A stretch of 64,000 nucleotides of DNA, from assembly GCF_008520305.1 (NCBI RefSeq), contig NZ_ML703283.1:46328-110327 (forward strand), given 5' to 3'. A program made the translations under genes and the position numbers. Position 1 is the stretch's first letter; each line of letters opens with the position of its first letter. Of this stretch, positions 1 to 64,000 are shown one piece after another. Source of the DNA: Mesorhizobium sp. SARCC-RB16n (GTDB lineage: Bacteria; Pseudomonadota; Alphaproteobacteria; Rhizobiales; Rhizobiaceae). Below the pieces are notes generated by a model. It had not been told where the DNA came from. It saw only the letters and a list, made by a program, of their open reading frames with translations, and made no database searches.

Positions 1-76
1 TGTCGGCAAGCCGCACTTTGTCACCAACGGTCGGGCCATACATCTGGGCGTAGGCGGCACGCGTTAGTCTGGCCAT
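1..76 (-). CDS. ureC: Urease alpha subunit, N-terminal fragment (cut by window edge)
   Basis: Only the first 25 codons are present. The minus strand from 76 reads MARLTRAAYAQMYGPTVGDK and continues VRLAD, which matches the conserved start of urease alpha subunits (AYxxMYGPTVGDxVRLADT). A GGGAG ribosome site lies about 9 bases before the ATG. UreC is the nickel-containing catalytic subunit that hydrolyses urea to ammonia and carbamate. It is co-oriented with ureA and ureB but separated from ureB by two plus-strand genes, so it probably has its own promoter in the roughly 170 bases upstream. Confidence 0.85.
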   Translation of the reverse strand, partial: MARLTRAAYAQMYGPTVGDKVRLAD

Positions 77-243
77 CAGCGATTGCTCCCGAAATGCGAT
101 GTGATCGAAGCCCGGCTGCACATTGCCGCCATCCAATGGTCACGCAATGACCCGCTGGCCGACACCTTCTGATCCCATTTGGCGGTTGAGGTTGGGACGT
201 CACCCCAAAACGACCGTTTGCCAAATCGATGGAAGGAAAATCC

Positions 244-633
244 ATGCGCAAAACGACAGTTCTTGCAGCCGCCGCCAGCCTGATGCTGGCGGGCGCCGCC
301 AGTGCCCAGCAGCAGCCCGCGCAACAGCCCGCCCCGTCCACGCCCGCCCCCACGGCGAAAACGCCCGCTCCCGGTGGCCAACAGGCCGCGCCGGCGATCC
401 AAAGCGTCAACATTGTCGACATCACCGAGTTGCCGAAGGACACGCAGACGCAGGTCAACCAGGTGATCGCCCAACGTGGCGATGCCGGCCTGCAGAAACT
501 GCGCAGTTCGATCGACGCCACCCCCAAGGTGAAGTCCGCTCTCCAGGCCAAGGGGATGACCTCGGCTCAGGTGGTCGCGGCCAGCATGGAGCCGAACGGC
601 GCGCTGACCCTGATCACCAAGAAAGCCAGCTGA
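244..633 (+). CDS. Small exported protein of unknown function
   Basis: The 129-residue protein has a clear signal peptide (MRKTTVLAAAASLMLAGAAS, cleavage after ASA-Q), then a Pro/Ala/Gln-rich linker to about residue 55 and a compact C-terminal part (VNIVDITELPKDTQTQVNQV). The ATG at 244 is preferred over an in-frame ATG at 229 because GGAAGG sits 8 bases before it. It is probably periplasmic. I recognise no named family. It lies between ureB and ureC on the opposite strand and may be co-transcribed with the next gene, 114 bases on. Confidence 0.7.
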   Translation: MRKTTVLAAAASLMLAGAASAQQQPAQQPAPSTPAPTAKTPAPGGQQAAPAIQSVNIVDITELPKDTQTQVNQVIAQRGDAGLQKLRSSIDATPKVKSALQAKGMTSAQVVAASMEPNGALTLITKKAS

Positions 634-747
634 CGAACCGGCGCGGCGGGCCGGTATCCGGTCCGCCCACCGAATAGGAGAGGGAACCGTGACAGGGCTG
701 GGGGCGTTTCGTTTCACAGGTTTTGAAGCAAACTGCGAAAGCGAACG

Positions 748-1260
748 ATGACCCTCGCCTCTCTGCCCGATTCCCGATGGCTGTCCGATGTCCGTTGGCT
801 GCATGCCGTTGCCGCGGCCGCGTTTCTGGCAGTGAGCCTCCCCCAGACGGCGCTGAACGCGCAGGGCCTGCAAAGCCCGGAGACCGTCGACCGCATCGTC
901 GGCTCGCAAGTCAACCAGGAAGAGGCCAAGACGACCGCTGAGATCGGCAAGGTCAATTCGGCGATCGACCGCACGCGAGAAAACATCAGCACGGTGCGCA
1001 AGACGTCCAAGCTCGACAAGGTCGATATCGTGTTCCTGACCGACGCTGCGCGCAGCGAAGGCGGCCCGCCGCCGGCCATCGAGAACAAGGTTCGGCAGCA
1101 TCAGGACGATGTCACCGAGCTGCGCAAGGAGATCGAGGCCAACGCCCTGCTCTACAATGCCATCGAGTCGCGGCGCGTGCTTGCCGAGGACGTGCTCGCC
1201 GTCGAGTTCGACGATCCCGGAAAGATCGTCATCTATGCGGCCGCCAAGCCGTCGGGCTGA
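748..1260 (+). CDS. Exported coiled-coil-like protein of unknown function
   Basis: The 170-residue protein has a hydrophobic stretch at about residues 18-37 ending ALNAQG, consistent with a signal peptide or membrane anchor. A charged helical region follows (residues 45-140, many Glu, Lys and Gln) that may form a coiled coil. No obvious Shine-Dalgarno precedes the ATG, so the start is uncertain. The opposite strand is also open over a long stretch, but this frame has the signal sequence and normal composition. The function is unknown. Its place inside the urease cluster suggests a local accessory role at most. Confidence 0.6.
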   Translation: MTLASLPDSRWLSDVRWLHAVAAAAFLAVSLPQTALNAQGLQSPETVDRIVGSQVNQEEAKTTAEIGKVNSAIDRTRENISTVRKTSKLDKVDIVFLTDAARSEGGPPPAIENKVRQHQDDVTELRKEIEANALLYNAIESRRVLAEDVLAVEFDDPGKIVIYAAAKPSG

Positions 1261-1334
1261 GCCGAAGGCATCGTTTGCCTTCAGGCTTACCCTGAAGCCA
1301 TTAGCCGTCTTTGCATGCCAGGCATGAGACGCCC

Positions 1335-1640
1335 TCACAGCTTGCCCATCACCTTCTGCTGGAATCCATAGACTTCGCGCTTGCCGCCAAGCGGCACCAG
1401 CGTAACGTCGCGTTCCTGCCCCGGTTCGAAGCGCGTGGCGGTACCGGCGGCGATGTCGAGGCGCATGCCGCGCGCGCGGTCGCGGTCGAATGTCAGCGCC
1501 TCGTTGGTTTCGAAGAAATGGTAGTGGCTGCCGACCTGGACCGGCCGGTCGCCACTGTTGGCCACCTTCAGAGTGACCGTCGGCAGACCCTTGTTGAGTT
1601 CGATGTCGCCTTGGGCGGGGATGATTTCACCGGGGATCAT
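1335..1640 (-). CDS. ureB: Urease beta subunit
   Basis: At 101 residues it has the usual length of a stand-alone UreB. It begins [18 protein letters not shown] and contains [11 protein letters not shown] and a C-terminal YGFQQKVMG, all typical of the urease beta subunit, a structural partner of UreA and UreC in the (alpha-beta-gamma)3 enzyme. A GAGG site precedes the start. It begins 6 bases after ureJ ends, so it is co-transcribed with ureD, ureA, the DUF1272 gene and ureJ. Confidence 0.93.
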
Positions 1641-1646
1641 GCGACC

Positions 1647-2234
1647 TCACACGACGCCGAAGGCGAGGCCGACGCCGATCGCCGCGCAGGCGGCACCCGC
1701 GATGCGGGCCACACCACGGAATCTCGTGCCAAGGCCAAGCCCGGCGGCGATGCCGATGGCGTGGAGCAGCACGGTGGCGACGGCAAAGCCGGCCATATAG
1801 TCGAGCCCGCCGGCATCTTCCGGCACTTCCGTACCATGGGCATGGCCGTGGAACAGCGCGAACAGGCCGATGATGGCGACACCGGCCGAAACGGGGAGAT
1901 CGACCGCCAGCGCGACCAGCAGGCCGAGCGCCACGACCGAAGCCAGTATGCCCGGCTCGACGAAGGGCAGCGGCATGTGCAGCATGCCGAGCGCGCCACC
2001 GGCCAACACGACGCCGACAAACGCAGCCGGCCAGATCCAGATCGCCTTGCCGCCCTTGACTGCCGCCCAAAGGCCGACAGCCAGCATCACCGTCACGTGG
2101 TCGAGGCCCGACAGCGGATGCGCGAAGCCGGCCATGAAAGACGATGTCGTGCCGATACCGACATGGGCGTAGGCAGGCATGGCGGCCGCCAAGAGCAGGA
2201 TCGCCGAGAGGCACAGGCGTTTGACAGGGATCAT
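1647..2234 (-). CDS. ureJ: HupE/UreJ family membrane protein, probable nickel permease accessory
   Basis: The 195-residue protein has an N-terminal signal segment (ending AMPAYAH), about six hydrophobic segments, and the HupE/UreJ hallmarks HPLSGLDH near residue 40 and FHGHAHG near residue 128. Proteins of this family occur in urease and hydrogenase operons and are thought to carry or bind nickel in the inner membrane. It sits between ureA and ureB, as in other rhizobia. The His-rich motifs fit metal handling, but transport itself is inferred from the family. Confidence 0.88.
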   Translation of the reverse strand: MIPVKRLCLSAILLLAAAMPAYAHVGIGTTSSFMAGFAHPLSGLDHVTVMLAVGLWAAVKGGKAIWIWPAAFVGVVLAGGALGMLHMPLPFVEPGILASVVALGLLVALAVDLPVSAGVAIIGLFALFHGHAHGTEVPEDAGGLDYMAGFAVATVLLHAIGIAAGLGLGTRFRGVARIAGAACAAIGVGLAFGVV

Positions 2235-2259
2235 TTTACTTGCCTTTCGTTTTGCGATG

Positions 2260-2514
2260 TCAGGCGGCCCTGCGGGGGCCGCAACCCTCGGCCTTGAGCA
2301 CGCGTTTGGTCGATGCGGGATATTTCTTCAGCATCGCGGCGGGGCGAATCGGCCGGGCTGTAAAATTGCCGCCGCAGTTCGGGCAGACGCCGCCAAGCAC
2401 GTTTTCGACGCAGCCGGCGCAAAAGGTGCACTCGAAGGTGCAGATCAGCGCATCCTTCGCTTCCGGCGGCAGGTCCTTGTCGCAGCATTCGCAGTTCGGG
2501 CGCAGCTCAAGCAT
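2260..2514 (-). CDS. Small zinc-ribbon protein (DUF1272 type)
   Basis: The 84-residue protein has many paired cysteines: CECC near residue 8, CTFECTFCAGC around 25-35 and CPNCGG near 45. This arrangement points to bound zinc. The length and the start MLELRPNCECCDKDLPPEA fit the DUF1272 family. A strong GAGGAG ribosome site precedes it, and it follows ureA by about 10 bases, so it is part of the urease transcript. Its role in urease maturation is unknown; metal handling is a guess from the cysteines and the location. Confidence 0.75.
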   Translation of the reverse strand: MLELRPNCECCDKDLPPEAKDALICTFECTFCAGCVENVLGGVCPNCGGNFTARPIRPAAMLKKYPASTKRVLKAEGCGPRRAA

Positions 2515-2524
2515 GTCGGTCTCC

Positions 2525-2827
2525 TCACCTGATGGGTTCGTGCACGGTCACCAGCTTGGTGCCATCGGGAAACGTTGCTTCCACCTGCACGTCATGGATC
2601 ATCTCGGCGATGCCTTCCATCACCTGCGCGCGGCTGACGACATGGGCGCCGGCCTCCATCAGCTCGGCGACCGGGCGGCCGTCGCGGGCGCCCTCGACGA
2701 CGAAATCGGTGATCAGCGCGATCGCTTCCGGATGGTTGAGCTTGACGCCGCGCTCCAGCCGTTTGCGCGCCACGACCGCCGCCATGGCGATGAGCAGCTT
2801 GTCCTTTTCCCTCGGCGTCAGGTTCAT
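2525..2827 (-). CDS. ureA: Urease gamma subunit
   Basis: The 100-residue protein starting [20 protein letters not shown] is a canonical UreA and ends with the typical VHEPIR. The start at 2827 has AGGAAG just upstream, and longer in-frame extensions are rejected because they lack family similarity. UreA is the small structural subunit of the cytoplasmic urease. It follows ureD by about 30 bases. Confidence 0.95.
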
Positions 2828-2855
2828 GCGTCTTCCTGAAATGATGCGGACACAG

Positions 2856-3698
2856 TCACAGTGACCATAATTTGGGCAGCCCGGCCTTTCCGTTGAGCAA
2901 TCCGACGAGCGGGACCAGCCGCTGGCGCAGCTGGTAGCCGTCATCAGCATAGAGCCTCGCAAGAAGCTTGCCAGATGTCTTCACGGTCCAGACGCTGGCG
3001 CCACCCCGGTCGCCAACGATCTCCCGGACCGGGTCGAGCAGGGCTTCTGCCCGCAGCGACACGAGCAGCAGCGTGGCCACGGCAATCGCGCCACCTGATA
3101 TCGCCGTACGGGCCAGGATGTCGGCGATATCGGGTCCGATGCGGAAATCCTCGGCATGAATGAGCGTTCCTTCCCTGCGGATACGCCAGCGGTCGCGAAA
3201 AGTGCCCTGTGCGGCACTTTCGCCCATGGCCAAGCGGCCGAAGACGGCCGCTTCCAGCACCAGCGCCTCGGCTCCCGCCGCGAGCTCGACATCGAGCGTG
3301 CGGGCAAAGGCGGCGCGGTCGAAGACGATGGTCTCCTGCGGCAGCCAGGCGATGCTGCCGTTCTCGCCGACGGTCAGATTGACCCGCACTTCGGCATGGT
3401 CCGATGCGGCGCGATAGACTTTTTCGCAGGCCTGGGTCGTTATCGCCGCGCTGGCTTCCGCGCCGACGTCGACATCCCAACTCAGGCGGTCGCCGCCGGT
3501 CAGCCCGCCGGCGGTGTTGATCAGGACGGCCTCCAGCGGACCGGCCGAAACGGCCGGCAGTCTTATCTTGGCGGAGCCGTCCTGATAGAGGCGCCGCAGC
3601 CGCGTGCGGTCGTCGATGCTGGCGCACCCAAGCTGCGCCTTGCCCGCCGCGCGCTGGGCCAACTGGCCTGAAAACTTCGTATTTTCGATCGTATCCAC
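2856..3698 (-). CDS. ureD: Urease accessory protein UreD
   Basis: The 280-residue protein has UreD features: the [15 protein letters not shown] segment near residue 62, [11 protein letters not shown] near 88, and [11 protein letters not shown] near 118. UreD is the scaffold that binds the apo-urease and recruits UreF and UreG for nickel insertion. It is the first gene of the minus-strand urease operon. Its promoter should lie in 3700-3890, shared with the divergent NodF-like gene. Confidence 0.93.
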
Positions 3699-3743
3699 AC
3701 CGTCAGGTTAAGCACTGTGGCGCTTTTGTCGACATATAGCTTG

Positions 3744-3772
3744 TTGCTTGATGGCGTTTCCGTTTCTATAGA
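3744..3772 (+). promoter_or_regulatory. Candidate sigma-70 promoter for the NodF/NodE-like pair
   Basis: TTGCTT (3744-3749) and TATAGA (3767-3772) are separated by exactly 17 bases. They lie about 130 bases before the acyl carrier protein start, in the divergent region with ureD. This is a pattern match only. No nod box was recognised. Confidence 0.35.
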
Positions 3773-3899
3773 GGGAACCACCTTGGTACGGTCAGGCGAC
3801 GCTTGGCGGGGGTATAAGGCGAAGATCGCGGCCTGATATCGAGGACAAGATGGCGCTGTTCAGTTGGCGTCGGGAAACGACACGTGGGGAAGAAACCGA

Positions 3900-4154
3900 A
3901 TGGCTGACCAGCTGGCAACGGACATCATCGAGAAGATCAAGGCCCATGCCGAGCCGGGTGGCGAGGAAATCACCACCACTACCGAATTGACGGCGCTCGG
4001 CATCCATTCGCTGGAGCTGACCGAGATCATCTTCGACCTCGAGGAGCAATATGGCATCGAGATCGAGATGAACACGGTCGATGCCTGGAGCAATCTGAAG
4101 AATGTCGGCGACATGGTCGAGGCTGTTCGCGCTCTGATCGCGAAAAAAGCCTGA
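3900..4154 (+). CDS. NodF-like acyl carrier protein
   Basis: The 84-residue protein ([14 protein letters not shown] at the start) carries the attachment motif GIHSLEL with Ser37 as the expected phosphopantetheine site; the usual Asp before this Ser is His36. The C-terminal part, [15 protein letters not shown] followed by VGDMVEAVR, closely resembles NodF as I remember it. The start at 3900 has GGGGAAG 7 bases upstream; a longer in-frame start at 3864 lacks this. It is followed 4 bases later by a NodE-like ketosynthase, so the two probably work together to make a special acyl chain. Whether this is a Nod-factor or another lipid pathway cannot be told. Confidence 0.82.
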
Positions 4155-4158
4155 CCGA

Positions 4159-5367
4159 ATGCTGAAGCGCGTCGTCATTACCGGCATCGGCGGGCTGTGC
4201 GGATTGGGCACCGATGCGCAGGCAATCTGGGCCGAGATGCGGGCCGGCCGGTCGGGGATCGGCCCCATCGACAATCCCTTCCTGCACGACCTGAAGGTCA
4301 AGACCGGCTGCGAGATCAAGGCGCTGCCGGATCACGGCATCGAGCGCAAGCAACTGGTGTCGATGGACCGCTTCAGCCTGCTGGCGGTGCTCGCGGCGAA
4401 AGAAGCCATGCGGCAGTCCGGATTGGCTCCGCATGCGGACAATACCTATCGGATGGGAACCATTGTCGGCGTCGGCGTCTGCGGATTCGAGACGATCGAG
4501 GAGAATTATCGCGCCATCCTGATCGAGGGCAAGAACCGTGCCGGCATCTTCACCGTGCCCAGGGTCATGCCCGGCGCCGCCGCCGGGCAGGTCAGCATGC
4601 ATCTGGGTCTGCGCGGACCGGTATTCGGCGTCACTTCGGCCTGTTCGTCGGCCAATCATGCCATCGCATCGGCGGTTGACCAGATCAGGCTCGGCCGCGC
4701 CGACGTCATGGTGGCCGGTGGCACCGATGCGCCGCTGGTGTGGGGAGTGCTGAAGGGCTGGGAGGCGCTGCGCGTGCTGTCACCCGACACGTGCAGGCCG
4801 TTCTCGGCCGACCGCCAGGGCCTGGTGCTGGGCGAAGGCGCCGGCATGGCGGTTCTGGAAAGCTACGACCACGCGATGGCGCGCGGCGCCACCATTTTGG
4901 CTGAAATCGCCGGCGCCGGCCTTTCGGCCGACGCCTCCGATATCGTCGCGCCGACCGTCGAGGGGCCGGAAGCCGCGATGCGCTTCTGCCTGGTCGATGC
5001 CGGGCTCAATCCCGAGGATGTCGACTATCTCAACGCGCACGGCACCGGCACCAAGGCCAACGACCAGATCGAGACCCTCGCGATCAAGCGTGTCTTTGGT
5101 GACCATGCGCGCGCGCTGTCCGTCTCCTCAACCAAGTCGATGCACGCTCATTGCCTTGGCGCCTCGGGCGGGCTGGAGATGATCGCCTGCGTCATGGCGA
5201 TCCGCGAAGGCGTCGTGCCGCCAACGGCGAACTACCGCGAGGCCGATCCCGACTGCGATCTCGACGTAACGCCGAATGTCGCGCGCGAGCGCAAGGTGCG
5301 CGTCGCCATCAGCAATGGCTTTGCCTTCGGCGGCACCAATGCCGTGCTGGCCTTCAAGGCCATCTAA
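4159..5367 (+). CDS. NodE/FabF-like beta-ketoacyl-ACP synthase
   Basis: The 402-residue protein is a type II ketosynthase with the full triad: Cys162 in [10 protein letters not shown], His294 in NAHGTGT and His331 in [14 protein letters not shown]. The C-terminal [13 protein letters not shown] is also typical. It condenses an acyl primer with malonyl-ACP in the cytoplasm. Pairing with a NodF-like carrier four bases upstream makes a NodE-type role more likely than housekeeping FabF. No other nod genes are visible, so the product may be a surface lipid rather than a Nod-factor chain. Confidence 0.82.
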
Positions 5368-5370
5368 TTC

Positions 5371-5442
5371 GGGCGGTCACCACCTGCCCCGGGCGGTTAC
5401 TACCTGCCCCGGGCGGTCGCCACCTGCCCGGGCGGTCCCCAC
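5371..5442 (+). repeat. Tandem repeat of a 20-bp GC-rich unit
   Basis: Three and a half direct copies of GGGCGGTNACNACCTGCCCC lie at 5371-5390, 5391-5410, 5411-5429 and 5430-5442 (partial). They start 4 bases after the ketosynthase stop codon. Each unit begins GGGCGG and ends TGCCC, so neighbouring units can also pair as short hairpins. Confidence 0.85.
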
Positions 5443-5588
5443 CGTTAGCGCGGTCCGAATCGGTTGACTGTCCGTGCAGGATGAAAGCGTCGCCGCCATA
5501 TTGATCCCGCCCGACCGCAGCCCTAATTCTTGGCCGACCCGCCAACACCGCGCCGCTCGGTGCGAATCCCCCCGCTCAGGAGTTCTCG

Positions 5589-6293
5589 ATGGCCGACCTG
5601 TCCGCCTTTCCGATCGCAACCCGTTGGCCGGCCAAGCATCCAGACCAGATCCAGCTCTATTCGGCAACGACGCCGAACGGCGTGAAGATATCGATCGCGC
5701 TGGAGGAAACCGGCCTGCCTTATGAGCCGCATCTGATCAACATCGGCAAGAACGAGAGCTGGACGCCGGAATTCCTGTCGCTCAATCCCAATGGCAAGAT
5801 CCCGGCGATCATCGATCCCGACGGTCCGGACGGCGCGCCGATCGGCCTGTTCGAATCCGGCGCCATCCTGCTCTACCTCGCGGAGAAAACCGGCCTGCTG
5901 ATGCCCGTCGACGCAGCGCGGCGCTATGAGACGATCCAGTGGGTCTTCTTCCAGATGGCCTCTGTCGGGCCGATGTTCGGCCAGGTCGGTTTCTTCCACA
6001 AATTCGCCGGCCGCGAGATCGCCGATAAACGGCCGCTGGAGCGCTACCGGGACGAATCGCGCCGTCTGCTCGGCGTTCTCGACGTCAGGCTGAAGGGCCG
6101 CAAATGGATCATGGACAATGACTACACCATCGCCGACATCTCGCTGCTCGGCTGGGTGCGCAACCTGATCGGCTTCTACGAGGCGCGCGAACTGGTCGGC
6201 TTCGATGATTTCACCAATCTGGCCGCTTGGCTGGAGCGCGGCCTGGCGCGGCCAGCGGTGCAGAAGGGCCTGACCATTCCGGCGCGGAGCTGA
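5589..6293 (+). CDS. Glutathione S-transferase, Nu class (YfcG/YghU/Ure2p-like)
   Basis: The 234-residue protein has an N-terminal thioredoxin-like domain with YSATTPNGVKISIALEE and LNPNGKIPAIID, then ESGAILLYLAEKTG for the gamma-glutamyl site. An all-helical C-terminal domain includes the conserved YTIADISLLGW. The TTPNG motif in place of a catalytic Tyr or Ser is typical of Nu-class enzymes, which act as disulfide reductases with glutathione. An AGGAG site precedes the ATG by about 6 bases. It stands alone. Confidence 0.88.
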   Translation: MADLSAFPIATRWPAKHPDQIQLYSATTPNGVKISIALEETGLPYEPHLINIGKNESWTPEFLSLNPNGKIPAIIDPDGPDGAPIGLFESGAILLYLAEKTGLLMPVDAARRYETIQWVFFQMASVGPMFGQVGFFHKFAGREIADKRPLERYRDESRRLLGVLDVRLKGRKWIMDNDYTIADISLLGWVRNLIGFYEARELVGFDDFTNLAAWLERGLARPAVQKGLTIPARS

Positions 6294-6320
6294 AACCCGC
6301 CAGCCGGGGAAGACGCTGCC

Positions 6321-6668
6321 CTACTTTGCTTTCGCCTTGGATCCGCCCCTGCCGACCACGGAGGCGGCGAGGGACGCGACACCCCGCGCCGTGGCCACGA
6401 CCGCTCCGGCGGCAATGTTGGCTGCAGTGCGAACCTTCGAACCGCCGCCAGCGGCAGGCTTCCGCGCCTGGGCGGTCTTCGCTGCCGTTTTCGGCGCGGT
6501 CATTTTCGGCGCGCTGCCTGGCACGACTTTCTTAGGCGGTGCCTTGCCGAAGGCCGGCTTGGCATCCTTCGAGCGCTGGGCGACCGCCGGGCCGGCCCCG
6601 GCAGTCGATTGCGGCGCTTTCGGTTGGACCGACTTGGCCCTGGCGGGCTTTTTTGCCTTGGTTGCCAT
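6321..6668 (-). CDS. Lys/Ala/Pro-rich basic small protein
   Basis: The 115-residue protein is very basic and low-complexity for its first 75 residues (repeated KPA, PKA and TAA patterns). It ends in a more hydrophobic Ala/Val stretch (AANIAAGAVVATARGVASLAAS) and a KAKAK tail. The composition resembles histone-H1-like bacterial proteins that may bind nucleic acid, but no domain can be named. An AGAGG ribosome site is visible. The opposite strand is open too, so the call rests on the ribosome site and the plausible composition. Confidence 0.5.
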   Translation of the reverse strand: MATKAKKPARAKSVQPKAPQSTAGAGPAVAQRSKDAKPAFGKAPPKKVVPGSAPKMTAPKTAAKTAQARKPAAGGGSKVRTAANIAAGAVVATARGVASLAASVVGRGGSKAKAK

Positions 6669-6783
6669 CGGACGGAATCCCTCTTCTGGCGTGATTGCCT
6701 TATTGGGATAACGCCTTTGAAAGTCTTAAGGTTCCCGTCGAAAAATACTGAAAATTAAGCAGGTTAATCGAGATTAACCCGGG

Positions 6784-7395
6784 TTAACCAATGACCAGGT
6801 CGGCAGCCCGGCGCCGGGCCAGCACGCGTTCGATGTTGGGCATGTCGTTGGAGGCGATCCAGGCGCGCGCATCCGCCTCGGAACGGCCATGCTCGTTCCA
6901 GCGTTCCATCAGGCGGCGCTCGAGCTCGTTGCGCGGCACATCGACGAAGATCGAGAAATCGAACAGCGGCGCCAGCCGCGACCACGGCTCCTCGTCGAGC
7001 AGCAGGTAATTGCCTTCGACCAGGATGAACTTGATCTCGGCGCCGACGATCGCCGCGGCGGCGCGCGACAATTCCATGCCGCGGTCGAAGACCGGAATGG
7101 CGACATCGTGCTCGCCGGCACGGATGCGCTTCAAAAGCGCCTCGAAGCCGCCGAAGTCGAATGTGTCGGGCGCGCCCTTTCGCGCCCGCAGGCCGCGCGC
7201 GTCGAGCACGATGTCGTCATAGTGGAAGCCGTCCATGGGCACGACTTCCACAGCGCCTTCCGGCAAAAGGTCATGCAGGCTTGCCGATAGCGTCGATTTG
7301 CCGGCGCCCGGCGGCCCGGCGATGGCGACGATAAAGCGCTTCGCCTTGCCGGCGCGCTTGAAGATGGTGGCGGCGAGGTGGGCGATTTCGGACAT
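6784..7395 (-). CDS. P-loop kinase of the uridine kinase/FrcK type
   Basis: The 203-residue protein has a Walker A motif GPPGAGKST at about residues 27-35 and a following VVPMDGFHYDD typical of the uridine kinase/phosphoribulokinase/pantothenate kinase superfamily. ILVEGNYLLLDE is the second strand motif. It is preceded by a good AAGGAG site. Rhizobial relatives include FrcK of the fructose transport locus, but no transporter is adjacent here. The substrate is unknown; a nucleoside, sugar or vitamin is possible. Confidence 0.75.
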   Translation of the reverse strand: MSEIAHLAATIFKRAGKAKRFIVAIAGPPGAGKSTLSASLHDLLPEGAVEVVPMDGFHYDDIVLDARGLRARKGAPDTFDFGGFEALLKRIRAGEHDVAIPVFDRGMELSRAAAAIVGAEIKFILVEGNYLLLDEEPWSRLAPLFDFSIFVDVPRNELERRLMERWNEHGRSEADARAWIASNDMPNIERVLARRRAADLVIG

Positions 7396-7533
7396 TTTGG
7401 CTCCTTCCGCACGATTTCAGACGCATCTTGTCGGCGGTCGCTGGAAATTTCAAACCGCGATTTGCACGATTTAGAGCGAACGGTCGTGAAGTCAGCGCTG
7501 GCGAATGCGATTAATCCTTTGCGGCTTTGCCCT

Positions 7534-8625
7534 TCAGCGTGCCGTGGGCTGGCCGATGCGCAGGAAATCGCTGTCGAACGGGACCTCCGATGCCGCGGCG
7601 CCAGTCAACCGCAGGCGGCCATCCGCCGTGGTGACCTCCCGCGGGGGCTCGCCACCCGACAGCGGCAACGCACCGATGACATGGCGGAACGAGACGCCGC
7701 GGCCCTCGCCGAGCGCAAATGCCGTCGCCACGCCTTCGCGCTTCAGCCAGTTGTCGCCGACCGAGGCGGCGTGGCCAATCGCCGTGCGCCCATCCTCGAT
7801 GCCGAGCACGCCGAGATGGCGGCCGCTCCACGGCGCGTAGTCGCGCCCGCCATTGCTGAACCACAGCATGGTGACCGGCAGTTCGGCCGGGTTCTTCAGC
7901 ACCAGCACCAGATCGTCCTCGGCCTGGCGCGCCAGTGCTGTCCAGCCGGGTCCACCGTGGTCGGCCTCGACCAGAGTGAGGAAATCCTCGCGCCGGTGCT
8001 CCATGCGGTAGTCGGTGAGATCCAGCGTGCCGCCGCCGACAGCGGGAAAATGCGCGAGGTCGGACGACCGCGCCGGATACGCCAGCATGAAGCGGCCGCG
8101 CGTGGGGTCCGGCTCCAGCGGATCGGCCGGCGTGGCGGCAAACCGCTTCGGTGAGAAAGCCAGCCTGCCGCCGCCTTTCATCGCCGTCATCGGGTGATGG
8201 GCGACCGAGATCGCGCCGGACCCACCGGAAATCAGATGTTCCTGGTAGAGGAAAGGATGGTCGTCGCGCAGCGTGAAAATCTTGTCGACGCTGGCGCCCA
8301 TCACCTTGTGCCGCAGCCGGAAGACGGCGCGCCATCCGCCATCCGTCGCGCCGCTGTCGACCACATCCCAGGCGCTGTTGGCCGGCCAGCCATGCAGCGG
8401 TGCCTCCTCGACATCGCTGCGCGAAAACGGCGCGCAGAGAAAGTCGCCCGAGAGCCGGACGGTGCCCTGCGGCAGGTCTGGAGGCAGCGTCTCGCCCGCG
8501 TCTACCCAGGGTGCACGGTGCAGTGGCCGCAACTGGCGCCCGTTACTTTCAATGACCATGTCGGCGATGTGGCCGACCGTGAGATCGAGCGAAACCGAAA
8601 TGCCCTTGGCGTTGATCGTGACCAT
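7534..8625 (-). CDS. Conserved hypothetical protein, possibly aldose-1-epimerase-like
   Basis: The 363-residue soluble protein starts MVTINAKGISVSLDL, with AGGGTGG 4 bases before the ATG at 8625; a longer start at 8682 lacks similarity to coding sequence. Features such as NGRQLRPLHRAPWVD, a central DDHPFLYQEHLISG and several His residues (AHHPMTAMKGGG) are reminiscent of galactose-mutarotase-like beta-sandwich proteins. This is an impression, not a firm assignment. No signal peptide is present. Confidence 0.55.
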   Translation of the reverse strand: MVTINAKGISVSLDLTVGHIADMVIESNGRQLRPLHRAPWVDAGETLPPDLPQGTVRLSGDFLCAPFSRSDVEEAPLHGWPANSAWDVVDSGATDGGWRAVFRLRHKVMGASVDKIFTLRDDHPFLYQEHLISGGSGAISVAHHPMTAMKGGGRLAFSPKRFAATPADPLEPDPTRGRFMLAYPARSSDLAHFPAVGGGTLDLTDYRMEHRREDFLTLVEADHGGPGWTALARQAEDDLVLVLKNPAELPVTMLWFSNGGRDYAPWSGRHLGVLGIEDGRTAIGHAASVGDNWLKREGVATAFALGEGRGVSFRHVIGALPLSGGEPPREVTTADGRLRLTGAAASEVPFDSDFLRIGQPTAR

Positions 8626-8885
8626 ATCCACCCTGCGATTCTGGAGCCGCCCACCAAAACCCGCTTGGCGCGCATTGCGCAAGCGCGGCGACAGGCATTT
8701 CGCATCAAGTCAGCGTCAGCGCCGCCCCTCACCCAGCCTCTTCGCCACGCCAAAGGCGGGGGAAACCAGATCGTGCTGCACTCGACATTCCCAGGCCTAA
8801 CCGGCATTAACCAAATGGACGCATCCGCCGCGTTACGTTAGCTTCGCCTTATCTCAGCAACAGCATCGCTAGAACAGTCCAGCCC

Positions 8886-9779
8886 TTGTCCTTCCCGCGT
8901 CTCTTTCCGCTTCTCCAGAAAATCCTGGCTGCCCTGGCCCTGGCGGCCATGGCTGCCGGCTGCTCGACCATGACCCCGCCCGACAGCGTGCTGGCCGTGC
9001 CGGCGCCGCCGCAGAAATACGCGGCCATCGTCGTCGATGGACGGAGCGGCAAGCAGCTGTTCGAAGTCAATTCGACGGCGCAGCGCTATCCGGCCTCGCT
9101 GACCAAGATGATGACGCTCTATCTGCTGTTCGAGGCGATGGAGACCGGCCGCGTCACCAAGGAGACGCGGATCCCGGTTTCCGACCACGCAGCCTCGCAG
9201 CCGCCGACCAAGATGCGCTTCCGGCGCGGCGAGAGCATCGACGCCGATTCCGCCATCCGCGCCATCGTCGTCAAATCGGCCAACGATGTCGCGGTGGCGG
9301 TGGGCGAATATCTCGGCGGTTCGGAGGACCAGTTCGCCGCCATGATGACATCCAAGGCGCGCTCGCTCGGCATGAGCAGCACCACCTTCCGCAACGCATC
9401 CGGCCTGCCCGACGACGGCCAGGTGACGACCGCGCACGACATGGCGGTGCTCGGCATGTCGTTGCAGCGGCGCTTCCCGCAGCACTTCCATTACTTCTCC
9501 GAAAGCGACTTCATGTTCCGCGGCAGGCTGGTGCGCGGCCACAACGACATGCTCGGCCGCGTGCGCGGCGTCAACGGCATCAAGACCGGTTACATCAGGG
9601 CCTCCGGCTTCAACATCGTCACCTCCTACGACGCCGACGGCCGCCAGCTGATCGTGGTGGTGATGGGCGCCGACAGCGCCCGCCAGCGCAACGACCATGT
9701 CGAAGCGCTGATCCAGCGCAGCCTTTCGCCCACCATGGCCGACACCAAGACAAGGCTGATGTTCGCCGAACAGCAGTAG
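8886..9779 (+). CDS. D-alanyl-D-alanine carboxypeptidase (S11 family) with lipoprotein-like signal
   Basis: The 297-residue serine peptidase has the three penicillin-binding motifs: SLTK (Ser71-Lys74), SAN (131-133) and KTG (233-235). The N-terminus is hydrophobic and ends in LAAMAAGC, a lipobox-like site with Cys26, so the enzyme may be lipid-anchored in the periplasm. It trims the terminal D-Ala of peptidoglycan pentapeptides. The only upstream start that keeps the signal is TTG at 8886; no strong ribosome site is visible, so the start is less certain. It appears to be a single gene. Confidence 0.88.
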   Translation: MSFPRLFPLLQKILAALALAAMAAGCSTMTPPDSVLAVPAPPQKYAAIVVDGRSGKQLFEVNSTAQRYPASLTKMMTLYLLFEAMETGRVTKETRIPVSDHAASQPPTKMRFRRGESIDADSAIRAIVVKSANDVAVAVGEYLGGSEDQFAAMMTSKARSLGMSSTTFRNASGLPDDGQVTTAHDMAVLGMSLQRRFPQHFHYFSESDFMFRGRLVRGHNDMLGRVRGVNGIKTGYIRASGFNIVTSYDADGRQLIVVVMGADSARQRNDHVEALIQRSLSPTMADTKTRLMFAEQQ

Positions 9780-9968
9780 GGCAGCGAGGAGCGGAGCCTT
9801 CCTTGGTTGGGGAGGCTTCGGCCAACTCCGAAAACCCCGCAGCCGGCTATTGTCTTGCGACTGTCACGCAATCGTGCGGAAGACGTGGCATAGGCTGCGG
9901 AATCCGACAGTGGATATGCCCCGCCGCCATGGCGTAGTCTAGACACAGCACGACAGCAGGAGCCCATC

Positions 9969-10892
9969 ATGAGCACCGTTCCCAAGGCATCCGAGCAGAA
10001 GTCGGCCGACAATGAGAACGACAGCGGCGGCGAGTATTTCGAGGCGACGACCACTGAAGCGGACCTGCATGAGGTCTCCGACGAGCATTTCGACACGCCC
10101 GAAGTGCCGGATTCCGAACCCGCCGGCCCCGGCGCGTCGCGGCTGAAGCCGAAGAAAAAGCCGTCGGCGATCTCAGGCCGCAAATTCCGCAAGCGTGACC
10201 TTGTGCGCATCGACACGCTGCGCCCGAGCCTCGCCGACCGCATCCATGCAGACCACCCGGATCTGCCCAAGGGCGCCCGCATCAGCCGCGAGGAGCTCGG
10301 CCGCTACCGCATGCGCTACATGGAGGAGCTGCTGCAGCAGGAGCACGGCGAGTTTTCCGAGCTCGACCGCCAGGTGGTGGAATCGATCGCCCGGCAGGAC
10401 ACGATTTCCGAAAACAGCGAAGAAGAATTCGAGGAGCACCGGACGTTCGCCGACCGCGTCTCCGACGGCATGGCCGCCTTTGGCGGCAGCTGGTGGTTCC
10501 TGATCTCGTTCGGCAGCGTGCTTCTGGTGTGGATCGGCATCAATCTGTTCGAGGGCACGACCGGCGCCTTCGATCCTTATCCCTTCATCCTGCTCAACCT
10601 CGTGCTCTCCTGCATCGCCGCCATCCAGGCGCCGATCATCATGATGAGCCAGAAGCGCCAGGAGGTGAAAGACCGCCTGCGCTCCTTCAACGACTACCGC
10701 GTCAACCTCAAGGCCGAGCTCGAAGTGCGCCACCTGCACGAAAAGCTCGACTACCTGATCTCGCGCCAATGGACGCGACTGGCGGAGATGCAGCAGATGC
10801 AGCTCGATGCCATGCACGAACTGGCGAGTGCGAAGAAGGTGAAACGGGCGGTACGGGGGCGGCGGCCGGTGAAGAGCCCGGCGGGGGAGTGA
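9969..10892 (+). CDS. DUF1003 family membrane protein
   Basis: The 307-residue protein has an acidic, disordered N-terminus (1-60), a basic region, and a DUF1003 domain. That domain comprises RVSDGMAAFGGSWWFLI, a first membrane segment at about 175-195, FDPYPFILLNLVLSCIAAIQAPIIMMSQ as the second, and a charged helical tail (QEVKDRLRSFNDYRVNLKAE) running to residue 280. The domain is common in bacteria but its function is unknown. An AGGAG site precedes the ATG. It forms a single transcription unit. Confidence 0.85.
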   Translation: MSTVPKASEQKSADNENDSGGEYFEATTTEADLHEVSDEHFDTPEVPDSEPAGPGASRLKPKKKPSAISGRKFRKRDLVRIDTLRPSLADRIHADHPDLPKGARISREELGRYRMRYMEELLQQEHGEFSELDRQVVESIARQDTISENSEEEFEEHRTFADRVSDGMAAFGGSWWFLISFGSVLLVWIGINLFEGTTGAFDPYPFILLNLVLSCIAAIQAPIIMMSQKRQEVKDRLRSFNDYRVNLKAELEVRHLHEKLDYLISRQWTRLAEMQQMQLDAMHELASAKKVKRAVRGRRPVKSPAGE

Positions 10893-11064
10893 GGGGTGGT
10901 GCCGTCCGAAGGCCGGAGCTGCGATCGCCGCAAGCCAGCCGATCGCCTCGGGTGCGGCAACTTTCGCATGTCTCTGGCATGAATTCGCTACAGCCTCGGC
11001 AAGCATCACCCGCCTCCGAGTCCAGCAAAGGCTCAGGCATTCGAGTTCCGCCGGCCCCGCCCCT

Positions 11065-11451
11065 CTACTGCTTGGCGGCGGCTTCCAGGTAGGCGATCAC
11101 ATTGGCGATGTCGGCATCGTTCGGGAGCCCGGCGAAGGGCATCTTGTTGCCGGGCACCTTTGTCTTCGGCGACTTGATGTATTCAGCGATATTGGCCTCG
11201 TCCCAGACCAGGCCGCCTGCACCCGCCTTCTTCATCGCGTCGGAATATTTGGCCTGGAAGCTCGGCAGCGAACCTGCCTTCCGGCCGATGACGCCGTGCA
11301 AGGATGGACCGATCTTGTCCTTGTCGGTCGCCGCTTCATGGCAGACCATGCATTTGGTGAAGATCTTCTTGCCGGCATCGGCATCGCCCGCTGCAAAGGC
11401 CGGAGTGGTCGCGATAAATGAAATTGCAAGAAGGGCCGCGGTCAGTCTCAT
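11065..11451 (-). CDS. Periplasmic cytochrome c (c2 type)
   Basis: The 128-residue precursor has a signal peptide (MRLTAALLAISFIATTPAFA). The mature c-type cytochrome has a CMVCH haem-binding motif, the c2-like KIGPSLHGVIGRKAG, and a likely Met ligand in GNKMPFAG. The start at 11451 has GGGAGGAG 7 bases upstream. It probably carries electrons to an oxidase, and the cox operon in this window is a candidate partner by proximity, though DUF2189 and YbaK genes lie between. Confidence 0.92.
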   Translation of the reverse strand: MRLTAALLAISFIATTPAFAAGDADAGKKIFTKCMVCHEAATDKDKIGPSLHGVIGRKAGSLPSFQAKYSDAMKKAGAGGLVWDEANIAEYIKSPKTKVPGNKMPFAGLPNDADIANVIAYLEAAAKQ

Positions 11452-11776
11452 GGCATTCTCCTCCCTCAAATCGGCGCTGTCCGCGCCGTGGATGCTATCG
11501 CATGTCGCCCGAAAGTAACCTCGGTTTTGGGACAGCGACATGCATAAGGCTAAAATTAGCGGGTTGCATCACTCCTTTTCGACGCCACGCGCTTCAATGC
11601 CGCGCACGGTAACGCGTCATGCGGTATTTAGGTTGCAGACCGGGGGCCGAACGCGACAAGGTCTGGGAACAATGCTATGATCCCGACGGTGCAGGTCGCG
11701 GTTTGGCGTGGCCAGTCACGCAGACGGCAGCACCGAAAGCCGCGACCGAACCGGGCTCGATCCTGGAGGAATGGTC

Positions 11777-12619
11777 ATGGCAAATTTCCATGTCTACGCA
11801 GCAGGCACCGGCAGCAAGCTCGAACATCCCGCTATCCGCCGGATAGGGGTTGCGGATGTTTTTGACGCGCTTCGCCGGGGATTTGACGATTTTTGGGAAA
11901 AACCCTCGCACTACGTCTTTTTATGCCTGATCTATCCGGTTGCCGGTATCGTGCTGATCACCTGGAGCTCCGGCGGCAACGCGCTTCAGCTCGTCTATCC
12001 ACTGATGACCGGCTTCGCGCTTCTAGGCCCCTTCGCCGCGCTTGGCCTCTACGAGATCAGCCGCCGGCGCGAACAGCAACTCGACCCGTCGTGGCGACAT
12101 GCCTTCGACGTCCGAAAATCGCCCGCCATGCCGGCTATCGCCGCTCTAGGGGTCATGCTGGTGGTGCTGTTCATCGCCTGGCTGGTAACCGCGCGCGCGC
12201 TCTATGCATACCTCTATGGCGACGCCGCGCCGGCATCGTTCTTCAGCTTTATCGCAGATGTGCTGACCACGCAGCGCGGCTGGACGCTGATCATTCTGGG
12301 CAACCTCATCGGTTTTCTGTTTGCCCTCGTCGTGCTCAGCACCACGGTCGTCGCCTTCCCGCTACTCCTCGACCGCGACATCGGCGCCTACGCGGCCATC
12401 GAGACTTCGGCGCGAGCGGTCATGACGAACCCCGTGCCGCTGCTGCTGTGGGGTCTCATCGTCGCCGTTGCGCTGGGTCTCGGCTCGCTGCCGCTGCTCG
12501 TCGGGCTGGCCGTGGTCCTGCCCGTGCTCGGCCATTCGACCTGGCACCTTTACCGCAAGCTGATCGAACCGGCGCCAGCCCCTGTCCCAGCCAAGGCAAA
12601 AATACGCAAAGGGAGCTGA
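11777..12619 (+). CDS. DUF2189 family integral membrane protein
   Basis: The 280-residue protein has a soluble start (IRRIGVADVFDALRRGFDDF) followed by about six membrane segments arranged in pairs, as in the DUF2189 family sometimes found near terminal oxidase genes. Of the two close ATG codons, 11777 is preferred because GGAGGA ends 6 bases before it; 11771 would be too close. Its function is unknown. It lies between a cytochrome c gene and the cox operon, which fits a link to respiration. Confidence 0.8.
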   Translation: MANFHVYAAGTGSKLEHPAIRRIGVADVFDALRRGFDDFWEKPSHYVFLCLIYPVAGIVLITWSSGGNALQLVYPLMTGFALLGPFAALGLYEISRRREQQLDPSWRHAFDVRKSPAMPAIAALGVMLVVLFIAWLVTARALYAYLYGDAAPASFFSFIADVLTTQRGWTLIILGNLIGFLFALVVLSTTVVAFPLLLDRDIGAYAAIETSARAVMTNPVPLLLWGLIVAVALGLGSLPLLVGLAVVLPVLGHSTWHLYRKLIEPAPAPVPAKAKIRKGS

Positions 12620-12750
12620 TCCGATTTGCCCAGTGCATGCGCGCAAAGTGACGCGGCAACGACATGCACAAATAGAGGCGGCGTCGCCTTGCCGCCGATT
12701 GCTCGACGAAGGAGAGGCGCCCACCGTGTAAAGAGGCGGGCGCTTCTGGT

Positions 12751-13221
12751 TCACGCCGGATGGCTGAAGCGAGCGACCCGCGCATCCCTCAGCAGATTGC
12801 GGAAGTCGGCGCCCGTGACATGCACCAGCGTCTTGTGATCGCCGGCTTCGAAATAGACATCGCCTTCCGCGCCAAAGCTCTCGTCGAGAATGACCGGCAC
12901 GCCATAGGCGGCGCCCAAGGGCGGCACGGCGCCAATGTCGCAGTCGCTGAACACCTCTCCGATTTCATCTTCGGAAGCGAGGCCAAGCCGTCTGTCGACC
13001 ACGTCCTGCAACGTATTGAACTCGACCCGATGGCTGCTCGGAACCACCGCCAGCGCATAGCCCATCTCGTGATGGACCAGCACCGATTTGGCGAGTCGGC
13101 GGCCCGGAACATGCGCTGCCTGCGCCGTCTGGCTGCTGGTCGAGGTTCGGTGGTGGGCAACGGTATCGTAGGCGATGCCCTTGCCGGCAATATAGTCCTG
13201 GAGTTTCCTTGCGATCGTCAT
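12751..13221 (-). CDS. YbaK/EbsC family aminoacyl-tRNA deacylase-like protein
   Basis: The 156-residue single-domain protein begins MTIARKLQDYIAGKGIAYD and contains AKSVLVHHEMGYALAVVPS and PPLGAAYGVPVILDES, characteristic of the YbaK/ProX editing fold. Relatives hydrolyse mischarged tRNAs in trans. Substrate specificity cannot be read from the sequence. It ends close to a short non-coding stretch and is not obviously linked to the cox genes on the same strand. Confidence 0.8.
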   Translation of the reverse strand: MTIARKLQDYIAGKGIAYDTVAHHRTSTSSQTAQAAHVPGRRLAKSVLVHHEMGYALAVVPSSHRVEFNTLQDVVDRRLGLASEDEIGEVFSDCDIGAVPPLGAAYGVPVILDESFGAEGDVYFEAGDHKTLVHVTGADFRNLLRDARVARFSHPA

Positions 13222-13326
13222 CGTAGGCGCCTTTCTGTTGGAGGTGGGGACGCGTCTGAGAACGAGGCAACCATTGTCCTCCCGTCACTTTTCCTGTCAA
13301 CGAAGAAACGCGATCCGGCGAGCGGT

Positions 13327-13707
13327 CTATGGCCCCATGCCGAATGACAGGACACGGGTGAGTTCGGTGTAACCGGACTCGAGAACCATGATCCAAACGA
13401 ACACCAGGATCAGCAGTGGCGGCACCAGGATCGCATAGGCAAGCGCCAGCCGCTCCCAGGCCATGTGCATGAACACGGCGACGATCAACCCGGCCTTGAG
13501 CATCATGAAGGTAATGATCAGGCCCCATCTGAGATGGCCCTGGAGGCCGAAATAGTCGATGCTGTATGAGCCGGCGCTGAGGATGAACAGCCAGCCCCAG
13601 ACGACGAGATAAAGCCTGATCGGGTGCTGCTGGCCTTCCGCGTGTCCCACCTGATGCAAGGGAGCGTGTCCTTGCAGCCCTTGTTCCCGTGCTTCCGCCT
13701 GTGCCAT
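13327..13707 (-). CDS. Cytochrome c oxidase subunit IV family protein
   Basis: The 126-residue protein has three membrane segments (YLVVWGWLFILSAGSY, LIITFMMLKAGLIVAVFMHMAWERL and AYAILVPPLLILVFVWIM), as in CyoD/CoxF-type fourth subunits. The motif FMMLKAGLIVAVFMHM is typical. A GGAG site precedes the start. It is the last gene of the oxidase operon, 9 bases after the second subunit III gene, and supports assembly or stability of the complex in the inner membrane. Confidence 0.85.
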   Translation of the reverse strand: MAQAEAREQGLQGHAPLHQVGHAEGQQHPIRLYLVVWGWLFILSAGSYSIDYFGLQGHLRWGLIITFMMLKAGLIVAVFMHMAWERLALAYAILVPPLLILVFVWIMVLESGYTELTRVLSFGMGP

Positions 13708-13716
13708 CGCTCCACC

Positions 13717-14439
13717 TCACCAAAGATAGAAGAATGCGAAGATGAATACCCACACCAGGTCGACGAAGTGCCAGTAGAGCCCCATGATCTCGACGCTCTC
13801 GTACTGGCCGCGCCGGCTGGTGAAGAACCCGCGCGCGCCGGCTTCGAAGTCGCCGCGCCACACCTTGCGCGCGGTGATCAACAGGAAGATCACACCGATG
13901 GTCACATGGGTGCCGTGGAACCCGGTGATCATGAAGAAGGATGAACCGAATTGCACGGCGCCCCAGGGATTTGTCCAGGGCCGCACGCCCTCGGTGATGA
14001 GCTTCGTCCACTCGAAAGCCTGCATGCCGACGAAGGACGCGCCCAGGGCGGCGGTGAGCAGCATCAACGCCGCGGTCTTCCTGCGATCGTGCCGGTAGCC
14101 GAAATTGACCGCCATGGCCATCGTGCCGCTCGACGAAATCAGCACGAAGGTCATGATCGCGATCAGGATCAGCGGAATGTCCTGGCCGAACAAGTGCAGC
14201 GCGAAAACCTCGCTCGGGTTGGGCCAAGGCACCGTCGTCGACATGCGCGCGGTCATGTAGGACAACAGGAAGCAGCCAAAGATGAAAGTGTCGCTGAGCA
14301 GGAAGATCCACATCATGGCCTTGCCCCAGGAGACGTTCTTGAACGCCCTCTGGTCGGATGACCAGTCGGCCGCGATGCCGCGCAGGCCTGGCGGCCGCGG
14401 AGCGACCGGTGCGGCGTGTTCCAGCGTGGTCTCGGCCAT
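13717..14439 (-). CDS. coxP: Cytochrome c oxidase subunit III (second copy, CoxP-like)
   Basis: The 240-residue protein has the subunit III fold with seven predicted membrane segments, including MMWIFLLSDTFIFGCFLLSYM, the conserved GSSFFMITGFHGTHVTIGV and the terminal YWHFVDLVWVFIF. The ATG at 14439 has AAGGAGG at proper spacing, while the upstream in-frame ATG at 14445 is too close. It lies downstream of another subunit III gene, the arrangement known from Bradyrhizobium coxMNOP. The symbol follows that analogy. Confidence 0.82.
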   Translation of the reverse strand: MAETTLEHAAPVAPRPPGLRGIAADWSSDQRAFKNVSWGKAMMWIFLLSDTFIFGCFLLSYMTARMSTTVPWPNPSEVFALHLFGQDIPLILIAIMTFVLISSSGTMAMAVNFGYRHDRRKTAALMLLTAALGASFVGMQAFEWTKLITEGVRPWTNPWGAVQFGSSFFMITGFHGTHVTIGVIFLLITARKVWRGDFEAGARGFFTSRRGQYESVEIMGLYWHFVDLVWVFIFAFFYLW

Positions 14440-14478
14440 GAGCATTTCCTCCTTGGGTATGGCCCGTCGCGCGGCCGT

Positions 14479-15183
14479 CTAGGTCAAGAGCCCTCGGCAG
14501 ATGTCGATCACATTATCCGCCCAGCCCATGAGCACGCAGAAAAGCACCAGCCAGACGGCAAGCAGGATGTGCCAGTATGTCGCGCAGAGCTCGGTCGACA
14601 GAACGAGGCTTCCGGACCGGGCGCCTTGCCATGCGCGCACATTGACCCGGCCGAGCGCCACCAATCCGCCGATAATGTGAAGGCCGTGCATCGCAGTCAG
14701 GAGATAGAAGAAGCTGGCGGCCGGGTTCTCTGTCGCGAAATAGCCTTCGGCGGCGAAATCGCGCCAGGCGAGCAATTGCCCAGCCAGGAAAGCCACCGAT
14801 GCCAGGGCGCCGGCGAGAAGGGCAAGCCGGAGATTGTCCAGTTGGGCTTTGTGCGCGGCAGACACCGCGCCTTGCAGCGCCAAGCTCGCCAGCACCAGCA
14901 TGGCGGTGTTGAGCCACAGCAGCCTCGGGGCTGGAGCGGCCTGCCAGTCGGCATAGTCCATGCGCATGACATAGGCGCTGATCATAAGCGCGAACAGCGC
15001 GCCGACCACGGCAAGGAACACGCCGAGCCCGATCTTGGCCGGATGCACGAGCGACGCTTCCGTCTCGGGAAACGCCGTGACCGGCCCGGCCTCGAGCCAC
15101 GGCTTGGACATCAGCCGCTGGCGCGACAGCCACCAGCCGACAACGCCGGTTACGGCGGCCAGGAGGATCAGGATCGCGATCAT
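14479..15183 (-). CDS. coxO: Cytochrome c oxidase subunit III family protein (first copy, CoxO-like)
   Basis: The 234-residue, seven-segment membrane protein has subunit III signatures: FLLTAMHGLHIIGGLVALG-like sequence (here YLLTAMHGLHIIGG) and the C-terminal YWHILLAVWLVLF. Its start overlaps the stop of subunit I by four bases (ATGA), so translation is coupled. It is more diverged from standard CoxC than the next gene, matching the paired CoxO/CoxP of coxMNOP-type oxidases. Confidence 0.8.
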   Translation of the reverse strand: MIAILILLAAVTGVVGWWLSRQRLMSKPWLEAGPVTAFPETEASLVHPAKIGLGVFLAVVGALFALMISAYVMRMDYADWQAAPAPRLLWLNTAMLVLASLALQGAVSAAHKAQLDNLRLALLAGALASVAFLAGQLLAWRDFAAEGYFATENPAASFFYLLTAMHGLHIIGGLVALGRVNVRAWQGARSGSLVLSTELCATYWHILLAVWLVLFCVLMGWADNVIDICRGLLT

Positions 15184-16955
15184 GCGGGGCCGCCTTGCGT
15201 CAATGGGCGCGGATCGTTCTGCGCAATGAAGTCTTCCGGCGCGCCGGGCACGCTATAGTCATAGGCCCAGCGGTAGACCACGGGCAGTTCCTTGCCGAAA
15301 TTGCCGTGTGGCGGCGGCGTGCCGGCCGTCTGCCACTCGAGCGTCGTCGCCCGCCACGGATTGTCGCCTGCTGGCCGCCCGTGGCGAATGCTCCACAGCA
15401 GGTTGAACAGGAATACCATCTGGGCGAAGCCGACGATCAGCGCGGCCACGGTGATGAACTCGTTCAGCGTATGCACCGAAGGCGGGACGAAGGCCGTATC
15501 GCCGAGCTCGGGATAGCGGCGCGGCACGCCGACCAGCCCGATATAGTGCATCGGGAAGAAGATCATGTAGGTACCGATGAAGGTCACCCAGAAGTGGAAG
15601 CGGCCCATCGCCTCGTTGAGCATCCGGCCGGTGATCTTGGGGTACCAATGATAGATTGCACCGAATACCACCATGATGGGTGCCACGCCCATCACCATAT
15701 GAAAATGCGCGACGACGAACATCGTATCCGACAGCGGCACGTCGACCACCACATTGCCGAGGAAAAGCCCGGTCAGCCCGCCATTGACGAAGGTGACGAT
15801 GAAAGAGAGCGCAAACAGCATCGGGATGGTCAGGTGGATGTCGCCGCGCCACAATGTCAGCACCCAATTGTAGACCTTGATGGCGGTGGGGATGGCGATG
15901 ATCAGCGTGGTGGTGGCGAAGAAGAAGCCGAAATAGGGATGCATGCCCGAGACATACATGTGGTGCGCCCAAACGACGAAGGAGAGCGCGCCGATGCTGA
16001 TGATCGCCCACACCATCATGCGATAGCCGAAGATGTTCTTGCGCGCATGCGTGCTGATGAGGTCGGAGACGATGCCGAAGGCGGGCAGCGCCACGATGTA
16101 GACTTCAGGATGGCCGAAGAACCAGAAAAGGTGCTGGAACATGATCGGGCTGCCGCCATCGTGCGGCAGCGGGGTGGCGCCCATTTCCACGATCGCCGGC
16201 ATGAAGAAACTCGAGCCGATCACGCGGTCGAACAGCATCATCACGCAGGCGACGAAGAGCGCCGGGAAGGCCAGCAGCGCCATGACCGTGGCGGTGAAAA
16301 TACCCCAGACGGTCAGCGGCAGGCGCATCAGCGTCATGCCGCGCGTGCGACCCTGAAGCACGGTCACCACATAGTTGAGGCCGCCCATGGTGAAACCGAT
16401 GATGAACAGGATCAGCGACACGAGCATCAGGATGATGCCCCAATCCTGTCCGCCGGGCGTGCCTGAGGTAATGGCCTGCGGCGGATAGAGCGTCCAACCG
16501 GCGCCTGTCGGCCCCCCCGGCGCAAAGAAGCCGCCGACGAGCACCAAAACGGCAAGCAGATAGATCCAGTAGCTCAGCATGTTGACATAGGGAAACACCA
16601 TGTCGCGTGCGCCGACCATCAACGGAATGAGGTAATTGCCGAAGCCGCCAAGGAACAGCGCGGTCAAGAGGTAGATCACCATGATCATGCCGTGCATGGT
16701 CATGAATTGATAATACATGTCCGGCGAGATGGACGCGAAAGTGTCGGGAAAACCAAGCTTCAGGCGCATCAGCCAGGACAGCACCAGCGCGACGAGCCCG
16801 ATGGACAGCGCCGTGCCGGCATATTGGATGGCGATGACCTTGGCATCTTGTGAAAAGACGTATCTCGTCCACCAGCTGTGCGGGTGATAGAGTTCCACCT
16901 CCGCCACTTCCGCGGCCGGAATGAAGTCTGCTCCATGAGGCGTGACGTCAACCAT
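15180..16955 (-). CDS. coxN: Cytochrome c oxidase subunit I (haem-copper, CoxN-like)
   Basis: The 591-residue protein has about 12 membrane segments and the type A haem-copper core. The active-site HPEVYIVALPAFGIVSDLI carries the cross-linked His-Tyr pair, WAHHMYVSGM holds the CuB histidines, and VVAHFHMVMGVA carries the haem ligands. It pumps protons while reducing oxygen to water in the inner membrane. It follows the subunit II gene by about 48 bases and overlaps coxO. Together they form an alternative aa3-type oxidase. Confidence 0.93.
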   Translation of the reverse strand: MVDVTPHGADFIPAAEVAEVELYHPHSWWTRYVFSQDAKVIAIQYAGTALSIGLVALVLSWLMRLKLGFPDTFASISPDMYYQFMTMHGMIMVIYLLTALFLGGFGNYLIPLMVGARDMVFPYVNMLSYWIYLLAVLVLVGGFFAPGGPTGAGWTLYPPQAITSGTPGGQDWGIILMLVSLILFIIGFTMGGLNYVVTVLQGRTRGMTLMRLPLTVWGIFTATVMALLAFPALFVACVMMLFDRVIGSSFFMPAIVEMGATPLPHDGGSPIMFQHLFWFFGHPEVYIVALPAFGIVSDLISTHARKNIFGYRMMVWAIISIGALSFVVWAHHMYVSGMHPYFGFFFATTTLIIAIPTAIKVYNWVLTLWRGDIHLTIPMLFALSFIVTFVNGGLTGLFLGNVVVDVPLSDTMFVVAHFHMVMGVAPIMVVFGAIYHWYPKITGRMLNEAMGRFHFWVTFIGTYMIFFPMHYIGLVGVPRRYPELGDTAFVPPSVHTLNEFITVAALIVGFAQMVFLFNLLWSIRHGRPAGDNPWRATTLEWQTAGTPPPHGNFGKELPVVYRWAYDYSVPGAPEDFIAQNDPRPLTQGGPA

Positions 16956-17003
16956 CCCTGAACCTCTCCGCTCTTTCCGGTCCTCCTCGGGGCCGGTTTA
17001 TGC

Positions 17004-17849
17004 TTACTCTGCCTTCGCCTGTGCCGTCGCCGGTGCGGCAAGCACGCCCACTTTGGCAGGTGCCGACATCTGGGCAAAGGTCGACTGCTGCTTCAGCCAG
17101 GCCAGATAATCCTCCTGGGTGTCGACCTTCACGACGCCACGCATGAAAGCGTGACCGACGCCGCAAAGCTCGGCGCAAAGAACTTCGAAACTCCCTGTCT
17201 TGGTGGGGGTGAACCAGAAATAGGTGACCGTGCCGGGAACCATGTCCATCTTGGCGCGGAACTCCGGCACGTAAAAATCGTGCAGCACGTCGATCGAGCG
17301 CAGCAACACCTTGACCGGCTTGCCGATCGGCAGATGCAGATCGGTCGCCACGACGACGACATCGTCCTGACCGTTCGGGTCCTGTGGGTTGATGCCAAGC
17401 GGGTTCTCGGAACCGATGAGCCGGGCGTTCGAGGTGCCAAGCTTGCCGTCGGCGCCAGGCAAGCGGAAGCTCCATTGCCATTGCTGCGCAACGACCTCGA
17501 TCTCGGTCGCGTCCTTGGGAACGGTGACGAACTGGCTCCACACGAACAGCCCAGGCGCCAGCAATGCTGCGACGCCGACAGCGGTGACCACGGTCAGCCA
17601 GGATTCGAGCTTCCTGCTTTCGGGCTCGTAGTGCGCCTTCTGCCCTTCCTTGTGCCGGAAGCGGTACACGCAATATGCCATGAACAGCACAACAGCGGAG
17701 AAGACCGTGCCGGTGATCCAGAATGTGATGACGAGAGTGCTGTCGATATAGCCCCAGTTGGAGGCTATCGGCGTCCACCACCAAGGGCTCAGCACATGGA
17801 ACAGCACCGAGCCGACGACAATCAGAACGAGTACGAGCACAACGGCCAT
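17004..17849 (-). CDS. coxM: Cytochrome c oxidase subunit II (CuA site, CoxM-like)
   Basis: The 281-residue protein has two N-terminal membrane segments (3-25 and 39-62) and a periplasmic cupredoxin domain. CuA ligands appear in VLCAELCGVGHAFM (two Cys, His, Met) with an earlier His in DVLHDFYVPEF. There is no fused cytochrome c domain, so a separate cytochrome c must deliver electrons. It is the first gene of the operon. In coxMNOP-type systems this gene likewise leads. Confidence 0.92.
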   Translation of the reverse strand: MAVVLVLVLIVVGSVLFHVLSPWWWTPIASNWGYIDSTLVITFWITGTVFSAVVLFMAYCVYRFRHKEGQKAHYEPESRKLESWLTVVTAVGVAALLAPGLFVWSQFVTVPKDATEIEVVAQQWQWSFRLPGADGKLGTSNARLIGSENPLGINPQDPNGQDDVVVVATDLHLPIGKPVKVLLRSIDVLHDFYVPEFRAKMDMVPGTVTYFWFTPTKTGSFEVLCAELCGVGHAFMRGVVKVDTQEDYLAWLKQQSTFAQMSAPAKVGVLAAPATAQAKAE

Positions 17850-18301
17850 CCTCGGTTCCTCCCGGCATTCCGAGGGACTCTGTCCCGCAGGAAGGCCGCG
17901 CCCATTATGCGCGACTTACCTCGGGAATACTAGGGGATGTGGCTGGCGGGGGGAACGTCATACTTTGCAGGGCGACGCGCGGCGGACGGTGAGCGAGGCG
18001 GGCAGCGAGGGACAGCGCGGATTGACCCGAAGAAGCGGGCTGCGACGCCCTCGGAAAGGCTTGGGTTCCTCGCCCCCGGGAGTGGGGGTCCGAAGGACGG
18101 TCGAGACCCGTGGCTCGCCCCGGCAAGGTGGCTCGACGGAGCGGACACGGAGAGGGGAGAACCATACGCGAAAGAGTCCTCGCCTTACGAGGGAAATCTC
18201 CAATCCTCAATTGCCCGTTGAAGCCCGCGCCCGCTTCCGCTAAGAAGCCGTGACTTGCCGGTTCACCGGCTGGTTCGTTTTCCGGGCTCTTCGTCCTGAA
18301 A
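17850..18301. other. GC-rich non-coding stretch between coxM and tRNA-Arg
   Basis: About 450 bases without a convincing gene. Both strands are open for 60-80 codons around 17940-18210, but none has a ribosome site or a plausible protein. The stretch has short palindromic patches such as CCCCCGGGAGTGGGGG near 18076. It must contain the coxM promoter at its left end and the tRNA promoter at its right end. It may be a dispersed intergenic element. Confidence 0.4.
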
Positions 18302-18378
<77 letters not shown>

Positions 18379-18532
18379 ATAAATCAAAAACTTGGCCCGC
18401 ATCGCGAATATTGTCGGCGGCATCTCCGCGCGCCGTTCCCACATAGTGCGCATTGAGCCCCTTTCTCGTCCAGGGAAACGGAAATTTCATAACCTCAGAT
18501 TAACCATGATCGACAACTAGGAGAATTGTCCT

Positions 18533-19297
18533 ATGGCTGAAACTTCGATCGAATGGACCGACGCGACGTGGAACCCAGTTGCAGGCTGCACTATCCTAAC
18601 TTCGGGCTGCACCAATTGCTATGCAATGCGCATGGCCGCTCGGCTTGAGGCGATGGGCCAGGAGAAATATCACGGCCTGACCCGCAAAAGTGGCGGCCGC
18701 GCGAAATGGACAGGGAAGGTGACGCTCGATCCGAAGTCACTCGCCACGCCGGCGACGTGGAGCAAGCCGCGTCGGGTCTTTGTCAATTCCATGTCCGATC
18801 TGTTTCACGCCGATGTGCCTCCCGATTTCATTCGCCAAGTTTGGAGTGTAATGGATGAGACGCCGCGACATACCTATCAAATCCTCACCAAGCGGCCAGA
18901 GCGCATGGCGGAAGTTCTGACACGCGGAGACTTTCCGGTGCTGCCAAATGTCTGGCTCGGCACAAGCGTGGAGGACAATCGTGTTCTCGATCGATTGGAC
19001 GAATTGCGCAAAGTTCCTGCTGCTATCAGGTTTGTTTCGCTCGAACCTCTAATCGGCTCGGTTGCGGGTGCCGATCTGACCAATATTAATTGGGCTATCG
19101 TTGGCGGCGAGTCCGGGCCGAACTCGCGCTATATGGATCCACGCTGGGTCGATGAAATTGAAACGATGTGTCGGCGTTCCGGCACGGCCTTCTTCTTTAA
19201 ACAGTGGGGCGGTCGCAATAAGAAGGCGACTGGTCGCACGCTCAACGGCCGGACCTATGACGAGATGCCTGCGGCTTCGGTGCATATTTCCGGTTGA
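18533..19297 (+). CDS. Three-Cys-motif phage protein Gp37/Gp68 family (DUF5131)
   Basis: The 254-residue protein starts MAETSIEWTDATWNPVAGCT and has the cysteine cluster C19-x6-C26-x2-C29-Y typical of the Gp37/Gp68 family, which is related to radical SAM-like TIM-barrel proteins. Other motifs are FVNSMSDLFHADVP, YQILTKRPERM, NVWLGTSVED and WAIVGGESGP. AGGAGA lies 8 bases before the ATG. Genes of this kind are regularly paired with TcmP, and here TcmP lies convergently with a 56-base tail-to-tail overlap. The base composition is less GC-rich than the neighbours, suggesting horizontal origin. Its biochemical role is unknown. Confidence 0.88.
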   Translation: MAETSIEWTDATWNPVAGCTILTSGCTNCYAMRMAARLEAMGQEKYHGLTRKSGGRAKWTGKVTLDPKSLATPATWSKPRRVFVNSMSDLFHADVPPDFIRQVWSVMDETPRHTYQILTKRPERMAEVLTRGDFPVLPNVWLGTSVEDNRVLDRLDELRKVPAAIRFVSLEPLIGSVAGADLTNINWAIVGGESGPNSRYMDPRWVDEIETMCRRSGTAFFFKQWGGRNKKATGRTLNGRTYDEMPAASVHISG

Positions 19298-20186
19298 CAT
19301 AGCGGACAAATTTTTCGGCAAGCTCAGTCGCCTTTGGGTCAGGATTGGCCACAGCCAAGAACAATGAAAAGGTATGGCCGCCATGCGGGGTCATGATTGG
19401 AAGCGATTCCGACACAAACGCGAACGTCTCCCTGAGCAGCCCTTCAAACCACTGATCGATTTGCTTTTTGCTGACGGTTCTCTGAGCGGTCGCGGGTTTC
19501 TGAGGCGCATCAAAGAGGCTCGCGAAGATGTCGGTTTGCCCGGAAGGATTTTCCGGCTGCATGGCGTACAGGTCCCGCCATCGCGGACTGAGAACGCGAT
19601 CAAGCATGCCTTCCTTGTTGCCGACCCCAGCTAAGTCATGGGCCAACTGCCGGGTGACAGCCGCAACATTGAATAGATACCATATATCAAGGCATTCGGT
19701 TTGGCTGAGTGCTTTCAGGGTCGACCAATCGACTTGCATGGAAAAAGGATCCAGAAAAACGACGCCGCGCGAGCGACTACGCGATTTGCTGGTCCAGGGA
19801 GCTTTTCCGATGATCTCCAGCAATTCATTATTGGCGTCACCGCGAAGGACTTGAATTTCCGCATCTGGCCAATCAGCCTGAACAGATTCCAGCGCCGCCG
19901 CACGTTCAGGATCCTTTTCGATAAAAATAAAATGTTTGAACGGCGGCTCGATTTTGAGGCCGCGCCGCGCCGAACCGTCTAAAGTTTCAATGACGGTTTC
20001 GATCTCGCGCCCCTCGAAGATGCCCCCGACCTGGCGCTCCGCCTCCCGATCGCCAGAACCCGCAAACGCATCAATGTACCATAAGTCCATCTTTGCCCAC
20101 GTCAGGGCCTTTGTGTAGCATTGCAAGTAGTATTCTACCGCGTCTAGTTTTATCTCTGACCACGGCCCGCCGTATTTGTGCGCCAT
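19242..20186 (-). CDS. tcmP: Three-Cys-motif partner protein TcmP
   Basis: The 314-residue protein starts MAHKYGGPWSEIKLDAVEYY and has methyltransferase-like motifs: LWYIDAFAGSGDRE near 37-50, FIFIEKDPERAAAL near 87 and GVVFLDPFSMQVDW near 135. This matches the TcmP family, defined by co-occurrence with three-Cys-motif Gp37/Gp68 proteins. The ATG at 20186 is chosen because a GAGAGGGTGGGA stretch precedes it and family proteins begin like this. It faces the DUF5131 gene and overlaps its last 56 bases. A DNA- or RNA-modifying or defence role is conceivable but unproven. Confidence 0.85.
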   Translation of the reverse strand: MAHKYGGPWSEIKLDAVEYYLQCYTKALTWAKMDLWYIDAFAGSGDREAERQVGGIFEGREIETVIETLDGSARRGLKIEPPFKHFIFIEKDPERAAALESVQADWPDAEIQVLRGDANNELLEIIGKAPWTSKSRSRSRGVVFLDPFSMQVDWSTLKALSQTECLDIWYLFNVAAVTRQLAHDLAGVGNKEGMLDRVLSPRWRDLYAMQPENPSGQTDIFASLFDAPQKPATAQRTVSKKQIDQWFEGLLRETFAFVSESLPIMTPHGGHTFSLFLAVANPDPKATELAEKFVRYVNRKYAPKPQASRHRSGR

Positions 20187-20636
20187 GTCTTGTCCCACCC
20201 TCTCGATTCTAGCTGATCTAACTATTTTTCCGAATGCATCACAAGTGTTGTGGACTGCAAGCACCGGGCGGAGTTGGGGTCAGGGGGGCAAGCCGACGGT
20301 CGGCCTTATGGGGACCGCGAGCTAGCAAGAATGTCGACTAGGCTTTCATTGGATCTTCAATGCGATGAGCGGTCGGCTGCGGAAGCGTGCGGAACACGCC
20401 AGCCCGAACGCGCTTGAAGCGGCAGGTAACTCAATTCGCGAACGGCCTCGCCTCATGTCCCCTTTCAGGGCACCTTGCTCTCCTTTGCAAAGGGCTGAAG
20501 GGCAATCCTTCCATTGGAAACGACCGCCACCAATCTCGCTGGAGCGGCAAATATGCTACATCGAGTGTCGCCGATTGCCGCCTTCGACTGCGCCCATCCA
20601 CCAACAAAGCGATAGATCCCTCCCAAGGAGCCTGAC
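20187..20636. other. Non-coding stretch between TcmP and SDR genes
   Basis: About 450 bases with only short open frames lacking ribosome sites. I found no copy of the tRNA-Arg 3' end here, so no attachment-site duplication is evident. It should contain the TcmP promoter (AT-rich section 20205-20250) and that of the SDR gene. Confidence 0.4.
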
Positions 20637-21398
20637 TTGGCCACAGCTACCCCCACCAGGCGCGTCCTGATCACCGGCGCTGGCGCTGTCGACGGCATCG
20701 GCTTTGCCATTGCGCGCCGGTTTGGCCATGGCGGGCATGCGGTTTTCCTGACCGGCGCCAGCGCGCGGGTGCTGGAGCGCGCTGGCGAGCTTCGCGGCGA
20801 GGGCATCGATGCCACGGCCGCGGTCGCCGATCTCACCATTGCCGCTGAGGTGGAGCGGCTGTGGGCCGAGGTCGGCGCTGTCGATATCCTGGTCAACAAT
20901 GCCGGCATGGGATCGCTGGCGTCGCCGTCCGTCGACAAGACTTTCCTGGCGATGAGCGAGAGCGAGTGGGACCAGGGCATCGAGACCAGCCTGAAGACCG
21001 CGTTTCTCGTCACCAGGGCGTTTCTGCCGGCGATGGTCGAAACGGGGTATGGGCGCATCGTCAATGTCGCATCGGTGACTGGGCCGCTTGTCTCCTACCA
21101 GGGCAGCGCCGCCTATTCCGCGGCGAAGGCCGGGATGGTCGGCCTGACCCGAACATTGGCGCTGGAAGTGGCGCGTCACGGCGTCACCGTCAATGCCGTG
21201 GCGCCCGGCTGGATCGAGACAGGCGCATCGAGCGAGCCGGAGCGGATAGCGGCCCTGCATACGCCGCCGGGGCGCGCCGGCCGGCCGGATGAGGTCGCGG
21301 CGGCAGTCGTGTTCCTGGCCTCCGAGAGCGCCAGCTATGTCAACGGCGCCTTGCTTGTCGTCGACGGCGGCAACAGCCTTGAAGAACGCAAGGGATAG
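20637..21398 (+). CDS. Short-chain dehydrogenase/reductase (FabG-like)
   Basis: The 253-residue classical SDR has the nucleotide-binding TGAGAVDGIGFAIA at 13-26, VNNAGMG near 96, catalytic Ser in NVASVTGP, Tyr-x3-Lys in YSAAKAG, and the C-terminal YVNGALLVVDGGNS. It starts with TTG at 20637, supported by AAGGAG 6 bases upstream. It is probably an NAD(P)-dependent oxidoreductase of the FabG type. The substrate is unknown and no pathway partner is adjacent. Confidence 0.85.
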   Translation: MATATPTRRVLITGAGAVDGIGFAIARRFGHGGHAVFLTGASARVLERAGELRGEGIDATAAVADLTIAAEVERLWAEVGAVDILVNNAGMGSLASPSVDKTFLAMSESEWDQGIETSLKTAFLVTRAFLPAMVETGYGRIVNVASVTGPLVSYQGSAAYSAAKAGMVGLTRTLALEVARHGVTVNAVAPGWIETGASSEPERIAALHTPPGRAGRPDEVAAAVVFLASESASYVNGALLVVDGGNSLEERKG

Positions 21399-21486
21399 AC
21401 GTCGCGGCCAGTTGATGCCCCTGGTAGATTCGACCCGCCAAGCACCACCGCTTGACTCAATCATCAGTCCACACTAATCATAAGTG

Positions 21487-21798
21487 ATGACTGTTGATAG
21501 CGCACAGCTTGCCGCCCTGGGCGATCCGACCCGAAGGCAGATCTTCGAGCTTATCGCGGAGCGGCCGCGCTCGGTGGCGGAGGTCACGCGGCAGGTCAGC
21601 GTGTCGCAGTCCGCGGTGTCGCAGCATCTGAAGGTGCTTCGGGATTCGCGGCTGGTGCGCGCGGAGCCGAAGGGCGCCAGCAACGTCTACCACATCGATC
21701 CGCACGGGCTTGGCCAGATGCGCGCCTGGCTCGACCGGTTCTGGAGCAAGACGCTCGCGGCCTACAAGCTGGCCGTCGAGACCCCGCCAGAGGAGTGA
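21487..21798 (+). CDS. ArsR family transcriptional regulator
   Basis: The 103-residue winged-helix protein begins TVDSAQLAALGDPTRRQIFELI, with a recognition helix in VSVSQSAVSQHLKVLRDSRLV and no metal-binding Cys pair. It belongs to the group of ArsR repressors paired with SRPBCC (AHSA1-like) proteins, and such a gene follows directly. An imperfect inverted repeat TCATCAGT...AGTGATGA (21462-21491) overlaps the start and could be its operator. No clear ribosome site is seen, so the start (ATG 21487 or GTG 21484) is uncertain. Confidence 0.85.
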   Translation: MTVDSAQLAALGDPTRRQIFELIAERPRSVAEVTRQVSVSQSAVSQHLKVLRDSRLVRAEPKGASNVYHIDPHGLGQMRAWLDRFWSKTLAAYKLAVETPPEE

Positions 21799-21800
21799 CC

Positions 21801-22286
21801 ATGAACACCCAGATCCCCATCACCTCCGTGAAGCAGTCCGTCGTGGTCGAGGCGCCGATCGAGCGCGCCTTCAAGGTTTTCACCGAGGATTTCGGCAGTT
21901 TCAAACCGCCCGAGCACAATCTGCTTACAGCACAAATCGCCGAGACGGTGTTCGAGCCCCGGGTCGGCGGCCACGTCTATGACCGCGGCGTCGATGGCAG
22001 CGAGTGCCGCTGGGCGCGCGTGCTGGCCTATGAGCCGCCCAACCGCGTGCTCCTGAGCTGGGACATCAGCCCGCAATGGCGCATCGAGACCGACCCGGCC
22101 AGGGCCAGCGAATGGGAGGTGCGGTTCACCGCCGAAACGGCTGAGCGCACCCGCGTCGAGATCGAGCACCGGAATCTGGAGCGCCATGGCCAGGGCTGGG
22201 AAGGCGTCCGCGATGCCGTCGCCGGCGATCAGGGCTGGCCGCTCTACCTGCAGCGCTATGCCGAATTGTTTGCTCGACAGGCCTGA
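21801..22286 (+). CDS. SRPBCC (AHSA1-like) domain protein
   Basis: The 161-residue protein is a single START/Bet v1-like domain: VVVEAPIERAFKVFTEDFG near 15, then VFEPRVGGHVYDRGVDG, RVLAYEPPNRVLLSWDI and a C-terminal GWPLYLQRYAELFARQA. The start at 21801 has AGAGGAG upstream and lies 2 bases after the ArsR stop codon, so the two genes are co-transcribed. Such pairs are common in bacteria. The ligand is unknown. Confidence 0.85.
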   Translation: MNTQIPITSVKQSVVVEAPIERAFKVFTEDFGSFKPPEHNLLTAQIAETVFEPRVGGHVYDRGVDGSECRWARVLAYEPPNRVLLSWDISPQWRIETDPARASEWEVRFTAETAERTRVEIEHRNLERHGQGWEGVRDAVAGDQGWPLYLQRYAELFARQA

Positions 22287-22322
22287 CCGCGGCTTTTAAA
22301 AGGCGCTTCGCCGCATGTGCGG

Positions 22323-23123
22323 TCAGGGCACAACGCCCCTGCACGCCCAGGCCACATTGGCGAACGACCTCGGCCCGTCCGGTCGCCCGGCCTCATAGGC
22401 ATCGCGGACGACAGCCTCGGTGCGCTCGCGCTCGGCTGCCTCCAGCGTGGTCATATATTTGCCGAGCGGTCCCTCGCCGGCTGATATCGGCGCCCAATAG
22501 TCGGCGAAATCCTGGTAATCCATGCGGATCATCAGCTCGGTTTCGGTGACGTCGGCCAGCCCCTGCTCGATGAAAGTCCGTTTCATTTCGCCGGGCTGCA
22601 TCATCGGCTGGAAGCAATAGCGGCTGCGCATCTGGCGCCCGCCTTCGCTGAGCGCCGCCACCGTGTCGATCATCATGCGCATGCCGGCCATGCCGCCGAG
22701 ATGGTCCCACACCACGGCCGCGACCACGCCGCCCGGCCGCGTAACGCGGCACATTTCGGCAACCGCCTTGCCGGCTTCCGGTACGAAGTGAAGCACCAGC
22801 AGCGCCAGCGCACGGTCGAACGCATTGTCGGCGAACGGCAAGGCGGTGGCGTCCGCCTGCTTAATTTCGATGCGCGGATCGGTATTGCGCCGCTTTGCCG
22901 CCTCGACGAAAACAGGCGAAAAGTCGATCGCCGCGATCGCCGCGAGCTCGGCGGATTGCGCCAGCTCGAATGTCAGGCTGCCGGTGCCGCAGCCGACGTC
23001 GAGTATTTTTTCGCCTGGGGCGAGCCCGGCGAAGCCGATGAACTTGGGCGCGAGCTTTCGGCTCCAGCGGCCCATGAGTTGCTCATATCCGGACGCGTCA
23101 TGAACGGTGAAACTCGACGTCAT
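22323..23123 (-). CDS. Class I SAM-dependent methyltransferase
   Basis: The 266-residue protein has motif I EKILDVGCGTGSLTFELA at 38-55, an acidic loop after AAIDFSPVFVEAA, and DATALPFADNAFDRALALLVLHFVP, typical of ubiquinone/menaquinone-type (UbiE-like) methyltransferases. A strong GGGGAGGG site precedes the ATG. The substrate is unknown. It converges with the SRPBCC gene and appears to be a single-gene unit. Confidence 0.85.
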   Translation of the reverse strand: MTSSFTVHDASGYEQLMGRWSRKLAPKFIGFAGLAPGEKILDVGCGTGSLTFELAQSAELAAIAAIDFSPVFVEAAKRRNTDPRIEIKQADATALPFADNAFDRALALLVLHFVPEAGKAVAEMCRVTRPGGVVAAVVWDHLGGMAGMRMMIDTVAALSEGGRQMRSRYCFQPMMQPGEMKRTFIEQGLADVTETELMIRMDYQDFADYWAPISAGEGPLGKYMTTLEAAERERTEAVVRDAYEAGRPDGPRSFANVAWACRGVVP

Positions 23124-23242
23124 ATGCCCTCCCCTTGGCTGGAGGCGCAGGCTAGACCTCTATCAGGATGAAGCCAAGACGCGGGAGCACGGTGAATGCC
23201 AGCATCCGGGGCGGGCTAAAGCTTGGCGATCGGATGGCGCCC

Positions 23243-23845
23243 TCAAGAGGAAGGAATATGCGGCTCCTCCACCAGGTAAAACCGGTCCTTAGGCGAGAAA
23301 TCCGTCACCAGGAACGAAAACGAGGCGGTTTCGAGCGGGTCTACCTTGCCTTTGCGGAACAGCAGCCTGTCATAGGGTTCGAAGTCGCGTTTGAATTCGG
23401 CGAAGCTGTCGGACTTGATCATGCCGCTCTCGCGCTCCGCCTGGTCGAACGACAGCCCGTCGCCATAATCGCTCGGCCTGTTCATGATCGACTGCAGCTC
23501 GAATTCGAATTCGATCCAGGCGTCACCGCTGTTGTTGAGGGCGACGATCTTCAGCGGCAGGAAGCCGGTCGTGTAGTCGCCGGAGGTTCCGAACGGCTGG
23601 ATCGGCCTGGCGGCCCGTATGGTCAACGTAACCGGGTCCGCCGTCTCCAGTTCCTCGGTGATGACGATCGGGTCGTCGCGCGTTCCAGCGCCCTTGGCCG
23701 AAAGGATCCTGAAACCGCCAAGTTCGTCGGAGAACGAGTAGGCGCCGGCTTGGACCATCCTGATCCCGTCGGCCTCGGCGCGCGGGCAGCTTGCGGCCAG
23801 CAAAGCCGCACACACCTGCACACAGCGCAAGCCTGGACCCGTCAT
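23243..23845 (-). CDS. Exported hypothetical protein
   Basis: The 200-residue protein starting MTGPGLRCVQVCAALLAASC has a likely signal sequence to about residue 25. The body shows alternating beta-like segments such as MVQAGAYSFSDELGGFRILS, DDPIVITEELETADPVTLTIRA and TASFSFLVTDFSPKDRFYLVEEP. Several of these occur in short rhizobial secreted proteins of unknown role. The start is uncertain because the frame is open much further upstream. I recognise no named family. Confidence 0.6.
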   Translation of the reverse strand: MTGPGLRCVQVCAALLAASCPRAEADGIRMVQAGAYSFSDELGGFRILSAKGAGTRDDPIVITEELETADPVTLTIRAARPIQPFGTSGDYTTGFLPLKIVALNNSGDAWIEFEFELQSIMNRPSDYGDGLSFDQAERESGMIKSDSFAEFKRDFEPYDRLLFRKGKVDPLETASFSFLVTDFSPKDRFYLVEEPHIPSS

Positions 23846-23940
23846 GCCGCAAGTATGAACGACAATTGCCCGGCCGCATACTGGAATGACATGCCTGATG
23901 GGGTCGTGGTCTATTGGCCGGCTGAAAGAATGGTGCTGCC

Positions 23941-25071
23941 TCAGCCCCCTATCCGCCCCACGCTCTCCCGTTCCACCAGCGGGCACTCCAGCTTGGTGAT
24001 CGGATAGCGCCCCCGTCCCGCCACCGCCGGTGCTTCCAGCTGCTCGATCGCCCATTGACCCATCGCCATGTGGGGCAGGATCGAGGTGGTCAGCGGCGGG
24101 AAGAGATGGCGGGCGATTTCCTCGTCGTCGTAGCCGACGACCGAGATATCCTGCGGAATGTGCAGGCCGGCTTCCTTCAGCGCTTCGTAGCAACCGATCG
24201 CGGTGCGGTCGTTCTGGCAGAAGATGGCGGTGGGGCGGTCTTTCAGGGCCAGCAGCTTTATCGTTGCGGCGTAGCCGGCGCTGGCCGACCAGTCGCCCTC
24301 GACCACCAGCTCCGGATCAAAGGGGATGTCGGCGGTGGCGAGCGCGCGGCGGTAGCCTTTCAGGCGGTCCTGTGCGGCCTGCATCCAGGGTTCGCCTGTA
24401 ATGGTGGCGATGCGGCGGTGGCCGTGACTGATCAGATGCCGGGTCGAGCTCTGGCCGCCGGCGATCTCGGAGGGCACCACGGCGGGGAAGGCATAATCCG
24501 ACGTGTAGCAGTTGAGCAGGATGACCGGGATGTCGAGGCCGTAGAGGAAGTCGGGCGCTGTGATCTCGCGGGTGAAGATGGTCATGTAGATCAGCGCCGA
24601 AATGCCCCGCCTGGTCAAAGCCTGTATGGCGCGCGGCTCCATCACGGCGTCGCCCATGGTCTGCGCCACCAAAAGCACGTTGCCGGCGTTCCACGAGGCC
24701 TGGCGCGCTCCCTCGATGGCGACGACGGCTTCCGGGCTGGTGGCGAGCTGATCGACGGCGAAGCCGATCACCCCGTCGAGTCCGTCGAAGGCGGGTCCAC
24801 CAGAGGCGGAGCCCTCGAGGGCGGCAACCGGCTGCTTCAGCGCCGAGAAGGCGGGCGCGCTGTAGCCGAGCGCCCGCGCCGCCTCGATCACCCGCTCGCG
24901 GGTCTGCTGCGACAGGCGGATGCCAGGCGTATTGTTGAGCACGAAGGAAACCGTCGCCTGCGAGCAGCCGGCGGCGCGCGCAATGTCGGTCATGGTGACG
25001 CGGCCTTTGGGCTTTGCCGGTGCCTTGCGGCGCTTCGCAGTTGCGATGGCCGGATCCGTCGTCTCGCTCAT
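23941..25071 (-). CDS. LacI family transcriptional regulator
   Basis: The 376-residue protein has a basic N-terminal extension, then a LacI helix-turn-helix (VTMTDIARAAGCSQATVSFVLNN at 25-47) with the hinge ARALGYS, and a periplasmic-binding-like effector domain ending with SVVGYDDEEIARHLFPPLTTS. It diverges from a sugar ABC importer 620 bases away and probably controls it in response to the imported sugar. A perfect inverted repeat AAGTAT-N4-ATACTT at 25173-25188 is a candidate operator. Confidence 0.9.
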   Translation of the reverse strand: MSETTDPAIATAKRRKAPAKPKGRVTMTDIARAAGCSQATVSFVLNNTPGIRLSQQTRERVIEAARALGYSAPAFSALKQPVAALEGSASGGPAFDGLDGVIGFAVDQLATSPEAVVAIEGARQASWNAGNVLLVAQTMGDAVMEPRAIQALTRRGISALIYMTIFTREITAPDFLYGLDIPVILLNCYTSDYAFPAVVPSEIAGGQSSTRHLISHGHRRIATITGEPWMQAAQDRLKGYRRALATADIPFDPELVVEGDWSASAGYAATIKLLALKDRPTAIFCQNDRTAIGCYEALKEAGLHIPQDISVVGYDDEEIARHLFPPLTTSILPHMAMGQWAIEQLEAPAVAGRGRYPITKLECPLVERESVGRIGG

Positions 25072-25691
25072 GCAGCAGATGTCCCCCGATCCCCAGCCTG
25101 TCTAGCGACGGCCGGCAGGGCCGGCAAGATGACGTGAAGCTGCCGGCTCATGGGAGCATCGAGTTTGTTTATAAGTATTATCATACTTGCGGTCCATCGT
25201 TCATGCAGGCTCGGGCCTCGAAAAACCCAGGATCGCAAGGCTCCGTCTCGGCGTGATAGAGGTCCTTGAACCGGCAAATCTGCTCGAAGGCACACCCGCG
25301 CGCCACCGCGCCGATCCTTGCTAATAGTGTTTACTAATACAAAAATGCGCTGTACCGTCAATCCATCGCATCCAGCCCGGACGGACCTGGGTGCGTTGGG
25401 AGTATTTGTGAACGGCCCGATGGCGAGGGGATATTTGCCCCCGCCAGCTTTGTCTCAGATATGTGATATGTCAGACAAATCGGACTATTTACGAATGAAG
25501 AATGGTTGTCTAAAGTCCGTGGCCGTGGCTGGAAACGACGCCATTCTTTTCAGTGTCGGGAACCCTTGAGGAGGAGGGGCGTCCAGGCCGCGAACGGTAA
25601 TTCCAAGTGAGCTAGGCAATTCCAGTGAGCAAGACATTCTAGTGAGCAAGACGGGTCAGCCCGGTGGCTGGACCAAAACGGGAGGTAGAAC
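25072..25691. other. Regulatory region between LacI gene and sugar ABC operon
   Basis: About 620 bases. It holds the inverted repeat AAGTATTATCATACTT (25173-25188) and a second symmetric motif TAGTGTTTACTA (25325-25336), both candidate LacI-type operators. The minus strand at about 25190-25325 reads as a 50-codon open stretch with coding-like composition but no start, perhaps a gene remnant. The rest is AT-richer DNA without evident genes. Confidence 0.4.
25173..25188. promoter_or_regulatory. Candidate LacI-family operator
   Basis: A perfect six-base inverted repeat, AAGTAT-TATC-ATACTT, lies about 100 bases upstream of the divergent LacI-type regulator gene. Position and symmetry fit an autoregulatory operator. 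No experimental motif is known to me. Confidence 0.4.
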
Positions 25692-26654
25692 ATGAAATCC
25701 TTGATACGCAATGCATCCGTGGCCGCCGCGGCCCTGGTTGTCGGCCTGACGGCGACGGCCATCGCGCGCGCCGACGACAAGCCGACGCTGGCCTTCGTCG
25801 TCAACGGCGCTTCCGATTTCTGGAAAGCGGCCGAAGCCGGCGTCAAGAAGGCCCAGGGCGAACTGCCCGACTACACGCTCGAACTCAAATACCCCGAACA
25901 ATCCTCGGTCGCCATCCAGCAGCGGCTGATGGACGATCTCGTGACCGCTGGCGTCAAGGGCATCATGGTCTCGGCCGTCGATCCCAAGACCTCTACCGAC
26001 GGGCTGAACAAGATTGCCTCGGAGACGGCGCTGTTCACCACGGACTCGGATGCTCCGCAGACCAAGCGCGTCGCCTATATCGGCTCGTCCAATGTCGACG
26101 CCGGCAAGCAGGCAGCCGAAATCGCCAAGAAGGCGATGCCGAATGGCGGCAAATGCCTCGGCTTTGTCGGTCTGCTCGGCGCTGACAATGCCAAGGAGCG
26201 CATCCAGGGCATGAAGGATGGCCTCGCCGGCACCAAGATCGAACTCGTCGACGTGCGCGGCGACGACATCGACCAGGCGCGCGCCAAGAAGAATGTCGAG
26301 GACGCGTTGGTCGCCAGCCCCGACGTCACCTGCATGGTCGGCTTCTATTCCTACAACACGCCGCGCATCTATGAAGCGCTGCGCGACGCCGGCAAGCTCG
26401 GCTCGATCACCGTCGTCGGCTTCGATGACGATCCGATCACGCTGGGCGGCGTCAAGGAAGGCACCATTGCCGCCACCGTGGTGCAGCAGCCCTTCGAATG
26501 GGCCTATCAGGGCATGAAGCTGATGGCCGCCTACCTCAAGGGCGACAAGTCGGGCATCCCGGCCAATGGCTTGATCATCATCCCGACCAAGATCATCGGC
26601 AAGGATGATGTCGACGCCTATGCCAAAAATCTGAAGGCGATGGCTGGAAACTGA
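25692..26654 (+). CDS. Sugar ABC transporter, periplasmic binding protein
   Basis: The 320-residue precursor has a signal peptide (MKSLIRNASVAAAALVVGLT, cleavage near ARA-DD) and a type I periplasmic binding fold: TLAFVVNGASDFWKAAEAG, GIMVSAVDPKTS and TVVGFDDDPITLGGVKEGT. It is of the ribose/fructose/xylose binding class. GGGAGG precedes the ATG. It opens an operon with the ATPase and permease. The exact sugar cannot be told; the LacI regulator upstream supports a monosaccharide. Confidence 0.92.
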   Translation: MKSLIRNASVAAAALVVGLTATAIARADDKPTLAFVVNGASDFWKAAEAGVKKAQGELPDYTLELKYPEQSSVAIQQRLMDDLVTAGVKGIMVSAVDPKTSTDGLNKIASETALFTTDSDAPQTKRVAYIGSSNVDAGKQAAEIAKKAMPNGGKCLGFVGLLGADNAKERIQGMKDGLAGTKIELVDVRGDDIDQARAKKNVEDALVASPDVTCMVGFYSYNTPRIYEALRDAGKLGSITVVGFDDDPITLGGVKEGTIAATVVQQPFEWAYQGMKLMAAYLKGDKSGIPANGLIIIPTKIIGKDDVDAYAKNLKAMAGN

Positions 26655-26669
26655 GACCACAGGCAGTTC

Positions 26670-26697
26670 AGCCGGCTCAACTTCGGTCGAGCCGGCT
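26670..26697 (+). promoter_or_regulatory. Intercistronic stem-loop after the sugar-binding protein gene
   Basis: AGCCGGCTC (26670-26678) and GAGCCGGCT (26689-26697) form a perfect 9-bp stem with a 10-base loop and no U-tract. Hairpins at this place commonly protect the binding-protein mRNA from 3' decay and so raise its level over the membrane components. Confidence 0.6.
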
Positions 26698-26777
26698 GCT
26701 CTCGCATTGACGAACCCTGCCGGGGTCGTCAGTCTGCAGAACGGGCCGTTTTGGCCCACCGGCTGCTGTCAGGCATG

Positions 26778-28322
26778 ATGAATTATTCCGACACATCCAT
26801 CGCGGCGACCACTCCGTTCCTCAGCCTCGAGAACGTGCGCAAGACCTATCCGGGCGTCGTGGCGCTCGACGGGTTTTCCATGGAGGTCAGGCCCGGCGAG
26901 GTCATCGGCCTGGTCGGCGAGAATGGCGCGGGCAAGTCCACGCTGATGAAGATCCTTGGCGGCGTCACCACGCCGGACACCGGCACCATCACCGTCGACG
27001 GCATCGCCCATAAGGACCTGACGGTCGAAGGCAGTCTTGGTTCCGGCATCGCCTTCGTCCACCAGGAACTCAATCTGTTCGACAATCTCGATGTCGCCGC
27101 CAACATCTTCTTCGGCCGCGAGCCGCTGCGCGCCGGGCCGCTAAGGCTGGTCGACCGCGCGAAACTGCGCGAAATGGTGGCGCCGCTGCTGAAGCGGGTC
27201 GGCGCCAATTTCTCCGCCGACACGCAGGTCGCGGATCTGTCTCTGGCGCAGCAGCAGATGGTCGAGATCGCCAAGGCGCTGTCGATCAAGGCAAGGCTGG
27301 TCATCCTCGACGAGCCGACATCGAGCCTGCCGATCGCCGAGACCGACAAGCTGCTCGACGTCATCAAGGCACTGAAGGCCGACGGGATCAGCGTCATCTT
27401 CATCTCGCACCGCCTGCATGAGATCGAGCGAGTCGCCGACCGCGTCATCGTGCTGCGCGACGGCATGCTGGCCGGCACGCTGGGCAAGCGCGACATCAAC
27501 CACGACCAGATGGTCAAGCTGATGATCGGCCGCATGCTGAAGGAGCGCGAGAAGGCCTCCGAGGCCGGGCGGGCGCCAGGCGCCGTGGCGCTGTCGGCCA
27601 AGGCGGTGCGCACCCCGACCTACCCTAGCCGGCCGGTCGATCTCGATGTCAGGCGCGGCGAAATCCTCGGACTGGCCGGCCTCGTCGGCTCCGGCCGCAC
27701 CGAACTGGCACGGGTGTTGTTCGGCATCGATGCCAGCCTTGGCGGCACGCTGGAGCTCAACGGCAAGCCGCTGGCGCTGGCCAGCGCAGCCGATGCCGTC
27801 GCGCAAGGCATTTTCCTCGTGCCGGAAGACCGCAAGCTGACCGGCATCCTGCTCGACCTGTCGATCGCCCAGAATATTTCACTCCCCAATTTGCCGGCAC
27901 ATGCGAAGCGCGCGCTTGTCTCGAACAGCGCGGAAGTCGTTACCGCCGAAAAGCAAAAGAAGAATCTCGGCATCAAGGCGCCTTCGGTGCAGACGCGCAC
28001 CGGCACGCTGTCTGGCGGCAATCAGCAAAAGGTCGTGCTCGGCAAATGGCTTGCCATGAACCCGAAGGTGATGATCCTCGACGAGCCGACGCGCGGCATC
28101 GACATCGGCGCCAAGGCCGAGATTTATGGGTTGATGCGGGCGCTGGCCGATGCCGGCGTTGCCGTGCTGATGATCTCCAGCGACATGGAAGAGGTGATCG
28201 GCGTCTCCGATCGCATCGCCGTCATGCATGAGGGCCAGATCTCGGGCATTCTCGACAAGGATCAGTTCAGCCAGGAAAACGTACTGCTGCTGGCGGTGGG
28301 CAAGCCGGCAAACAGGCCGTAA
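26778..28322 (+). CDS. Sugar ABC transporter, duplicated ATP-binding protein
   Basis: The roughly 514-residue protein has two ATPase domains. The first has GLVGENGAGKSTLMK (Walker A) and LVILDEPTSSL. The second has a degenerate GLAGLVGSGRTEL P-loop, LSGGNQQKVVLGKW signature and MILDEPTRGIDIGAK, the standard pattern of RbsA/MglA-type ATPases. Start codons TTG 26751, ATG 26775 and ATG 26778 are all possible; 26778 has AGG at best spacing. It energises the importer together with the permease downstream. Confidence 0.92.
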   Translation: MNYSDTSIAATTPFLSLENVRKTYPGVVALDGFSMEVRPGEVIGLVGENGAGKSTLMKILGGVTTPDTGTITVDGIAHKDLTVEGSLGSGIAFVHQELNLFDNLDVAANIFFGREPLRAGPLRLVDRAKLREMVAPLLKRVGANFSADTQVADLSLAQQQMVEIAKALSIKARLVILDEPTSSLPIAETDKLLDVIKALKADGISVIFISHRLHEIERVADRVIVLRDGMLAGTLGKRDINHDQMVKLMIGRMLKEREKASEAGRAPGAVALSAKAVRTPTYPSRPVDLDVRRGEILGLAGLVGSGRTELARVLFGIDASLGGTLELNGKPLALASAADAVAQGIFLVPEDRKLTGILLDLSIAQNISLPNLPAHAKRALVSNSAEVVTAEKQKKNLGIKAPSVQTRTGTLSGGNQQKVVLGKWLAMNPKVMILDEPTRGIDIGAKAEIYGLMRALADAGVAVLMISSDMEEVIGVSDRIAVMHEGQISGILDKDQFSQENVLLLAVGKPANRP

Positions 28323-28334
28323 GCGGAGACGACG

Positions 28335-29330
28335 ATGACAAAGAAAGATCTCGGCCTGCTGATCCTGATCCTGGTGGTCGGAGCAATCGTTGCCATCATC
28401 AATCCGCGCTTCCTCTTGCCGATCAATCTCGCCAACACCTCAAACCTCATCGGTCTTTTTGGTATCCTGTCGATCGGCCAAGCCTTCGTCATCATCACCG
28501 GCGGCATCGAGCTGTCCGTCGGCTCCGTCGTCGCGTTGCTTGGCACGCTGTTCATCGACTTCATCGCCGTGCGCGGCGTGGGATGGCCGATCGCCTTCGC
28601 GCTGATCCTGGTGCTCGGCGCTATCATCGGCCTGGCGCATGGCTGGCTGATCACGCGGCTCAAGCTGCAGCCCTTCGTCGTCACCCTGTGCGGCCTGTTG
28701 ATCTATCGGGGCGTCGCGCGTTTCTACACAGCCGACGGCACGGCGGGCTTCGCCTTCGGCCAAAATTTTCCAACGCTTGAATTCCTGACCGCCGGCCGCT
28801 CGTATGGCGTGCCGAACTCCTTCTTCGCGCTGGTCGTCATCGCCATCGTCATGTGGGTGGTGCTGCACCGCTCGGTGTTCGGGCGCTATCTCTACGCCAT
28901 CGGCAAGAACGAGGAGGCGGCGAAATATTCGGGCATCCGCACCGGGCGCGTCGTGATGGCGGCTTACGTCATCTGCGGCGTGCTCACCGCGCTGTCGGCG
29001 ATCTATTTCGCCATGTATACCCGCTCCATCTCGCCGGCCAGCCATGGCCAGTTCTACGAACTCTACGCCATTGCGGCCGCCGTGCTCGGCGGCTTCTCGC
29101 TGCGCGGCGGCGAGGGATCGCTGATCGGCGTCATCCTCGGCACTGTGCTGCTGCAGGAATTGCAGAACCTGGTCAACCTGCTCGGCATTCCCTCCTCGCT
29201 CAACTTTGCCGTGATGGGTGGCGTCATCCTCATCGGCGTGCTGGTCGACCAGCAATGGGGCGTGTTCCGCGCGCGCCGGCGGATGGTCGATGCCGCCCGC
29301 AAGGGCGCGGTCGGCGCGGCCGCGGAGTAA
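28335..29330 (+). CDS. Sugar ABC transporter, permease (RbsC type)
   Basis: The 331-residue membrane protein has 8-10 predicted segments and the RbsC signatures IITGGIELSVGSVVALLG and the coupling-region KNEEAAKYSGIRTGRVVMAAYVICG. The later AAAVLGGFSLRGGEGSLIGVILGTVLL is also typical. It starts 12 bases after the ATPase gene and ends the operon. Confidence 0.92.
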   Translation: MTKKDLGLLILILVVGAIVAIINPRFLLPINLANTSNLIGLFGILSIGQAFVIITGGIELSVGSVVALLGTLFIDFIAVRGVGWPIAFALILVLGAIIGLAHGWLITRLKLQPFVVTLCGLLIYRGVARFYTADGTAGFAFGQNFPTLEFLTAGRSYGVPNSFFALVVIAIVMWVVLHRSVFGRYLYAIGKNEEAAKYSGIRTGRVVMAAYVICGVLTALSAIYFAMYTRSISPASHGQFYELYAIAAAVLGGFSLRGGEGSLIGVILGTVLLQELQNLVNLLGIPSSLNFAVMGGVILIGVLVDQQWGVFRARRRMVDAARKGAVGAAAE

Positions 29331-29334
29331 GTAA

Positions 29335-29550
29335 CTACCTGCTGCTCTGGCGTGCCGCGCGGCGAACGCTTTGCAAGAGGATGGCAAGGCAGCCGACCAG
29401 CAGCAGCGCGCCGCCAAGCAGCGGTGGCAGCGCCAGGAGCTTAACCCCCGCGGTGACGGCGGCCACCAGGACCAGCGCCAGCAGGGCCAGATTGCCGTCA
29501 TCGACGAACATGCCGAAGAATTCCCTGGCAACGAGACGAATGACGTTCAT
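29335..29550 (-). CDS. Small membrane protein
   Basis: The 71-residue protein has two hydrophobic segments, LALLALVLVAAVTAGVKLLALP and LLGGALLLVGCLAILLQSV, and a basic tail. Its start overlaps the end of the preceding membrane-protein gene by four bases (ATGA), which strongly supports translation. It may be a partner of that protein. The function is unknown. Confidence 0.65.
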   Translation of the reverse strand: MNVIRLVAREFFGMFVDDGNLALLALVLVAAVTAGVKLLALPPLLGGALLLVGCLAILLQSVRRAARQSSR

Positions 29551-30302
29551 CGGGCGAGCCCTCCGGCGGCTGTGGGATAGGTGCCGCGCAGCCAGCGCAC
29601 CATCGCAAAGGAGGCCAGCGCGACGATGGCGAAGATGGCGAGCAGGGCAAGATCGGCACCCGGCCAGTCGGCGCCGATCCCCTCGCCGGTCCAGAAGATG
29701 CCGAAGCTGGTGAGCATCAGCCCGACCACGAATTTCAGCGCATTCTCCGGCACGCGCGCCAGCGGACGGTGAACCGCCAGGCCGACAAGCATCACCAGGA
29801 TGAAGGCCGCCAGCGCGCCCATGCTGGCGTACAGAGTCTGCCCGTGCGCCGCGCCGACGGCAATGACGATGAACACCACCTCGACACCTTCGAGCAACAC
29901 CGCCTTGAAGGAGGCCAGTCCGGCGAGGTAGTCGGCACGCCGATCGTTGGCCTGCCGGTGCAGTGCGGCGGTTTCCTTGGCGAAGGCCGCTTCCTCGTCA
30001 TGCAGGGCAATGACGCCGACGCTGCGCAGGATGGCCTTTCGCAACCAGCGCATGCCGAACAGGATCAGCAACACCCCGACGGCGAACTGCAGCGTCGTGA
30101 TCGGCACCAGCGCCAGCAGCGGCCCGAACGCCAGCACCAGGGCCGCCAGCACCGCCAACGCCAGGGCAGCGCCCGTCAGTGCCGGACGCCAGCTGCGTGT
30201 CACCCCGACCGCGAGCACGATGGTGAAAGCTTCGACGACCTCGACAAGGGAGGCAAGAAATGCCGCCGTGATTGTCGAGAGGATGGGTGTCAGTGTCTGC
30301 AT
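29547..30302 (-). CDS. Predicted multi-spanning membrane protein (COG4280-like)
   Basis: The 251-residue protein begins MQTLTPILSTITAAFLASLV with the repeated motif SLVEVVEAFTIVLAVG in its first half and LLEGVEVVFIVIAVGAAHG in the second, giving an internal two-fold repeat with an acidic Glu in each. Such paired E-containing repeats occur in small ion or metal exporter-like families; here the ligand is unknown. The start at 30302 has AGGAAG upstream; longer starts are not coding-like. The small gene 29335-29550 is coupled to it. Confidence 0.75.
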   Translation of the reverse strand: MQTLTPILSTITAAFLASLVEVVEAFTIVLAVGVTRSWRPALTGAALALAVLAALVLAFGPLLALVPITTLQFAVGVLLILFGMRWLRKAILRSVGVIALHDEEAAFAKETAALHRQANDRRADYLAGLASFKAVLLEGVEVVFIVIAVGAAHGQTLYASMGALAAFILVMLVGLAVHRPLARVPENALKFVVGLMLTSFGIFWTGEGIGADWPGADLALLAIFAIVALASFAMVRWLRGTYPTAAGGLAR

Positions 30303-30382
30303 CAAGGCTTCCTGTCTTGTCTCGTTCGACCATGATCTTTTTGGCCGGTCATTTCCAGCTTCGGGTTCACGATCCGGAATCA

Positions 30383-31426
30383 CTATGCGGTCAGCACCAC
30401 ACAGCGCTCCGGTGGCAACGAAAAGGCAAGTGCTGCGCCAATCGGCGGCGCTTCGGGCCAGTCGAGCCGTACGCGTTGTTGTCCGAGATCGACCGCCAGC
30501 CGCCAGCATCGACCCTGGAAAGCGCTCGACAGCACCTTGCCCTGCAGTCGATTGCCGGGATAGGCGTCTGCCGGCCGGGCGTCCTCGGGACGGATGACCA
30601 GCATGCCTGCGCCGGATCGAGCTCCCGGCGTGCGCACGGTTTCGGCATCACTGTCGGCGATCCTGAAATGCTCGTCCCTGACCTGCCCGCGAACGATCGA
30701 AAAGCCACCGATGAAGCTCGCCACGAAAGAATCGGCAGGCGCTTCATAGATGGCGCGTGGCGTGTCGAACTGGACGATCTCGCCTGCCCGCATGATGGCG
30801 ATGCGGTCGGAGACCGCCATGGCCTCGGCCTGGTCATGCGTCACATAGACGACTGTGATGGCTTCGCGGCGAACCATCTCCATCATCTCGATGCGCATGT
30901 CCTCGCGCAGCGCGGCATCGAGGTTGCTCAGCGGTTCGTCGAACAGCATCAGCGCCGGGCGCGCGGCGAGGCAACGCGCGATAGCGACGCGCTGCTGCTG
31001 GCCGCCGGACAATTCCGTGGGATAGCGATCCTTGTAGGGGGCAAGGCGGGTGACGTCGAACGCATGGTTCACCCGCTGGGAGATTTCATGTTCCGAAAGC
31101 CGCTGCGCGCGCAGGCCGAAAGCGAGATTGTTGGCCACCGTCATATGCGGCCACAGCGCATAGTCCTGGAAGACCATGCCTATCCGCCGCTTTTCAGGAG
31201 GTATGACCGACGTCTCGCTCCATACGATCCGTCCGTCCAGCGTGATCGATCCCTTTTCAGGTGCGACCAGCCCGGCGATGATACGCAGAAGCGTGGTCTT
31301 GCCGGAGCCGCTGGCACCGAGAAGCGACACCACTTCGCCGGCATCGATCTTGAGGTCCAGGTCGGTCAGGATGGGGCGACCGCCGAGCGACTTGCAAATG
31401 CCGGCACAATGCAGGGACGCGGTCAT
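30383..31426 (-). CDS. ABC transporter ATP-binding protein (FbpC/PotA type)
   Basis: The 347-residue protein has Walker A LLGASGSGKTTLLRI, Q-loop FQDYALWPHMTV, signature LSGGQQQRVAIARCL and Walker B LMLFDEPLSNLDA. A C-terminal TOBE domain (from about 245, with VIRPEDARPADAYPG) follows. It overlaps the permease gene by four bases (ATGA). The family imports ferric iron, polyamines, 2-aminoethylphosphonate or similar. A decayed second copy of this C-terminal domain lies at 35367-35456. Confidence 0.9.
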   Translation of the reverse strand: MTASLHCAGICKSLGGRPILTDLDLKIDAGEVVSLLGASGSGKTTLLRIIAGLVAPEKGSITLDGRIVWSETSVIPPEKRRIGMVFQDYALWPHMTVANNLAFGLRAQRLSEHEISQRVNHAFDVTRLAPYKDRYPTELSGGQQQRVAIARCLAARPALMLFDEPLSNLDAALREDMRIEMMEMVRREAITVVYVTHDQAEAMAVSDRIAIMRAGEIVQFDTPRAIYEAPADSFVASFIGGFSIVRGQVRDEHFRIADSDAETVRTPGARSGAGMLVIRPEDARPADAYPGNRLQGKVLSSAFQGRCWRLAVDLGQQRVRLDWPEAPPIGAALAFSLPPERCVVLTA

Positions 31427-33252
31427 GACAAGGGTTCCGCTCCGGCGATCTGGTGATGGCCCGCATCGACAAGCGCCGCACTCCGGCGCGGTCTGACGAA
31501 CCGGCGAAGCGGATACCAGACCAGCGCGGCACCCATGCCCGCGGCCGCCATGGCGACCAGCGCGATCGCCGACGCCAGTCCGTCCCGGTCGTGGCTGAAC
31601 AGCTTCAGGATGAGCGTCGGCGCCGGCGGGCCGCTCTGGGGGATAAGCATTTGCGAGATCGGCAGTTCGAATACGGTGCGGATGAACGTCAACAGGAAGG
31701 CCGTCACCACGCTCAGCAGGATCAGCGGCAAGGTGATTGCCAGCAATCGGCGGGTCGCGCCGACACCGTGCAAGCGCGCCGCATCCGTCAGGCCCGGCGC
31801 CAGCTGCCCGATGGCCGAAAGGATCACCACCAGACAGTAGGGGAGCGCTGCGGCGACATAGCCCATGACCAGCAGCGAGCCATCGCCATAGTGGGGAAAC
31901 GGCCAGTCGCGGAAGCCCGGCAGGCGATTCCAGACAAGGATATAGCCGAAGCCGAGCACGATGCCCGGTATCGCCACCGACCCAAGCGAAAGGCCGATGA
32001 CGGCGCTGCGCAGAACCAGGCCCGCGCGGTCGAGTTGCGCCGACAGGAGCAAGGCGAGCGAACTGGCGATGAGCGCCGTCAGCCCGGCATAGAAGAGACT
32101 GCGCAGCAGGCCGTCATTGGCCGCGGTGTTCAGGCTGAGCGCCGCCACCACATTGGCCGCGGTGAAATTGCTCCAGATGAGCCCGTGGCCCAGCGTTTGC
32201 GTCAAGGCGCGCGCCGCGATCGCGGCCAGCGGCAAAGCCAGCGCCAGGAAGGCAATGGCAAGGGCCGCCGCCATGGCGAGCCAGCGCCATTTGCCGAGAT
32301 TGTACAACCTGGCTGGCCTGGCGCGGCCCGAAATCAAGCGCGGGTCGGCGCGGCGGCGCAACAGCCGGTCCGCCACCACGACGAGCAGGACGAGGCTGAG
32401 CAGAACGAGCGCCTGGGCGCCGGCGGCGGGAAAGTCGACCGGATAGTCGCTGGCGGCGGCATAGATGCCGTAGGTCAGGACACCAAAATTCGACATCCTG
32501 GCGATGGTCGAGGCCAGGCCGAAGTCGGATAGCACCTCGGCGAAGGTGGCGATGAAGCTCAAGGCGATGGCCGGCGCCAGCAACGGGCCGTTGATGCGCA
32601 GCCAGATCCTGAGCGGAGCGGCGCCGGAGAGCCGCGCGGCATCCTCCAGTTCGCTGCCCAGTCCGGCCAGCGCGCTGCCGATGATGAAGGCGGCCAGCGG
32701 AAACAGGCTGAGCGTGTGGACGAACACCAGGCCGGTCAGGCCGAAAAACGCCGAGCCCAGCGAAGCAGGCAGCAACCCGAATTGAGCCAGGTAACCACCG
32801 GAAGACATCAGCAGCATCCAGGCGAGCGCCTTTAGATAGGACGGCGTCAGGAAAACCAGCCACGGCACCATCGAAATTGCTGTCCGCCCCGGAATGTCGC
32901 AGCGCTGGACGAGCACCGCGAAAGCGCCGCCCAGCGCCGTCGTGGTGCAGGCGACGAGCATGCCGAGCTCAAGCGAATGCAGGACCGAGCCAGCGACATA
33001 GGGAGAATTAAAGACACGGCTCAGCGGCTCGAGGCTCAGACCGTTGCTGGCGTCTTGCGCGGCAAACAGGCCGGGCATGACCGCCTGGACCAGCACCAGG
33101 GCAAGCGGCAATCCGATCAGCAAGGCAAACACGGCGTAGACGGCAAATGGCCCGCTGTGGCGAGCAAGCGCCGACAGGCGGCCTAGCGGAGGCTTTCCGG
33201 TGCCAACGCCGCGGGCAAAAGCCGCGGCGTTGGAATGCTGGAGGATCGTCAT
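31423..33252 (-). CDS. ABC transporter permease, two fused membrane domains (FbpB type)
   Basis: The 609-residue protein has about 12 membrane segments in two halves. Each half carries a coupling EAA-like loop: LEDAARLSGAAPLRIWLRINGPLL in the first, LTDAARLHGVGATRRLLAITLPL in the second. This fused arrangement is characteristic of ferric-iron/AfuB-FbpB transporters. The start at 33252 (MTILQHSNAAAFARG) is chosen because upstream sequence is not protein-like. It is translated just after the binding protein. Confidence 0.9.
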   Translation of the reverse strand: MTILQHSNAAAFARGVGTGKPPLGRLSALARHSGPFAVYAVFALLIGLPLALVLVQAVMPGLFAAQDASNGLSLEPLSRVFNSPYVAGSVLHSLELGMLVACTTTALGGAFAVLVQRCDIPGRTAISMVPWLVFLTPSYLKALAWMLLMSSGGYLAQFGLLPASLGSAFFGLTGLVFVHTLSLFPLAAFIIGSALAGLGSELEDAARLSGAAPLRIWLRINGPLLAPAIALSFIATFAEVLSDFGLASTIARMSNFGVLTYGIYAAASDYPVDFPAAGAQALVLLSLVLLVVVADRLLRRRADPRLISGRARPARLYNLGKWRWLAMAAALAIAFLALALPLAAIAARALTQTLGHGLIWSNFTAANVVAALSLNTAANDGLLRSLFYAGLTALIASSLALLLSAQLDRAGLVLRSAVIGLSLGSVAIPGIVLGFGYILVWNRLPGFRDWPFPHYGDGSLLVMGYVAAALPYCLVVILSAIGQLAPGLTDAARLHGVGATRRLLAITLPLILLSVVTAFLLTFIRTVFELPISQMLIPQSGPPAPTLILKLFSHDRDGLASAIALVAMAAAGMGAALVWYPLRRFVRPRRSAALVDAGHHQIAGAEPLS

Positions 33253-33268
33253 TTCCCAGACAGCCGGA

Positions 33269-34273
33269 TCACTGGACGAAATTGGCCTTGTACCACTGTT
33301 TCCACTCGGTCTCGTGGGCGGAGGCCACGGCGTCGTCGAGATGCGTGTAGGTGATGTTGGTCTCGCGGCCTGGCTTGGCGTTGATGCCCTTGATGATCGG
33401 GATGTAGAAGAAGTCGGTGTCGTCGCCGTTCTGCATGGCGGCCTGGCCTTCGGCGCTGGTGACGAAGTCGATGAATTTCCGGGCCGCGTCCATGTGCTGG
33501 GTCTTGGCGCTGATACCGAGGCCCTGCGGCAGGGATACCGAACCTTCGCTTGGATAGACCGCGACGACGGGTTCGCCCGCGGCGATCTTCGAGAAGATGG
33601 CGCTGTCCTGGTTGATGCCGACCGAGGCATCGCCTGTCAGCACCGCCTTGTTCACCTTGCCGCCGCTCGACAGGCCAGACAGGGACTTGTTGGTCAGCGT
33701 CTTGGCCAGGAGAGCCTTGCCGGCATCGAGGCCGTTGGTCTGGAAGAAGCCGGCCAGCCACTGATAGGCAGGGCCTGACAAATTCGGATCCTTGGCCGCG
33801 ACTTTGCCGGCGAAGGACTGAAGCTCGGCCCAGGATTTGGGCATCTTGTCGGCGGGCACTTTCTTGGTGTTGACCTCGATGGCCGTGGTGCTGGTGCCGG
33901 TCGGCAGGAAGGCGTGGCTTTGCGGGATCAGCGACTTGCCGAGATCGGTGAAGGCCACCTTGTCGTAGGCGGCGGCGGGAACAGCCTGCAGCACATGATC
34001 TGCCGCCATGCGCTCCATCACGGCGGAGCCGTCGAGCCAGACGATGTCGAATTGCGGATTGCTGCCTTCGGCGGCGATCTTGCCTAGCGTCTCGCCGGTG
34101 CTGCCGGGTTCGACGACGTCGACGGTGAGGCCGGTCCTGGCCTGGAAGGCCTTGGCCACCGGGCCGGCGAAATCGAGCGCGTCATAAAGCACGAGGTCGG
34201 ATGCCGAGGCAGGTGCTGCCATGGCAAGCGCGCTCAAGCCAAATGCCAAATAGAAACTTGTACGTGCGTTCAT
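33269..34273 (-). CDS. ABC transporter extracellular binding protein, family 1
   Basis: The 334-residue precursor starts at ATG 34273 with GGAGAG upstream. It has a signal peptide (MNARTSFYLAFGLSALAMAA, cleavage ASA-S) and a type II binding fold (LVLYDALDFAGPVAKAFQAR, FDIVWLDGSAVMERM, VNKAVLTGDASVGINQDSA). It resembles FbpA/AfuA and PhnS-like proteins. No Tyr-Tyr iron ligand pair is obvious, so iron is not certain. It lies downstream of an RpiR regulator, which hints at a phosphorylated or sugar-derived substrate. Confidence 0.85.
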   Translation of the reverse strand: MNARTSFYLAFGLSALAMAAPASASDLVLYDALDFAGPVAKAFQARTGLTVDVVEPGSTGETLGKIAAEGSNPQFDIVWLDGSAVMERMAADHVLQAVPAAAYDKVAFTDLGKSLIPQSHAFLPTGTSTTAIEVNTKKVPADKMPKSWAELQSFAGKVAAKDPNLSGPAYQWLAGFFQTNGLDAGKALLAKTLTNKSLSGLSSGGKVNKAVLTGDASVGINQDSAIFSKIAAGEPVVAVYPSEGSVSLPQGLGISAKTQHMDAARKFIDFVTSAEGQAAMQNGDDTDFFYIPIIKGINAKPGRETNITYTHLDDAVASAHETEWKQWYKANFVQ

Positions 34274-34360
34274 CTTGCTCTCCAGTAGATTTCCCATGGG
34301 CACAGTAACTCCCATTGTATCATGTACGAACAGATTGAATGTTTTGTGTCATTTGTGGAA

Positions 34361-35281
34361 CTAGTTATTTTTATTATTCTTGTTCTTTCGTACGCCCCGC
34401 TTTATCCAGGCCTTGTCGATAGATCCCCGAACCGTGCTCAGCCGCTCAAGGGCATCAAAGGCGGCTTCGCTGTTTCGTTTCGCCAGCCCGATGATCATCG
34501 CCTCGATGAGGACGATCGTTCCGCCATGCATGGCCAGGTGATCGGCCTTGCCACGCGGAACCGGGAGGCTCTCCGCCACCTTGCCGGGAACCAGCGGAGC
34601 CAGATTGTCACTGATCAGCACGACCGGAATGTCGAAACGCGCGGCATGGTCGAGCACGACTTCCACCTCGCGATAGAGCGGTGCGTAGGCCATCATCAGC
34701 ACGGCGTCGCCCTTGCCGAGCCACAGCAGGCGATCGGCGAGCGCAATTCCCGATACCGACAGCGCGCTGGTCGGCAGGCCGATCCGGTTGAACTGCAAAC
34801 TGGCATAGTCGGCCATGGCGCCCGATGGACCTATGCCGAAGACATGGCGGCGGCTCGCCCGCGCCAGAATGTCGACACTGCGCTCGAAAGCCGCCGCCAA
34901 CTCCGGACGTTTGAGCACTTCGAGCACGCTTTCATGAATGTCGATCACATGCCGCAATGCTCCGGCGCTGCCGTCGCCGGTCTCATGCAAGGTGCGCGCC
35001 AGGCGCTTGCCGGGGGACGGCGTGCCGGTCAGGTCCGACAGCAGCATCTGGCGAAGCGCCGAGAGGCTTTCGAAACCAAGCGAGCGCGCCGTCCGGACGA
35101 CGGTCGCGTCGCTGGTGCCGGCGAGTTCGGCAATCTCGGCCGCCGACCCCAGCAGGACCGACTGCTTCTGGTCGACGAAGAACCGCGCCATGCGCTGCTC
35201 GGCCGGCGGCAAGCTTTCGAGTGCCGCATGAACACGGGCATCGACCGTCATTCTTCGGTCGTCCGAGGTATCATAGGTCAT
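34361..35281 (-). CDS. MurR/RpiR family regulator (HTH-SIS)
   Basis: The roughly 306-residue protein has an N-terminal HTH_6 domain (LPPAEQRMARFFVDQKQ, ELAGTSDATVVRTARSLGF) and a SIS sugar-phosphate-binding domain (HVFGIGPSGAMADYASLQFNRIG, GKGDAVLMMAYAPLYREV). It precedes the ABC importer genes on the same strand and probably controls them. The C-terminus ends in a low-complexity KNKNNKNN tail encoded by a run of AT-rich triplets. The start is uncertain (35281 or 35251). Confidence 0.85.
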   Translation of the reverse strand: MTYDTSDDRRMTVDARVHAALESLPPAEQRMARFFVDQKQSVLLGSAAEIAELAGTSDATVVRTARSLGFESLSALRQMLLSDLTGTPSPGKRLARTLHETGDGSAGALRHVIDIHESVLEVLKRPELAAAFERSVDILARASRRHVFGIGPSGAMADYASLQFNRIGLPTSALSVSGIALADRLLWLGKGDAVLMMAYAPLYREVEVVLDHAARFDIPVVLISDNLAPLVPGKVAESLPVPRGKADHLAMHGGTIVLIEAMIIGLAKRNSEAAFDALERLSTVRGSIDKAWIKRGVRKNKNNKNN

Positions 35282-35366
35282 GGTGGTCGGTCCGTTCACC
35301 CGTCTGTAGTGATTACAACACCACCCACAATCCGAAATGTCTGTTACAGGGATGTGACGGCGGTCG

Positions 35367-35456
35367 TCAGGCGCCGGTCCGGAAGGCGCTCGACAGGACC
35401 CTGCCCCGCAGGCGGCTGTCCGGATAGACTGACCGCTGCCCCGCATCGGCGTGCCC
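35367..35456 (-). pseudogene. Remnant of an ABC ATPase C-terminal (TOBE) domain
   Basis: The minus strand reads GHADAGQRSVYPDSRLRGRV, then LSSAFRTGA and a stop. It aligns with the intact ATPase at 30383-31426 (ADAYPGNRLQGKVLSSAFQG). The DNA is also alike: about 48 bases near 35380-35427 match 30517-30565 with only scattered differences. No start, P-loop or signature remains nearby, so this is the tail of a lost gene. Confidence 0.6.
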
Positions 35457-35574
35457 GGACCTTCGACGTGCTTCACAAACGTGTGCACCAGATAACTGCC
35501 CTTGTCGGAAAATTGGGGCTGGGCTAAGCAATCAACATTACCTGTCGCAGGAACAGGGTATGGGAGGGAATACC

Positions 35575-36417
35575 GTGAAATCATCACGTTGGATCGCGCT
35601 CGCCGCGCTGGCGCTGACCTGTTCGACCCCGGCTGTGGCCAAGGACTGGAAGACCGTCACAGTGGCAATGGAGGGCTCTTATGCCCCCTGGAATCAGACG
35701 GATGCCAGCGGCAAGATCGTCGGGTTCGAAGTGGACATTCTGAATGACGTCTGCGCCCGCGCGAAACTGGAGTGCAACATCGTGGCCCAGGATTGGGACG
35801 GCGTTGTCCCGGGCCTGACGGCCGGCAAGTTCGACATTGTGATGGACGGAATGTCGATCACGGAGGAGCGCATGAAGACAATCGACTTCTCGATCCCCTA
35901 TGCCTCTTCACCGGTGGCCTTCCTTGCAGACAAGAATGGCCCGCTGGCGCAACTGTCCAACAGCGGCAAGATGATCGATCTTTCGAAAGACGACGCCGAA
36001 TCCAAGGCGACGCTTGACACTTTGCGCAAGGAACTCGCCGGCAAGAATGTCGGCCTGCAGGTCTCGACCACGGAAGCGACTTTTGCCGACAAGTATCTCA
36101 AGGATGTCGCAAACGTCCATGAATACAAGACGACGGACGAGCATGACCTCGACCTGATGGCGGGCCGCATCGATGTGGCTTTCGCCGACACCACCTACTT
36201 CCTCGGCACGTTGGCCAAGCCCGATGCCAAGGACCTGGAATTCGTCGGACCTCAGTTCAAGGGTGGCCCGATCCTGGGGCCGGGTATCGGCGCTGCTTTC
36301 CGCAAGACCGACAAGGACCTGCAGGACATCTACAACAAGGCCCTCAAGGCTGCCCTCGATGACGGCTCGGTATCGAAGTACAGCATGCAGTGGTTCAAGA
36401 TCGACATTACCAAGTAA
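35575..36417 (+). CDS. Polar amino acid ABC transporter, binding protein
   Basis: The 280-residue precursor has a signal peptide (VKSSRWIALAALALTCSTPA, cleavage VAK-D) and the SBP_bac_3 fold: VTVAMEGSYAPWNQTDASGK, DWDGVVPGLTAGKFDIVMDG and MSITEERMKTIDFSIPYAS. It is of the lysine/arginine/ornithine/octopine class. GTG at 35575 is preferred because GGAGGG lies 7 bases upstream; an in-frame ATG at 35560 would put that site inside the gene. It opens a four-gene importer operon. Confidence 0.9.
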   Translation: MKSSRWIALAALALTCSTPAVAKDWKTVTVAMEGSYAPWNQTDASGKIVGFEVDILNDVCARAKLECNIVAQDWDGVVPGLTAGKFDIVMDGMSITEERMKTIDFSIPYASSPVAFLADKNGPLAQLSNSGKMIDLSKDDAESKATLDTLRKELAGKNVGLQVSTTEATFADKYLKDVANVHEYKTTDEHDLDLMAGRIDVAFADTTYFLGTLAKPDAKDLEFVGPQFKGGPILGPGIGAAFRKTDKDLQDIYNKALKAALDDGSVSKYSMQWFKIDITK

Positions 36418-36423
36418 TGTCGC

Positions 36424-36451
36424 AACGGGAGCAGCCAGGGCTGTTCCCGTT
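36424..36451 (+). terminator. Intercistronic hairpin with short T-run, partial terminator
   Basis: AACGGGAGCAGCC (36424-36436) pairs with GGCTGTTCCCGTT (36439-36451), a 13-bp stem with one G-U pair, followed by TTTTG. Located between binding protein and first permease, it probably both attenuates read-through and stabilises the upstream mRNA. Confidence 0.65.
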
Positions 36452-36501
36452 TTGCATTGAGGTGAAGTCAATGCATATCTCGGCGCCCGGAGGAGGCGTA
36501 C

Positions 36502-37248
36502 GTGGAGTTTTTCGGTAGTCTGCTGGAACAGTTGTCGACGGCCTATGACCTCTTGGCCGCCGGCTGGGGCGTGCAATTGCTCTGGGGTATCGGATGGACC
36601 CTGGCGGTGACCACGGTCTCGATGGTGATCGGCGCGGTGCTGGGATCGCTGGTGGCGGCGGCCAAGCTTTCGCATCGTGGCGGGTTGAGATTTCTCGGCG
36701 AGAGCTACACCACCGTGTTCCGCGGCGAGCCGGAACTTCTGGTCATCTACCTTTTCTACTATGGCGGCACGCAGGTGCTGACAGGCATGGCGAGGTCCGC
36801 GGGATCGATAGGGTCGACGGACATCTTGAACATGCCGAGCTTCCTGGGCGGTGTTCTCGCGGTCGGCATCATTTCGGGCGCGTATCAGGCTGAGGTTTTC
36901 CGCGGGTCGTTCCTGGCGATCCATCGCGGCGAACTGGAGGCGGCCCGCGCCTATGGCATGTCGACCTTCCTGCGGTTTCGTCTTGTGATCATGCCTCAGG
37001 TCCTGCGCCTGGCGGTGCCAGGGCTGGGCAATGTGTGGCAACTGACCATCAAGGATTCGGCTCTCATCTCGGTCACCGGCGTCGCCGAGTTGATGCTGAC
37101 CGCGAACAAGGCCGCTCGCTCAACGCACCATTCGTTGCTTTTCTACACGGTCGCGGGCATCCTTTACCTGGTGATGACCTCGGTCTCGACACCGATCTTC
37201 GACAAGGCCGAGCGTTATACGTCACGCAGCTTCACACGGCCGAAATGA
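36502..37248 (+). CDS. Polar amino acid ABC transporter, permease 1 (HisQ type)
   Basis: The 248-residue membrane protein starts with GTG, preceded by GGAGGAGG. It has about five segments and the family motif YTTVFRGEPELLVIYLFYYGG and coupling loop GELEAARAYGMSTFLRFRLVIMPQ. It forms a heterodimer with the next permease in the inner membrane. Confidence 0.9.
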   Translation: MEFFGSLLEQLSTAYDLLAAGWGVQLLWGIGWTLAVTTVSMVIGAVLGSLVAAAKLSHRGGLRFLGESYTTVFRGEPELLVIYLFYYGGTQVLTGMARSAGSIGSTDILNMPSFLGGVLAVGIISGAYQAEVFRGSFLAIHRGELEAARAYGMSTFLRFRLVIMPQVLRLAVPGLGNVWQLTIKDSALISVTGVAELMLTANKAARSTHHSLLFYTVAGILYLVMTSVSTPIFDKAERYTSRSFTRPK

Positions 37249-37257
37249 GAGGTCGCG

Positions 37258-37989
37258 GTGGATTTTGACTTCTATCTTTCGACCATGTGGAGCGTGCTGA
37301 AAGCACTACCGCTGACGCTCGAGATCTGGTTCTTCGGGGTCGCAATCGGCCTGGTGCTTGCCACCGGCCTGACCTGGCTGCGGGCATCGGGCTACAAATT
37401 GGGCGAGTATTTTACGCGGGCCTATGTCTTCGTGTTTCGGGGGTCGCCGTTGCTGGTGCAGCTCTATCTGATCTATTTCGGGCTCTCCCAGTTCGATTTT
37501 ATCCGTCACAGCCCGATCCTGTGGCCGATCCTGCGAGATCCCATGTACTGCACTATCGTCGCTATGGCCCTCAACACCGCAGCCTACTCCAGCGAGATTT
37601 TCCGCGGCTCGCTGCGGGCGGTGCCGGTCGGACAGATCGAGGCGGCCAAGGCTTTCGGCATGCCGGCGTTTACCCGCTTCCGCCTCGTCACGCTGCCGAT
37701 AGCCTTGCGGCTGGCGCTGCCGGCCTATTCGACCGAAATCATTCTCATGACGAAGGCTACCGCGCTCGCTTCCGTGGTCACGATCATGGAGATGATGGGA
37801 ACGGCGCAGAAAATCCAGCACGACACTTTTCGGCCGATCGAGGTGCTTACCTGCGCCGGCGTGATCTACCTGCTCCTCAACCTGTCGATCGCCCGGCTGT
37901 TTGCCTGGGTCGAATACCTGCTCTCGCCGCATCTGCGACCCGCCCCTGGCCAGTCCCAGCAAATCAAGCCCGTCCCGGAGGTGTTGTGA
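37258..37989 (+). CDS. Polar amino acid ABC transporter, permease 2 (HisM type)
   Basis: The 243-residue membrane protein starts with GTG nine bases after the first permease. It contains FTRAYVFVFRGSPLLVQLYL and the coupling loop VGQIEAAKAFGMPAFTRFRLVTLP. The stop overlaps the ATG of the ATPase (TGATG), giving coupled translation. Confidence 0.9.
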   Translation: MDFDFYLSTMWSVLKALPLTLEIWFFGVAIGLVLATGLTWLRASGYKLGEYFTRAYVFVFRGSPLLVQLYLIYFGLSQFDFIRHSPILWPILRDPMYCTIVAMALNTAAYSSEIFRGSLRAVPVGQIEAAKAFGMPAFTRFRLVTLPIALRLALPAYSTEIILMTKATALASVVTIMEMMGTAQKIQHDTFRPIEVLTCAGVIYLLLNLSIARLFAWVEYLLSPHLRPAPGQSQQIKPVPEVL

Positions 37990-38804
37990 TGTCGGCAAGT
38001 CTTGCCACTGCCGCGAATGCAAAACCGTCCCTCGACACGACGGCGGCCATCAGCGTCAAGGACATGCGCAAGTGTTTCGGCGACCATGAGGTGCTCAAGG
38101 GCATTTCGCTCGAAGCCCACAAAGGCGATGTCATCTCGATCCTCGGCTCCTCCGGTTCCGGCAAAAGCACCTTGCTACGCTGCATCAATCTCCTGGAAAC
38201 CCCGGACTCCGGCGAAGTAAGGGTGGACGGCGAACTCATTCGGATGAAACAAAGCCGGGACGGCCATCAAACGCCTGCCGATATCCACCAGGTGGAACGA
38301 ATCCGCGCCGACCTCGCCATGGTTTTCCAGAGCTTCAATCTTTGGTCGCACATGACCGTGCTCGAGAACCTCGTCGCCGCGCCGGTGCATGTGCTGAAGC
38401 GCCCACGCGCGGAATGCCTGGAGCAGGCGGAAGCATTGCTGAAGCGCGTCGGGATATGGGAGCGCCGCAACTATTACCCGCCTCACATGTCGGGAGGCCA
38501 GCAGCAGCGCGCCGCCATAGCGCGTGCCCTGGCGATGAACCCCAAAGTGATGCTGTTTGACGAGCCGACATCCGCGCTTGATCCGGAACTGGTTGGCGAG
38601 GTGCTGCGGGTCATGCGCTCGCTCGCGGAAGAAGGGCGCACCATGCTGGTGGTGACACATGAAATGGGTTTTGCCCGCGACGTGTCGAGCAAGGTGATGT
38701 TCCTTCACAAGGGCGAGGTCGACTCACTGGGAGAGCCAAAGGAAATGTTCGCCAGGCCACCCACACAGCAGTTCAAGCAGTTCATCACGAACTTCAACAA
38801 GTGA
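37989..38804 (+). CDS. Polar amino acid ABC transporter, ATP-binding protein (HisP/OccP type)
   Basis: The 271-residue protein has Walker A ILGSSGSGKSTLLRCINLLE, the Q-loop FQSFNLWSHMTVLENLV, signature MSGGQQQRAAIARAL and Walker B VMLFDEPTSALDPELVG, with the HisP-like insert around KQSRDGHQTPADIHQVERIR. Closest by pattern to histidine/octopine/nopaline ATPases. It ends the operon and converges with the phosphonate genes. Confidence 0.92.
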   Translation: MSASLATAANAKPSLDTTAAISVKDMRKCFGDHEVLKGISLEAHKGDVISILGSSGSGKSTLLRCINLLETPDSGEVRVDGELIRMKQSRDGHQTPADIHQVERIRADLAMVFQSFNLWSHMTVLENLVAAPVHVLKRPRAECLEQAEALLKRVGIWERRNYYPPHMSGGQQQRAAIARALAMNPKVMLFDEPTSALDPELVGEVLRVMRSLAEEGRTMLVVTHEMGFARDVSSKVMFLHKGEVDSLGEPKEMFARPPTQQFKQFITNFNK

Positions 38805-38873
38805 TGTGGAAGCGTCAGCCAATCCCAGCGTGGAGTCCGCTCCGGAAGACGTGACCTTTTGCTCAGCTATGCT

Positions 38874-39503
38874 CTAGATCAGACCCGACATGTCGGAGAA
38901 GGCCATTGCCTTGCGCAGCAGCTCGGCGAAGCGTTCGCCGGCCACCTCGCGCGGGCCGCTGTTGTCGATCGAGGTGACGCCGGGGCCGGACAAGGTCACA
39001 CTGGCGCTGCGCGCAAGCCGCGCCAGCACTTCGCCGCGTGACTCGCGGCCGCGCATCGCCAGCCGCTCGGCCAGCACCTCAGGCAAAGCTGTGATCTCCA
39101 CGATCGCCAGATTGGCGTAGCGTTCGCGCAGAGTGGGGATGATCGCGCGCGACACGTTGGCCACGACAACGTGTCCGTTGGAAACAGACCAGTCGACATC
39201 GGCAGGCAGGCCATAGCGCAGGCCATGCGCTTCCCAGGAGATGGCGAAGGCGCCGTCGGCATCGGCCTCGGCGAAGGCGGCGTCGGCCAGCGTGTCGTGA
39301 TCCTCGCTCGCCGCATCGCTCGGCCTGGTGATGACGCGGCGCACGAACTCCAGTTGCGTCTCATCGGCGAAGAGCGCCTTGGCGTAGCCGATCACCGTGT
39401 CCTTGCCGGCACCGCTGGGGCCCACGACAGCAACAAAGACGCCGTGACGGATCGGAAAGGTTTCGGCGGACAGTTCGCGCTCGATCAAGGCCGACACCAT
39501 CAT
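38874..39503 (-). CDS. phnN: Ribose 1,5-bisphosphate phosphokinase PhnN
   Basis: The 209-residue guanylate-kinase-like protein has a P-loop VVGPSGAGKDTVI near 26-38 and VITRP and ISWEAHGLRYGLP motifs typical of PhnN, which makes PRPP from ribose 1,5-bisphosphate at the end of the C-P lyase route. Its ATG overlaps the phnM stop (ATGA). The core lyase genes phnGHIJ are not in this window and must lie elsewhere if present. Confidence 0.9.
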   Translation of the reverse strand: MMVSALIERELSAETFPIRHGVFVAVVGPSGAGKDTVIGYAKALFADETQLEFVRRVITRPSDAASEDHDTLADAAFAEADADGAFAISWEAHGLRYGLPADVDWSVSNGHVVVANVSRAIIPTLRERYANLAIVEITALPEVLAERLAMRGRESRGEVLARLARSASVTLSGPGVTSIDNSGPREVAGERFAELLRKAMAFSDMSGLI

Positions 39504-40639
39504 GCCACCCGGCGTCCCTGCCGCCAGACGGTGCGCACGACCGGAACATGATCGTCGACGCGCACGCGCACCAGATCGGCGCGGCGCCCCTGCTCGATGA
39601 CGCCGCGGTCGTCAAGGCCGACGGCCTGCGCCGGGTTCTTCGAAACCATGGCGACGGCCTGCGGCAGCGAAATGCCTTCGACCATGTCGCCGAGGAAGAA
39701 GGCCGACTGGATCAGGCTGAAGGGGATGTAGTCGGACGACAGGATGTCGAGCAGGCCGTCACTCGCCAAGGTGCGGGCCGAAACATTGCCCGAATGCGAG
39801 GCGCCGCGCATGACATTGGGTGCGCCCATCAGCACGCCGAGACCGGCGGCCTTCGAGGCACGCGCCGCTTCCTCGGTGGTCGGGAACTCGGCGACCCGCA
39901 CGCCCTGCTCGATGGCCTCGTCGACATGGGCCGACGTGGCATCGTCATGGCTGGCGAGCACGATGCCGCGCTCCTGGCTGGCGGCGGCGATGAAGACGCG
40001 GTTCGGCCCGGAATTGCGTGCCGATTCGCCCATCCGCTTCTCGCAGAATTTCCTGAAATCCTGATCCGAGAGTTTCAGCTTGCGCTGGTAGTAGTAGGCA
40101 TAGGTTTCAAGATTGACGAACTGGCGCTGGCCCGGCGCATGGTCCATCAGCGAGACCAGCTTGACTCGATCATCGGTCTCGAAATTGGCGAAGGCCCTCA
40201 GACAATCCGGTGCCGAGACCTCGCAGCGCAGGTGGATGAAATGGTCGGCCCGCAGACGATCCTGCTGGACACTGTCCTCGATCGCGTCGGCGAGCTTGCG
40301 GATGTCGTCCGAGGTGAGGTCGGCATCCTCGTCCATGCCGACGCGCAAGGCATCGAGCACGGTGGTGATGCCGGCGGTCGCCACCTGGGCATCATGGGCA
40401 AGCACGGCGGCGATGGGGTTCCAGCGCACTTTCGGCCGCGGCGCATAATGGCCCTCGAGATGGTCGGTATGGAGTTCGACCAGCCCTGGAATGATGAAGT
40501 CGCCGCCCATGTCCTCGCCGGTTCGGGCAGCACCGGCATCGATGCCGGCGATAAAGCCGTCGCGCAGCACCAGTGAGCCTTCGACGATCTCGTCGGCAAG
40601 AACGATGCGGGCGTTGGAAAGAACAGTTTCGGCGGTCAT
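39500..40639 (-). CDS. phnM: Alpha-D-ribose 1-methylphosphonate 5-triphosphate diphosphatase PhnM
   Basis: The 379-residue amidohydrolase has VELHTDHLEGHYAPRPKVRW (metal-binding His residues), LASHDDATSAHVDEA and GAPNVMRGASHSGN, all PhnM features. It removes pyrophosphate from the phosphonate-ribose intermediate in C-P lyase metabolism, in the cytoplasm. It lies between the DUF1045 gene and phnN, all in one direction. Confidence 0.93.
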   Translation of the reverse strand: MTAETVLSNARIVLADEIVEGSLVLRDGFIAGIDAGAARTGEDMGGDFIIPGLVELHTDHLEGHYAPRPKVRWNPIAAVLAHDAQVATAGITTVLDALRVGMDEDADLTSDDIRKLADAIEDSVQQDRLRADHFIHLRCEVSAPDCLRAFANFETDDRVKLVSLMDHAPGQRQFVNLETYAYYYQRKLKLSDQDFRKFCEKRMGESARNSGPNRVFIAAASQERGIVLASHDDATSAHVDEAIEQGVRVAEFPTTEEAARASKAAGLGVLMGAPNVMRGASHSGNVSARTLASDGLLDILSSDYIPFSLIQSAFFLGDMVEGISLPQAVAMVSKNPAQAVGLDDRGVIEQGRRADLVRVRVDDHVPVVRTVWRQGRRVA

Positions 40640-40670
40640 TTAGGCTAGTCCTTGCTTCTTCCGGCGCCTG

Positions 40671-41378
40671 TCAGGCGGTTTTTCTGGCCGGGCGGCGGCC
40701 AAGCGCGTGCTGGGAAAGCACCATGAACGGCGCACCGGGTTCGGGTTCGACAAACAATGTCAGCGCATCCACCAGCATTGGCTGGCGCAACACATCGGCA
40801 AAAAGGCCTTCGATCGCCGTGCGCAGGCGAGGGCTTTCCTGTGGGCCGGCCCGGCCGGACAGGGTCATGTGGAAGCGGAAGGTCTCGAAAACATAGGGAT
40901 ATCCCCACTGGCAGAGATTGCGAAACTCGGCCGGCTTCAGCGAATCCGGGCTGCGCCGCTCGATTTCGGCCTCGCTCAAGGGCGCGCGAAACCGGTCGAA
41001 ATCGCGTACCACATCGTCGGCGAAGCGGTTGAGCGGAGGCAGCGGACCTTCCGGCACCAGCGCGAAGAAGCTGTCGATCTGGCTGACGACCAGTCGCGGG
41101 ATCGTCACGACAGGCGTCACCTCGGCAAAGTGATCGAGCGTCGCGCGCAGCGAAGCTTCTGTCTCGTTGGTGGCCAGGCGGAAAGGCGCTTTCAGTGTCG
41201 CATGGAAGCCGTAGCGGCGCGCCGAAGCGGTGTGGAAAGCCACTTCCGCCGCCGACAGGTCGGCAACGGCCTCAACCGGCCTGGTCGCGCCACCGAACGG
41301 GTCGCGGCCCAGCCAGTTGGCGGCTATCCGCGCCAGCGGCTCGTCCTGCCGGGGGGTGAAATAAATGGCATAACGCAT
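40671..41378 (-). CDS. DUF1045 phosphonate-operon protein (2H phosphoesterase-like)
   Basis: The 235-residue protein begins MRYAIYFTPRQDEPLARIAA and contains GFHATLKAPFRLA and FRFHMTLSGR, two H-x-T/S motifs typical of the 2H phosphoesterase superfamily. This is the DUF1045 family that accompanies phnM/phnN in rhizobia. It probably opens or cleaves a cyclic phosphate in ribose phosphate metabolism, by family inference. An AGAGGA site precedes the start. Confidence 0.85.
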   Translation of the reverse strand: MRYAIYFTPRQDEPLARIAANWLGRDPFGGATRPVEAVADLSAAEVAFHTASARRYGFHATLKAPFRLATNETEASLRATLDHFAEVTPVVTIPRLVVSQIDSFFALVPEGPLPPLNRFADDVVRDFDRFRAPLSEAEIERRSPDSLKPAEFRNLCQWGYPYVFETFRFHMTLSGRAGPQESPRLRTAIEGLFADVLRQPMLVDALTLFVEPEPGAPFMVLSQHALGRRPARKTA

Positions 41379-41390
41379 GGGAAGTCCTCT

Positions 41391-41494
41391 TTAAAGCGCG
41401 CCGCGTTTGAAGCGATGGTGCGACGCGCTTTAAGTCTTCGTTTGGTGCATGTCCGTCGTCCCAAAACCGCTACGCACTTTTGGGCGACATGCAC
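41391..41494. repeat. Composite palindromic intergenic element
   Basis: Two inverted repeats in tandem. TTAAAGCGCGCCGC (41391-41404) pairs with GCGACGCGCTTTAA (41420-41433), and GTGCATGTCC...GACATGCAC spans 41445-41494 with inner CCCAAAA/TTTTGGG arms. The core AAAACCGCTACGCACTTTT is nearly repeated in reverse at 52777-52795, pointing to a dispersed family. Confidence 0.7.
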
Positions 41495-41633
41495 TAGCCC
41501 CGCTGCCATAGGTGATTTCCATGACGGATTGACGAAGCTTTGAAGGGTTTTCGAAGGCAAATCGACCCTCGGGGTCGTTAGCCGACGATTTTTCCAAGCT
41601 GGACCAATAAGTTCAGCCGGAAACGCAGAACGA

Positions 41634-42446
41634 TCAGGCCTTCATCAACCATTCGTGCTCGGGCGCGTTGTGGAATTTCCACGTCCGCTTCGGCCCGGCC
41701 ATCACATTGAGATAATAGAGGTCATAGCCGTGGCAGGCGGCGCAGGGGTGATAACCCTTGGGCACCAGCACCACGTCGCCGTCCTCGATCGCCATGGCCT
41801 CGTCCAGCGCGCGATGGCCATCCTTGCCGGCATCGGTATAGACGCGCTGGAAGGCAAAACCCTGCGGCGGGTTGAGGCGATGGTAGTAGGTCTCCTCGAG
41901 ATAGGATTCAGCGGGCAGGTTGTCCTGGTCGTGCTTGTGCGGCGGGTAGCTCGACGTGTGGCCGCCGGGCGTGATGACCTCGACCACCAGCAACGAGTCG
42001 GCCGGCTGGCCTTCCGGCAGGATGTTGGTGACGTAGCGCGTATTGGTGCCCTTGCCGCGCACCTCCTGGCCGAGATCGTCCGGTCCGATCACCCGGACCG
42101 GCAAGCCGCCGCCAAGGCCAGGCGCCGAACAGACGGCGAGTTCCAGCTCGGTATCCGCCGTCACCGACCAGTCCGATCCCTGCGGCACGTATACGGACCA
42201 TGGCTTGCCCTGGAAGGGCGACATGCGTTCGCCGAGCAGGCCAAGATCCTTGCCGCCGGCTTTCGCCGTACCCTTGCCGGTGACGAACACCAGGCAAACC
42301 TCGCGGCCGTCCGTCTTGCCCGAGGCGCTTTCGCCTGGCTTCAGCCGATGCAGGTCGAAACCGACATAGGTCCAGCCGGCGCTTTTCGGCGTCACATGGG
42401 CGACGCGGCCATGGCCCTTGTCGGCTTTGACGAGCAGTTTCGACAT
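41634..42446 (-). CDS. iolB: 5-deoxy-glucuronate isomerase IolB
   Basis: The 270-residue double cupin protein begins MSKLLVKADKGHGRVAHVTP. It has metal-binding motifs in SSYPPHKHDQDNLPAESYLEE and GYHPCAACHGYDLYYLNVM, typical of IolB, which converts 5-deoxy-glucuronate to 2-deoxy-5-keto-gluconate in inositol breakdown. The start at 42446 has AGGAGAG upstream; a longer frame is not conserved. It follows iolE with a small membrane-protein gene between. Confidence 0.93.
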   Translation of the reverse strand: MSKLLVKADKGHGRVAHVTPKSAGWTYVGFDLHRLKPGESASGKTDGREVCLVFVTGKGTAKAGGKDLGLLGERMSPFQGKPWSVYVPQGSDWSVTADTELELAVCSAPGLGGGLPVRVIGPDDLGQEVRGKGTNTRYVTNILPEGQPADSLLVVEVITPGGHTSSYPPHKHDQDNLPAESYLEETYYHRLNPPQGFAFQRVYTDAGKDGHRALDEAMAIEDGDVVLVPKGYHPCAACHGYDLYYLNVMAGPKRTWKFHNAPEHEWLMKA

Positions 42447-42827
42447 TTTGTCTCTCCTATTCCAGTGGCTTGACGAGTTGCAGCTTGTCCGAGCCGACGA
42501 TTTCACCGGTTGTTCAAAAGGATCATCGCAGACGCCTCAGATTGGCCGACGCCCTCTCAACTTCGTCATCCTAGGGCGAAGCAGGAGCGAAGCTCCGTCG
42601 CGGAGACCCTAGGATCCATTCCGTGACCTCGGTCGAAGGACGCAGCGGAGCGGAGCGGAATTCTGCACCGTCGCAACGCTTCAATCCAACGGCATGGATC
42701 CTAGGGTCTGCGCCGCGTCGCTGCGCTCCTTGCTCCGCCCTAGGATGACGAAGCGAGGAGCGTTTCGGCCAATCACCAACGTATGCGATCCGTTGCGCAC
42801 ATATCCAATCCACTGGAACTTCTTCCA
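42447..42827. other. Intergenic region between iolB and the small membrane gene
   Basis: About 380 bases dominated by a long inverted repeat (described separately, 42562-42752). I see no gene. The inverted repeat probably folds in the iol transcript and may lower or modulate iolB expression. Confidence 0.5.
42562..42752. repeat. Long inverted repeat, MITE-like or palindromic intergenic element
   Basis: The arm 42562-42619 (TTCGTCATCCTAGGGCGAAG...ACCCTAGGATCCAT) is matched in reverse by 42694-42752 (ATGGATCCTAGGGTCTGCGC...GCCCTAGGATGACGAAG). The arms share CCTAGGAT at both ends and enclose about 75 bases. The pattern suggests a non-autonomous mobile or dispersed repeat inserted in the iol operon. 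Confidence 0.75.
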
Positions 42828-43061
42828 TCATTCCTTGGGTTCGACGCCGACCTTGGGTTCCTCAGGCGTCGCCTTCGCCTCCTCCACGGGCTTGTAGAGA
42901 TAAAAAAACTGCCAGACGCCGTAGCCGGCGAAGCCGAGCGCGATGACGCCCCAGAACGGCGTGCCGGTGGCGAACTCGATGACCGACCAGATGACGCAGA
43001 CCGCGACGACGGCGACACGACGCCACAACGGCCGGAAGAACGGGTGCTCGGAATCTTTCAT
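42828..43061 (-). CDS. Small inner-membrane protein (DUF3329-like)
   Basis: The 77-residue protein begins MKDSEHPFFRPLWRRVAVVA and has two hydrophobic segments (16-33 and 37-53) with a Pro/Glu-rich tail. The start HPFFRPLWRR is reminiscent of the DUF3329 family common in rhizobia. The ribosome site is weak. It lies inside the iol cluster between iolE and iolB but has no known inositol role. Confidence 0.7.
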   Translation of the reverse strand: MKDSEHPFFRPLWRRVAVVAVCVIWSVIEFATGTPFWGVIALGFAGYGVWQFFYLYKPVEEAKATPEEPKVGVEPKE

Positions 43062-43103
43062 CGATCCAATCTACAGCAAGCTGCTTCGCGAGGAACCCTC
43101 GCA

Positions 43104-44021
43104 TCAGGCATTCGGAAAACCTTGGGTCTCCACCGTGTAGCCGGCTGATGTCATCACCCGCATCAGTTCCTTGTGGCCGACTTGCGCCATCTTTAACGGC
43201 GGATTCTTCCTTGGGTCCTGTTCGGCCTCGACTACGAACCAGCCTTCATAACCGTGATCGGCGAAGCGCTGCACGATGGCGCCGAAATCGAGCGAGCCGT
43301 CGCCTGGCACGGTGAAGGCGCCGAGCGCCACGGCGTCGAGGAAGGACTGCTTCGTACGGTCGAGCTTGTCGATCACATCCATGCGCACGTCCTTCACATG
43401 GACGTGGCTGATGCGTTTGTGGTGGTTGTCGATGGCGCGCAGCACGTCGCCGCCAGCAAAGGCCAGGTGGCCCGCATCGAGCAGCAGAGGGATGCCTTCG
43501 CCGGAATGGCGCATGAAGGCATCGAGTTCCGGCTCGGTCTCGACCACCGCCGCCATGTGATGGTGATAGGACAGCGGCATGCCTTGCCCGGCGCACCATT
43601 CGCCGAATTCGGTCAGGCGCCGCGCGTAGGCCTTCATTTCGTCACCGGTGAGCTTCGGCTTGGTGGCGAGCGGCTTGGAGCGGTCGCCCTGGATCGAGCG
43701 GCCGACCTCGCCATAGACGATGCAAGGCGCGTCGACCGCCTTGAACAGGTCGATCATCGGCTGGATACGGTCCTTGTTGGCAGCCATCTCCTCGTCGACC
43801 AGCGTGCCGGAAAACCAGCCGCCGCACAGGGTCATGTCGGCAGCCTTCAGGATCGGCAGCATGATGGCGGGGTCGTTGGGAAAGCGCCGGCCCATCTCCA
43901 TGCCGGTGAAGCCGGCCGAACGCGATTGGCGCAGACATTCCTCCAGCGACACGTCATCGCTGAGTTCGGCAAGATCGTCGTTCCACCATGCAATGGGGGA
44001 CATGCCCAGTTTGGCTTTCAA
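43104..44021 (-). CDS. iolE: Myo-inosose-2 dehydratase IolE
   Basis: The 305-residue TIM-barrel protein has IAWWNDDLAELSDDVSLEEC, DAGHLAFAGGD and a C-terminal FVVEAEQDPRKNPP, diagnostic for IolE, which dehydrates 2-keto-myo-inositol to a diketone. A TTG start at 44021 is chosen because CGGAG lies about 7 bases upstream and the protein there matches the family N-terminus (KAKLGMSPIAWW); the first ATG is 7 codons further in. It follows iolD by about 40 bases. Confidence 0.92.
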   Translation of the reverse strand: MKAKLGMSPIAWWNDDLAELSDDVSLEECLRQSRSAGFTGMEMGRRFPNDPAIMLPILKAADMTLCGGWFSGTLVDEEMAANKDRIQPMIDLFKAVDAPCIVYGEVGRSIQGDRSKPLATKPKLTGDEMKAYARRLTEFGEWCAGQGMPLSYHHHMAAVVETEPELDAFMRHSGEGIPLLLDAGHLAFAGGDVLRAIDNHHKRISHVHVKDVRMDVIDKLDRTKQSFLDAVALGAFTVPGDGSLDFGAIVQRFADHGYEGWFVVEAEQDPRKNPPLKMAQVGHKELMRVMTSAGYTVETQGFPNA

Positions 44022-44061
44022 GTCGTCACTCCGGTTCAAATCATTTGGGTCGCGAAAGCGG

Positions 44062-45903
44062 TCACTGCCGCTCCAGCAACGCGTCCTCGTACTTCTTGCG
44101 CGCCGTATTGACTTCCCGTCGCGCCGACACTTCCGGCACCGCGACATCCCACCAGTGACCGCCGGCCTCGGTCGAGACAAGCGGATCGGTGTCGATGACC
44201 AGCACGGTGGTCCGGTCGTTCTTCTTGGCCTTCTGCAGCGCGTTTTCCAGTTCGGCGATCGACGGCACTTTCTCTGATATCGCCCCCATGCTCGCCGCAT
44301 GCGCGGCGAAGTCGATGTCGGGCAGGATCTCGTGGCGCGAGTCCTTCAGGAGATTGTTGAAGTTCGCGCCACCGGTCGCCATCTGCAGCCGGTTGATGCA
44401 GCCAAAACCCCTGTTGTCGAGCAGTACGATGGTCAGTTTCAGACCGAGCATCACCGAGGTGGCAATCTCGGAATTCAGCATCAAATAGGAGCCGTCGCCG
44501 ATCATGACGACGACCTCCTTGTCGGGCTTGGCCATCTTGGTGCCGAGCCCGCCGGCGATTTCGTAACCCATGGTCGAGAAGCCGTATTCGGCGTGGTAGG
44601 AGCCGGGCGCGCCCGCTTGCCAGAGCTTGTGCAGTTCGCCCGGCAGGCCGCCTGCCGCATGCAGCAAGGTCACGCCGGAACCCATGGCGCGTTGTACCGC
44701 ACCGATCACCTGCGCATCCGAGGGGTAAGCGGCATTGGTCGATGCCGTCACCTTGGCCGCATCGGCCTGCCAGGCCTTCTTGCCGGTGGCTGCATTGTCG
44801 GTCCAGGCGGCTGGCGCCTTCCAGCCTTGCAGCGCGGCACCGAGTTCGGCGAGCGCTTCGGCCGCGTCCGCGACGAGCGGCAGTGCCCAGTGCTTGCCGG
44901 CGTCGAAGGGCTGCACGTTGAGCCCGATGATGGTCTTGCCGGAGTTCTTGAACAGCGCCCACGAGCCGGTGGTGAAATCCTGCAGACGCGTACCGACGGC
45001 AAGCACGACATCGGCTTCCTCCGCCAGCCGGTTGGCGGCCGAGGTGCCGGTGACGCCGACCGCCGCCATGTTGAGCGGGTGATCGTCCGGCAGCGAGGAT
45101 TTGCCGCCCTGCGTCTCGCAGACCGGAATGCCGAAGCTTTGCGCGAATTTGGCCAGTTCATCGGAAGCCTGCGAATAAAGCACGCCGCCGCCGGCGATGA
45201 TCAGCGGTTTCTTCGCGCCCTTGAGCGCGGTGACCGCCGCCGCCAGTTCCCGGCGATCTGGACGTGTCCGGCGTGGCGTCCAGAGCCGTTCGGCAAAGAA
45301 GCTTTCGGGATAGTCATAAGCCTCAGCCTGCACATCCTGGCAGAGCGACAAAGTCACCGGTCCGCATTCGGCCGGATCGGTCAGCACCTGCATGGCGCGA
45401 TTGAGCGCCGGGATGATCTGTTCCGGCCGCGTGATACGGTCGAAATAGCGTGATACCGGCCGGAAGCAGTCATTGACCGTCGCCGTGCCGTCGGAAAAAT
45501 CCTCGGCCTGCTGCAGCACCGGATCGGGAATGCGGTTGGCGAAGACATCGCCTGGCAAAAACAGGACGGGCAACCTGTTTACGTGGGCAAGGGCCGCCGC
45601 CGTCACCATGTTCAGCGCGCCGGGTCCGATCGAAGATGTCGCCGCCATGAACCGGCGACGGAAATTGGCCTTGGCAAAGGCGATCGCCGCATGCGCCATT
45701 GCCTGCTCGTTGTGGGCGCGGAAAGTCGGCAGTTCGTCGCGCACCTGATAGAGTGCCTCGCCGATCCCCGCGACATTGCCGTGCCCGAAGATCGCCCAGA
45801 TGCCACCAAAAATCGGCACTTTTTTGCCGTCGATCTCGGTCATCTGGCGGGACAGGAAGCGGGTCAGCGCCTGCGCCATCGTCAGGCGGATTGTCTTGCT
45901 CAT
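44062..45903 (-). CDS. iolD: 3D-(3,5/4)-trihydroxycyclohexane-1,2-dione acylhydrolase IolD
   Basis: The 613-residue thiamine-diphosphate enzyme starts MSKTIRLTMAQALTRFLSRQ. It has an N-terminal domain with GIWAIFGHGNVAG, a central domain around KPLIIAGGGVLYS, and a C-terminal ThDP motif VVMIGDGSYLMLNSEIATSV...LDNRG. It opens the inositol ring to 5-deoxy-glucuronate. It lies between iolC and iolE in one operon. Confidence 0.94.
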   Translation of the reverse strand: MSKTIRLTMAQALTRFLSRQMTEIDGKKVPIFGGIWAIFGHGNVAGIGEALYQVRDELPTFRAHNEQAMAHAAIAFAKANFRRRFMAATSSIGPGALNMVTAAALAHVNRLPVLFLPGDVFANRIPDPVLQQAEDFSDGTATVNDCFRPVSRYFDRITRPEQIIPALNRAMQVLTDPAECGPVTLSLCQDVQAEAYDYPESFFAERLWTPRRTRPDRRELAAAVTALKGAKKPLIIAGGGVLYSQASDELAKFAQSFGIPVCETQGGKSSLPDDHPLNMAAVGVTGTSAANRLAEEADVVLAVGTRLQDFTTGSWALFKNSGKTIIGLNVQPFDAGKHWALPLVADAAEALAELGAALQGWKAPAAWTDNAATGKKAWQADAAKVTASTNAAYPSDAQVIGAVQRAMGSGVTLLHAAGGLPGELHKLWQAGAPGSYHAEYGFSTMGYEIAGGLGTKMAKPDKEVVVMIGDGSYLMLNSEIATSVMLGLKLTIVLLDNRGFGCINRLQMATGGANFNNLLKDSRHEILPDIDFAAHAASMGAISEKVPSIAELENALQKAKKNDRTTVLVIDTDPLVSTEAGGHWWDVAVPEVSARREVNTARKKYEDALLERQ

Positions 45904-45951
45904 CGTCTTTTCCTCCGCAGTCCCTATGCCGCCTGTTTGTGCCGCGCCTTG

Positions 45952-47886
45952 TTATGCCGCCTTGCGGCCGCGCGCGGCAAGCCACGCTTCGGTCAGCTTT
46001 TCGAAGCGCGACGCCATGTCGGCGACAGCCTCGTCATCCGACATCCTGCCGGCCAGCCATTGTTCAGCCGCGTGGACGAAGATTGTGCGGCCGACGGCAA
46101 AGCCCTTGACGATGGGCGCCTTGGCGGTGGCGGCAAAGGCGGCCTCCAGCTCGTCCTGCGGCGCCTCCAGCCCAAGCAGCACGACGCCCCGGCACCAAGG
46201 GTCGTGTTTCAGGATCACCGCCTCGATTTTGGCCCAGGCGCCGCTCGACGCCTGCGGTTCCAGCTTCCACCAATCCGGCTTGATGCCGAGCGCATAGAGT
46301 TCTTCCAAGGCGCGCGGGATGGTGGTGTCGTCGAGCTTGCCGTTCTTGCCGGCGATGATCTCGACCAGCAATTCCCGGCCAACCTTGCGCGCGGCTTCGT
46401 AGAGGCTCTTGAGCTTCTGCTGCTGTTCTTCCTTGAGATCAGCCGGATCGTCGGGATGGTAGAAGCACAGGCACTTGATACAGTGATCGACCGGCCATTC
46501 GGTGAGCTGCGAGCCGATGTCCTGCGAGAATTCGAAGCGCAGCGGCCGCGAACCCGGCAGTTCCACCGGCCGGCCGAGCCAGGCGAAGGAATGCCGGGCG
46601 AATTCGAACATCGCCTCGCGGCCATGTTTCTCGTCGATCAGCATGCCATAGCCGTCGCGGCCGGCGGCGACCCTGGCCGCCGCCTTGACCGCGAGGACCT
46701 TGAAATCGCGGATGCGCGCCGGATCGGCGCCGGCCTTGGCCGCCACATCCTCGAGCTGCACACGGTGGTCGCAGGCGAGCGCCATCAGCGAAGGGATGTC
46801 GCGCCGGCGGGTGGTCGCCCAATGGATGTGGTTGATCGCCTCGTCCTTGCGCAGCGCGCGGTGCTTGCTGCCGTTCTTGAGGAAGAATTGCAGCTCCTCG
46901 AAGGTCGGATATTCCGGCGCGCACAAGAGCCGCGACACCGCGAAGGCGCCGCAGGCATTGGCCCAGGTCGCCGCGGTTGCATGGTCTTCGCCGCCGAGCC
47001 AGCCGCGCAGCAGGCCGGACATGAAGGCATCGCCGGCGCCCAGCACATTGTAGATCTCGATCGGGAACCCCTCGCCGACGATGCCGTCCTCGAGATCGTC
47101 GCTGATTTGCCCGTCATAGACGATGCAGCCCATGGCGCCGCGTTTCAAGACAATGGTCGCCGACGACAGCGCTCGGATCGTCTTCAGGGCATTCAGGCAG
47201 TCGTCGGCGCCGGACGCGATCATGATCTCTTCCTCGGTGCCGACGATGAGGTCGCAATCGGGCAGCACTGTCTTCAACTGGGCCGAGACCCGGTCCGACT
47301 TGACATAGCGCTCGAAACCTTCGGCGTGGCCGGCGAGACCCCACAGGTTCGGCCGGTAGTCGATGTCGAAGACAACCTTGCCGCCCCTGGCCTTCATGAT
47401 GCGGATCGCCTTGCGCTGGGCGGCGTCGCTGTTGGGGCGGGAAAAATGCGTGCCGGTGACGACGATCGCGCGGGCCGAGGCAATGAACGCCTCGTCGATG
47501 TCCTCTTCGGCCAGCGCCATGTCGGCACAGTCGGAGCGGTAGAAGATCATCGGCGAAACGCCTTCGCTCTCGACGGAGAGCAGAACCAGCGCGGTCAGCC
47601 GTTCCTTGTCGGTCTTCAGACCGTCGACATTGACGCCCTCGCGCTTCAACTGCTCGCGGATGAAGCGGCCCATCTGCTCGTCGCCGACCCGCGTCAGCAG
47701 CGCCGAGCGCAGGCCGAGCCGCGCCGTGCCGACCGAAATGTTGGCCGGGCAGCCGCCGACCGATTTGGCGAAGGAGGTGATGTCCTCCAGCCGCGAGCCG
47801 ATCTGCTGGCCATAGAGGTCGACGGAAGCGCGACCGATGGTGATGACATCGAGCGGTGAATGTCTTGCGTCCACGGCTTCGCTCAT
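45952..47886 (-). CDS. iolC: Fused 5-dehydro-2-deoxygluconokinase IolC and DUF2090 aldolase-like domain
   Basis: The 644-residue protein has an N-terminal PfkB sugar kinase (GRASVDLYGQQIGSRLED, KSVGGCPANISVGTARLG, and catalytic VLGAGDAFMSGLLRGWL near 260) through about residue 330. It is fused to a DUF2090 TIM-barrel domain (from about 345, with SLMALACDHRVQLED). The kinase phosphorylates 2-deoxy-5-keto-gluconate; the second domain resembles IolJ/LacD-type aldolases. Proteobacterial iolC genes often carry this fusion. It is the first gene of iolCDEB. Confidence 0.93.
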   Translation of the reverse strand: MSEAVDARHSPLDVITIGRASVDLYGQQIGSRLEDITSFAKSVGGCPANISVGTARLGLRSALLTRVGDEQMGRFIREQLKREGVNVDGLKTDKERLTALVLLSVESEGVSPMIFYRSDCADMALAEEDIDEAFIASARAIVVTGTHFSRPNSDAAQRKAIRIMKARGGKVVFDIDYRPNLWGLAGHAEGFERYVKSDRVSAQLKTVLPDCDLIVGTEEEIMIASGADDCLNALKTIRALSSATIVLKRGAMGCIVYDGQISDDLEDGIVGEGFPIEIYNVLGAGDAFMSGLLRGWLGGEDHATAATWANACGAFAVSRLLCAPEYPTFEELQFFLKNGSKHRALRKDEAINHIHWATTRRRDIPSLMALACDHRVQLEDVAAKAGADPARIRDFKVLAVKAAARVAAGRDGYGMLIDEKHGREAMFEFARHSFAWLGRPVELPGSRPLRFEFSQDIGSQLTEWPVDHCIKCLCFYHPDDPADLKEEQQQKLKSLYEAARKVGRELLVEIIAGKNGKLDDTTIPRALEELYALGIKPDWWKLEPQASSGAWAKIEAVILKHDPWCRGVVLLGLEAPQDELEAAFAATAKAPIVKGFAVGRTIFVHAAEQWLAGRMSDDEAVADMASRFEKLTEAWLAARGRKAA

Positions 47887-47966
47887 TGGAACCTCCCGTC
47901 GGCCTTGTCGTCATGGACAACATTGTTTGGGTAACACGCGCGAGCGGCGGCGTGGTGCCGGCAATA

Positions 47967-48012
47967 TGAAATAATAATTCCAATCCATAGTCAATATGGA
48001 ATGAGCATTCCC
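47967..48012. promoter_or_regulatory. Two candidate IolR operators upstream of iolC
   Basis: TGAAATAATAATTCCA (47967-47982) and TGGAATGAGCATTCCC (47997-48012) share the palindrome TGRAAT-N4-ATTYC. The second contains GGAA-N6-TTCC, the motif I recall reported for IolR in Sinorhizobium meliloti. They lie between iolC and iolR, and a third match is at 58792-58807. Confidence 0.65.
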
Positions 48013-48041
48013 CGATCTAAAGTGCCTTTTGAGGTGCTCGA

Positions 48042-48887
48042 TCAGGCCTTGCGCTTGCGGCTCGCGTCGCGCCGCTTCTCGCCGACGCCGACGGTCAGTG
48101 CCATGGCCAGCGCCATCGTCGCCGACAGCGAACGGAAGCCGGCGAAATCCGCCTCGGCAACCTCGAACCAGACACTGGCGAACTGGGCGAGCGGTGAGAA
48201 TGAGCTGTCGGTGATGGCGACGATCGGCACGCCCTGTTCGGCAATGACGCGCGCCTCCTCGATCGTGGCCGGCGCGTAGGGCGAGAAGCTGATGGCGATG
48301 ACGGCGTCCGCCGGTGTGGCGAAGCCGACCATCTCGGCATTCAGGCCGGCGGCCGATTCGATCAACTGGTTGCGGATCTTCAGCTTGCCGAGCGCATAGG
48401 CGATGTAGGAAGCCACCGGATAGGAGCGCCGCTTGGCCAAAACATAGATGGTCTGCGCCTTTGCCAGCAGTGAAATCGCGTCTTCCAGATGCGCGTCGTC
48501 CAGCGTGCGGGAAATGTCGTTGAGCGAGGTGCTGGCGGCGGCGATGAAGCCGTCGAAGATCGCCCGGTGGCCGGCGCCGCCCTCGGCCTTGGCGCGCAGC
48601 GCCTGCAGCCGCTCGTCATAGGACGAGTTGCGCTCGCGTAGTCGCTCGCGGAAGACCTGCTGCAGGCTGGTGAAGCCGTCGAAACCGAGTTGCTGGGCAA
48701 AGCGGATCAGCGTCGAGGGCTGCACACCGGCCGAAGCGGCGATGCTGGCGGCGGTGCCGAAGGCGATATCGTCTGGATTGTCGAGCGCATAGGCAGCGAT
48801 CTGGGCGATGCGCTTGGGCAGGCTCTCGCGCCGATCCAGGATCGCGGCGCGCAGCGTCTCGAAGTCGCGAGGTACCTGTTCGTCCAT
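48042..48887 (-). CDS. iolR: MurR/RpiR family inositol regulator IolR
   Basis: The 281-residue protein has an HTH_6 domain (LPKRIAQIAAYALDNPDDIA, SAGVQPSTLIRFAQQLGFDGF) and a SIS domain (AKAQTIYVLAKRRSYPVASYIAYALG, VIAISFSPYAPATIEEARVI). It directly precedes iolCDEB in the same direction, the arrangement of the rhizobial iolRCDEB locus. It is expected to repress the inositol genes until an inositol intermediate binds the SIS domain. Confidence 0.88.
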   Translation of the reverse strand: MDEQVPRDFETLRAAILDRRESLPKRIAQIAAYALDNPDDIAFGTAASIAASAGVQPSTLIRFAQQLGFDGFTSLQQVFRERLRERNSSYDERLQALRAKAEGGAGHRAIFDGFIAAASTSLNDISRTLDDAHLEDAISLLAKAQTIYVLAKRRSYPVASYIAYALGKLKIRNQLIESAAGLNAEMVGFATPADAVIAISFSPYAPATIEEARVIAEQGVPIVAITDSSFSPLAQFASVWFEVAEADFAGFRSLSATMALAMALTVGVGEKRRDASRKRKA

Positions 48888-48975
48888 CGTCGCTCTGTTC
48901 AGGCCTGTCCGAAGGCTCTCTCTGCCCCATCATAGCGGGCCTGCGCAAGAACGCCATAAAAAATGAGGCAGACAT

Positions 48976-48996
48976 TCCATTTCGGAAAGAAATGGA
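48976..48996. promoter_or_regulatory. Inverted repeat in the iolR / oxidoreductase divergent region
   Basis: TCCATTTC (48976-48983) and GAAATGGA (48989-48996) form a perfect 8-base inverted repeat around GGAAA, about 45 bases before the oxidoreductase start and 90 before iolR. It contains TTCC and GGAA half-sites like the IolR motif and could be an IolR site for both genes. Confidence 0.45.
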
Positions 48997-49039
48997 CTAA
49001 TTCATCCACACAGCATTCATGGCAGCGGAGAAACGAAAG

Positions 49040-50149
49040 ATGGTCGGCGTTGGTCTCATCGGCACGGGCTTCATGGGCAAATGCCACGCCATCGCGTGGA
49101 GCGCCGTCGGTGCCGTCTTCCCCGACGCGGGCAAGCCGCGGCTCGTCCATCTCGGCGAGGTCAATGAGGACCTCGCCAGGCGAAAGGCCGGCGAGTTCGG
49201 CTTCGCCAAGGCGTCCGGCGACTGGCGTGCCGTCGTCAACGACCCCGAAGTGGATGTCGTCTCGCTGACGACGCCCAATCAGTTTCATCCGGAAATGGCC
49301 ATCGCCGTCCTCCAGGCCGGCAAGCATCTGTGGTGCGAAAAGCCGATGGCGCCAAGCTTTGCCGAAGCCGAAGCGATGGCGGCCGCGGCCAAGAAATCAG
49401 GCAAGATTGCCGCGCTTGGTTACAATTACATCCAGAGCCCAGCCATCCGCCATATCGGCGCGCTGCTCGACGAGAAGATCATCGGCGAGGTCAACCATCT
49501 GCGCATCGAGATGGACGAGGATTTCATGGCCGATCCGGAGGCGCTGTTCTTCTGGAAGCACGAGGCGTCCTCCGGTTATGGCGCGCTCGACGATTTCGCC
49601 GTGCATCCGCTGTCGCTGGTCACGGCGCTGTTCGGCCGCGTCGCCAGCGTCATCTGCGACATGGCAAAGCCCTATGCCGACCGCAAGCTGGCGTCAGGCG
49701 GGCGCCGCGCGGTCGAGACCTACGACATCGCCAGCGTGCTGATGCATCTGGAAAGCGGGGTTGCCGGCACGCTGCTGGTCAACCGCTCGGCCTGGGGCCG
49801 CAAGGGCCGCATTGCGGTCCAGATCTTCGGCTCCAAGGGATCGATCCTGTTCGATCAGGAGCGAATGAACGAATTCCAACTCTATTTGACATCGGACCGG
49901 CCGACCGAACAGGGCTATCGCACCATCCTGGTGGCGCCGCAGCACAAGCCCTACGATCTTTTCGTCCCGGCGCCTGGCCACAGCCTCGGCTTCAACGATC
50001 TCAAGATCATCGAATGCCATGAATTGCTGACGCGGCTTGCCGGCAAGCCGGCCCGGCTCATCGAGTTTGCGGAAGGTCTGGAGATCGAGCGCACCGTGCA
50101 CGCCATGGCGCGCTCCTTCGAGGAGAAGCGCTGGGTGGATGTGCGGTAA
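49040..50149 (+). CDS. Gfo/Idh/MocA family oxidoreductase
   Basis: The 369-residue protein has an N-terminal Rossmann fold (VGVGLIGTGFMGKCHAIAW), the family motif LWCEKPMAPSFAEAEAM (EKP) and a C-terminal alpha/beta domain with DDFAVHPLSLVTALFG. ATG 49040 is preferred over 49019 because CGGAG lies before it and the protein then begins right at the nucleotide-binding strand. It is divergent from iolR and probably oxidises an inositol isomer or related sugar with NAD(P). Confidence 0.88.
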   Translation: MVGVGLIGTGFMGKCHAIAWSAVGAVFPDAGKPRLVHLGEVNEDLARRKAGEFGFAKASGDWRAVVNDPEVDVVSLTTPNQFHPEMAIAVLQAGKHLWCEKPMAPSFAEAEAMAAAAKKSGKIAALGYNYIQSPAIRHIGALLDEKIIGEVNHLRIEMDEDFMADPEALFFWKHEASSGYGALDDFAVHPLSLVTALFGRVASVICDMAKPYADRKLASGGRRAVETYDIASVLMHLESGVAGTLLVNRSAWGRKGRIAVQIFGSKGSILFDQERMNEFQLYLTSDRPTEQGYRTILVAPQHKPYDLFVPAPGHSLGFNDLKIIECHELLTRLAGKPARLIEFAEGLEIERTVHAMARSFEEKRWVDVR

Positions 50150-50152
50150 TAG

Positions 50153-50851
50153 TCAGCCGCCGACAGCCGCGTTCGTCTCCCAGCCATTGACCCAGACCTG
50201 CCGCAAGCGGTCGCCTTCGCCCTTGAAGTGTAGGCCGGTCGGCTGGCAATCCTCGATACGGTCGCTGCGGAAATTGCGGATCGCCTGGCGCAGCTCACAC
50301 CAGGCGACGATGTTGGCGGTCTCGGCGTAATAGATCAGCGCGATCGGGCGGATCAGGCGTGTCGTGGACCGGCCGAGTTCATCGCGGTAGGAAAGATCGA
50401 GCTTTTCCTCGTCGCGGATGGCGCGGCGCACCAGCGCCAGGTCAATCGCGCCGGCGGAGGGCGCGGCAAAGCCCCAGGCGTGCAACGCATTGGCGTCGAG
50501 TGTCTGGCGCAAGGGCGGCGGCACCGCGCCGGCGATCTTGGCGCCGACGCGCTTGGCCGCCTGCTTGAGCTCGTCGTCTCCCGTGCGCTCCAACAGCGCC
50601 AGCGACAGCACGATCGCCTCCATCTCCTCGATCGAGAACATCAGCGGTGGCAACTCGAAACCGGGGCGCAGTATGTAGCCGATGCCACGGCCGCCTTCGA
50701 TCGGGACACGCATGGCCTGCAGTGCCGCGATGTCGCGGTAGATCGAGCGTATCGTCACTTCCAGTTGCCCGGCAATCATTGCCGCCGTCACCGGCTGCCT
50801 TGCCAGCCGCAGGATCTGGATGATCTCGAACAGGCGCGAGGCCTTGCGCAT
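50153..50851 (-). CDS. YafY-type HTH-WYL transcriptional regulator
   Basis: The 232-residue protein begins MRKASRLFEIIQILRLARQP with an HTH_11 domain (RSIYRDIAALQAMRVPIEGG) and a WYL effector domain (LVRRAIRDEEKLDLSYRDE, TRLIRPIALIYYAETANIVA). It diverges from a LysE-type exporter; a CAACTGAC inverted repeat between them is the probable operator. Start 50851 follows a GGTGAG site. Confidence 0.88.
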   Translation of the reverse strand: MRKASRLFEIIQILRLARQPVTAAMIAGQLEVTIRSIYRDIAALQAMRVPIEGGRGIGYILRPGFELPPLMFSIEEMEAIVLSLALLERTGDDELKQAAKRVGAKIAGAVPPPLRQTLDANALHAWGFAAPSAGAIDLALVRRAIRDEEKLDLSYRDELGRSTTRLIRPIALIYYAETANIVAWCELRQAIRNFRSDRIEDCQPTGLHFKGEGDRLRQVWVNGWETNAAVGG

Positions 50852-50872
50852 TTTTCTCACCAACTGGAATCA

Positions 50873-50896
50873 CAACTGACACATCATCGTCAGTTG
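50873..50896. promoter_or_regulatory. Operator-like inverted repeat between WYL regulator and LysE-type exporter
   Basis: CAACTGAC (50873-50880) and GTCAGTTG (50889-50896) are perfectly symmetric around ACATCATC. A further direct copy, CAACTGAC, ends right before the exporter ATG (50972-50979) and a partial one (CAACTGG) lies at 50861. Repeated half-sites in a divergent promoter strongly suggest binding by the adjacent regulator. Confidence 0.65.
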
Positions 50897-50979
50897 GGTC
50901 GATCTATATGATCTCCTATCGACTTGAAAATCAACAAACTCCTTGGCAATGCGCCGCCAAGAGGCGACAGGCAACTGAC

Positions 50980-51615
50980 ATGAGCTACGCGGAAAATCTC
51001 TGGCTTTTCTTTCTTCTCCTGTTCGGCATCATCGCCGTTCCAGGCATGGACATGCTGTTCGTGCTTGCCAATGCGCTGACCGGTGGACGCGACAGGGGCC
51101 TTGCCGCGACCGGCGGCATCATGGTCGGCGGCATGGTGCACACACTGAACGGCGCTGTCGGCGTCGGCCTGCTCATGCATTTCGTGCCGATCCTGTTCAA
51201 GCCGCTGCTGATCGCCGGCGCCGCCTACATGGCCTATATCGGCATCACGCTGATGCGCAGCTCCATCACCGTTGGTCATGACGGACCTGCCGGCAGCCGT
51301 TCCGCTTGGAAGGCGTTTCGCCAGGGTTTCGTGACCTGTCTGATCAATCCGAAGGCCTATCTCTTCGTCCTGGCCGTCTACCCACAGTTCCTGAGAGCGG
51401 ACTACGGCCCGATCTGGATGCAGGCGACAATCATGGGCCTGCTGACCGTGCTGACACAGGCCGCGATCTATGGCGGGCTCGCCATATCGGCCGGCCGCAG
51501 CCGCAGCCTTTTGATCGCCAATCCCCGGGCGACTGCATTCGCCGGCCGTGCGGCCGGGCTGCTGCTGTTTGCGGTCTCGGTCTTCACCGCATGGGAGGGG
51601 CTAAGGGCGGCGTAG
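50980..51615 (+). CDS. LysE/RhtB family exporter
   Basis: The 211-residue membrane protein has six predicted segments. It has the LysE/RhtB patterns FGIIAVPGMDMLFVLANAL near the start, GAAYMAYIGITLMRS, and AFRQGFVTCLINPKAYLFVLAVYPQF. Such proteins export amino acids or homoserine lactones. The substrate is unknown. Controlled most likely by the divergent WYL regulator. Confidence 0.88.
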   Translation: MSYAENLWLFFLLLFGIIAVPGMDMLFVLANALTGGRDRGLAATGGIMVGGMVHTLNGAVGVGLLMHFVPILFKPLLIAGAAYMAYIGITLMRSSITVGHDGPAGSRSAWKAFRQGFVTCLINPKAYLFVLAVYPQFLRADYGPIWMQATIMGLLTVLTQAAIYGGLAISAGRSRSLLIANPRATAFAGRAAGLLLFAVSVFTAWEGLRAA

Positions 51616-51652
51616 TTCCCGTTGGCGCCGCCCTTCCCGCATTGTCGTCGTA

Positions 51653-52744
51653 TCAGGCGGCGCCCTGCCGGCTGTCCAGCATGGCGCGGCGCGCCGAGCG
51701 GCACCATTCGACAGCGCCGGCAAGGCCGTGCAGCACCGTCTCGGTGGTCGCCCAGTCGATGCAGCCGTCGGTGATGCTCTGGCCGTAGACCAGCGGCTTG
51801 CCGGGCACGACGTCCTGCCGGCCGGCGACGAGATTGCTCTCTATCATGACGCCGATGATGCGCTCGTCGCCCGCCGCCACCTGGCCCGCGACATCGGCCG
51901 CCACCTTCGGCTGGTTCTCGGGCTTCTTGCTCGAATTGGCATGGCTGACGTCGATCATCAGACGGGGTGCGATACCGATGCGGGCGAGTTCCACGGAGGC
52001 GGCCTCGACGCTTGCCGCGTCATAGTTCGGCGCGATGCCGCCGCGCAGGATGACATGGCAATCCTCGTTTCCGGTCGTCGCCGCAATCGCGCTGCGTCCG
52101 CCCTTGGTCACAGCCATGAAATGGTGCGGCTGGGCGGCCGACTTCACCGCCTCGCCGGCGATCCTGAGATTGCCGTCTGTGCCGTTCTTGAAGCCGACCG
52201 GGCACGAGAGACCCGAGGCCAGCTCGCGATGGATCTGGCTCTCGGTCGTGCGCGCGCCGATAGCGCCCCAGGCGACGAGGTCGGCAATGTATTGCGGCGT
52301 CGTCATATCCAGGAATTCGGTCGCCGCCGGCAGGCCGAGATTGTTGACGGCCGAAAGAACGTTGCGCGCCATCCGCAGCCCCTTGTCGATGTTGAAGCTG
52401 CCGTCGAGGTCGGGATCGTTGATCAGGCCTTTCCAGCCGACCGTCGTGCGCGGTTTCTCGAAATAGACCCGCATGACGATCTCCAGCCGGTCGGCCAGGG
52501 CCTCGCGCAGCGCCGCCAGACGGCTGGCATAGTCGACGGCCGCGACCGGATCGTGGATGGAACAAGGGCCGACGATGACAACAAGTCGATCGTCGGCCCC
52601 GGTCAGGATGGAATGGATGGCGTTGCGCGAGGCGGCAACGGTGCGGGTCGCCGTCAGTGAGCGCGGTATCTCGCGCATCACCTCTTCCGGCGTGCTCAGC
52701 AGTCTAAGTTCCTTGACCCGAAGGTCGTCTGTGGTGGTCAACAC
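51653..52744 (-). CDS. aroG: 3-deoxy-7-phosphoheptulonate (DAHP) synthase, class I (AroF/G/H type)
   Basis: The 363-residue enzyme has the type I alpha motifs: VVIVGPCSIHDPVAAVDYA near 53, RVYFEKPRTTVGWKGLIND near 92, CPVGFKNGTDGNL near 180, and IDVSHANSSKKPENQ near 263, which hold the PEP, erythrose-4-phosphate and metal ligands. It catalyses the first step of the shikimate pathway. Upstream is a complete aromatic attenuator (52843-52963), so expression should rise when Tyr, Trp or Phe-tRNA runs short. Confidence 0.93.
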   Translation of the reverse strand: MLTTTDDLRVKELRLLSTPEEVMREIPRSLTATRTVAASRNAIHSILTGADDRLVVIVGPCSIHDPVAAVDYASRLAALREALADRLEIVMRVYFEKPRTTVGWKGLINDPDLDGSFNIDKGLRMARNVLSAVNNLGLPAATEFLDMTTPQYIADLVAWGAIGARTTESQIHRELASGLSCPVGFKNGTDGNLRIAGEAVKSAAQPHHFMAVTKGGRSAIAATTGNEDCHVILRGGIAPNYDAASVEAASVELARIGIAPRLMIDVSHANSSKKPENQPKVAADVAGQVAAGDERIIGVMIESNLVAGRQDVVPGKPLVYGQSITDGCIDWATTETVLHGLAGAVEWCRSARRAMLDSRQGAA

Positions 52745-52764
52745 GGCTTTCTGCTCCTGTTAGA

Positions 52765-52808
52765 GCAATTCCAGGAAAAGTGCGTAGCGGTTTTCCGTCC
52801 GGAATTGC
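52765..52808. repeat. Palindromic intergenic element in the aroG leader
   Basis: GCAATTCC (52765-52772) pairs with GGAATTGC (52801-52808) and inner GGAAAA with TTTTCC (52774-52779/52791-52796). The loop AGTGCGTAGCGG is the reverse complement of the core in the element at 41391-41494. It lies between the attenuator terminator and the aroG start. Confidence 0.65.
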
Positions 52809-52842
52809 GTAAAACTATGTTTGGGAACCTGCCGGCTGAAAC

Positions 52843-52867
52843 AAAAAAGCCGCCAGGTCTGGCGGCT
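52843..52867 (-). terminator. Attenuator terminator upstream of aroG
   Basis: On the minus strand AGCCGCCAG (52867-52859) and CTGGCGGCT (52856-52848) form a strong hairpin followed by six U residues (52848-52843). This is an intrinsic terminator about 100 bases before the aroG start. Its 5' arm can instead pair with CTGGCGGC inside the leader ORF (52921-52914), forming an antiterminator. Confidence 0.85.
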
Positions 52868-52891
52868 GTTCGGACCTTGTTGCTGCAATCT

Positions 52892-52963
52892 TCAGATCGA
52901 GCGCAATCCTCCCGCCGCCAGCGAGCTCCTAAAGTACCAATACGTGGCGGTCAGGTTGATCAT
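52892..52963 (-). CDS. Aromatic leader peptide of the aroG attenuator
   Basis: A 23-codon reading frame begins MINLTATYWYFRSSL, continues AAGGLRSI and ends with TGA. It contains four aromatic codons in a row (Tyr8-Trp9-Tyr10-Phe11). The DNA CCGCCA just before them (52950-52945) can pair with TGGCGG just after them (52920-52915), and that second segment can pair with the terminator 5' arm. This is the classic stalled-ribosome attenuation layout. There is no Shine-Dalgarno. The promoter places the first transcribed base at or next to the AUG, as known for the leaderless trpL of Sinorhizobium. Confidence 0.8.
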   Translation of the reverse strand: MINLTATYWYFRSSLAAGGLRSI

Positions 52964-52970
52964 GAGTGGG

Positions 52971-52999
52971 CGTATAGCTGAAGTCGCGTTGGATGTCAC
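52971..52999 (-). promoter_or_regulatory. Promoter of the aroG leader transcript
   Basis: On the minus strand GTGACA (52999-52994) and TATACG (52976-52971) are spaced by 17 bases. The -10 ends 7 bases before the leader ATG, so transcription should start at or one base before the AUG. This fits a leaderless leader peptide. Confidence 0.55.
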
Positions 53000-53023
53000 G
53001 CATCTGATGGCAATCTTGTATAA

Positions 53024-53041
53024 ATATGTAAGAATGCATAT
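53024..53041. promoter_or_regulatory. Candidate VapB operator
   Basis: ATATG (53024-53028) and CATAT (53037-53041) form a short inverted repeat in an AT-rich stretch just before vapB. TA antitoxins usually bind such palindromes for autoregulation. It lies only 25 bases from the aroG -35 element. Confidence 0.4.
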
Positions 53042-53070
53042 GTTGGATATACCCAAAAGGATATGCTCCA

Positions 53071-53316
53071 ATGCCGCTTTACGTGAAGGACCGGGAAGTC
53101 GACCGGCTGGTACTTGAGGTGCAGCGCCTCACAAAGGCGCCGAGTAAGGCCGAGGCGGTTCGCCGCGCTCTGACGCATGAAATCGAGCGCGCCCGCAGTG
53201 TCCAATCCGTGTCGGAACGCTTGGCGGAGGCAGTCAGAATGGCTGGCGAAATCGGAGCGGACAATCCTGACTTCGATATGAAGGCCTATTCGGACGAGCT
53301 CTCAGGCGGGCTATGA
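53071..53316 (+). CDS. vapB: VapB-type antitoxin
   Basis: The 81-residue protein begins MPLYVKDREVDRLVLEVQRL and continues KAPSKAEAVRRALTHEIER, the ribbon-helix-helix-like N-terminus of PSK-type VapB antitoxins, with an acidic C-terminal tail (DNPDFDMKAYSDEL) that would cover the toxin active site. It overlaps vapC by four bases (ATGA). AAAGG lies about 10 bases before the start. Confidence 0.88.
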   Translation: MPLYVKDREVDRLVLEVQRLTKAPSKAEAVRRALTHEIERARSVQSVSERLAEAVRMAGEIGADNPDFDMKAYSDELSGGL

Positions 53317-53738
53317 GCTTGTTCATTGACGCGTCGGCGGTTGTCGCTCTGTTACGCCCGGAGCCCACGGCAGGAGAACTCGCCGCCCGGATGGATGCCC
53401 ACGGCGGGCCTTTCTTCATTTCGGCGGTCGTTCGTTTCGAGACCGCAATGGCCTTGGCGCGTTCAAAGACCCCCCTGCCTTCACCCATAGAACCAGCGGC
53501 AATCACAAAGGCGAATGCCGCCGTTGACCGTTTCGTACAGGATTTGGGAATCGGCGAGGTCCTCATTTCGGCCGAAGTCGGGCGGCTCGCTGTCGAAGCG
53601 GCACGCAGCTACGGCAAGGGTGTCAATTCGCCGGCGCAGCTCAACATGGGCGATTGCTTTTCCTATGCCTGTTGCAAGGCATATAATTTGGCTTTGCTCT
53701 ACACCGGTCAGGATTTCACAAAGACGGACATACGATAG
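53313..53738 (+). CDS. vapC: VapC-type PIN-domain ribonuclease toxin
   Basis: The 141-residue PIN protein has the acidic active-site residues Asp6 (LFIDASAVV), Glu43 (VRFETAMAL) and Asp114 (NMGDCFSYA), followed by YTGQDFTKTDI. It is expected to cleave RNA, often tRNA, when VapB is degraded. The gene is translationally coupled to vapB, forming a complete toxin-antitoxin module. Confidence 0.9.
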   Translation: MSLFIDASAVVALLRPEPTAGELAARMDAHGGPFFISAVVRFETAMALARSKTPLPSPIEPAAITKANAAVDRFVQDLGIGEVLISAEVGRLAVEAARSYGKGVNSPAQLNMGDCFSYACCKAYNLALLYTGQDFTKTDIR

Positions 53739-53773
53739 GTTCAAGGTGCGCCACGCAGACTGCTCGCATGAAC

Positions 53774-54568
53774 CTACTCCGGCGACGACCCGGCGACGCT
53801 CTGGTCGTAGTCGACCAGCGACCCGGTCATGACGCCCGATTGCGGGCTGACCATGTAGCTGATCAGTCGCGCGAGTTGGTCCGGCTTGACCAACTGACCC
53901 ATCGGCTGCGCGGCCTCGGCCTTCGCCAGCCAGTCGTCGGGCGCATCGTGCCATTTCTTCTGCACGATGTCCTCGCCTTCGGTGTCCATCCAGCCCGGCA
54001 GAACGGCGTTGCAGCGGATGCGGTTGAAGCGATAGGCGTTGGCGACGTTCTTGGTCAGCGTCATCAGCGCGCCCTTGCTGGTCGAATAGGGCGTCAGGAA
54101 AGACTGGCCGGTATGCGCCGACATCGACAGCACGTTGACGATCGAGCCGGGTGCCTTTTTCTCCAGCAGATGCGCCACCACGCCCTGCATCAGGAAAAAC
54201 GGGCCGCGCACATTGGTGTCGAAGATCTGGTCGAAGAGCTCTTCCGATGTCTCGACCAGCGAGCCGCGCGCCGAGGTGGCGGCGGCATTGACCAGCGCGT
54301 TGATGGTGCCGAAATGGGAGAGCGCGGTGGCGATCGCGCGCTTGCAGTCGGCAACCTTCGAAACGTCGGCGCTGATGAAGATCGCGTCGACGCCTGATTT
54401 CTTGAAATGGGCGACTGCCTTGTCGCCCTTCTCCTGCGAGCGGCCGATGAGCGCCAGCGCCCGGCAGCCTTCGTCGGCCAGTGCTTCGGCCACCGCGAAG
54501 CCTATGCCTTGTGCGCCGCCAGTGACGATGGCGCGTGTGTTCGAATTGCGATCGGCGGATGCGCTCAT
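53774..54568 (-). CDS. Short-chain dehydrogenase/reductase in the inositol cluster
   Basis: The 264-residue SDR has the nucleotide-binding TGGAQGIGFAVAEAL at 16-30, NAAATSARG, catalytic Ser near NVLSMSAHTG and Tyr-x3-Lys in YSTSKGALM. It is located 37 bases after iolG on the same strand, so it is likely co-transcribed and may act on a related polyol or keto-inositol. The substrate is unknown. Confidence 0.87.
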   Translation of the reverse strand: MSASADRNSNTRAIVTGGAQGIGFAVAEALADEGCRALALIGRSQEKGDKAVAHFKKSGVDAIFISADVSKVADCKRAIATALSHFGTINALVNAAATSARGSLVETSEELFDQIFDTNVRGPFFLMQGVVAHLLEKKAPGSIVNVLSMSAHTGQSFLTPYSTSKGALMTLTKNVANAYRFNRIRCNAVLPGWMDTEGEDIVQKKWHDAPDDWLAKAEAAQPMGQLVKPDQLARLISYMVSPQSGVMTGSLVDYDQSVAGSSPE

Positions 54569-54605
54569 CGCTCTGCTCCCTGTGCCTTGGGTCCGGATTG
54601 CGTTC

Positions 54606-55601
54606 TTACTTGTCCAAGCGGACGGTCTTGCCCGTGGTCGCCGACTTCAGCGCGGCGTCCGCCAGCTTCAGCGCGACAAGGCCATCCGCGCCGCTCGGCG
54701 CCGCCTTCTTGCCGGAAGTCGCAGCGGCGATGAAGGCGGCGATCTCAAGGGCGTAGGCGTCGAGATAGCGGGTCATGAAGAAGTCGTGCAGTGGCGGACG
54801 CGTGTAGCCCTTCTCGTTGGCGACCTCGATCGACACCGGCCGCTGGTTCTCAGCCGCAACCATGCCTTTCGAGCCATGCACCTCGATGCGCTGGTCGTAG
54901 CCATAGGTGGCGCGGCGCGAATTGGAGATGACGGCCTGCTTGCCGGATGCGGTTTCAAGGATGACGCTGACCGAGTCGTAATCGCCGGCTTCGCCGATCT
55001 TCTTGTCGACCAGCACCGAGGCATGCGCGCTGACCGCGACGGGTTCCTCGCCGAGCAGAAAGCGCGCCATGTCGAAGTCGTGGATGGTCATGTCACGGAA
55101 AATGCCGCCCGAGCGCTTGATATAGTCGATCGGCGGAGCGCCGGGATCGCGCGAAGTGATGGTGACCATCTCGACGGAGCCGATGGCGCCGTCGTCGATC
55201 GCCTTGCGGACCGCGGCGAAATGCGGGTCGAAGCGCCTGTTGAAGCCGACCATCAGCGTCGCCTTGGCCTTGTCGACCACGGCCAGGCACTTCTCCACCC
55301 GCTTGACGTCGAGGTCGATCGGCTTCTCGCAGAAGATCGCCTTGCCGGCCTTGGCAAAACGCTCGATCAAATCGGCATGGGTATCGGTCGGCGTGCAGAT
55401 GACGACGGCGTCGATGTCATTGGATTTCTCGATGGCGTCGATGCTCCGCACCTCGGCGCCGTAGGCAACAGCCAATTCGCTCGCCGCCTTCTCGAAGGCA
55501 TCGGCAACGGCAACCAGTTTTGCCTGGGGGTTGGAACCCACGGCGCGGGCGTGGACCTTGCCGATGCGGCCGGCACCAAGGAGGGCGAAGCGAACAGTCA
55601 T
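54606..55601 (-). CDS. iolG: Inositol 2-dehydrogenase
   Basis: The 331-residue Gfo/Idh/MocA enzyme starts MTVRFALLGAGRIGKVHARA and has FCEKPIDLDVKRVEKCL (Lys of EKP) near 94. GGIFRDMTIHDFDMARFLLG near 163 holds the catalytic Asp-x3-His. These are the features of rhizobial myo-inositol dehydrogenase (IdhA/IolG), which makes 2-keto-myo-inositol with NAD. It lies directly downstream of an inositol-type ABC importer. Confidence 0.92.
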   Translation of the reverse strand: MTVRFALLGAGRIGKVHARAVGSNPQAKLVAVADAFEKAASELAVAYGAEVRSIDAIEKSNDIDAVVICTPTDTHADLIERFAKAGKAIFCEKPIDLDVKRVEKCLAVVDKAKATLMVGFNRRFDPHFAAVRKAIDDGAIGSVEMVTITSRDPGAPPIDYIKRSGGIFRDMTIHDFDMARFLLGEEPVAVSAHASVLVDKKIGEAGDYDSVSVILETASGKQAVISNSRRATYGYDQRIEVHGSKGMVAAENQRPVSIEVANEKGYTRPPLHDFFMTRYLDAYALEIAAFIAAATSGKKAAPSGADGLVALKLADAALKSATTGKTVRLDK

Positions 55602-55719
55602 GGATATTCCTCTGGGGATGGGTTCGAGAGAGTTGTGTCGGCACCTTCCTGTCGAGGAAAGGTGGCAAGGTCATTTTCTCGGCGCGGCGGATCGTCCCGG
55701 AGCCGGGCAACCGCCCCGC

Positions 55720-56487
55720 CTAGGCCGCGAGTTCCGCCTCCCCGGTCTTGGCGCCGGTGATGTAGGACACGATATCCTGCCCGTCGGTATTCTCCTTGCG
55801 CAGGTTGGCGACAATCCGGCCGCGCCGGAACACGACGATGCGGTCACAAAGGTCGAACACCTGGCGCATGTTGTGGCTGATCAGGATCAGCGGCTCGCCA
55901 TTGTCCTTCAGCGTGCGGATGATGTTTTCCACCTGCGCGGTCTCCTGCACGCCGAGTGCGGCCGTCGGCTCGTCCATGATGATCAGCTTGGAGGCGAAGG
56001 TGGCGGTCCTGGCGATCGCCACGCACTGCCGCTGGCCGCCCGACATGTGGCGGATGGTGTTCGAGAGATTAGGGATCTTCACTGCCGTGCGGACCAGCGC
56101 CGCCTCGGTTGCCTTGCGCATATATTTGCGGTCGAGGATCGAGAAGGGCCCGAGATTGAACAGCACCTTTTCGCGGCCAAGGAACAGGTTCGACGGTACG
56201 TCGAGATCGTCGGCCAGCGCCAGGTTCTGGAACACCGTCTCGATGCCCGCCTCGCGGGCCTCGATCGGTCCGGCGAAATTCACTTCCTTGCCATCGAACC
56301 AGACCTGACCGCTGGTCCGCTGCTCAACGGCGGTGATCTGACGCACGAAGGTCGACTTGCCGGCGCCGTTGTCGCCCATGATGGCGACATGCTCGCCCTT
56401 GCGCAGCTCGAAGTTGGCGCCTTCCAGCGCATGCACGCCGCCATAGCGCTTGGTCAGGTTTTCGGTTTTCAGGACGATGTCTGACAT
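55720..56487 (-). CDS. iatA: Inositol ABC transporter, ATP-binding protein (IatA-like)
   Basis: The 255-residue single-domain ATPase has Walker A IMGDNGAGKSTFVRQITAVE, signature MSGGQRQCVAIART and Walker B LIIMDEPTAALGVQE. This short CUT2-type ATPase is what pairs with IbpA and IatP. It starts three bases after the permease stop. The specific inositol assignment comes from the adjacent iolG and the IbpA-like binding protein. Confidence 0.87.
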   Translation of the reverse strand: MSDIVLKTENLTKRYGGVHALEGANFELRKGEHVAIMGDNGAGKSTFVRQITAVEQRTSGQVWFDGKEVNFAGPIEAREAGIETVFQNLALADDLDVPSNLFLGREKVLFNLGPFSILDRKYMRKATEAALVRTAVKIPNLSNTIRHMSGGQRQCVAIARTATFASKLIIMDEPTAALGVQETAQVENIIRTLKDNGEPLILISHNMRQVFDLCDRIVVFRRGRIVANLRKENTDGQDIVSYITGAKTGEAELAA

Positions 56488-56489
56488 GG

Positions 56490-57566
56490 TCAAGCCCTCA
56501 ATGCCCGCATGCGCTGGCGCCACTGGTCGAGAACGACCGCGCCGACGATGATCACGCCCTTGACCATCTCCTGGTAGTAGGCGTCGAGGCGCAGGAAGGT
56601 GAAGCCGGAGATGATGACGCCGAAGATCAGCGCACCGATCACCGTGCCGATGATGGAGCCACGGCCGCCCGACAGCGAGACGCCGCCGATGACCGCCATG
56701 GCGATGGCATCGAGTTCGTACATCACGCCCATGCCTGCCTGGGCGGTGAGGTTCTTGGAGGAGAGCACCACGGCGGCGAGCGCGGCGAGAATGCCGGCGA
56801 TGACATAGACGAGGATCTTGTGGTTGGCGATCTTGATGCCGGACATGCGCGCGGCATCCTCGTTGGAGCCGATCGCGTAGCAGTGCTTGCCATATCGCGT
56901 GTAGGTCATGATCAGCTGGAACAGTATGGCCAGCGATAAGAAGATGATGACGGGCATCAGGCCCTTGCCGATCGCGGCGAAACTGTCTGTCGGGAACGAG
57001 ATCGGCTGGCCCTTGGACCACCATTTGGCGATGCCGCGCGCGGTCACCATCATGCCGAGCGTGGCGATGAACGGCGGAATGCGCGTGTAGGCAATCAGGG
57101 CGCCGTTGACCAGGCCGGCCAGCAGGCCGCAGCCGATCGCCACCAGCACCGGCACGACGACCGGCAGGTCGGTCCAGCCCTGCGCCAGGAACATCGCCTT
57201 TGGATTGGGGTTGCCGTTGACGGTCGCGACCTGGGCGAAGCTCATGGCGATCATGGCGGTCGCGCCGACGATCGAACCCGAGGACAGATCGATGCCGCCC
57301 GTGATGATCACCTGCGTGACGCCGATGGCGATGATGCCGACAATCGACACCTGCAGTATGATGATCTGCAGGCGCGCCTCGTTGAAAATGCCGGAGACGT
57401 CGCTGCGGGTGTTGAACAGGAAGCTGTCGCCGAGGAAGACGCGGCCGATCAGTTCGAAGATGACGACGAGGATGACGAGCGCCAGGAAGACGTTGAATTC
57501 GGCCGGCCATGTGCGCTTCTTGGAGTCATAGCTGACCCCGCCGACGCCGTGAGATGTCTGTGCCAA
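56490..57566 (-). CDS. iatP: Inositol ABC transporter, permease (IatP-like)
   Basis: The 358-residue CUT2-type permease has RbsC-like motifs VIITGGIDLSSGSIVGATAM and SNEDAARMSGIKIANHKILVYVIAG, plus AMAVIGGVSLSGGRGSIIGTVIGAL, and 8-10 membrane segments. It is the middle gene of the binding protein-permease-ATPase set. Confidence 0.88.
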   Translation of the reverse strand: MAQTSHGVGGVSYDSKKRTWPAEFNVFLALVILVVIFELIGRVFLGDSFLFNTRSDVSGIFNEARLQIIILQVSIVGIIAIGVTQVIITGGIDLSSGSIVGATAMIAMSFAQVATVNGNPNPKAMFLAQGWTDLPVVVPVLVAIGCGLLAGLVNGALIAYTRIPPFIATLGMMVTARGIAKWWSKGQPISFPTDSFAAIGKGLMPVIIFLSLAILFQLIMTYTRYGKHCYAIGSNEDAARMSGIKIANHKILVYVIAGILAALAAVVLSSKNLTAQAGMGVMYELDAIAMAVIGGVSLSGGRGSIIGTVIGALIFGVIISGFTFLRLDAYYQEMVKGVIIVGAVVLDQWRQRMRALRA

Positions 57567-57669
57567 TCTTCTATCCTCCGTCAGCCGCGGCCCTTCCTCG
57601 CGCCTTTTCGGCGCTAGGGAGAGGGGCGACGCTGCCGCTGCGCGAGAGCGCCGCCCATATGTCCGCGGC

Positions 57670-58611
57670 TCAGTTCTTCTTCAGGAACTTGTCGATATTT
57701 GCCGGGGTTACCAGTTGGAAGGGCACATAGACCTTGTGCTCGACCTTCTCGCCCTTGGCGAGCTTGAGCGCCGCATCCAGCGCACCGGCGCCCTGGCCGG
57801 CCGCGTCCTGAAACACGGTTACGTCAAGGTCGCCCGCCTGCATGGCGGCAAGCGCGTCCTGTGTGGCGTCGACGCCGCCGACGACAACCGACTTCATGTC
57901 GATGTTTGCGGCCTTCATCGCCTGGATGGCGCCGATGGCGCTTTCGTCATTGTTGGCGATGACGCCGTCGAACTTCTTGCCGGTCGACAGCCAGTTGGTC
58001 ATCAGGTTCTGGGCCTGGTCACGATCCCAATTCGACGTCTGCTTGTCGATGATCTTGATGAAGCTGCAGTCCGGCGTGGCGATCACATCGTCGATGTCCT
58101 TGGTGCGCTGCACGGCCGCCTGATTGGAGAGCTCGCCCATGATCACATAGACATTGGCTTCCTTCTTGCCGGCTTCCTTGAACAGGCGGCAGACTTCCTT
58201 GGTCTCGAGCGTGCCGGAATCGGCCTCGTTGGAAGCGACGAAGGCCTGGTTGGCCGGCAGCGTGTCGACATTGACCGGCTGGCGGTTGACGTAGACCAGC
58301 GGGATCTTGGCCGCGGCGGCCGCATCCGACATCGCCTGCGTGGCCGAGGTGTCGACCGGGTTGACGATGATCGCGTCGACGCCCGACGCGGCGAAGTTCT
58401 TGATCTGGTCGAGTTGCTTGGCGACATCGTTCTGCGCGTCCTCGACCTGCAGTTCGACGCCACTCATGCCCTTGGCCTGCGCAATCATGCCGTTGCGCAG
58501 CACGGTGAGGAAATTGTCGTCGAACTTGGCCATCGAGACGCCGATCTTGGCGGCCATGGCCGATGAACTCATCAGCGCCGCGAAGGCGACGCCCAAAAGC
58601 AGTTTCTTCAT
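57670..58611 (-). CDS. ibpA: Inositol ABC transporter, periplasmic binding protein (IbpA-like)
   Basis: The 313-residue precursor starts MKKLLLGVAFAALMSSSAMA with a signal peptide (cleavage AMA-A). The body is a type I sugar-binding fold: GVSMAKFDDNFLTVLRNGMI, VDAIIVNPVDTSATQAM, DGVIANNDESAIGAIQAMKA and VVVGGVDATQDALAAMQAGD. AGGAGA precedes the ATG; a much longer frame upstream is not protein-like. Neighbouring iatP, iatA and iolG make inositol the probable substrate. Confidence 0.88.
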   Translation of the reverse strand: MKKLLLGVAFAALMSSSAMAAKIGVSMAKFDDNFLTVLRNGMIAQAKGMSGVELQVEDAQNDVAKQLDQIKNFAASGVDAIIVNPVDTSATQAMSDAAAAAKIPLVYVNRQPVNVDTLPANQAFVASNEADSGTLETKEVCRLFKEAGKKEANVYVIMGELSNQAAVQRTKDIDDVIATPDCSFIKIIDKQTSNWDRDQAQNLMTNWLSTGKKFDGVIANNDESAIGAIQAMKAANIDMKSVVVGGVDATQDALAAMQAGDLDVTVFQDAAGQGAGALDAALKLAKGEKVEHKVYVPFQLVTPANIDKFLKKN

Positions 58612-59011
58612 TGTATTTCTCCTCCACTTTTGGTGTCCGGTTGCACCGATCTCTCCGGAATCCCCGATCTGCCTGGGGAATCTCTCCCGATTGTCTTCCC
58701 TCCCCGGGGTGGCGCCTGCCGTTTGCTGGAACGGCAAAGCCTCTGTTTGAAACAGATGTTCCGGAACGAAAGAACCAAAATGCATGACTGGTGAAATATT
58801 TATTCCATTTCGTCGGGAGGCGTCAAGGGCGATTCCAAAACCGGACGTGCGATTTTGGCGGACGCGTCGACGCGGTGCGATGATGCAAGGCGGATGCCGC
58901 TGCCTTGTCGGCACGAAGCAGGCAGGCGCATGCCCGCCGCCGACGAAGTTCGCGCGCCGGGTCCGCGCGGATCCATTTCTTTGATGCCGTCGACAGGCGA
59001 TGGCGTTGCGT
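58612..59011. other. Upstream region of the inositol importer
   Basis: About 400 bases. It carries the IolR-type palindrome at 58792-58807 and a GTTCCGGAAC palindrome near 58759. No gene is evident. The left part near 58620-58690 has pyrimidine-rich runs typical of a transcribed leader. Confidence 0.45.
58792..58807. promoter_or_regulatory. Candidate IolR operator upstream of ibpA
   Basis: TGAAATATTTATTCCA (58792-58807) matches the TGRAAT-N4-ATTYCA palindrome found twice upstream of iolC. It is about 180 bases before the ibpA start, so the importer is probably in the IolR regulon. Confidence 0.6.
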
Positions 59012-59839
59012 TCAGAAATGCCAGATGTCTCTTTGCTGCAGGAGATCGAGCGGCGCTCTCCAGACCCTGTATCCCGCCGCCTGCCTCACCTGCTGTTCGA
59101 CACAGAGCTTGCCGTTGAGATCGAAGAAAGCTCCAATTCGCTTTCCGGCGTGAAGCTTCTTTCCCCTGGTGTTGTAATTGCCGATCGGCAGCCGGTGTCG
59201 GCTGATCGTTCGTCCATCCTGTGATAGCGCGATCCCGGTACAGAATTGTTCCGGGGTGTGCAAACGCACGATTTCACTGACTTTCTCGCTGGCCGCGTAC
59301 GCTCGCTCCAGCGCCGGGATGTTATCATGATGAACGCCAAGGACGCCGCTCGCCCACATCGTCTCGTCTCCCGTCAGGATGTGACCTCCAATTGAGAGGC
59401 CCTTGCCCTCGAGCGCGCGATAAGGGGCCTTTGGGCGCCCTTCGCACCGCCACATTATGGAGGACAGGGCTGAAATTCTGTTGAAACATCGCGATATGTC
59501 GCCGGTCGGATACATGTCCGTATCCATGAAGAACAGGCGCTCGCAACGCTGCAGCAGATCGACGATGCCTGCGGCCTTGATGCCAAACATGTATCGATTG
59601 CCGAAGGACATCTCCGCCTGTCTCTTGGCCGTGAGATCGATCGTTTCGATGGGATAGCCGTCGAAAATGGAGGGCCTGTCGGTCAGGACCATAACCCTGG
59701 CATCCGGGCAATAGTGAAGCAGGCGAAGCGCGCTGAAGAGCGCCCCACGCGCATAGAGCTCGTCGCTCCCAAAGGCGATGTAGCCAAACCCATTCCCATC
59801 CATTAGGCGTGTATATATTAGCGATCGTTTATGCGTCAA
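59012..59839 (-). CDS. Glycosyltransferase-like protein (GT8-type fold)
   Basis: The 275-residue protein has nucleotide-sugar transferase features: FGSDELYARGALFSALRLLH near the start, RVMVLTDRPSIFDGYPIETID, and RLFFMDTDMYPTGDISRCFN around 100, where DTD resembles the DxD metal site. It is less GC-rich than its neighbours. The start may be at 59839 or at 59803 (MDGNGFGYIAFG). The acceptor is unknown and it lies between the inositol importer and a LacI regulator without an evident link. Confidence 0.7.
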   Translation of the reverse strand: MTHKRSLIYTRLMDGNGFGYIAFGSDELYARGALFSALRLLHYCPDARVMVLTDRPSIFDGYPIETIDLTAKRQAEMSFGNRYMFGIKAAGIVDLLQRCERLFFMDTDMYPTGDISRCFNRISALSSIMWRCEGRPKAPYRALEGKGLSIGGHILTGDETMWASGVLGVHHDNIPALERAYAASEKVSEIVRLHTPEQFCTGIALSQDGRTISRHRLPIGNYNTRGKKLHAGKRIGAFFDLNGKLCVEQQVRQAAGYRVWRAPLDLLQQRDIWHF

Positions 59840-59890
59840 TTTGGATGCGCCGTCAGGCGCGATGCGCCTGAAACGCCCAGGCTCGCTAAT

Positions 59891-60922
59891 TTAGATGTTC
59901 TCGGGCAGGTAGATGTCGAATGGCAGGAAGGTCTGGCCGGGTGCGTTGGCTGCCCCCGTCTCGATAGCGTGCGCCATGAGATCGAGCAGTTCGCGGCATA
60001 ATGCCGCCAGCGGCGTGGAGATCACCATGGTCAGCACCCCGTCCGCCAGGGCGGACCGCGAGACCGCCGATATCTCGTTGCAGACGACCGCCGGCATCTC
60101 GGCCGGCTTGGCCTGCCTCAGCGCCGCGACCGCGCCTTCCATGCCGCCGCCCGCGACGTAGCAGCCGACCAGGTCCGGGTGGCGGCCGAGCAGGTCGAGC
60201 AGCGTGTCCTGCGTGATCTGGTTGGCTTCGAGATTGACCAGCGTTTCCAGCAAGGTGAAGTCCGGGGCCTGTTCGCGGAAGAAAGAGCGGAAACCGATCT
60301 CGCGCAGTTCGTGGCCGTGGAAGCGGTGGCTGCCGACGAAGAGCGCGACCTTGCCCGGCCGCTTCGCCGCTTTCGAGATCATCCAGGCCGCGGTGCGGCC
60401 GACCTTGCGGTTGTCGAGGCCGACATAGCCCTCGCGAATGCCGGCCGCGAAGTCGGACAGCAGGGAAAAGACCGGCAAACCCCTGGCCTTCATCTCTTCC
60501 ACGGTGACCGTCAGCGCCGGGTGATCCGGCCCGACCAGGGCGACGGCCCTGCATTTGGCCGCCAGCTTGCGCGTGCGCTCGACGATTTCGTCCGGCGTCA
60601 GCGAACTGGCGAAGTCGATGATCGCGACGCCACGGAAGCGCTGCGATTGCGACACAGCGAGTTCGAGCTGCCGCGCGAACTCCGTGTAGAAGACATCATT
60701 GCCTCTCAGAAGCAGGAAGCCGAGCCGGTATTCCGGCAGCTCGTGACGCAGCCTCTGCTTGATCAGGCCGGCCGCGTGATAGCCGATCTCGGTCGCGGTC
60801 TCGTAGACGCGGCGCGCGGTTTCCTCGCGCACCGGCAAGCGATTGTTGAGCACGCGGTCCACCGTGGCAACGCTGATGCCTGAAACGCGCGCCAGATCAG
60901 TTATGGTCGGCCGTTTCGCCAT
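59891..60922 (-). CDS. LacI family regulator next to rhizopine-type genes
   Basis: The 343-residue protein starts MAKRPTITDLARVSGISVAT with a LacI helix-turn-helix, hinge ATEIGYHAAGLIKQR, and an effector domain (YRLGFLLLRGNDVFYTEFAR, VALVGPDHPALTVTVEEMK). It diverges from the mocD-like gene; GATAG repeats in between are the probable operator. It likely responds to an inositol-like or rhizopine-like ligand. Confidence 0.9.
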   Translation of the reverse strand: MAKRPTITDLARVSGISVATVDRVLNNRLPVREETARRVYETATEIGYHAAGLIKQRLRHELPEYRLGFLLLRGNDVFYTEFARQLELAVSQSQRFRGVAIIDFASSLTPDEIVERTRKLAAKCRAVALVGPDHPALTVTVEEMKARGLPVFSLLSDFAAGIREGYVGLDNRKVGRTAAWMISKAAKRPGKVALFVGSHRFHGHELREIGFRSFFREQAPDFTLLETLVNLEANQITQDTLLDLLGRHPDLVGCYVAGGGMEGAVAALRQAKPAEMPAVVCNEISAVSRSALADGVLTMVISTPLAALCRELLDLMAHAIETGAANAPGQTFLPFDIYLPENI

Positions 60923-60963
60923 GATCGCCCTCGTTCGATTGCCTGACATCGATACATCACTTT

Positions 60964-61006
60964 GATAGAAAATGATAGAAACTATCTTTGTGATGTTGAG
61001 TCTATC
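60964..61006. promoter_or_regulatory. GATAG repeat operator between LacI regulator and mocD-like gene
   Basis: GATAG at 60964-60968 and 60974-60978 is followed by CTATC at 60982-60986 and 61002-61006. The central GATAG-AAA-CTATC (60974-60986) is a perfect palindrome. The sites sit in the divergent promoter region and are likely bound by the adjacent LacI-type regulator. Confidence 0.6.
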
Positions 61007-61087
61007 ATGGCTGGGCGTTATTTCTGAGCATGGAGCCAGTTGGCGATCGGCATTCGCATGGCGAATGCGCTGCCTTGGGAGGCAATC

Positions 61088-62179
61088 ATGACCGCAACGC
61101 CGTCCCGGCGTGACTACAGCCTGATCGGCCGCGACGCCCGGCTTGCCGTCGAGAACGGCCTGTCGGCGGCCGAGTGGTATCACACCGATATCCCTCGCAA
61201 GCAGATGAAAGAGCTGATGCAGCGCTCCGATGGCCCGGCGATCCGCGACACCGCGATCTGGCTCGCCGCCCTCGTCATCAGCGGCGCCGGCGCTGCCTGG
61301 TTCTGGGGCAGCTGGTGGTGCGTGCCGTTCTTCTTCGCTTATGGGGTGCTCTACGGCTCATCGACCGATTCACGCTGGCACGAATGCGGCCACGGCACGG
61401 CGTTCCGCACGCAATGGATGAATGATGCGGTCTATCAGATCGCCTGCTTCATGATCATGCGCAATCCGGTGACCTGGCGCTGGAGCCATACGCGCCATCA
61501 CACCGACACCATCATCGTCGGCCGCGATCCTGAGATCTCGGTCATGCGGCCGCCGGACCTGGTGCGCCTCGTCCTCGGTTTTGTCGGCGTGCTCGACGCC
61601 TGGCACGCGATGAGCGATATGCTGCGCAACGCCGCCGGCAACATCAGCGCGGCCGAGAAGACCTTCATTCCCGAACAGGAGCAGCCCAAAGCGATCCGTG
61701 TTGCCCGCATCTGGACCGCGATCTATGCCGCGACCATCGCGCTGGCACTCTACACCGGGTCGTTCCTGCCCTTGATGCTGGTCGGCCTGCCTAGGCTCTA
61801 CGGCGCCTGGCATCATGTCATGGTCGGCCTGCTGCAGCATGGCGGCCTGGCCGACAACGTCACCGACCATCGGCTCAACAGCCGCACCGTCTACATGAAC
61901 CCGATCAGCCGCTTCATCTACTGGAACATGAACTACCATGTCGAACATCACATGTTCCCGATGGTACCCTACCATGCGCTGCCCAGGCTGCATGCGCTGA
62001 TCAAGCATGATTTGCCGGCGCCGACGCGATCGATCCTGGCCGGCTATCGCGAGATGATCCCGGCCTTCCGCCGCCAGCTGCGCAACGAGGATTATTTCCT
62101 CAAGCGCGAGCTGCCGCCGACCGCCAGGCCGTACCGCGAGGAATTCCACAACGATACCGTCGCCGCGGCGGCGGAATGA
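61088..62179 (+). CDS. mocD: MocD-like rhizopine hydroxylase/desaturase-fold oxygenase
   Basis: The 363-residue membrane di-iron enzyme has three His boxes of the fatty-acid-desaturase/AlkB fold: HECGH (98-102), HTRHH (134-138) and HVEHH (284-288), with hydrophobic segments at about 55-92 and 205-235. GGGAGG lies before the ATG at 61088. With the Rieske ferredoxin and reductase that follow it matches MocD of rhizopine catabolism, which removes the methyl group of 3-O-methyl-scyllo-inosamine. Substrate is inferred from family and inositol context. Confidence 0.82.
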   Translation: MTATPSRRDYSLIGRDARLAVENGLSAAEWYHTDIPRKQMKELMQRSDGPAIRDTAIWLAALVISGAGAAWFWGSWWCVPFFFAYGVLYGSSTDSRWHECGHGTAFRTQWMNDAVYQIACFMIMRNPVTWRWSHTRHHTDTIIVGRDPEISVMRPPDLVRLVLGFVGVLDAWHAMSDMLRNAAGNISAAEKTFIPEQEQPKAIRVARIWTAIYAATIALALYTGSFLPLMLVGLPRLYGAWHHVMVGLLQHGGLADNVTDHRLNSRTVYMNPISRFIYWNMNYHVEHHMFPMVPYHALPRLHALIKHDLPAPTRSILAGYREMIPAFRRQLRNEDYFLKRELPPTARPYREEFHNDTVAAAAE

Positions 62180-62205
62180 CATCAAACGACTGCAGGGAGG
62201 ACTGA

Positions 62206-62520
62206 ATGAGCGATTGGGTCGAGGCCTGCACCGCCGGTGACATCGATGAAGAGGACGTGATGCGCTTCGATCATGGCGGGCGCACCTTCGCCATCTATCG
62301 CAGCCCGGACGACGACTATTTCGCCACCGACGGACTTTGCACGCATGAGAAGGTGCATCTCGCCGACGGGCTGGTGATGGACGACATCATCGAATGCCCC
62401 AAGCACAATGGCCGCTTCAATTACAAGACCGGCGCGGCCAGGGGCGCGCCGGTCTGCGTCAACCTGAGGACCTATCCGGTCAAGGTCGACGCCGGCAAAG
62501 TCCTCGTTCAGATCGGATGA
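62206..62520 (+). CDS. mocE: Rieske-type ferredoxin MocE
   Basis: The 104-residue single-domain Rieske protein has the cluster ligands Cys45-x-His47 and Cys64-x2-His67 (LCTHEKVHL, ECPKHNGRF). It starts 26 bases after mocD with GGGAGG upstream and overlaps the reductase by four bases (ATGA). It should shuttle electrons from the reductase to the MocD oxygenase. Confidence 0.88.
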   Translation: MSDWVEACTAGDIDEEDVMRFDHGGRTFAIYRSPDDDYFATDGLCTHEKVHLADGLVMDDIIECPKHNGRFNYKTGAARGAPVCVNLRTYPVKVDAGKVLVQIG

Positions 62521-63755
62521 CCGGCATGGCACGGGGCATGGTGATCATCGGGGCCGGGGAATGCGGCGGGCGGGCGGCACTTGCCTTGCGCGATCTCGGC
62601 TATGACGGGCCGGTCACGCTGGTCGGCGACGAGCCGCATCTGCCCTATGAGAGGCCACCTTTGTCCAAGGAGGCGATGGCCAGTGACGCGCCCGCAATCA
62701 AGGCGATCGCCAGCGACGAGGCCTTGGCCGAAAAATCGATCCGGCATATCCATTCCGTCCAGGCCCTGGCGATCGATCGCGCGGCGCACACGGTGCGCCT
62801 GTCGGACGGTTCGGTGCTGCCCTACGACAAGCTGCTGCTGGCCACCGGCTCGACGCCGCGCAAGCTGCCGATGCCTGGTCTTGGCGCGCGCTGCGTCTAT
62901 CTCAGGACCTTCGCCGACGCGCTGGCCATCCGCGCCCATCTCAGCGCCGGCAACCGCATCGCCGTCATTGGCGGCGGCTTCATCGGCCTCGAGCTTGCCG
63001 CGGCCGCGCGCAAGCTTGGCGCTTCGGTGACCGTCATCGAAGCACAGCCGCGAATTCTGATGCGTGGCGTTCCGGCCGAGATCGCCGAAATCATCCATGA
63101 GACGCATGTCGCCGAGGGCGTCGACATAGTGTGCGGCGAAGGCATCGCTTCCATCGCCGACGACGGCAAGGAGGTGCGGGTGACGCTTGCCGGCGGGCGC
63201 GAAATATCAGCCGACCTCGCCGTCATCGGCATCGGCGCCGTGCCGATGACCGGACTCGCCGCCGAAGCCGGCCTGACCATTGAAAACGGCATCGCAGTCG
63301 ACGCCGAACTGCGCAGCAGCGACTCCGACATCTTTGCCGCCGGCGATTGCTGCTCGTTCCCGCTTGCGGTCTATGGCGGCCGCCGCGTGCGGTTGGAAGC
63401 CTGGCGCAATGCACAGGAGCAAGGCGCGCTGGCCGCGAAGAACATGCTGGGCGCGGGCGAGGCGCATGCGGCGGTGCCGTGGTTCTGGTCGGATCAGTAT
63501 GGCCTCTCCCTGCAGATCGCGGGATTATCAGACGAAGGCCGCGGCACCGTGCGCCGCGATCTCGGTGACGGCGCCTTCATCCTCTTCCACCTGGCCGAAG
63601 ACGGCAGGCTGGTGGCGGCCAGCGGCATCGGCCCGGGCAATGCAGCGGCGCGTGACATAAGGCTGGCCGAAATGCTGATCGGCAAGCGTGCCAAGCCGGC
63701 GCCGGAGGCGCTGGGATCGCCCGAAGTCAAGCTGAAGGCGTTGCTGGCGGCCTGA
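62517..63755 (+). CDS. mocF: FAD-dependent ferredoxin reductase MocF
   Basis: The 412-residue pyridine nucleotide-disulfide oxidoreductase-like protein has an N-terminal FAD site (VIIGAGECGGRAALALRDLG), DEPHLPYERPPLSK, an NAD(P)H site IAVIGGGFIGLELAAAARKLG near 145, and the C-terminal FAD motif DIFAAGDCCSFPL. It is a BenC/RubB-type ferredoxin reductase. Coupled with MocE, it completes the three-part oxygenase system. Confidence 0.87.
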   Translation: MTGMARGMVIIGAGECGGRAALALRDLGYDGPVTLVGDEPHLPYERPPLSKEAMASDAPAIKAIASDEALAEKSIRHIHSVQALAIDRAAHTVRLSDGSVLPYDKLLLATGSTPRKLPMPGLGARCVYLRTFADALAIRAHLSAGNRIAVIGGGFIGLELAAAARKLGASVTVIEAQPRILMRGVPAEIAEIIHETHVAEGVDIVCGEGIASIADDGKEVRVTLAGGREISADLAVIGIGAVPMTGLAAEAGLTIENGIAVDAELRSSDSDIFAAGDCCSFPLAVYGGRRVRLEAWRNAQEQGALAAKNMLGAGEAHAAVPWFWSDQYGLSLQIAGLSDEGRGTVRRDLGDGAFILFHLAEDGRLVAASGIGPGNAAARDIRLAEMLIGKRAKPAPEALGSPEVKLKALLAA

Positions 63756-63920
63756 ACGGTCGCCCAACCCCGTCGATGTCGGCGCCGCCCCTCATCTGCC
63801 TGCCGGCCCCTTCTCCCCGTAGAACGGGGAGAAGGGGCTGTGGCAACCTCGCCGCGATTCACGCACCGCTAGTAATTGGCGAAATCGTTGAAAATGGCAT
63901 CTTTCTCCCCGTCACTATAC
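63756..63920. other. Intergenic region downstream of mocF with hairpin
   Basis: A short non-coding stretch that holds the strong hairpin at 63807-63837. The rest contains a half-palindrome CTTTCTCCCCGTCACTATAC (63901-63920) that ends where a possible insertion sequence begins. Confidence 0.4.
63807..63837 (+). terminator. Strong hairpin after mocF, terminator or palindromic repeat
   Basis: CCCCTTCTCCCCGT (63807-63820) and ACGGGGAGAAGGGG (63824-63837) form a perfect 14-bp stem with a three-base loop. There is no U-tract, so it may be a dispersed rhizobial palindrome that also acts as an mRNA 3' stabiliser for mocDEF. Confidence 0.6.
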
Positions 63921-64000
63921 CAGGGCTATCGCATATGAGTGATGGCATTGATGAGATAGTCGTCATTGCAGCCCGTTCTCGATCTGCCAGTGAGCTCTGG
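63921..64000. mobile_element. Possible end of an insertion sequence, cut by the window edge
   Basis: The sequence from 63921 starts CAGGGCTATCGCATATGA, resembling an IS terminal repeat. It abruptly follows CTTTCTCCCCGTCACTATAC, which looks like the left half of a palindrome whose right half is missing. Both strands are open from here to the edge. This is a hypothesis only, since the other end is outside the window. Confidence 0.25.

Follow-up and report, generated by a model that had tools for sequence, protein, structure and literature searches.

The window analysed here is a stretch of 64,000 nucleotides from Mesorhizobium sp. SARCC-RB16n. On its minus strand, a gene for a class I DAHP synthase is preceded by a short leader ORF, whose control codons Tyr-Trp-Tyr-Phe are flanked by two complementary segments (1 and 2), and by an intrinsic terminator (GCCGCCA/TGGCGGC) composed of an 8-bp stem, a GACC loop and a run of Us (Table 1). 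A preliminary description of this DNA had reported a 23-codon ORF with the aromatic run at codons 8-11, and its coordinates and codons were confirmed on the minus strand. The terminator had to be redrawn: the stem and the Us are present, but arms of nine letters, as originally proposed, would leave a loop of 2 nt, and the first U of the proposed U6 is paired. The end of the U-run and the DAHP synthase gene are separated by 98 nt. In the lineage of the window this interval includes a dispersed repeat, which occurs in 42 to 151 copies (at most 2 mismatches) in six Mesorhizobium-group genomes and probably accounts for the longer terminator-aroG spacer. On the other side, a divergent VapBC-like toxin-antitoxin pair lies upstream of the attenuator promoter.

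Table 1. Predicted elements of the aroG leader region and neighbouring features in the window
Feature	Position	Strand	Remarks
-35-like element GTGACA	52994..52999	-	TGACA frequent some 30 to 35 nt upstream of the leader ATG in Mesorhizobium and other alphaproteobacteria
-10-like element TATACG	52971..52976	-	17-nt spacer to GTGACA, 7 nt to ATG
Leader ORF, 23 codons and TGA, encoding MINLTATYWYFRSSLAAGGLRSI	52892..52963	-	No Shine-Dalgarno sequence; predicted to start at the 5' end of the RNA
Leader start codon ATG	52963-52961	-	
Leader stop codon TGA	52894-52892	-	
Control codons TAT TGG TAC TTT (Tyr Trp Tyr Phe)	52931..52942	-	Codons 8-11
Segment 1, core CCGCCA	52945..52950	-	Able to pair with segment 2
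Segment 2, CTGGCGGC	52914..52921	-	Partner of segment 1 or 3
Spacer hairpin (predicted) surrounding the leader stop codon	52872..52909	-	Between segments 2 and 3; clear in Mesorhizobium only
Segment 3, AGCCGCCA	52860..52867	-	5' arm of the terminator and antiterminator partner
Segment 4, TGGCGGCT (52855-52848), and U-run	52843..52855	-	3' part of the intrinsic terminator; predicted end of the terminated RNA of about 121 nt
Dispersed repeat GCAATTCCGGACGGAAAACCG	52808-52788	-	Between terminator and aroG
Class I DAHP synthase (aroG/aroFGH), regulated gene	51653..52744	-	TIGR00034, E 6.7e-156, above cut-off
VapBC-like pair	53071-53738	+	PF07704 and PIN domain PF01850
tRNA-Arg(CCG)	18302-18378	+	Single tRNA gene of the window

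To assess how readily such a leader arises by chance, we searched shuffled and reversed sequences. When the upstream 330 nt were shuffled 20,000 times with dinucleotides preserved, 135 shuffles gave an ORF of 10-40 codons with at least four consecutive aromatic codons, and the window itself contains one further ORF of this kind, at 34339 (+). An automatic picker, which looks for an aromatic ORF with a terminator behind it, was applied to 135 upstream regions and was positive in 108 of them, versus 3 of 1,350 shuffled, 1 of 135 reversed and none of 135 reverse-complemented sequences. At the gathering threshold, Rfam detected the tRNA alone in the window and no family at the attenuator. When the threshold was relaxed for positions 52600-53100, four sub-threshold matches were obtained and treated as chance, the best being RNAI over the terminator region (23.1 bits, E 0.042, gathering score 47), followed by Phe_leader RF01859 (18.5 bits versus a gathering score of 55, E 1.6).

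A Shine-Dalgarno duplex at least as stable as -5 kcal/mol was found at the leader ATG in 1 of 24 alphaproteobacterial and 0 of 26 beta- and gammaproteobacterial representatives, as opposed to 17/24 and 21/26, respectively, at the aroG starts, in agreement with the earlier statement that the leader has no such site. By eye, TGACA-like and TATA-like hexamers are located at a near-constant distance from the ATG in most of the 24 alphaproteobacterial representatives; the -10-like hexamer is TATATG in most Mesorhizobium, where it includes an in-frame ATG, and TATACG in the window, where it does not. Of the promoter proposed earlier (GTGACA-17-TATACG), the hexamers, the spacer and the positional conservation stood, but a scan with the sigma-70 consensus called no promoter at the attenuator, so that the assignment, a prediction, draws on conservation rather than on match quality. 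The distances between hexamers and ATG fit a leaderless RNA in alphaproteobacteria, as had been proposed for the window. In some Burkholderiaceae and Oxalobacteraceae, TATA-like motifs were noticed by eye 30-44 nt upstream of the leader, and a short untranslated leader is therefore likely there.

The preliminary description further held that pairings 1:2, 2:3 and 3:4 are mutually exclusive. Judging from the sequences, the 3:4 pairing is well supported: 98.2% of it was paired on a 28-row alignment, and its covariation score was equalled by 0 of 500 shuffles. It counts against the attenuator reading that GCCGCC/GGCGGC hairpins also serve as ordinary Mesorhizobium terminators, for example after an ATP synthase subunit b gene. 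For the 2:3 pairing on the same alignment, 82.6% of cells were paired, compared with at most 54.9% for slid versions and with no shuffle as high among 500; 35 of 500 shuffles equalled its covariation score, and 17 of the 28 rows cannot form the base pair at one helix end. The predicted antiterminator is backed by complementarity more than by covariation, which is weak. We also compared the duplexes of 50 dissimilar leaders with dinucleotide shuffles (p < 0.05). The 2:3 duplex was better than shuffles in 29 of these representatives (p 0.007 in the window) and the 1:2 duplex in 11, the latter reaching -18.8 kcal/mol in the window (p 0.003). Hence, the antiterminator and terminator pairings of the proposed scheme were upheld, but 1:2, exceeding shuffles in so few leaders, is a weakly supported prediction across the representatives. 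Segments 2, 3 and 4 have changed jointly in two loci, L057 and L129. No convincing 2:3 pairing was found in L078 (Rhizobium tropici SARCC-755) and L123 (a genome of the window's family), which share a branch of the AroG tree and have kept the aromatic codons.

The best explanation of the element, to which we assign a probability of about 90%, is ribosome-mediated attenuation of transcription on a leaderless RNA. The leader, its codons, the segments, the terminator, the gene, their conservation and the missing Shine-Dalgarno site are read from the DNA, and we infer from them the start of the transcript, the stalling of the ribosome, read-through and the effect of each amino acid as follows. RNA polymerase would start at the leader ATG or 1-2 bases off, so that the leader peptide would be translated from a leaderless RNA. 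As long as charged tRNA-Tyr, tRNA-Trp and tRNA-Phe are ample, the ribosome would pass codons 8-11 and reach the stop codon, where it would cover or disrupt the 2:3 antiterminator, and the 3:4 terminator would end the transcript at about 121 nt. If one of the three charged tRNAs is scarce, the ribosome would stall at the cognate codon and cover segment 1; 2:3 would then form ahead of the synthesis of segment 4, and the polymerase would continue into the class I DAHP synthase gene.

In a folding model of the window, the probability of the terminator was 0.97 without a ribosome. With only the downstream RNA folded, it was 0.02-0.52 when the A site was at codons 2-11 but never below 0.96 from codon 12 on; with the ribosome footprint masked and the rest folded together, relief was weaker, the values at codons 8-11 being 0.05, 0.62, 0.46 and 0.71. 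The model thus predicts a response to a stall at any of codons 8-11, which supports the sensing of aromatic tRNAs inferred earlier. The boundary of relief shifts by about one codon with the assumed footprint, and with the largest footprint a stall at Phe11 gives none. In three loci with an extra Tyr codon (L003, L017 and L033), the modelled boundary lies downstream, with partial relief up to that codon. Modelled relief is weaker in Bradyrhizobium, and equilibrium folding yielded none in L131, L052, L074 and L086 and little in L128; for these loci, kinetic trapping would have to be assumed. Stalls at codons 2-7 likewise relieve termination in the model, so that specificity would depend on the control codons being rate-limiting. 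Furthermore, before segment 4 is synthesized the model favours 2:3 even without a ribosome, which, together with the few leaders in which 1:2 is significant, makes the protection of termination uncertain.

We examined the control codons of 54 representative leaders. All 54 contain Tyr and Phe codons, and 34 contain Trp codons (20/28 in alphaproteobacteria, 14/26 in beta- and gammaproteobacteria). The suggestion that three aromatic tRNAs are sensed at once therefore fits Mesorhizobium but is not general among the relatives. The same counts would favour an attenuator responding to Phe and Tyr only, with an incidental Trp codon. However, in the 38 Mesorhizobium sequences (37 loci and the window), the TGG of codon 9 is as invariant as ATG, ATC, CTG, GCC and the TTT of codon 11, codon 8 being Tyr or Phe throughout, and a stall at codon 9 reduces the modelled terminator probability. 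We consider a Phe/Tyr-only attenuator possible but rather unlikely.

Phe is encoded by TTT in 122 of 162 cases in the leaders versus 53 of 352 in aroG of the same loci. The TTT/TTC ratios were 46/15 in leaders and 19/156 in aroG for the 28 alphaproteobacterial loci (p 7e-21, related sequences being counted as independent in this and the other P-values) and 76/25 and 34/143, respectively, for the 26 beta- and gammaproteobacterial loci; the corresponding shift of Tyr codons is smaller. These biases bear on a TnaC-like mechanism, in which the leader peptide would sense free aromatic amino acids via nascent-chain arrest rather than charged tRNA via codon stalling. Such a mechanism would agree with the conservation of the peptide in Mesorhizobium, but the Phe bias acts at the codon level, and the order, number and spacing of the aromatic residues, as well as the peptide beyond the aromatic run, differ between genera, which renders it very improbable.

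Genomes were searched with covariance model R1, built from 28 alphaproteobacterial leaders, two of them from Mesorhizobium, and hence partly derived from the group searched. An aromatic leader precedes aroG in 39/39 loci (L001-L039), 37 of which belong to the Mesorhizobium group. R1 scored at least 94 bits in 35 of 38 Mesorhizobium-group genomes and adjoined aroG in the 34 with both positions known, all but G790; the three genomes without the element, G007, G014 and G025, are also without class I aroG. Class I DAHP synthase is rare in alphaproteobacteria, with 18 of 387 genomes over the cut-off. All 17 of these loci with readable upstream DNA have an aromatic leader and a terminator, although L120, L124, L125 and L132 contain no run of three aromatic residues, L120 having one Phe and one Tyr only. 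The 18th locus, L118, is cut by a contig end, and an R1 match is located at the end of another contig of the same genome. In a draw of 241 alphaproteobacterial genomes, which may not contain the ten remaining class I aroG carriers of the 387-genome survey, R1 reached at least 90 bits in 8, and 8/8 carry class I aroG.

Away from class I aroG, the 38 Mesorhizobium-group and 241 alphaproteobacterial genomes contained no R1 match above 90 bits, except in G217, where the match is located at the end of a contig and the split-off aroG elsewhere; the next best score below the aroG-linked matches was 35.4 bits. Ten weak full-length matches were inspected individually for other genes under the element. 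L207 is a terminator after an ATP synthase subunit b gene, and L209-L211 have similar endings by eye. At L208, L185-L187, L204 and L205, there was no clear aromatic leader at the match, with chance Trp-rich ORFs elsewhere in some. Because R1 matches co-occur with and adjoin class I aroG, and aromatic codons precede this aromatic pathway gene across many families, it is extremely improbable that the element is an independent, terminator-ended gene for a small RNA or small mRNA, whose position before aroG would matter little, despite the discrete predicted promoter and terminator and the dispersed repeat inserted before aroG in the window's lineage. The preliminary description recognized an attenuator with aromatic control codons, and its conservation ahead of the class I DAHP synthase gene covers Mesorhizobium, Bradyrhizobium and Devosia and extends well past these genera.

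Of 103 AroG proteins placed on a tree, 85 were scored as having the leader and 16 as having none, and 2 (L076 and L118) could not be scored. The 85 of 101 scored loci, nine of which were called by eye after failure of the picker, are mostly from Alpha- and Beta- and some from Gammaproteobacteria; they were sampled by similarity to the AroG protein of the window and do not represent an unbiased census. Presence is clustered on the tree (5 changes versus 15.1 on average after shuffling). Among the carriers are Bradyrhizobium, Devosia, Methylosinus, Rhizobium tropici SARCC-755, Oxalobacteraceae, Burkholderiaceae, Xanthomonas and Rhodanobacter, whereas Methylotenera, Thauera, Azoarcus, Dechloromonas, Chitinimonas and Enterovibrio are among those scored as absent. 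One of the loci called by eye, L101, is from a contig of a metagenome-assembled genome labelled Anaerolineae (Chloroflexota) and has, ahead of class I aroG, an aromatic-rich leader (MSRYFSFFSWYGYFAAG...) with a longer hairpin of a different kind.

Attenuation through aromatic codons is classical. The pheL attenuator has Phe codons and the 1:2 / 2:3 / 3:4 logic, both in common with the aroG leader, but precedes a different gene with different codons, and the window remains below the gathering score of its Rfam family (see above). The ilvGMEDA and thrABC leaders each sense several amino acids of their pathway and, like the aroG leader, have more than one control amino acid; their codons, however, are branched-chain or Thr/Ile rather than aromatic, and enterobacterial leaders have Shine-Dalgarno sites, which the aroG leader does not. 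The Sinorhizobium meliloti trpL leader (rnTrpL/peTrpL) has, according to two reports, a leaderless ORF at the RNA 5' end, a run of control codons and a terminated attenuator RNA (PMC7298713, PMC10117765), all of which have predicted counterparts in the aroG leader. Unlike the latter, trpL controls trpE(G), senses Trp and encodes a 14-residue peptide, and its function in trans has been demonstrated. Putative attenuators at tyrA operons, including aroA-I-alpha-Y > tyrA of Vibrio, were listed from Merino's database in another study (PMC1173090); they also tie predicted attenuation to class I DAHP synthase, but are predictions in other organisms.

At the level of titles and abstracts, we found no earlier description of an aroG leader peptide in alpha- or betaproteobacteria; the comparative survey by Vitreschak et al. 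2004, the likeliest place, and Merino's attenuator lists were outside this scope. As far as this literature search and Rfam show, an attenuator with several aromatic control amino acids at class I DAHP synthase, predicted to be leaderless in alphaproteobacteria and spanning several proteobacterial classes, is new. With it, rhizobia and many other proteobacteria would have an RNA switch at the entrance to the aromatic pathway. A class II DAHP synthase was matched in 31/31 Mesorhizobium-group genomes, 29 over the family cut-off, and in 4/4 genomes examined it had neither an aromatic leader nor an upstream T-run, which also favours the attenuator reading of the class I leader; the switch would thus divide the labour between two isoenzymes, one attenuated and one not.

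The element would also offer a second family of leaderless attenuators for examining how common trans action is among released leader RNAs. By analogy with Sinorhizobium rnTrpL/peTrpL, the terminated RNA of about 121 nt might be a dual-function regulator, a small RNA and an aromatic peptide, conserved in the Mesorhizobium-Bradyrhizobium lineage and linking aromatic supply to other mRNAs, a role that we regard as unlikely. A conserved trans-acting peptide was not supported outside Mesorhizobium, the C-terminal part of the leader differing between genera. Within Mesorhizobium, the constraint extends to synonymous sites: in the C-terminal part, 8/8 fourfold-degenerate sites are invariant among 37 sequences, versus 107/119 variable in aroG, a contrast that also speaks for the attenuator. 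This freeze exceeds what the segment 2 helix alone needs, and part of it may be due to the predicted hairpin around the stop codon, which has z-scores of about -1.3 to -3.6 in Mesorhizobium (mean of -0.66 over the representatives) and whose inner stem takes two alternative forms across the genus.
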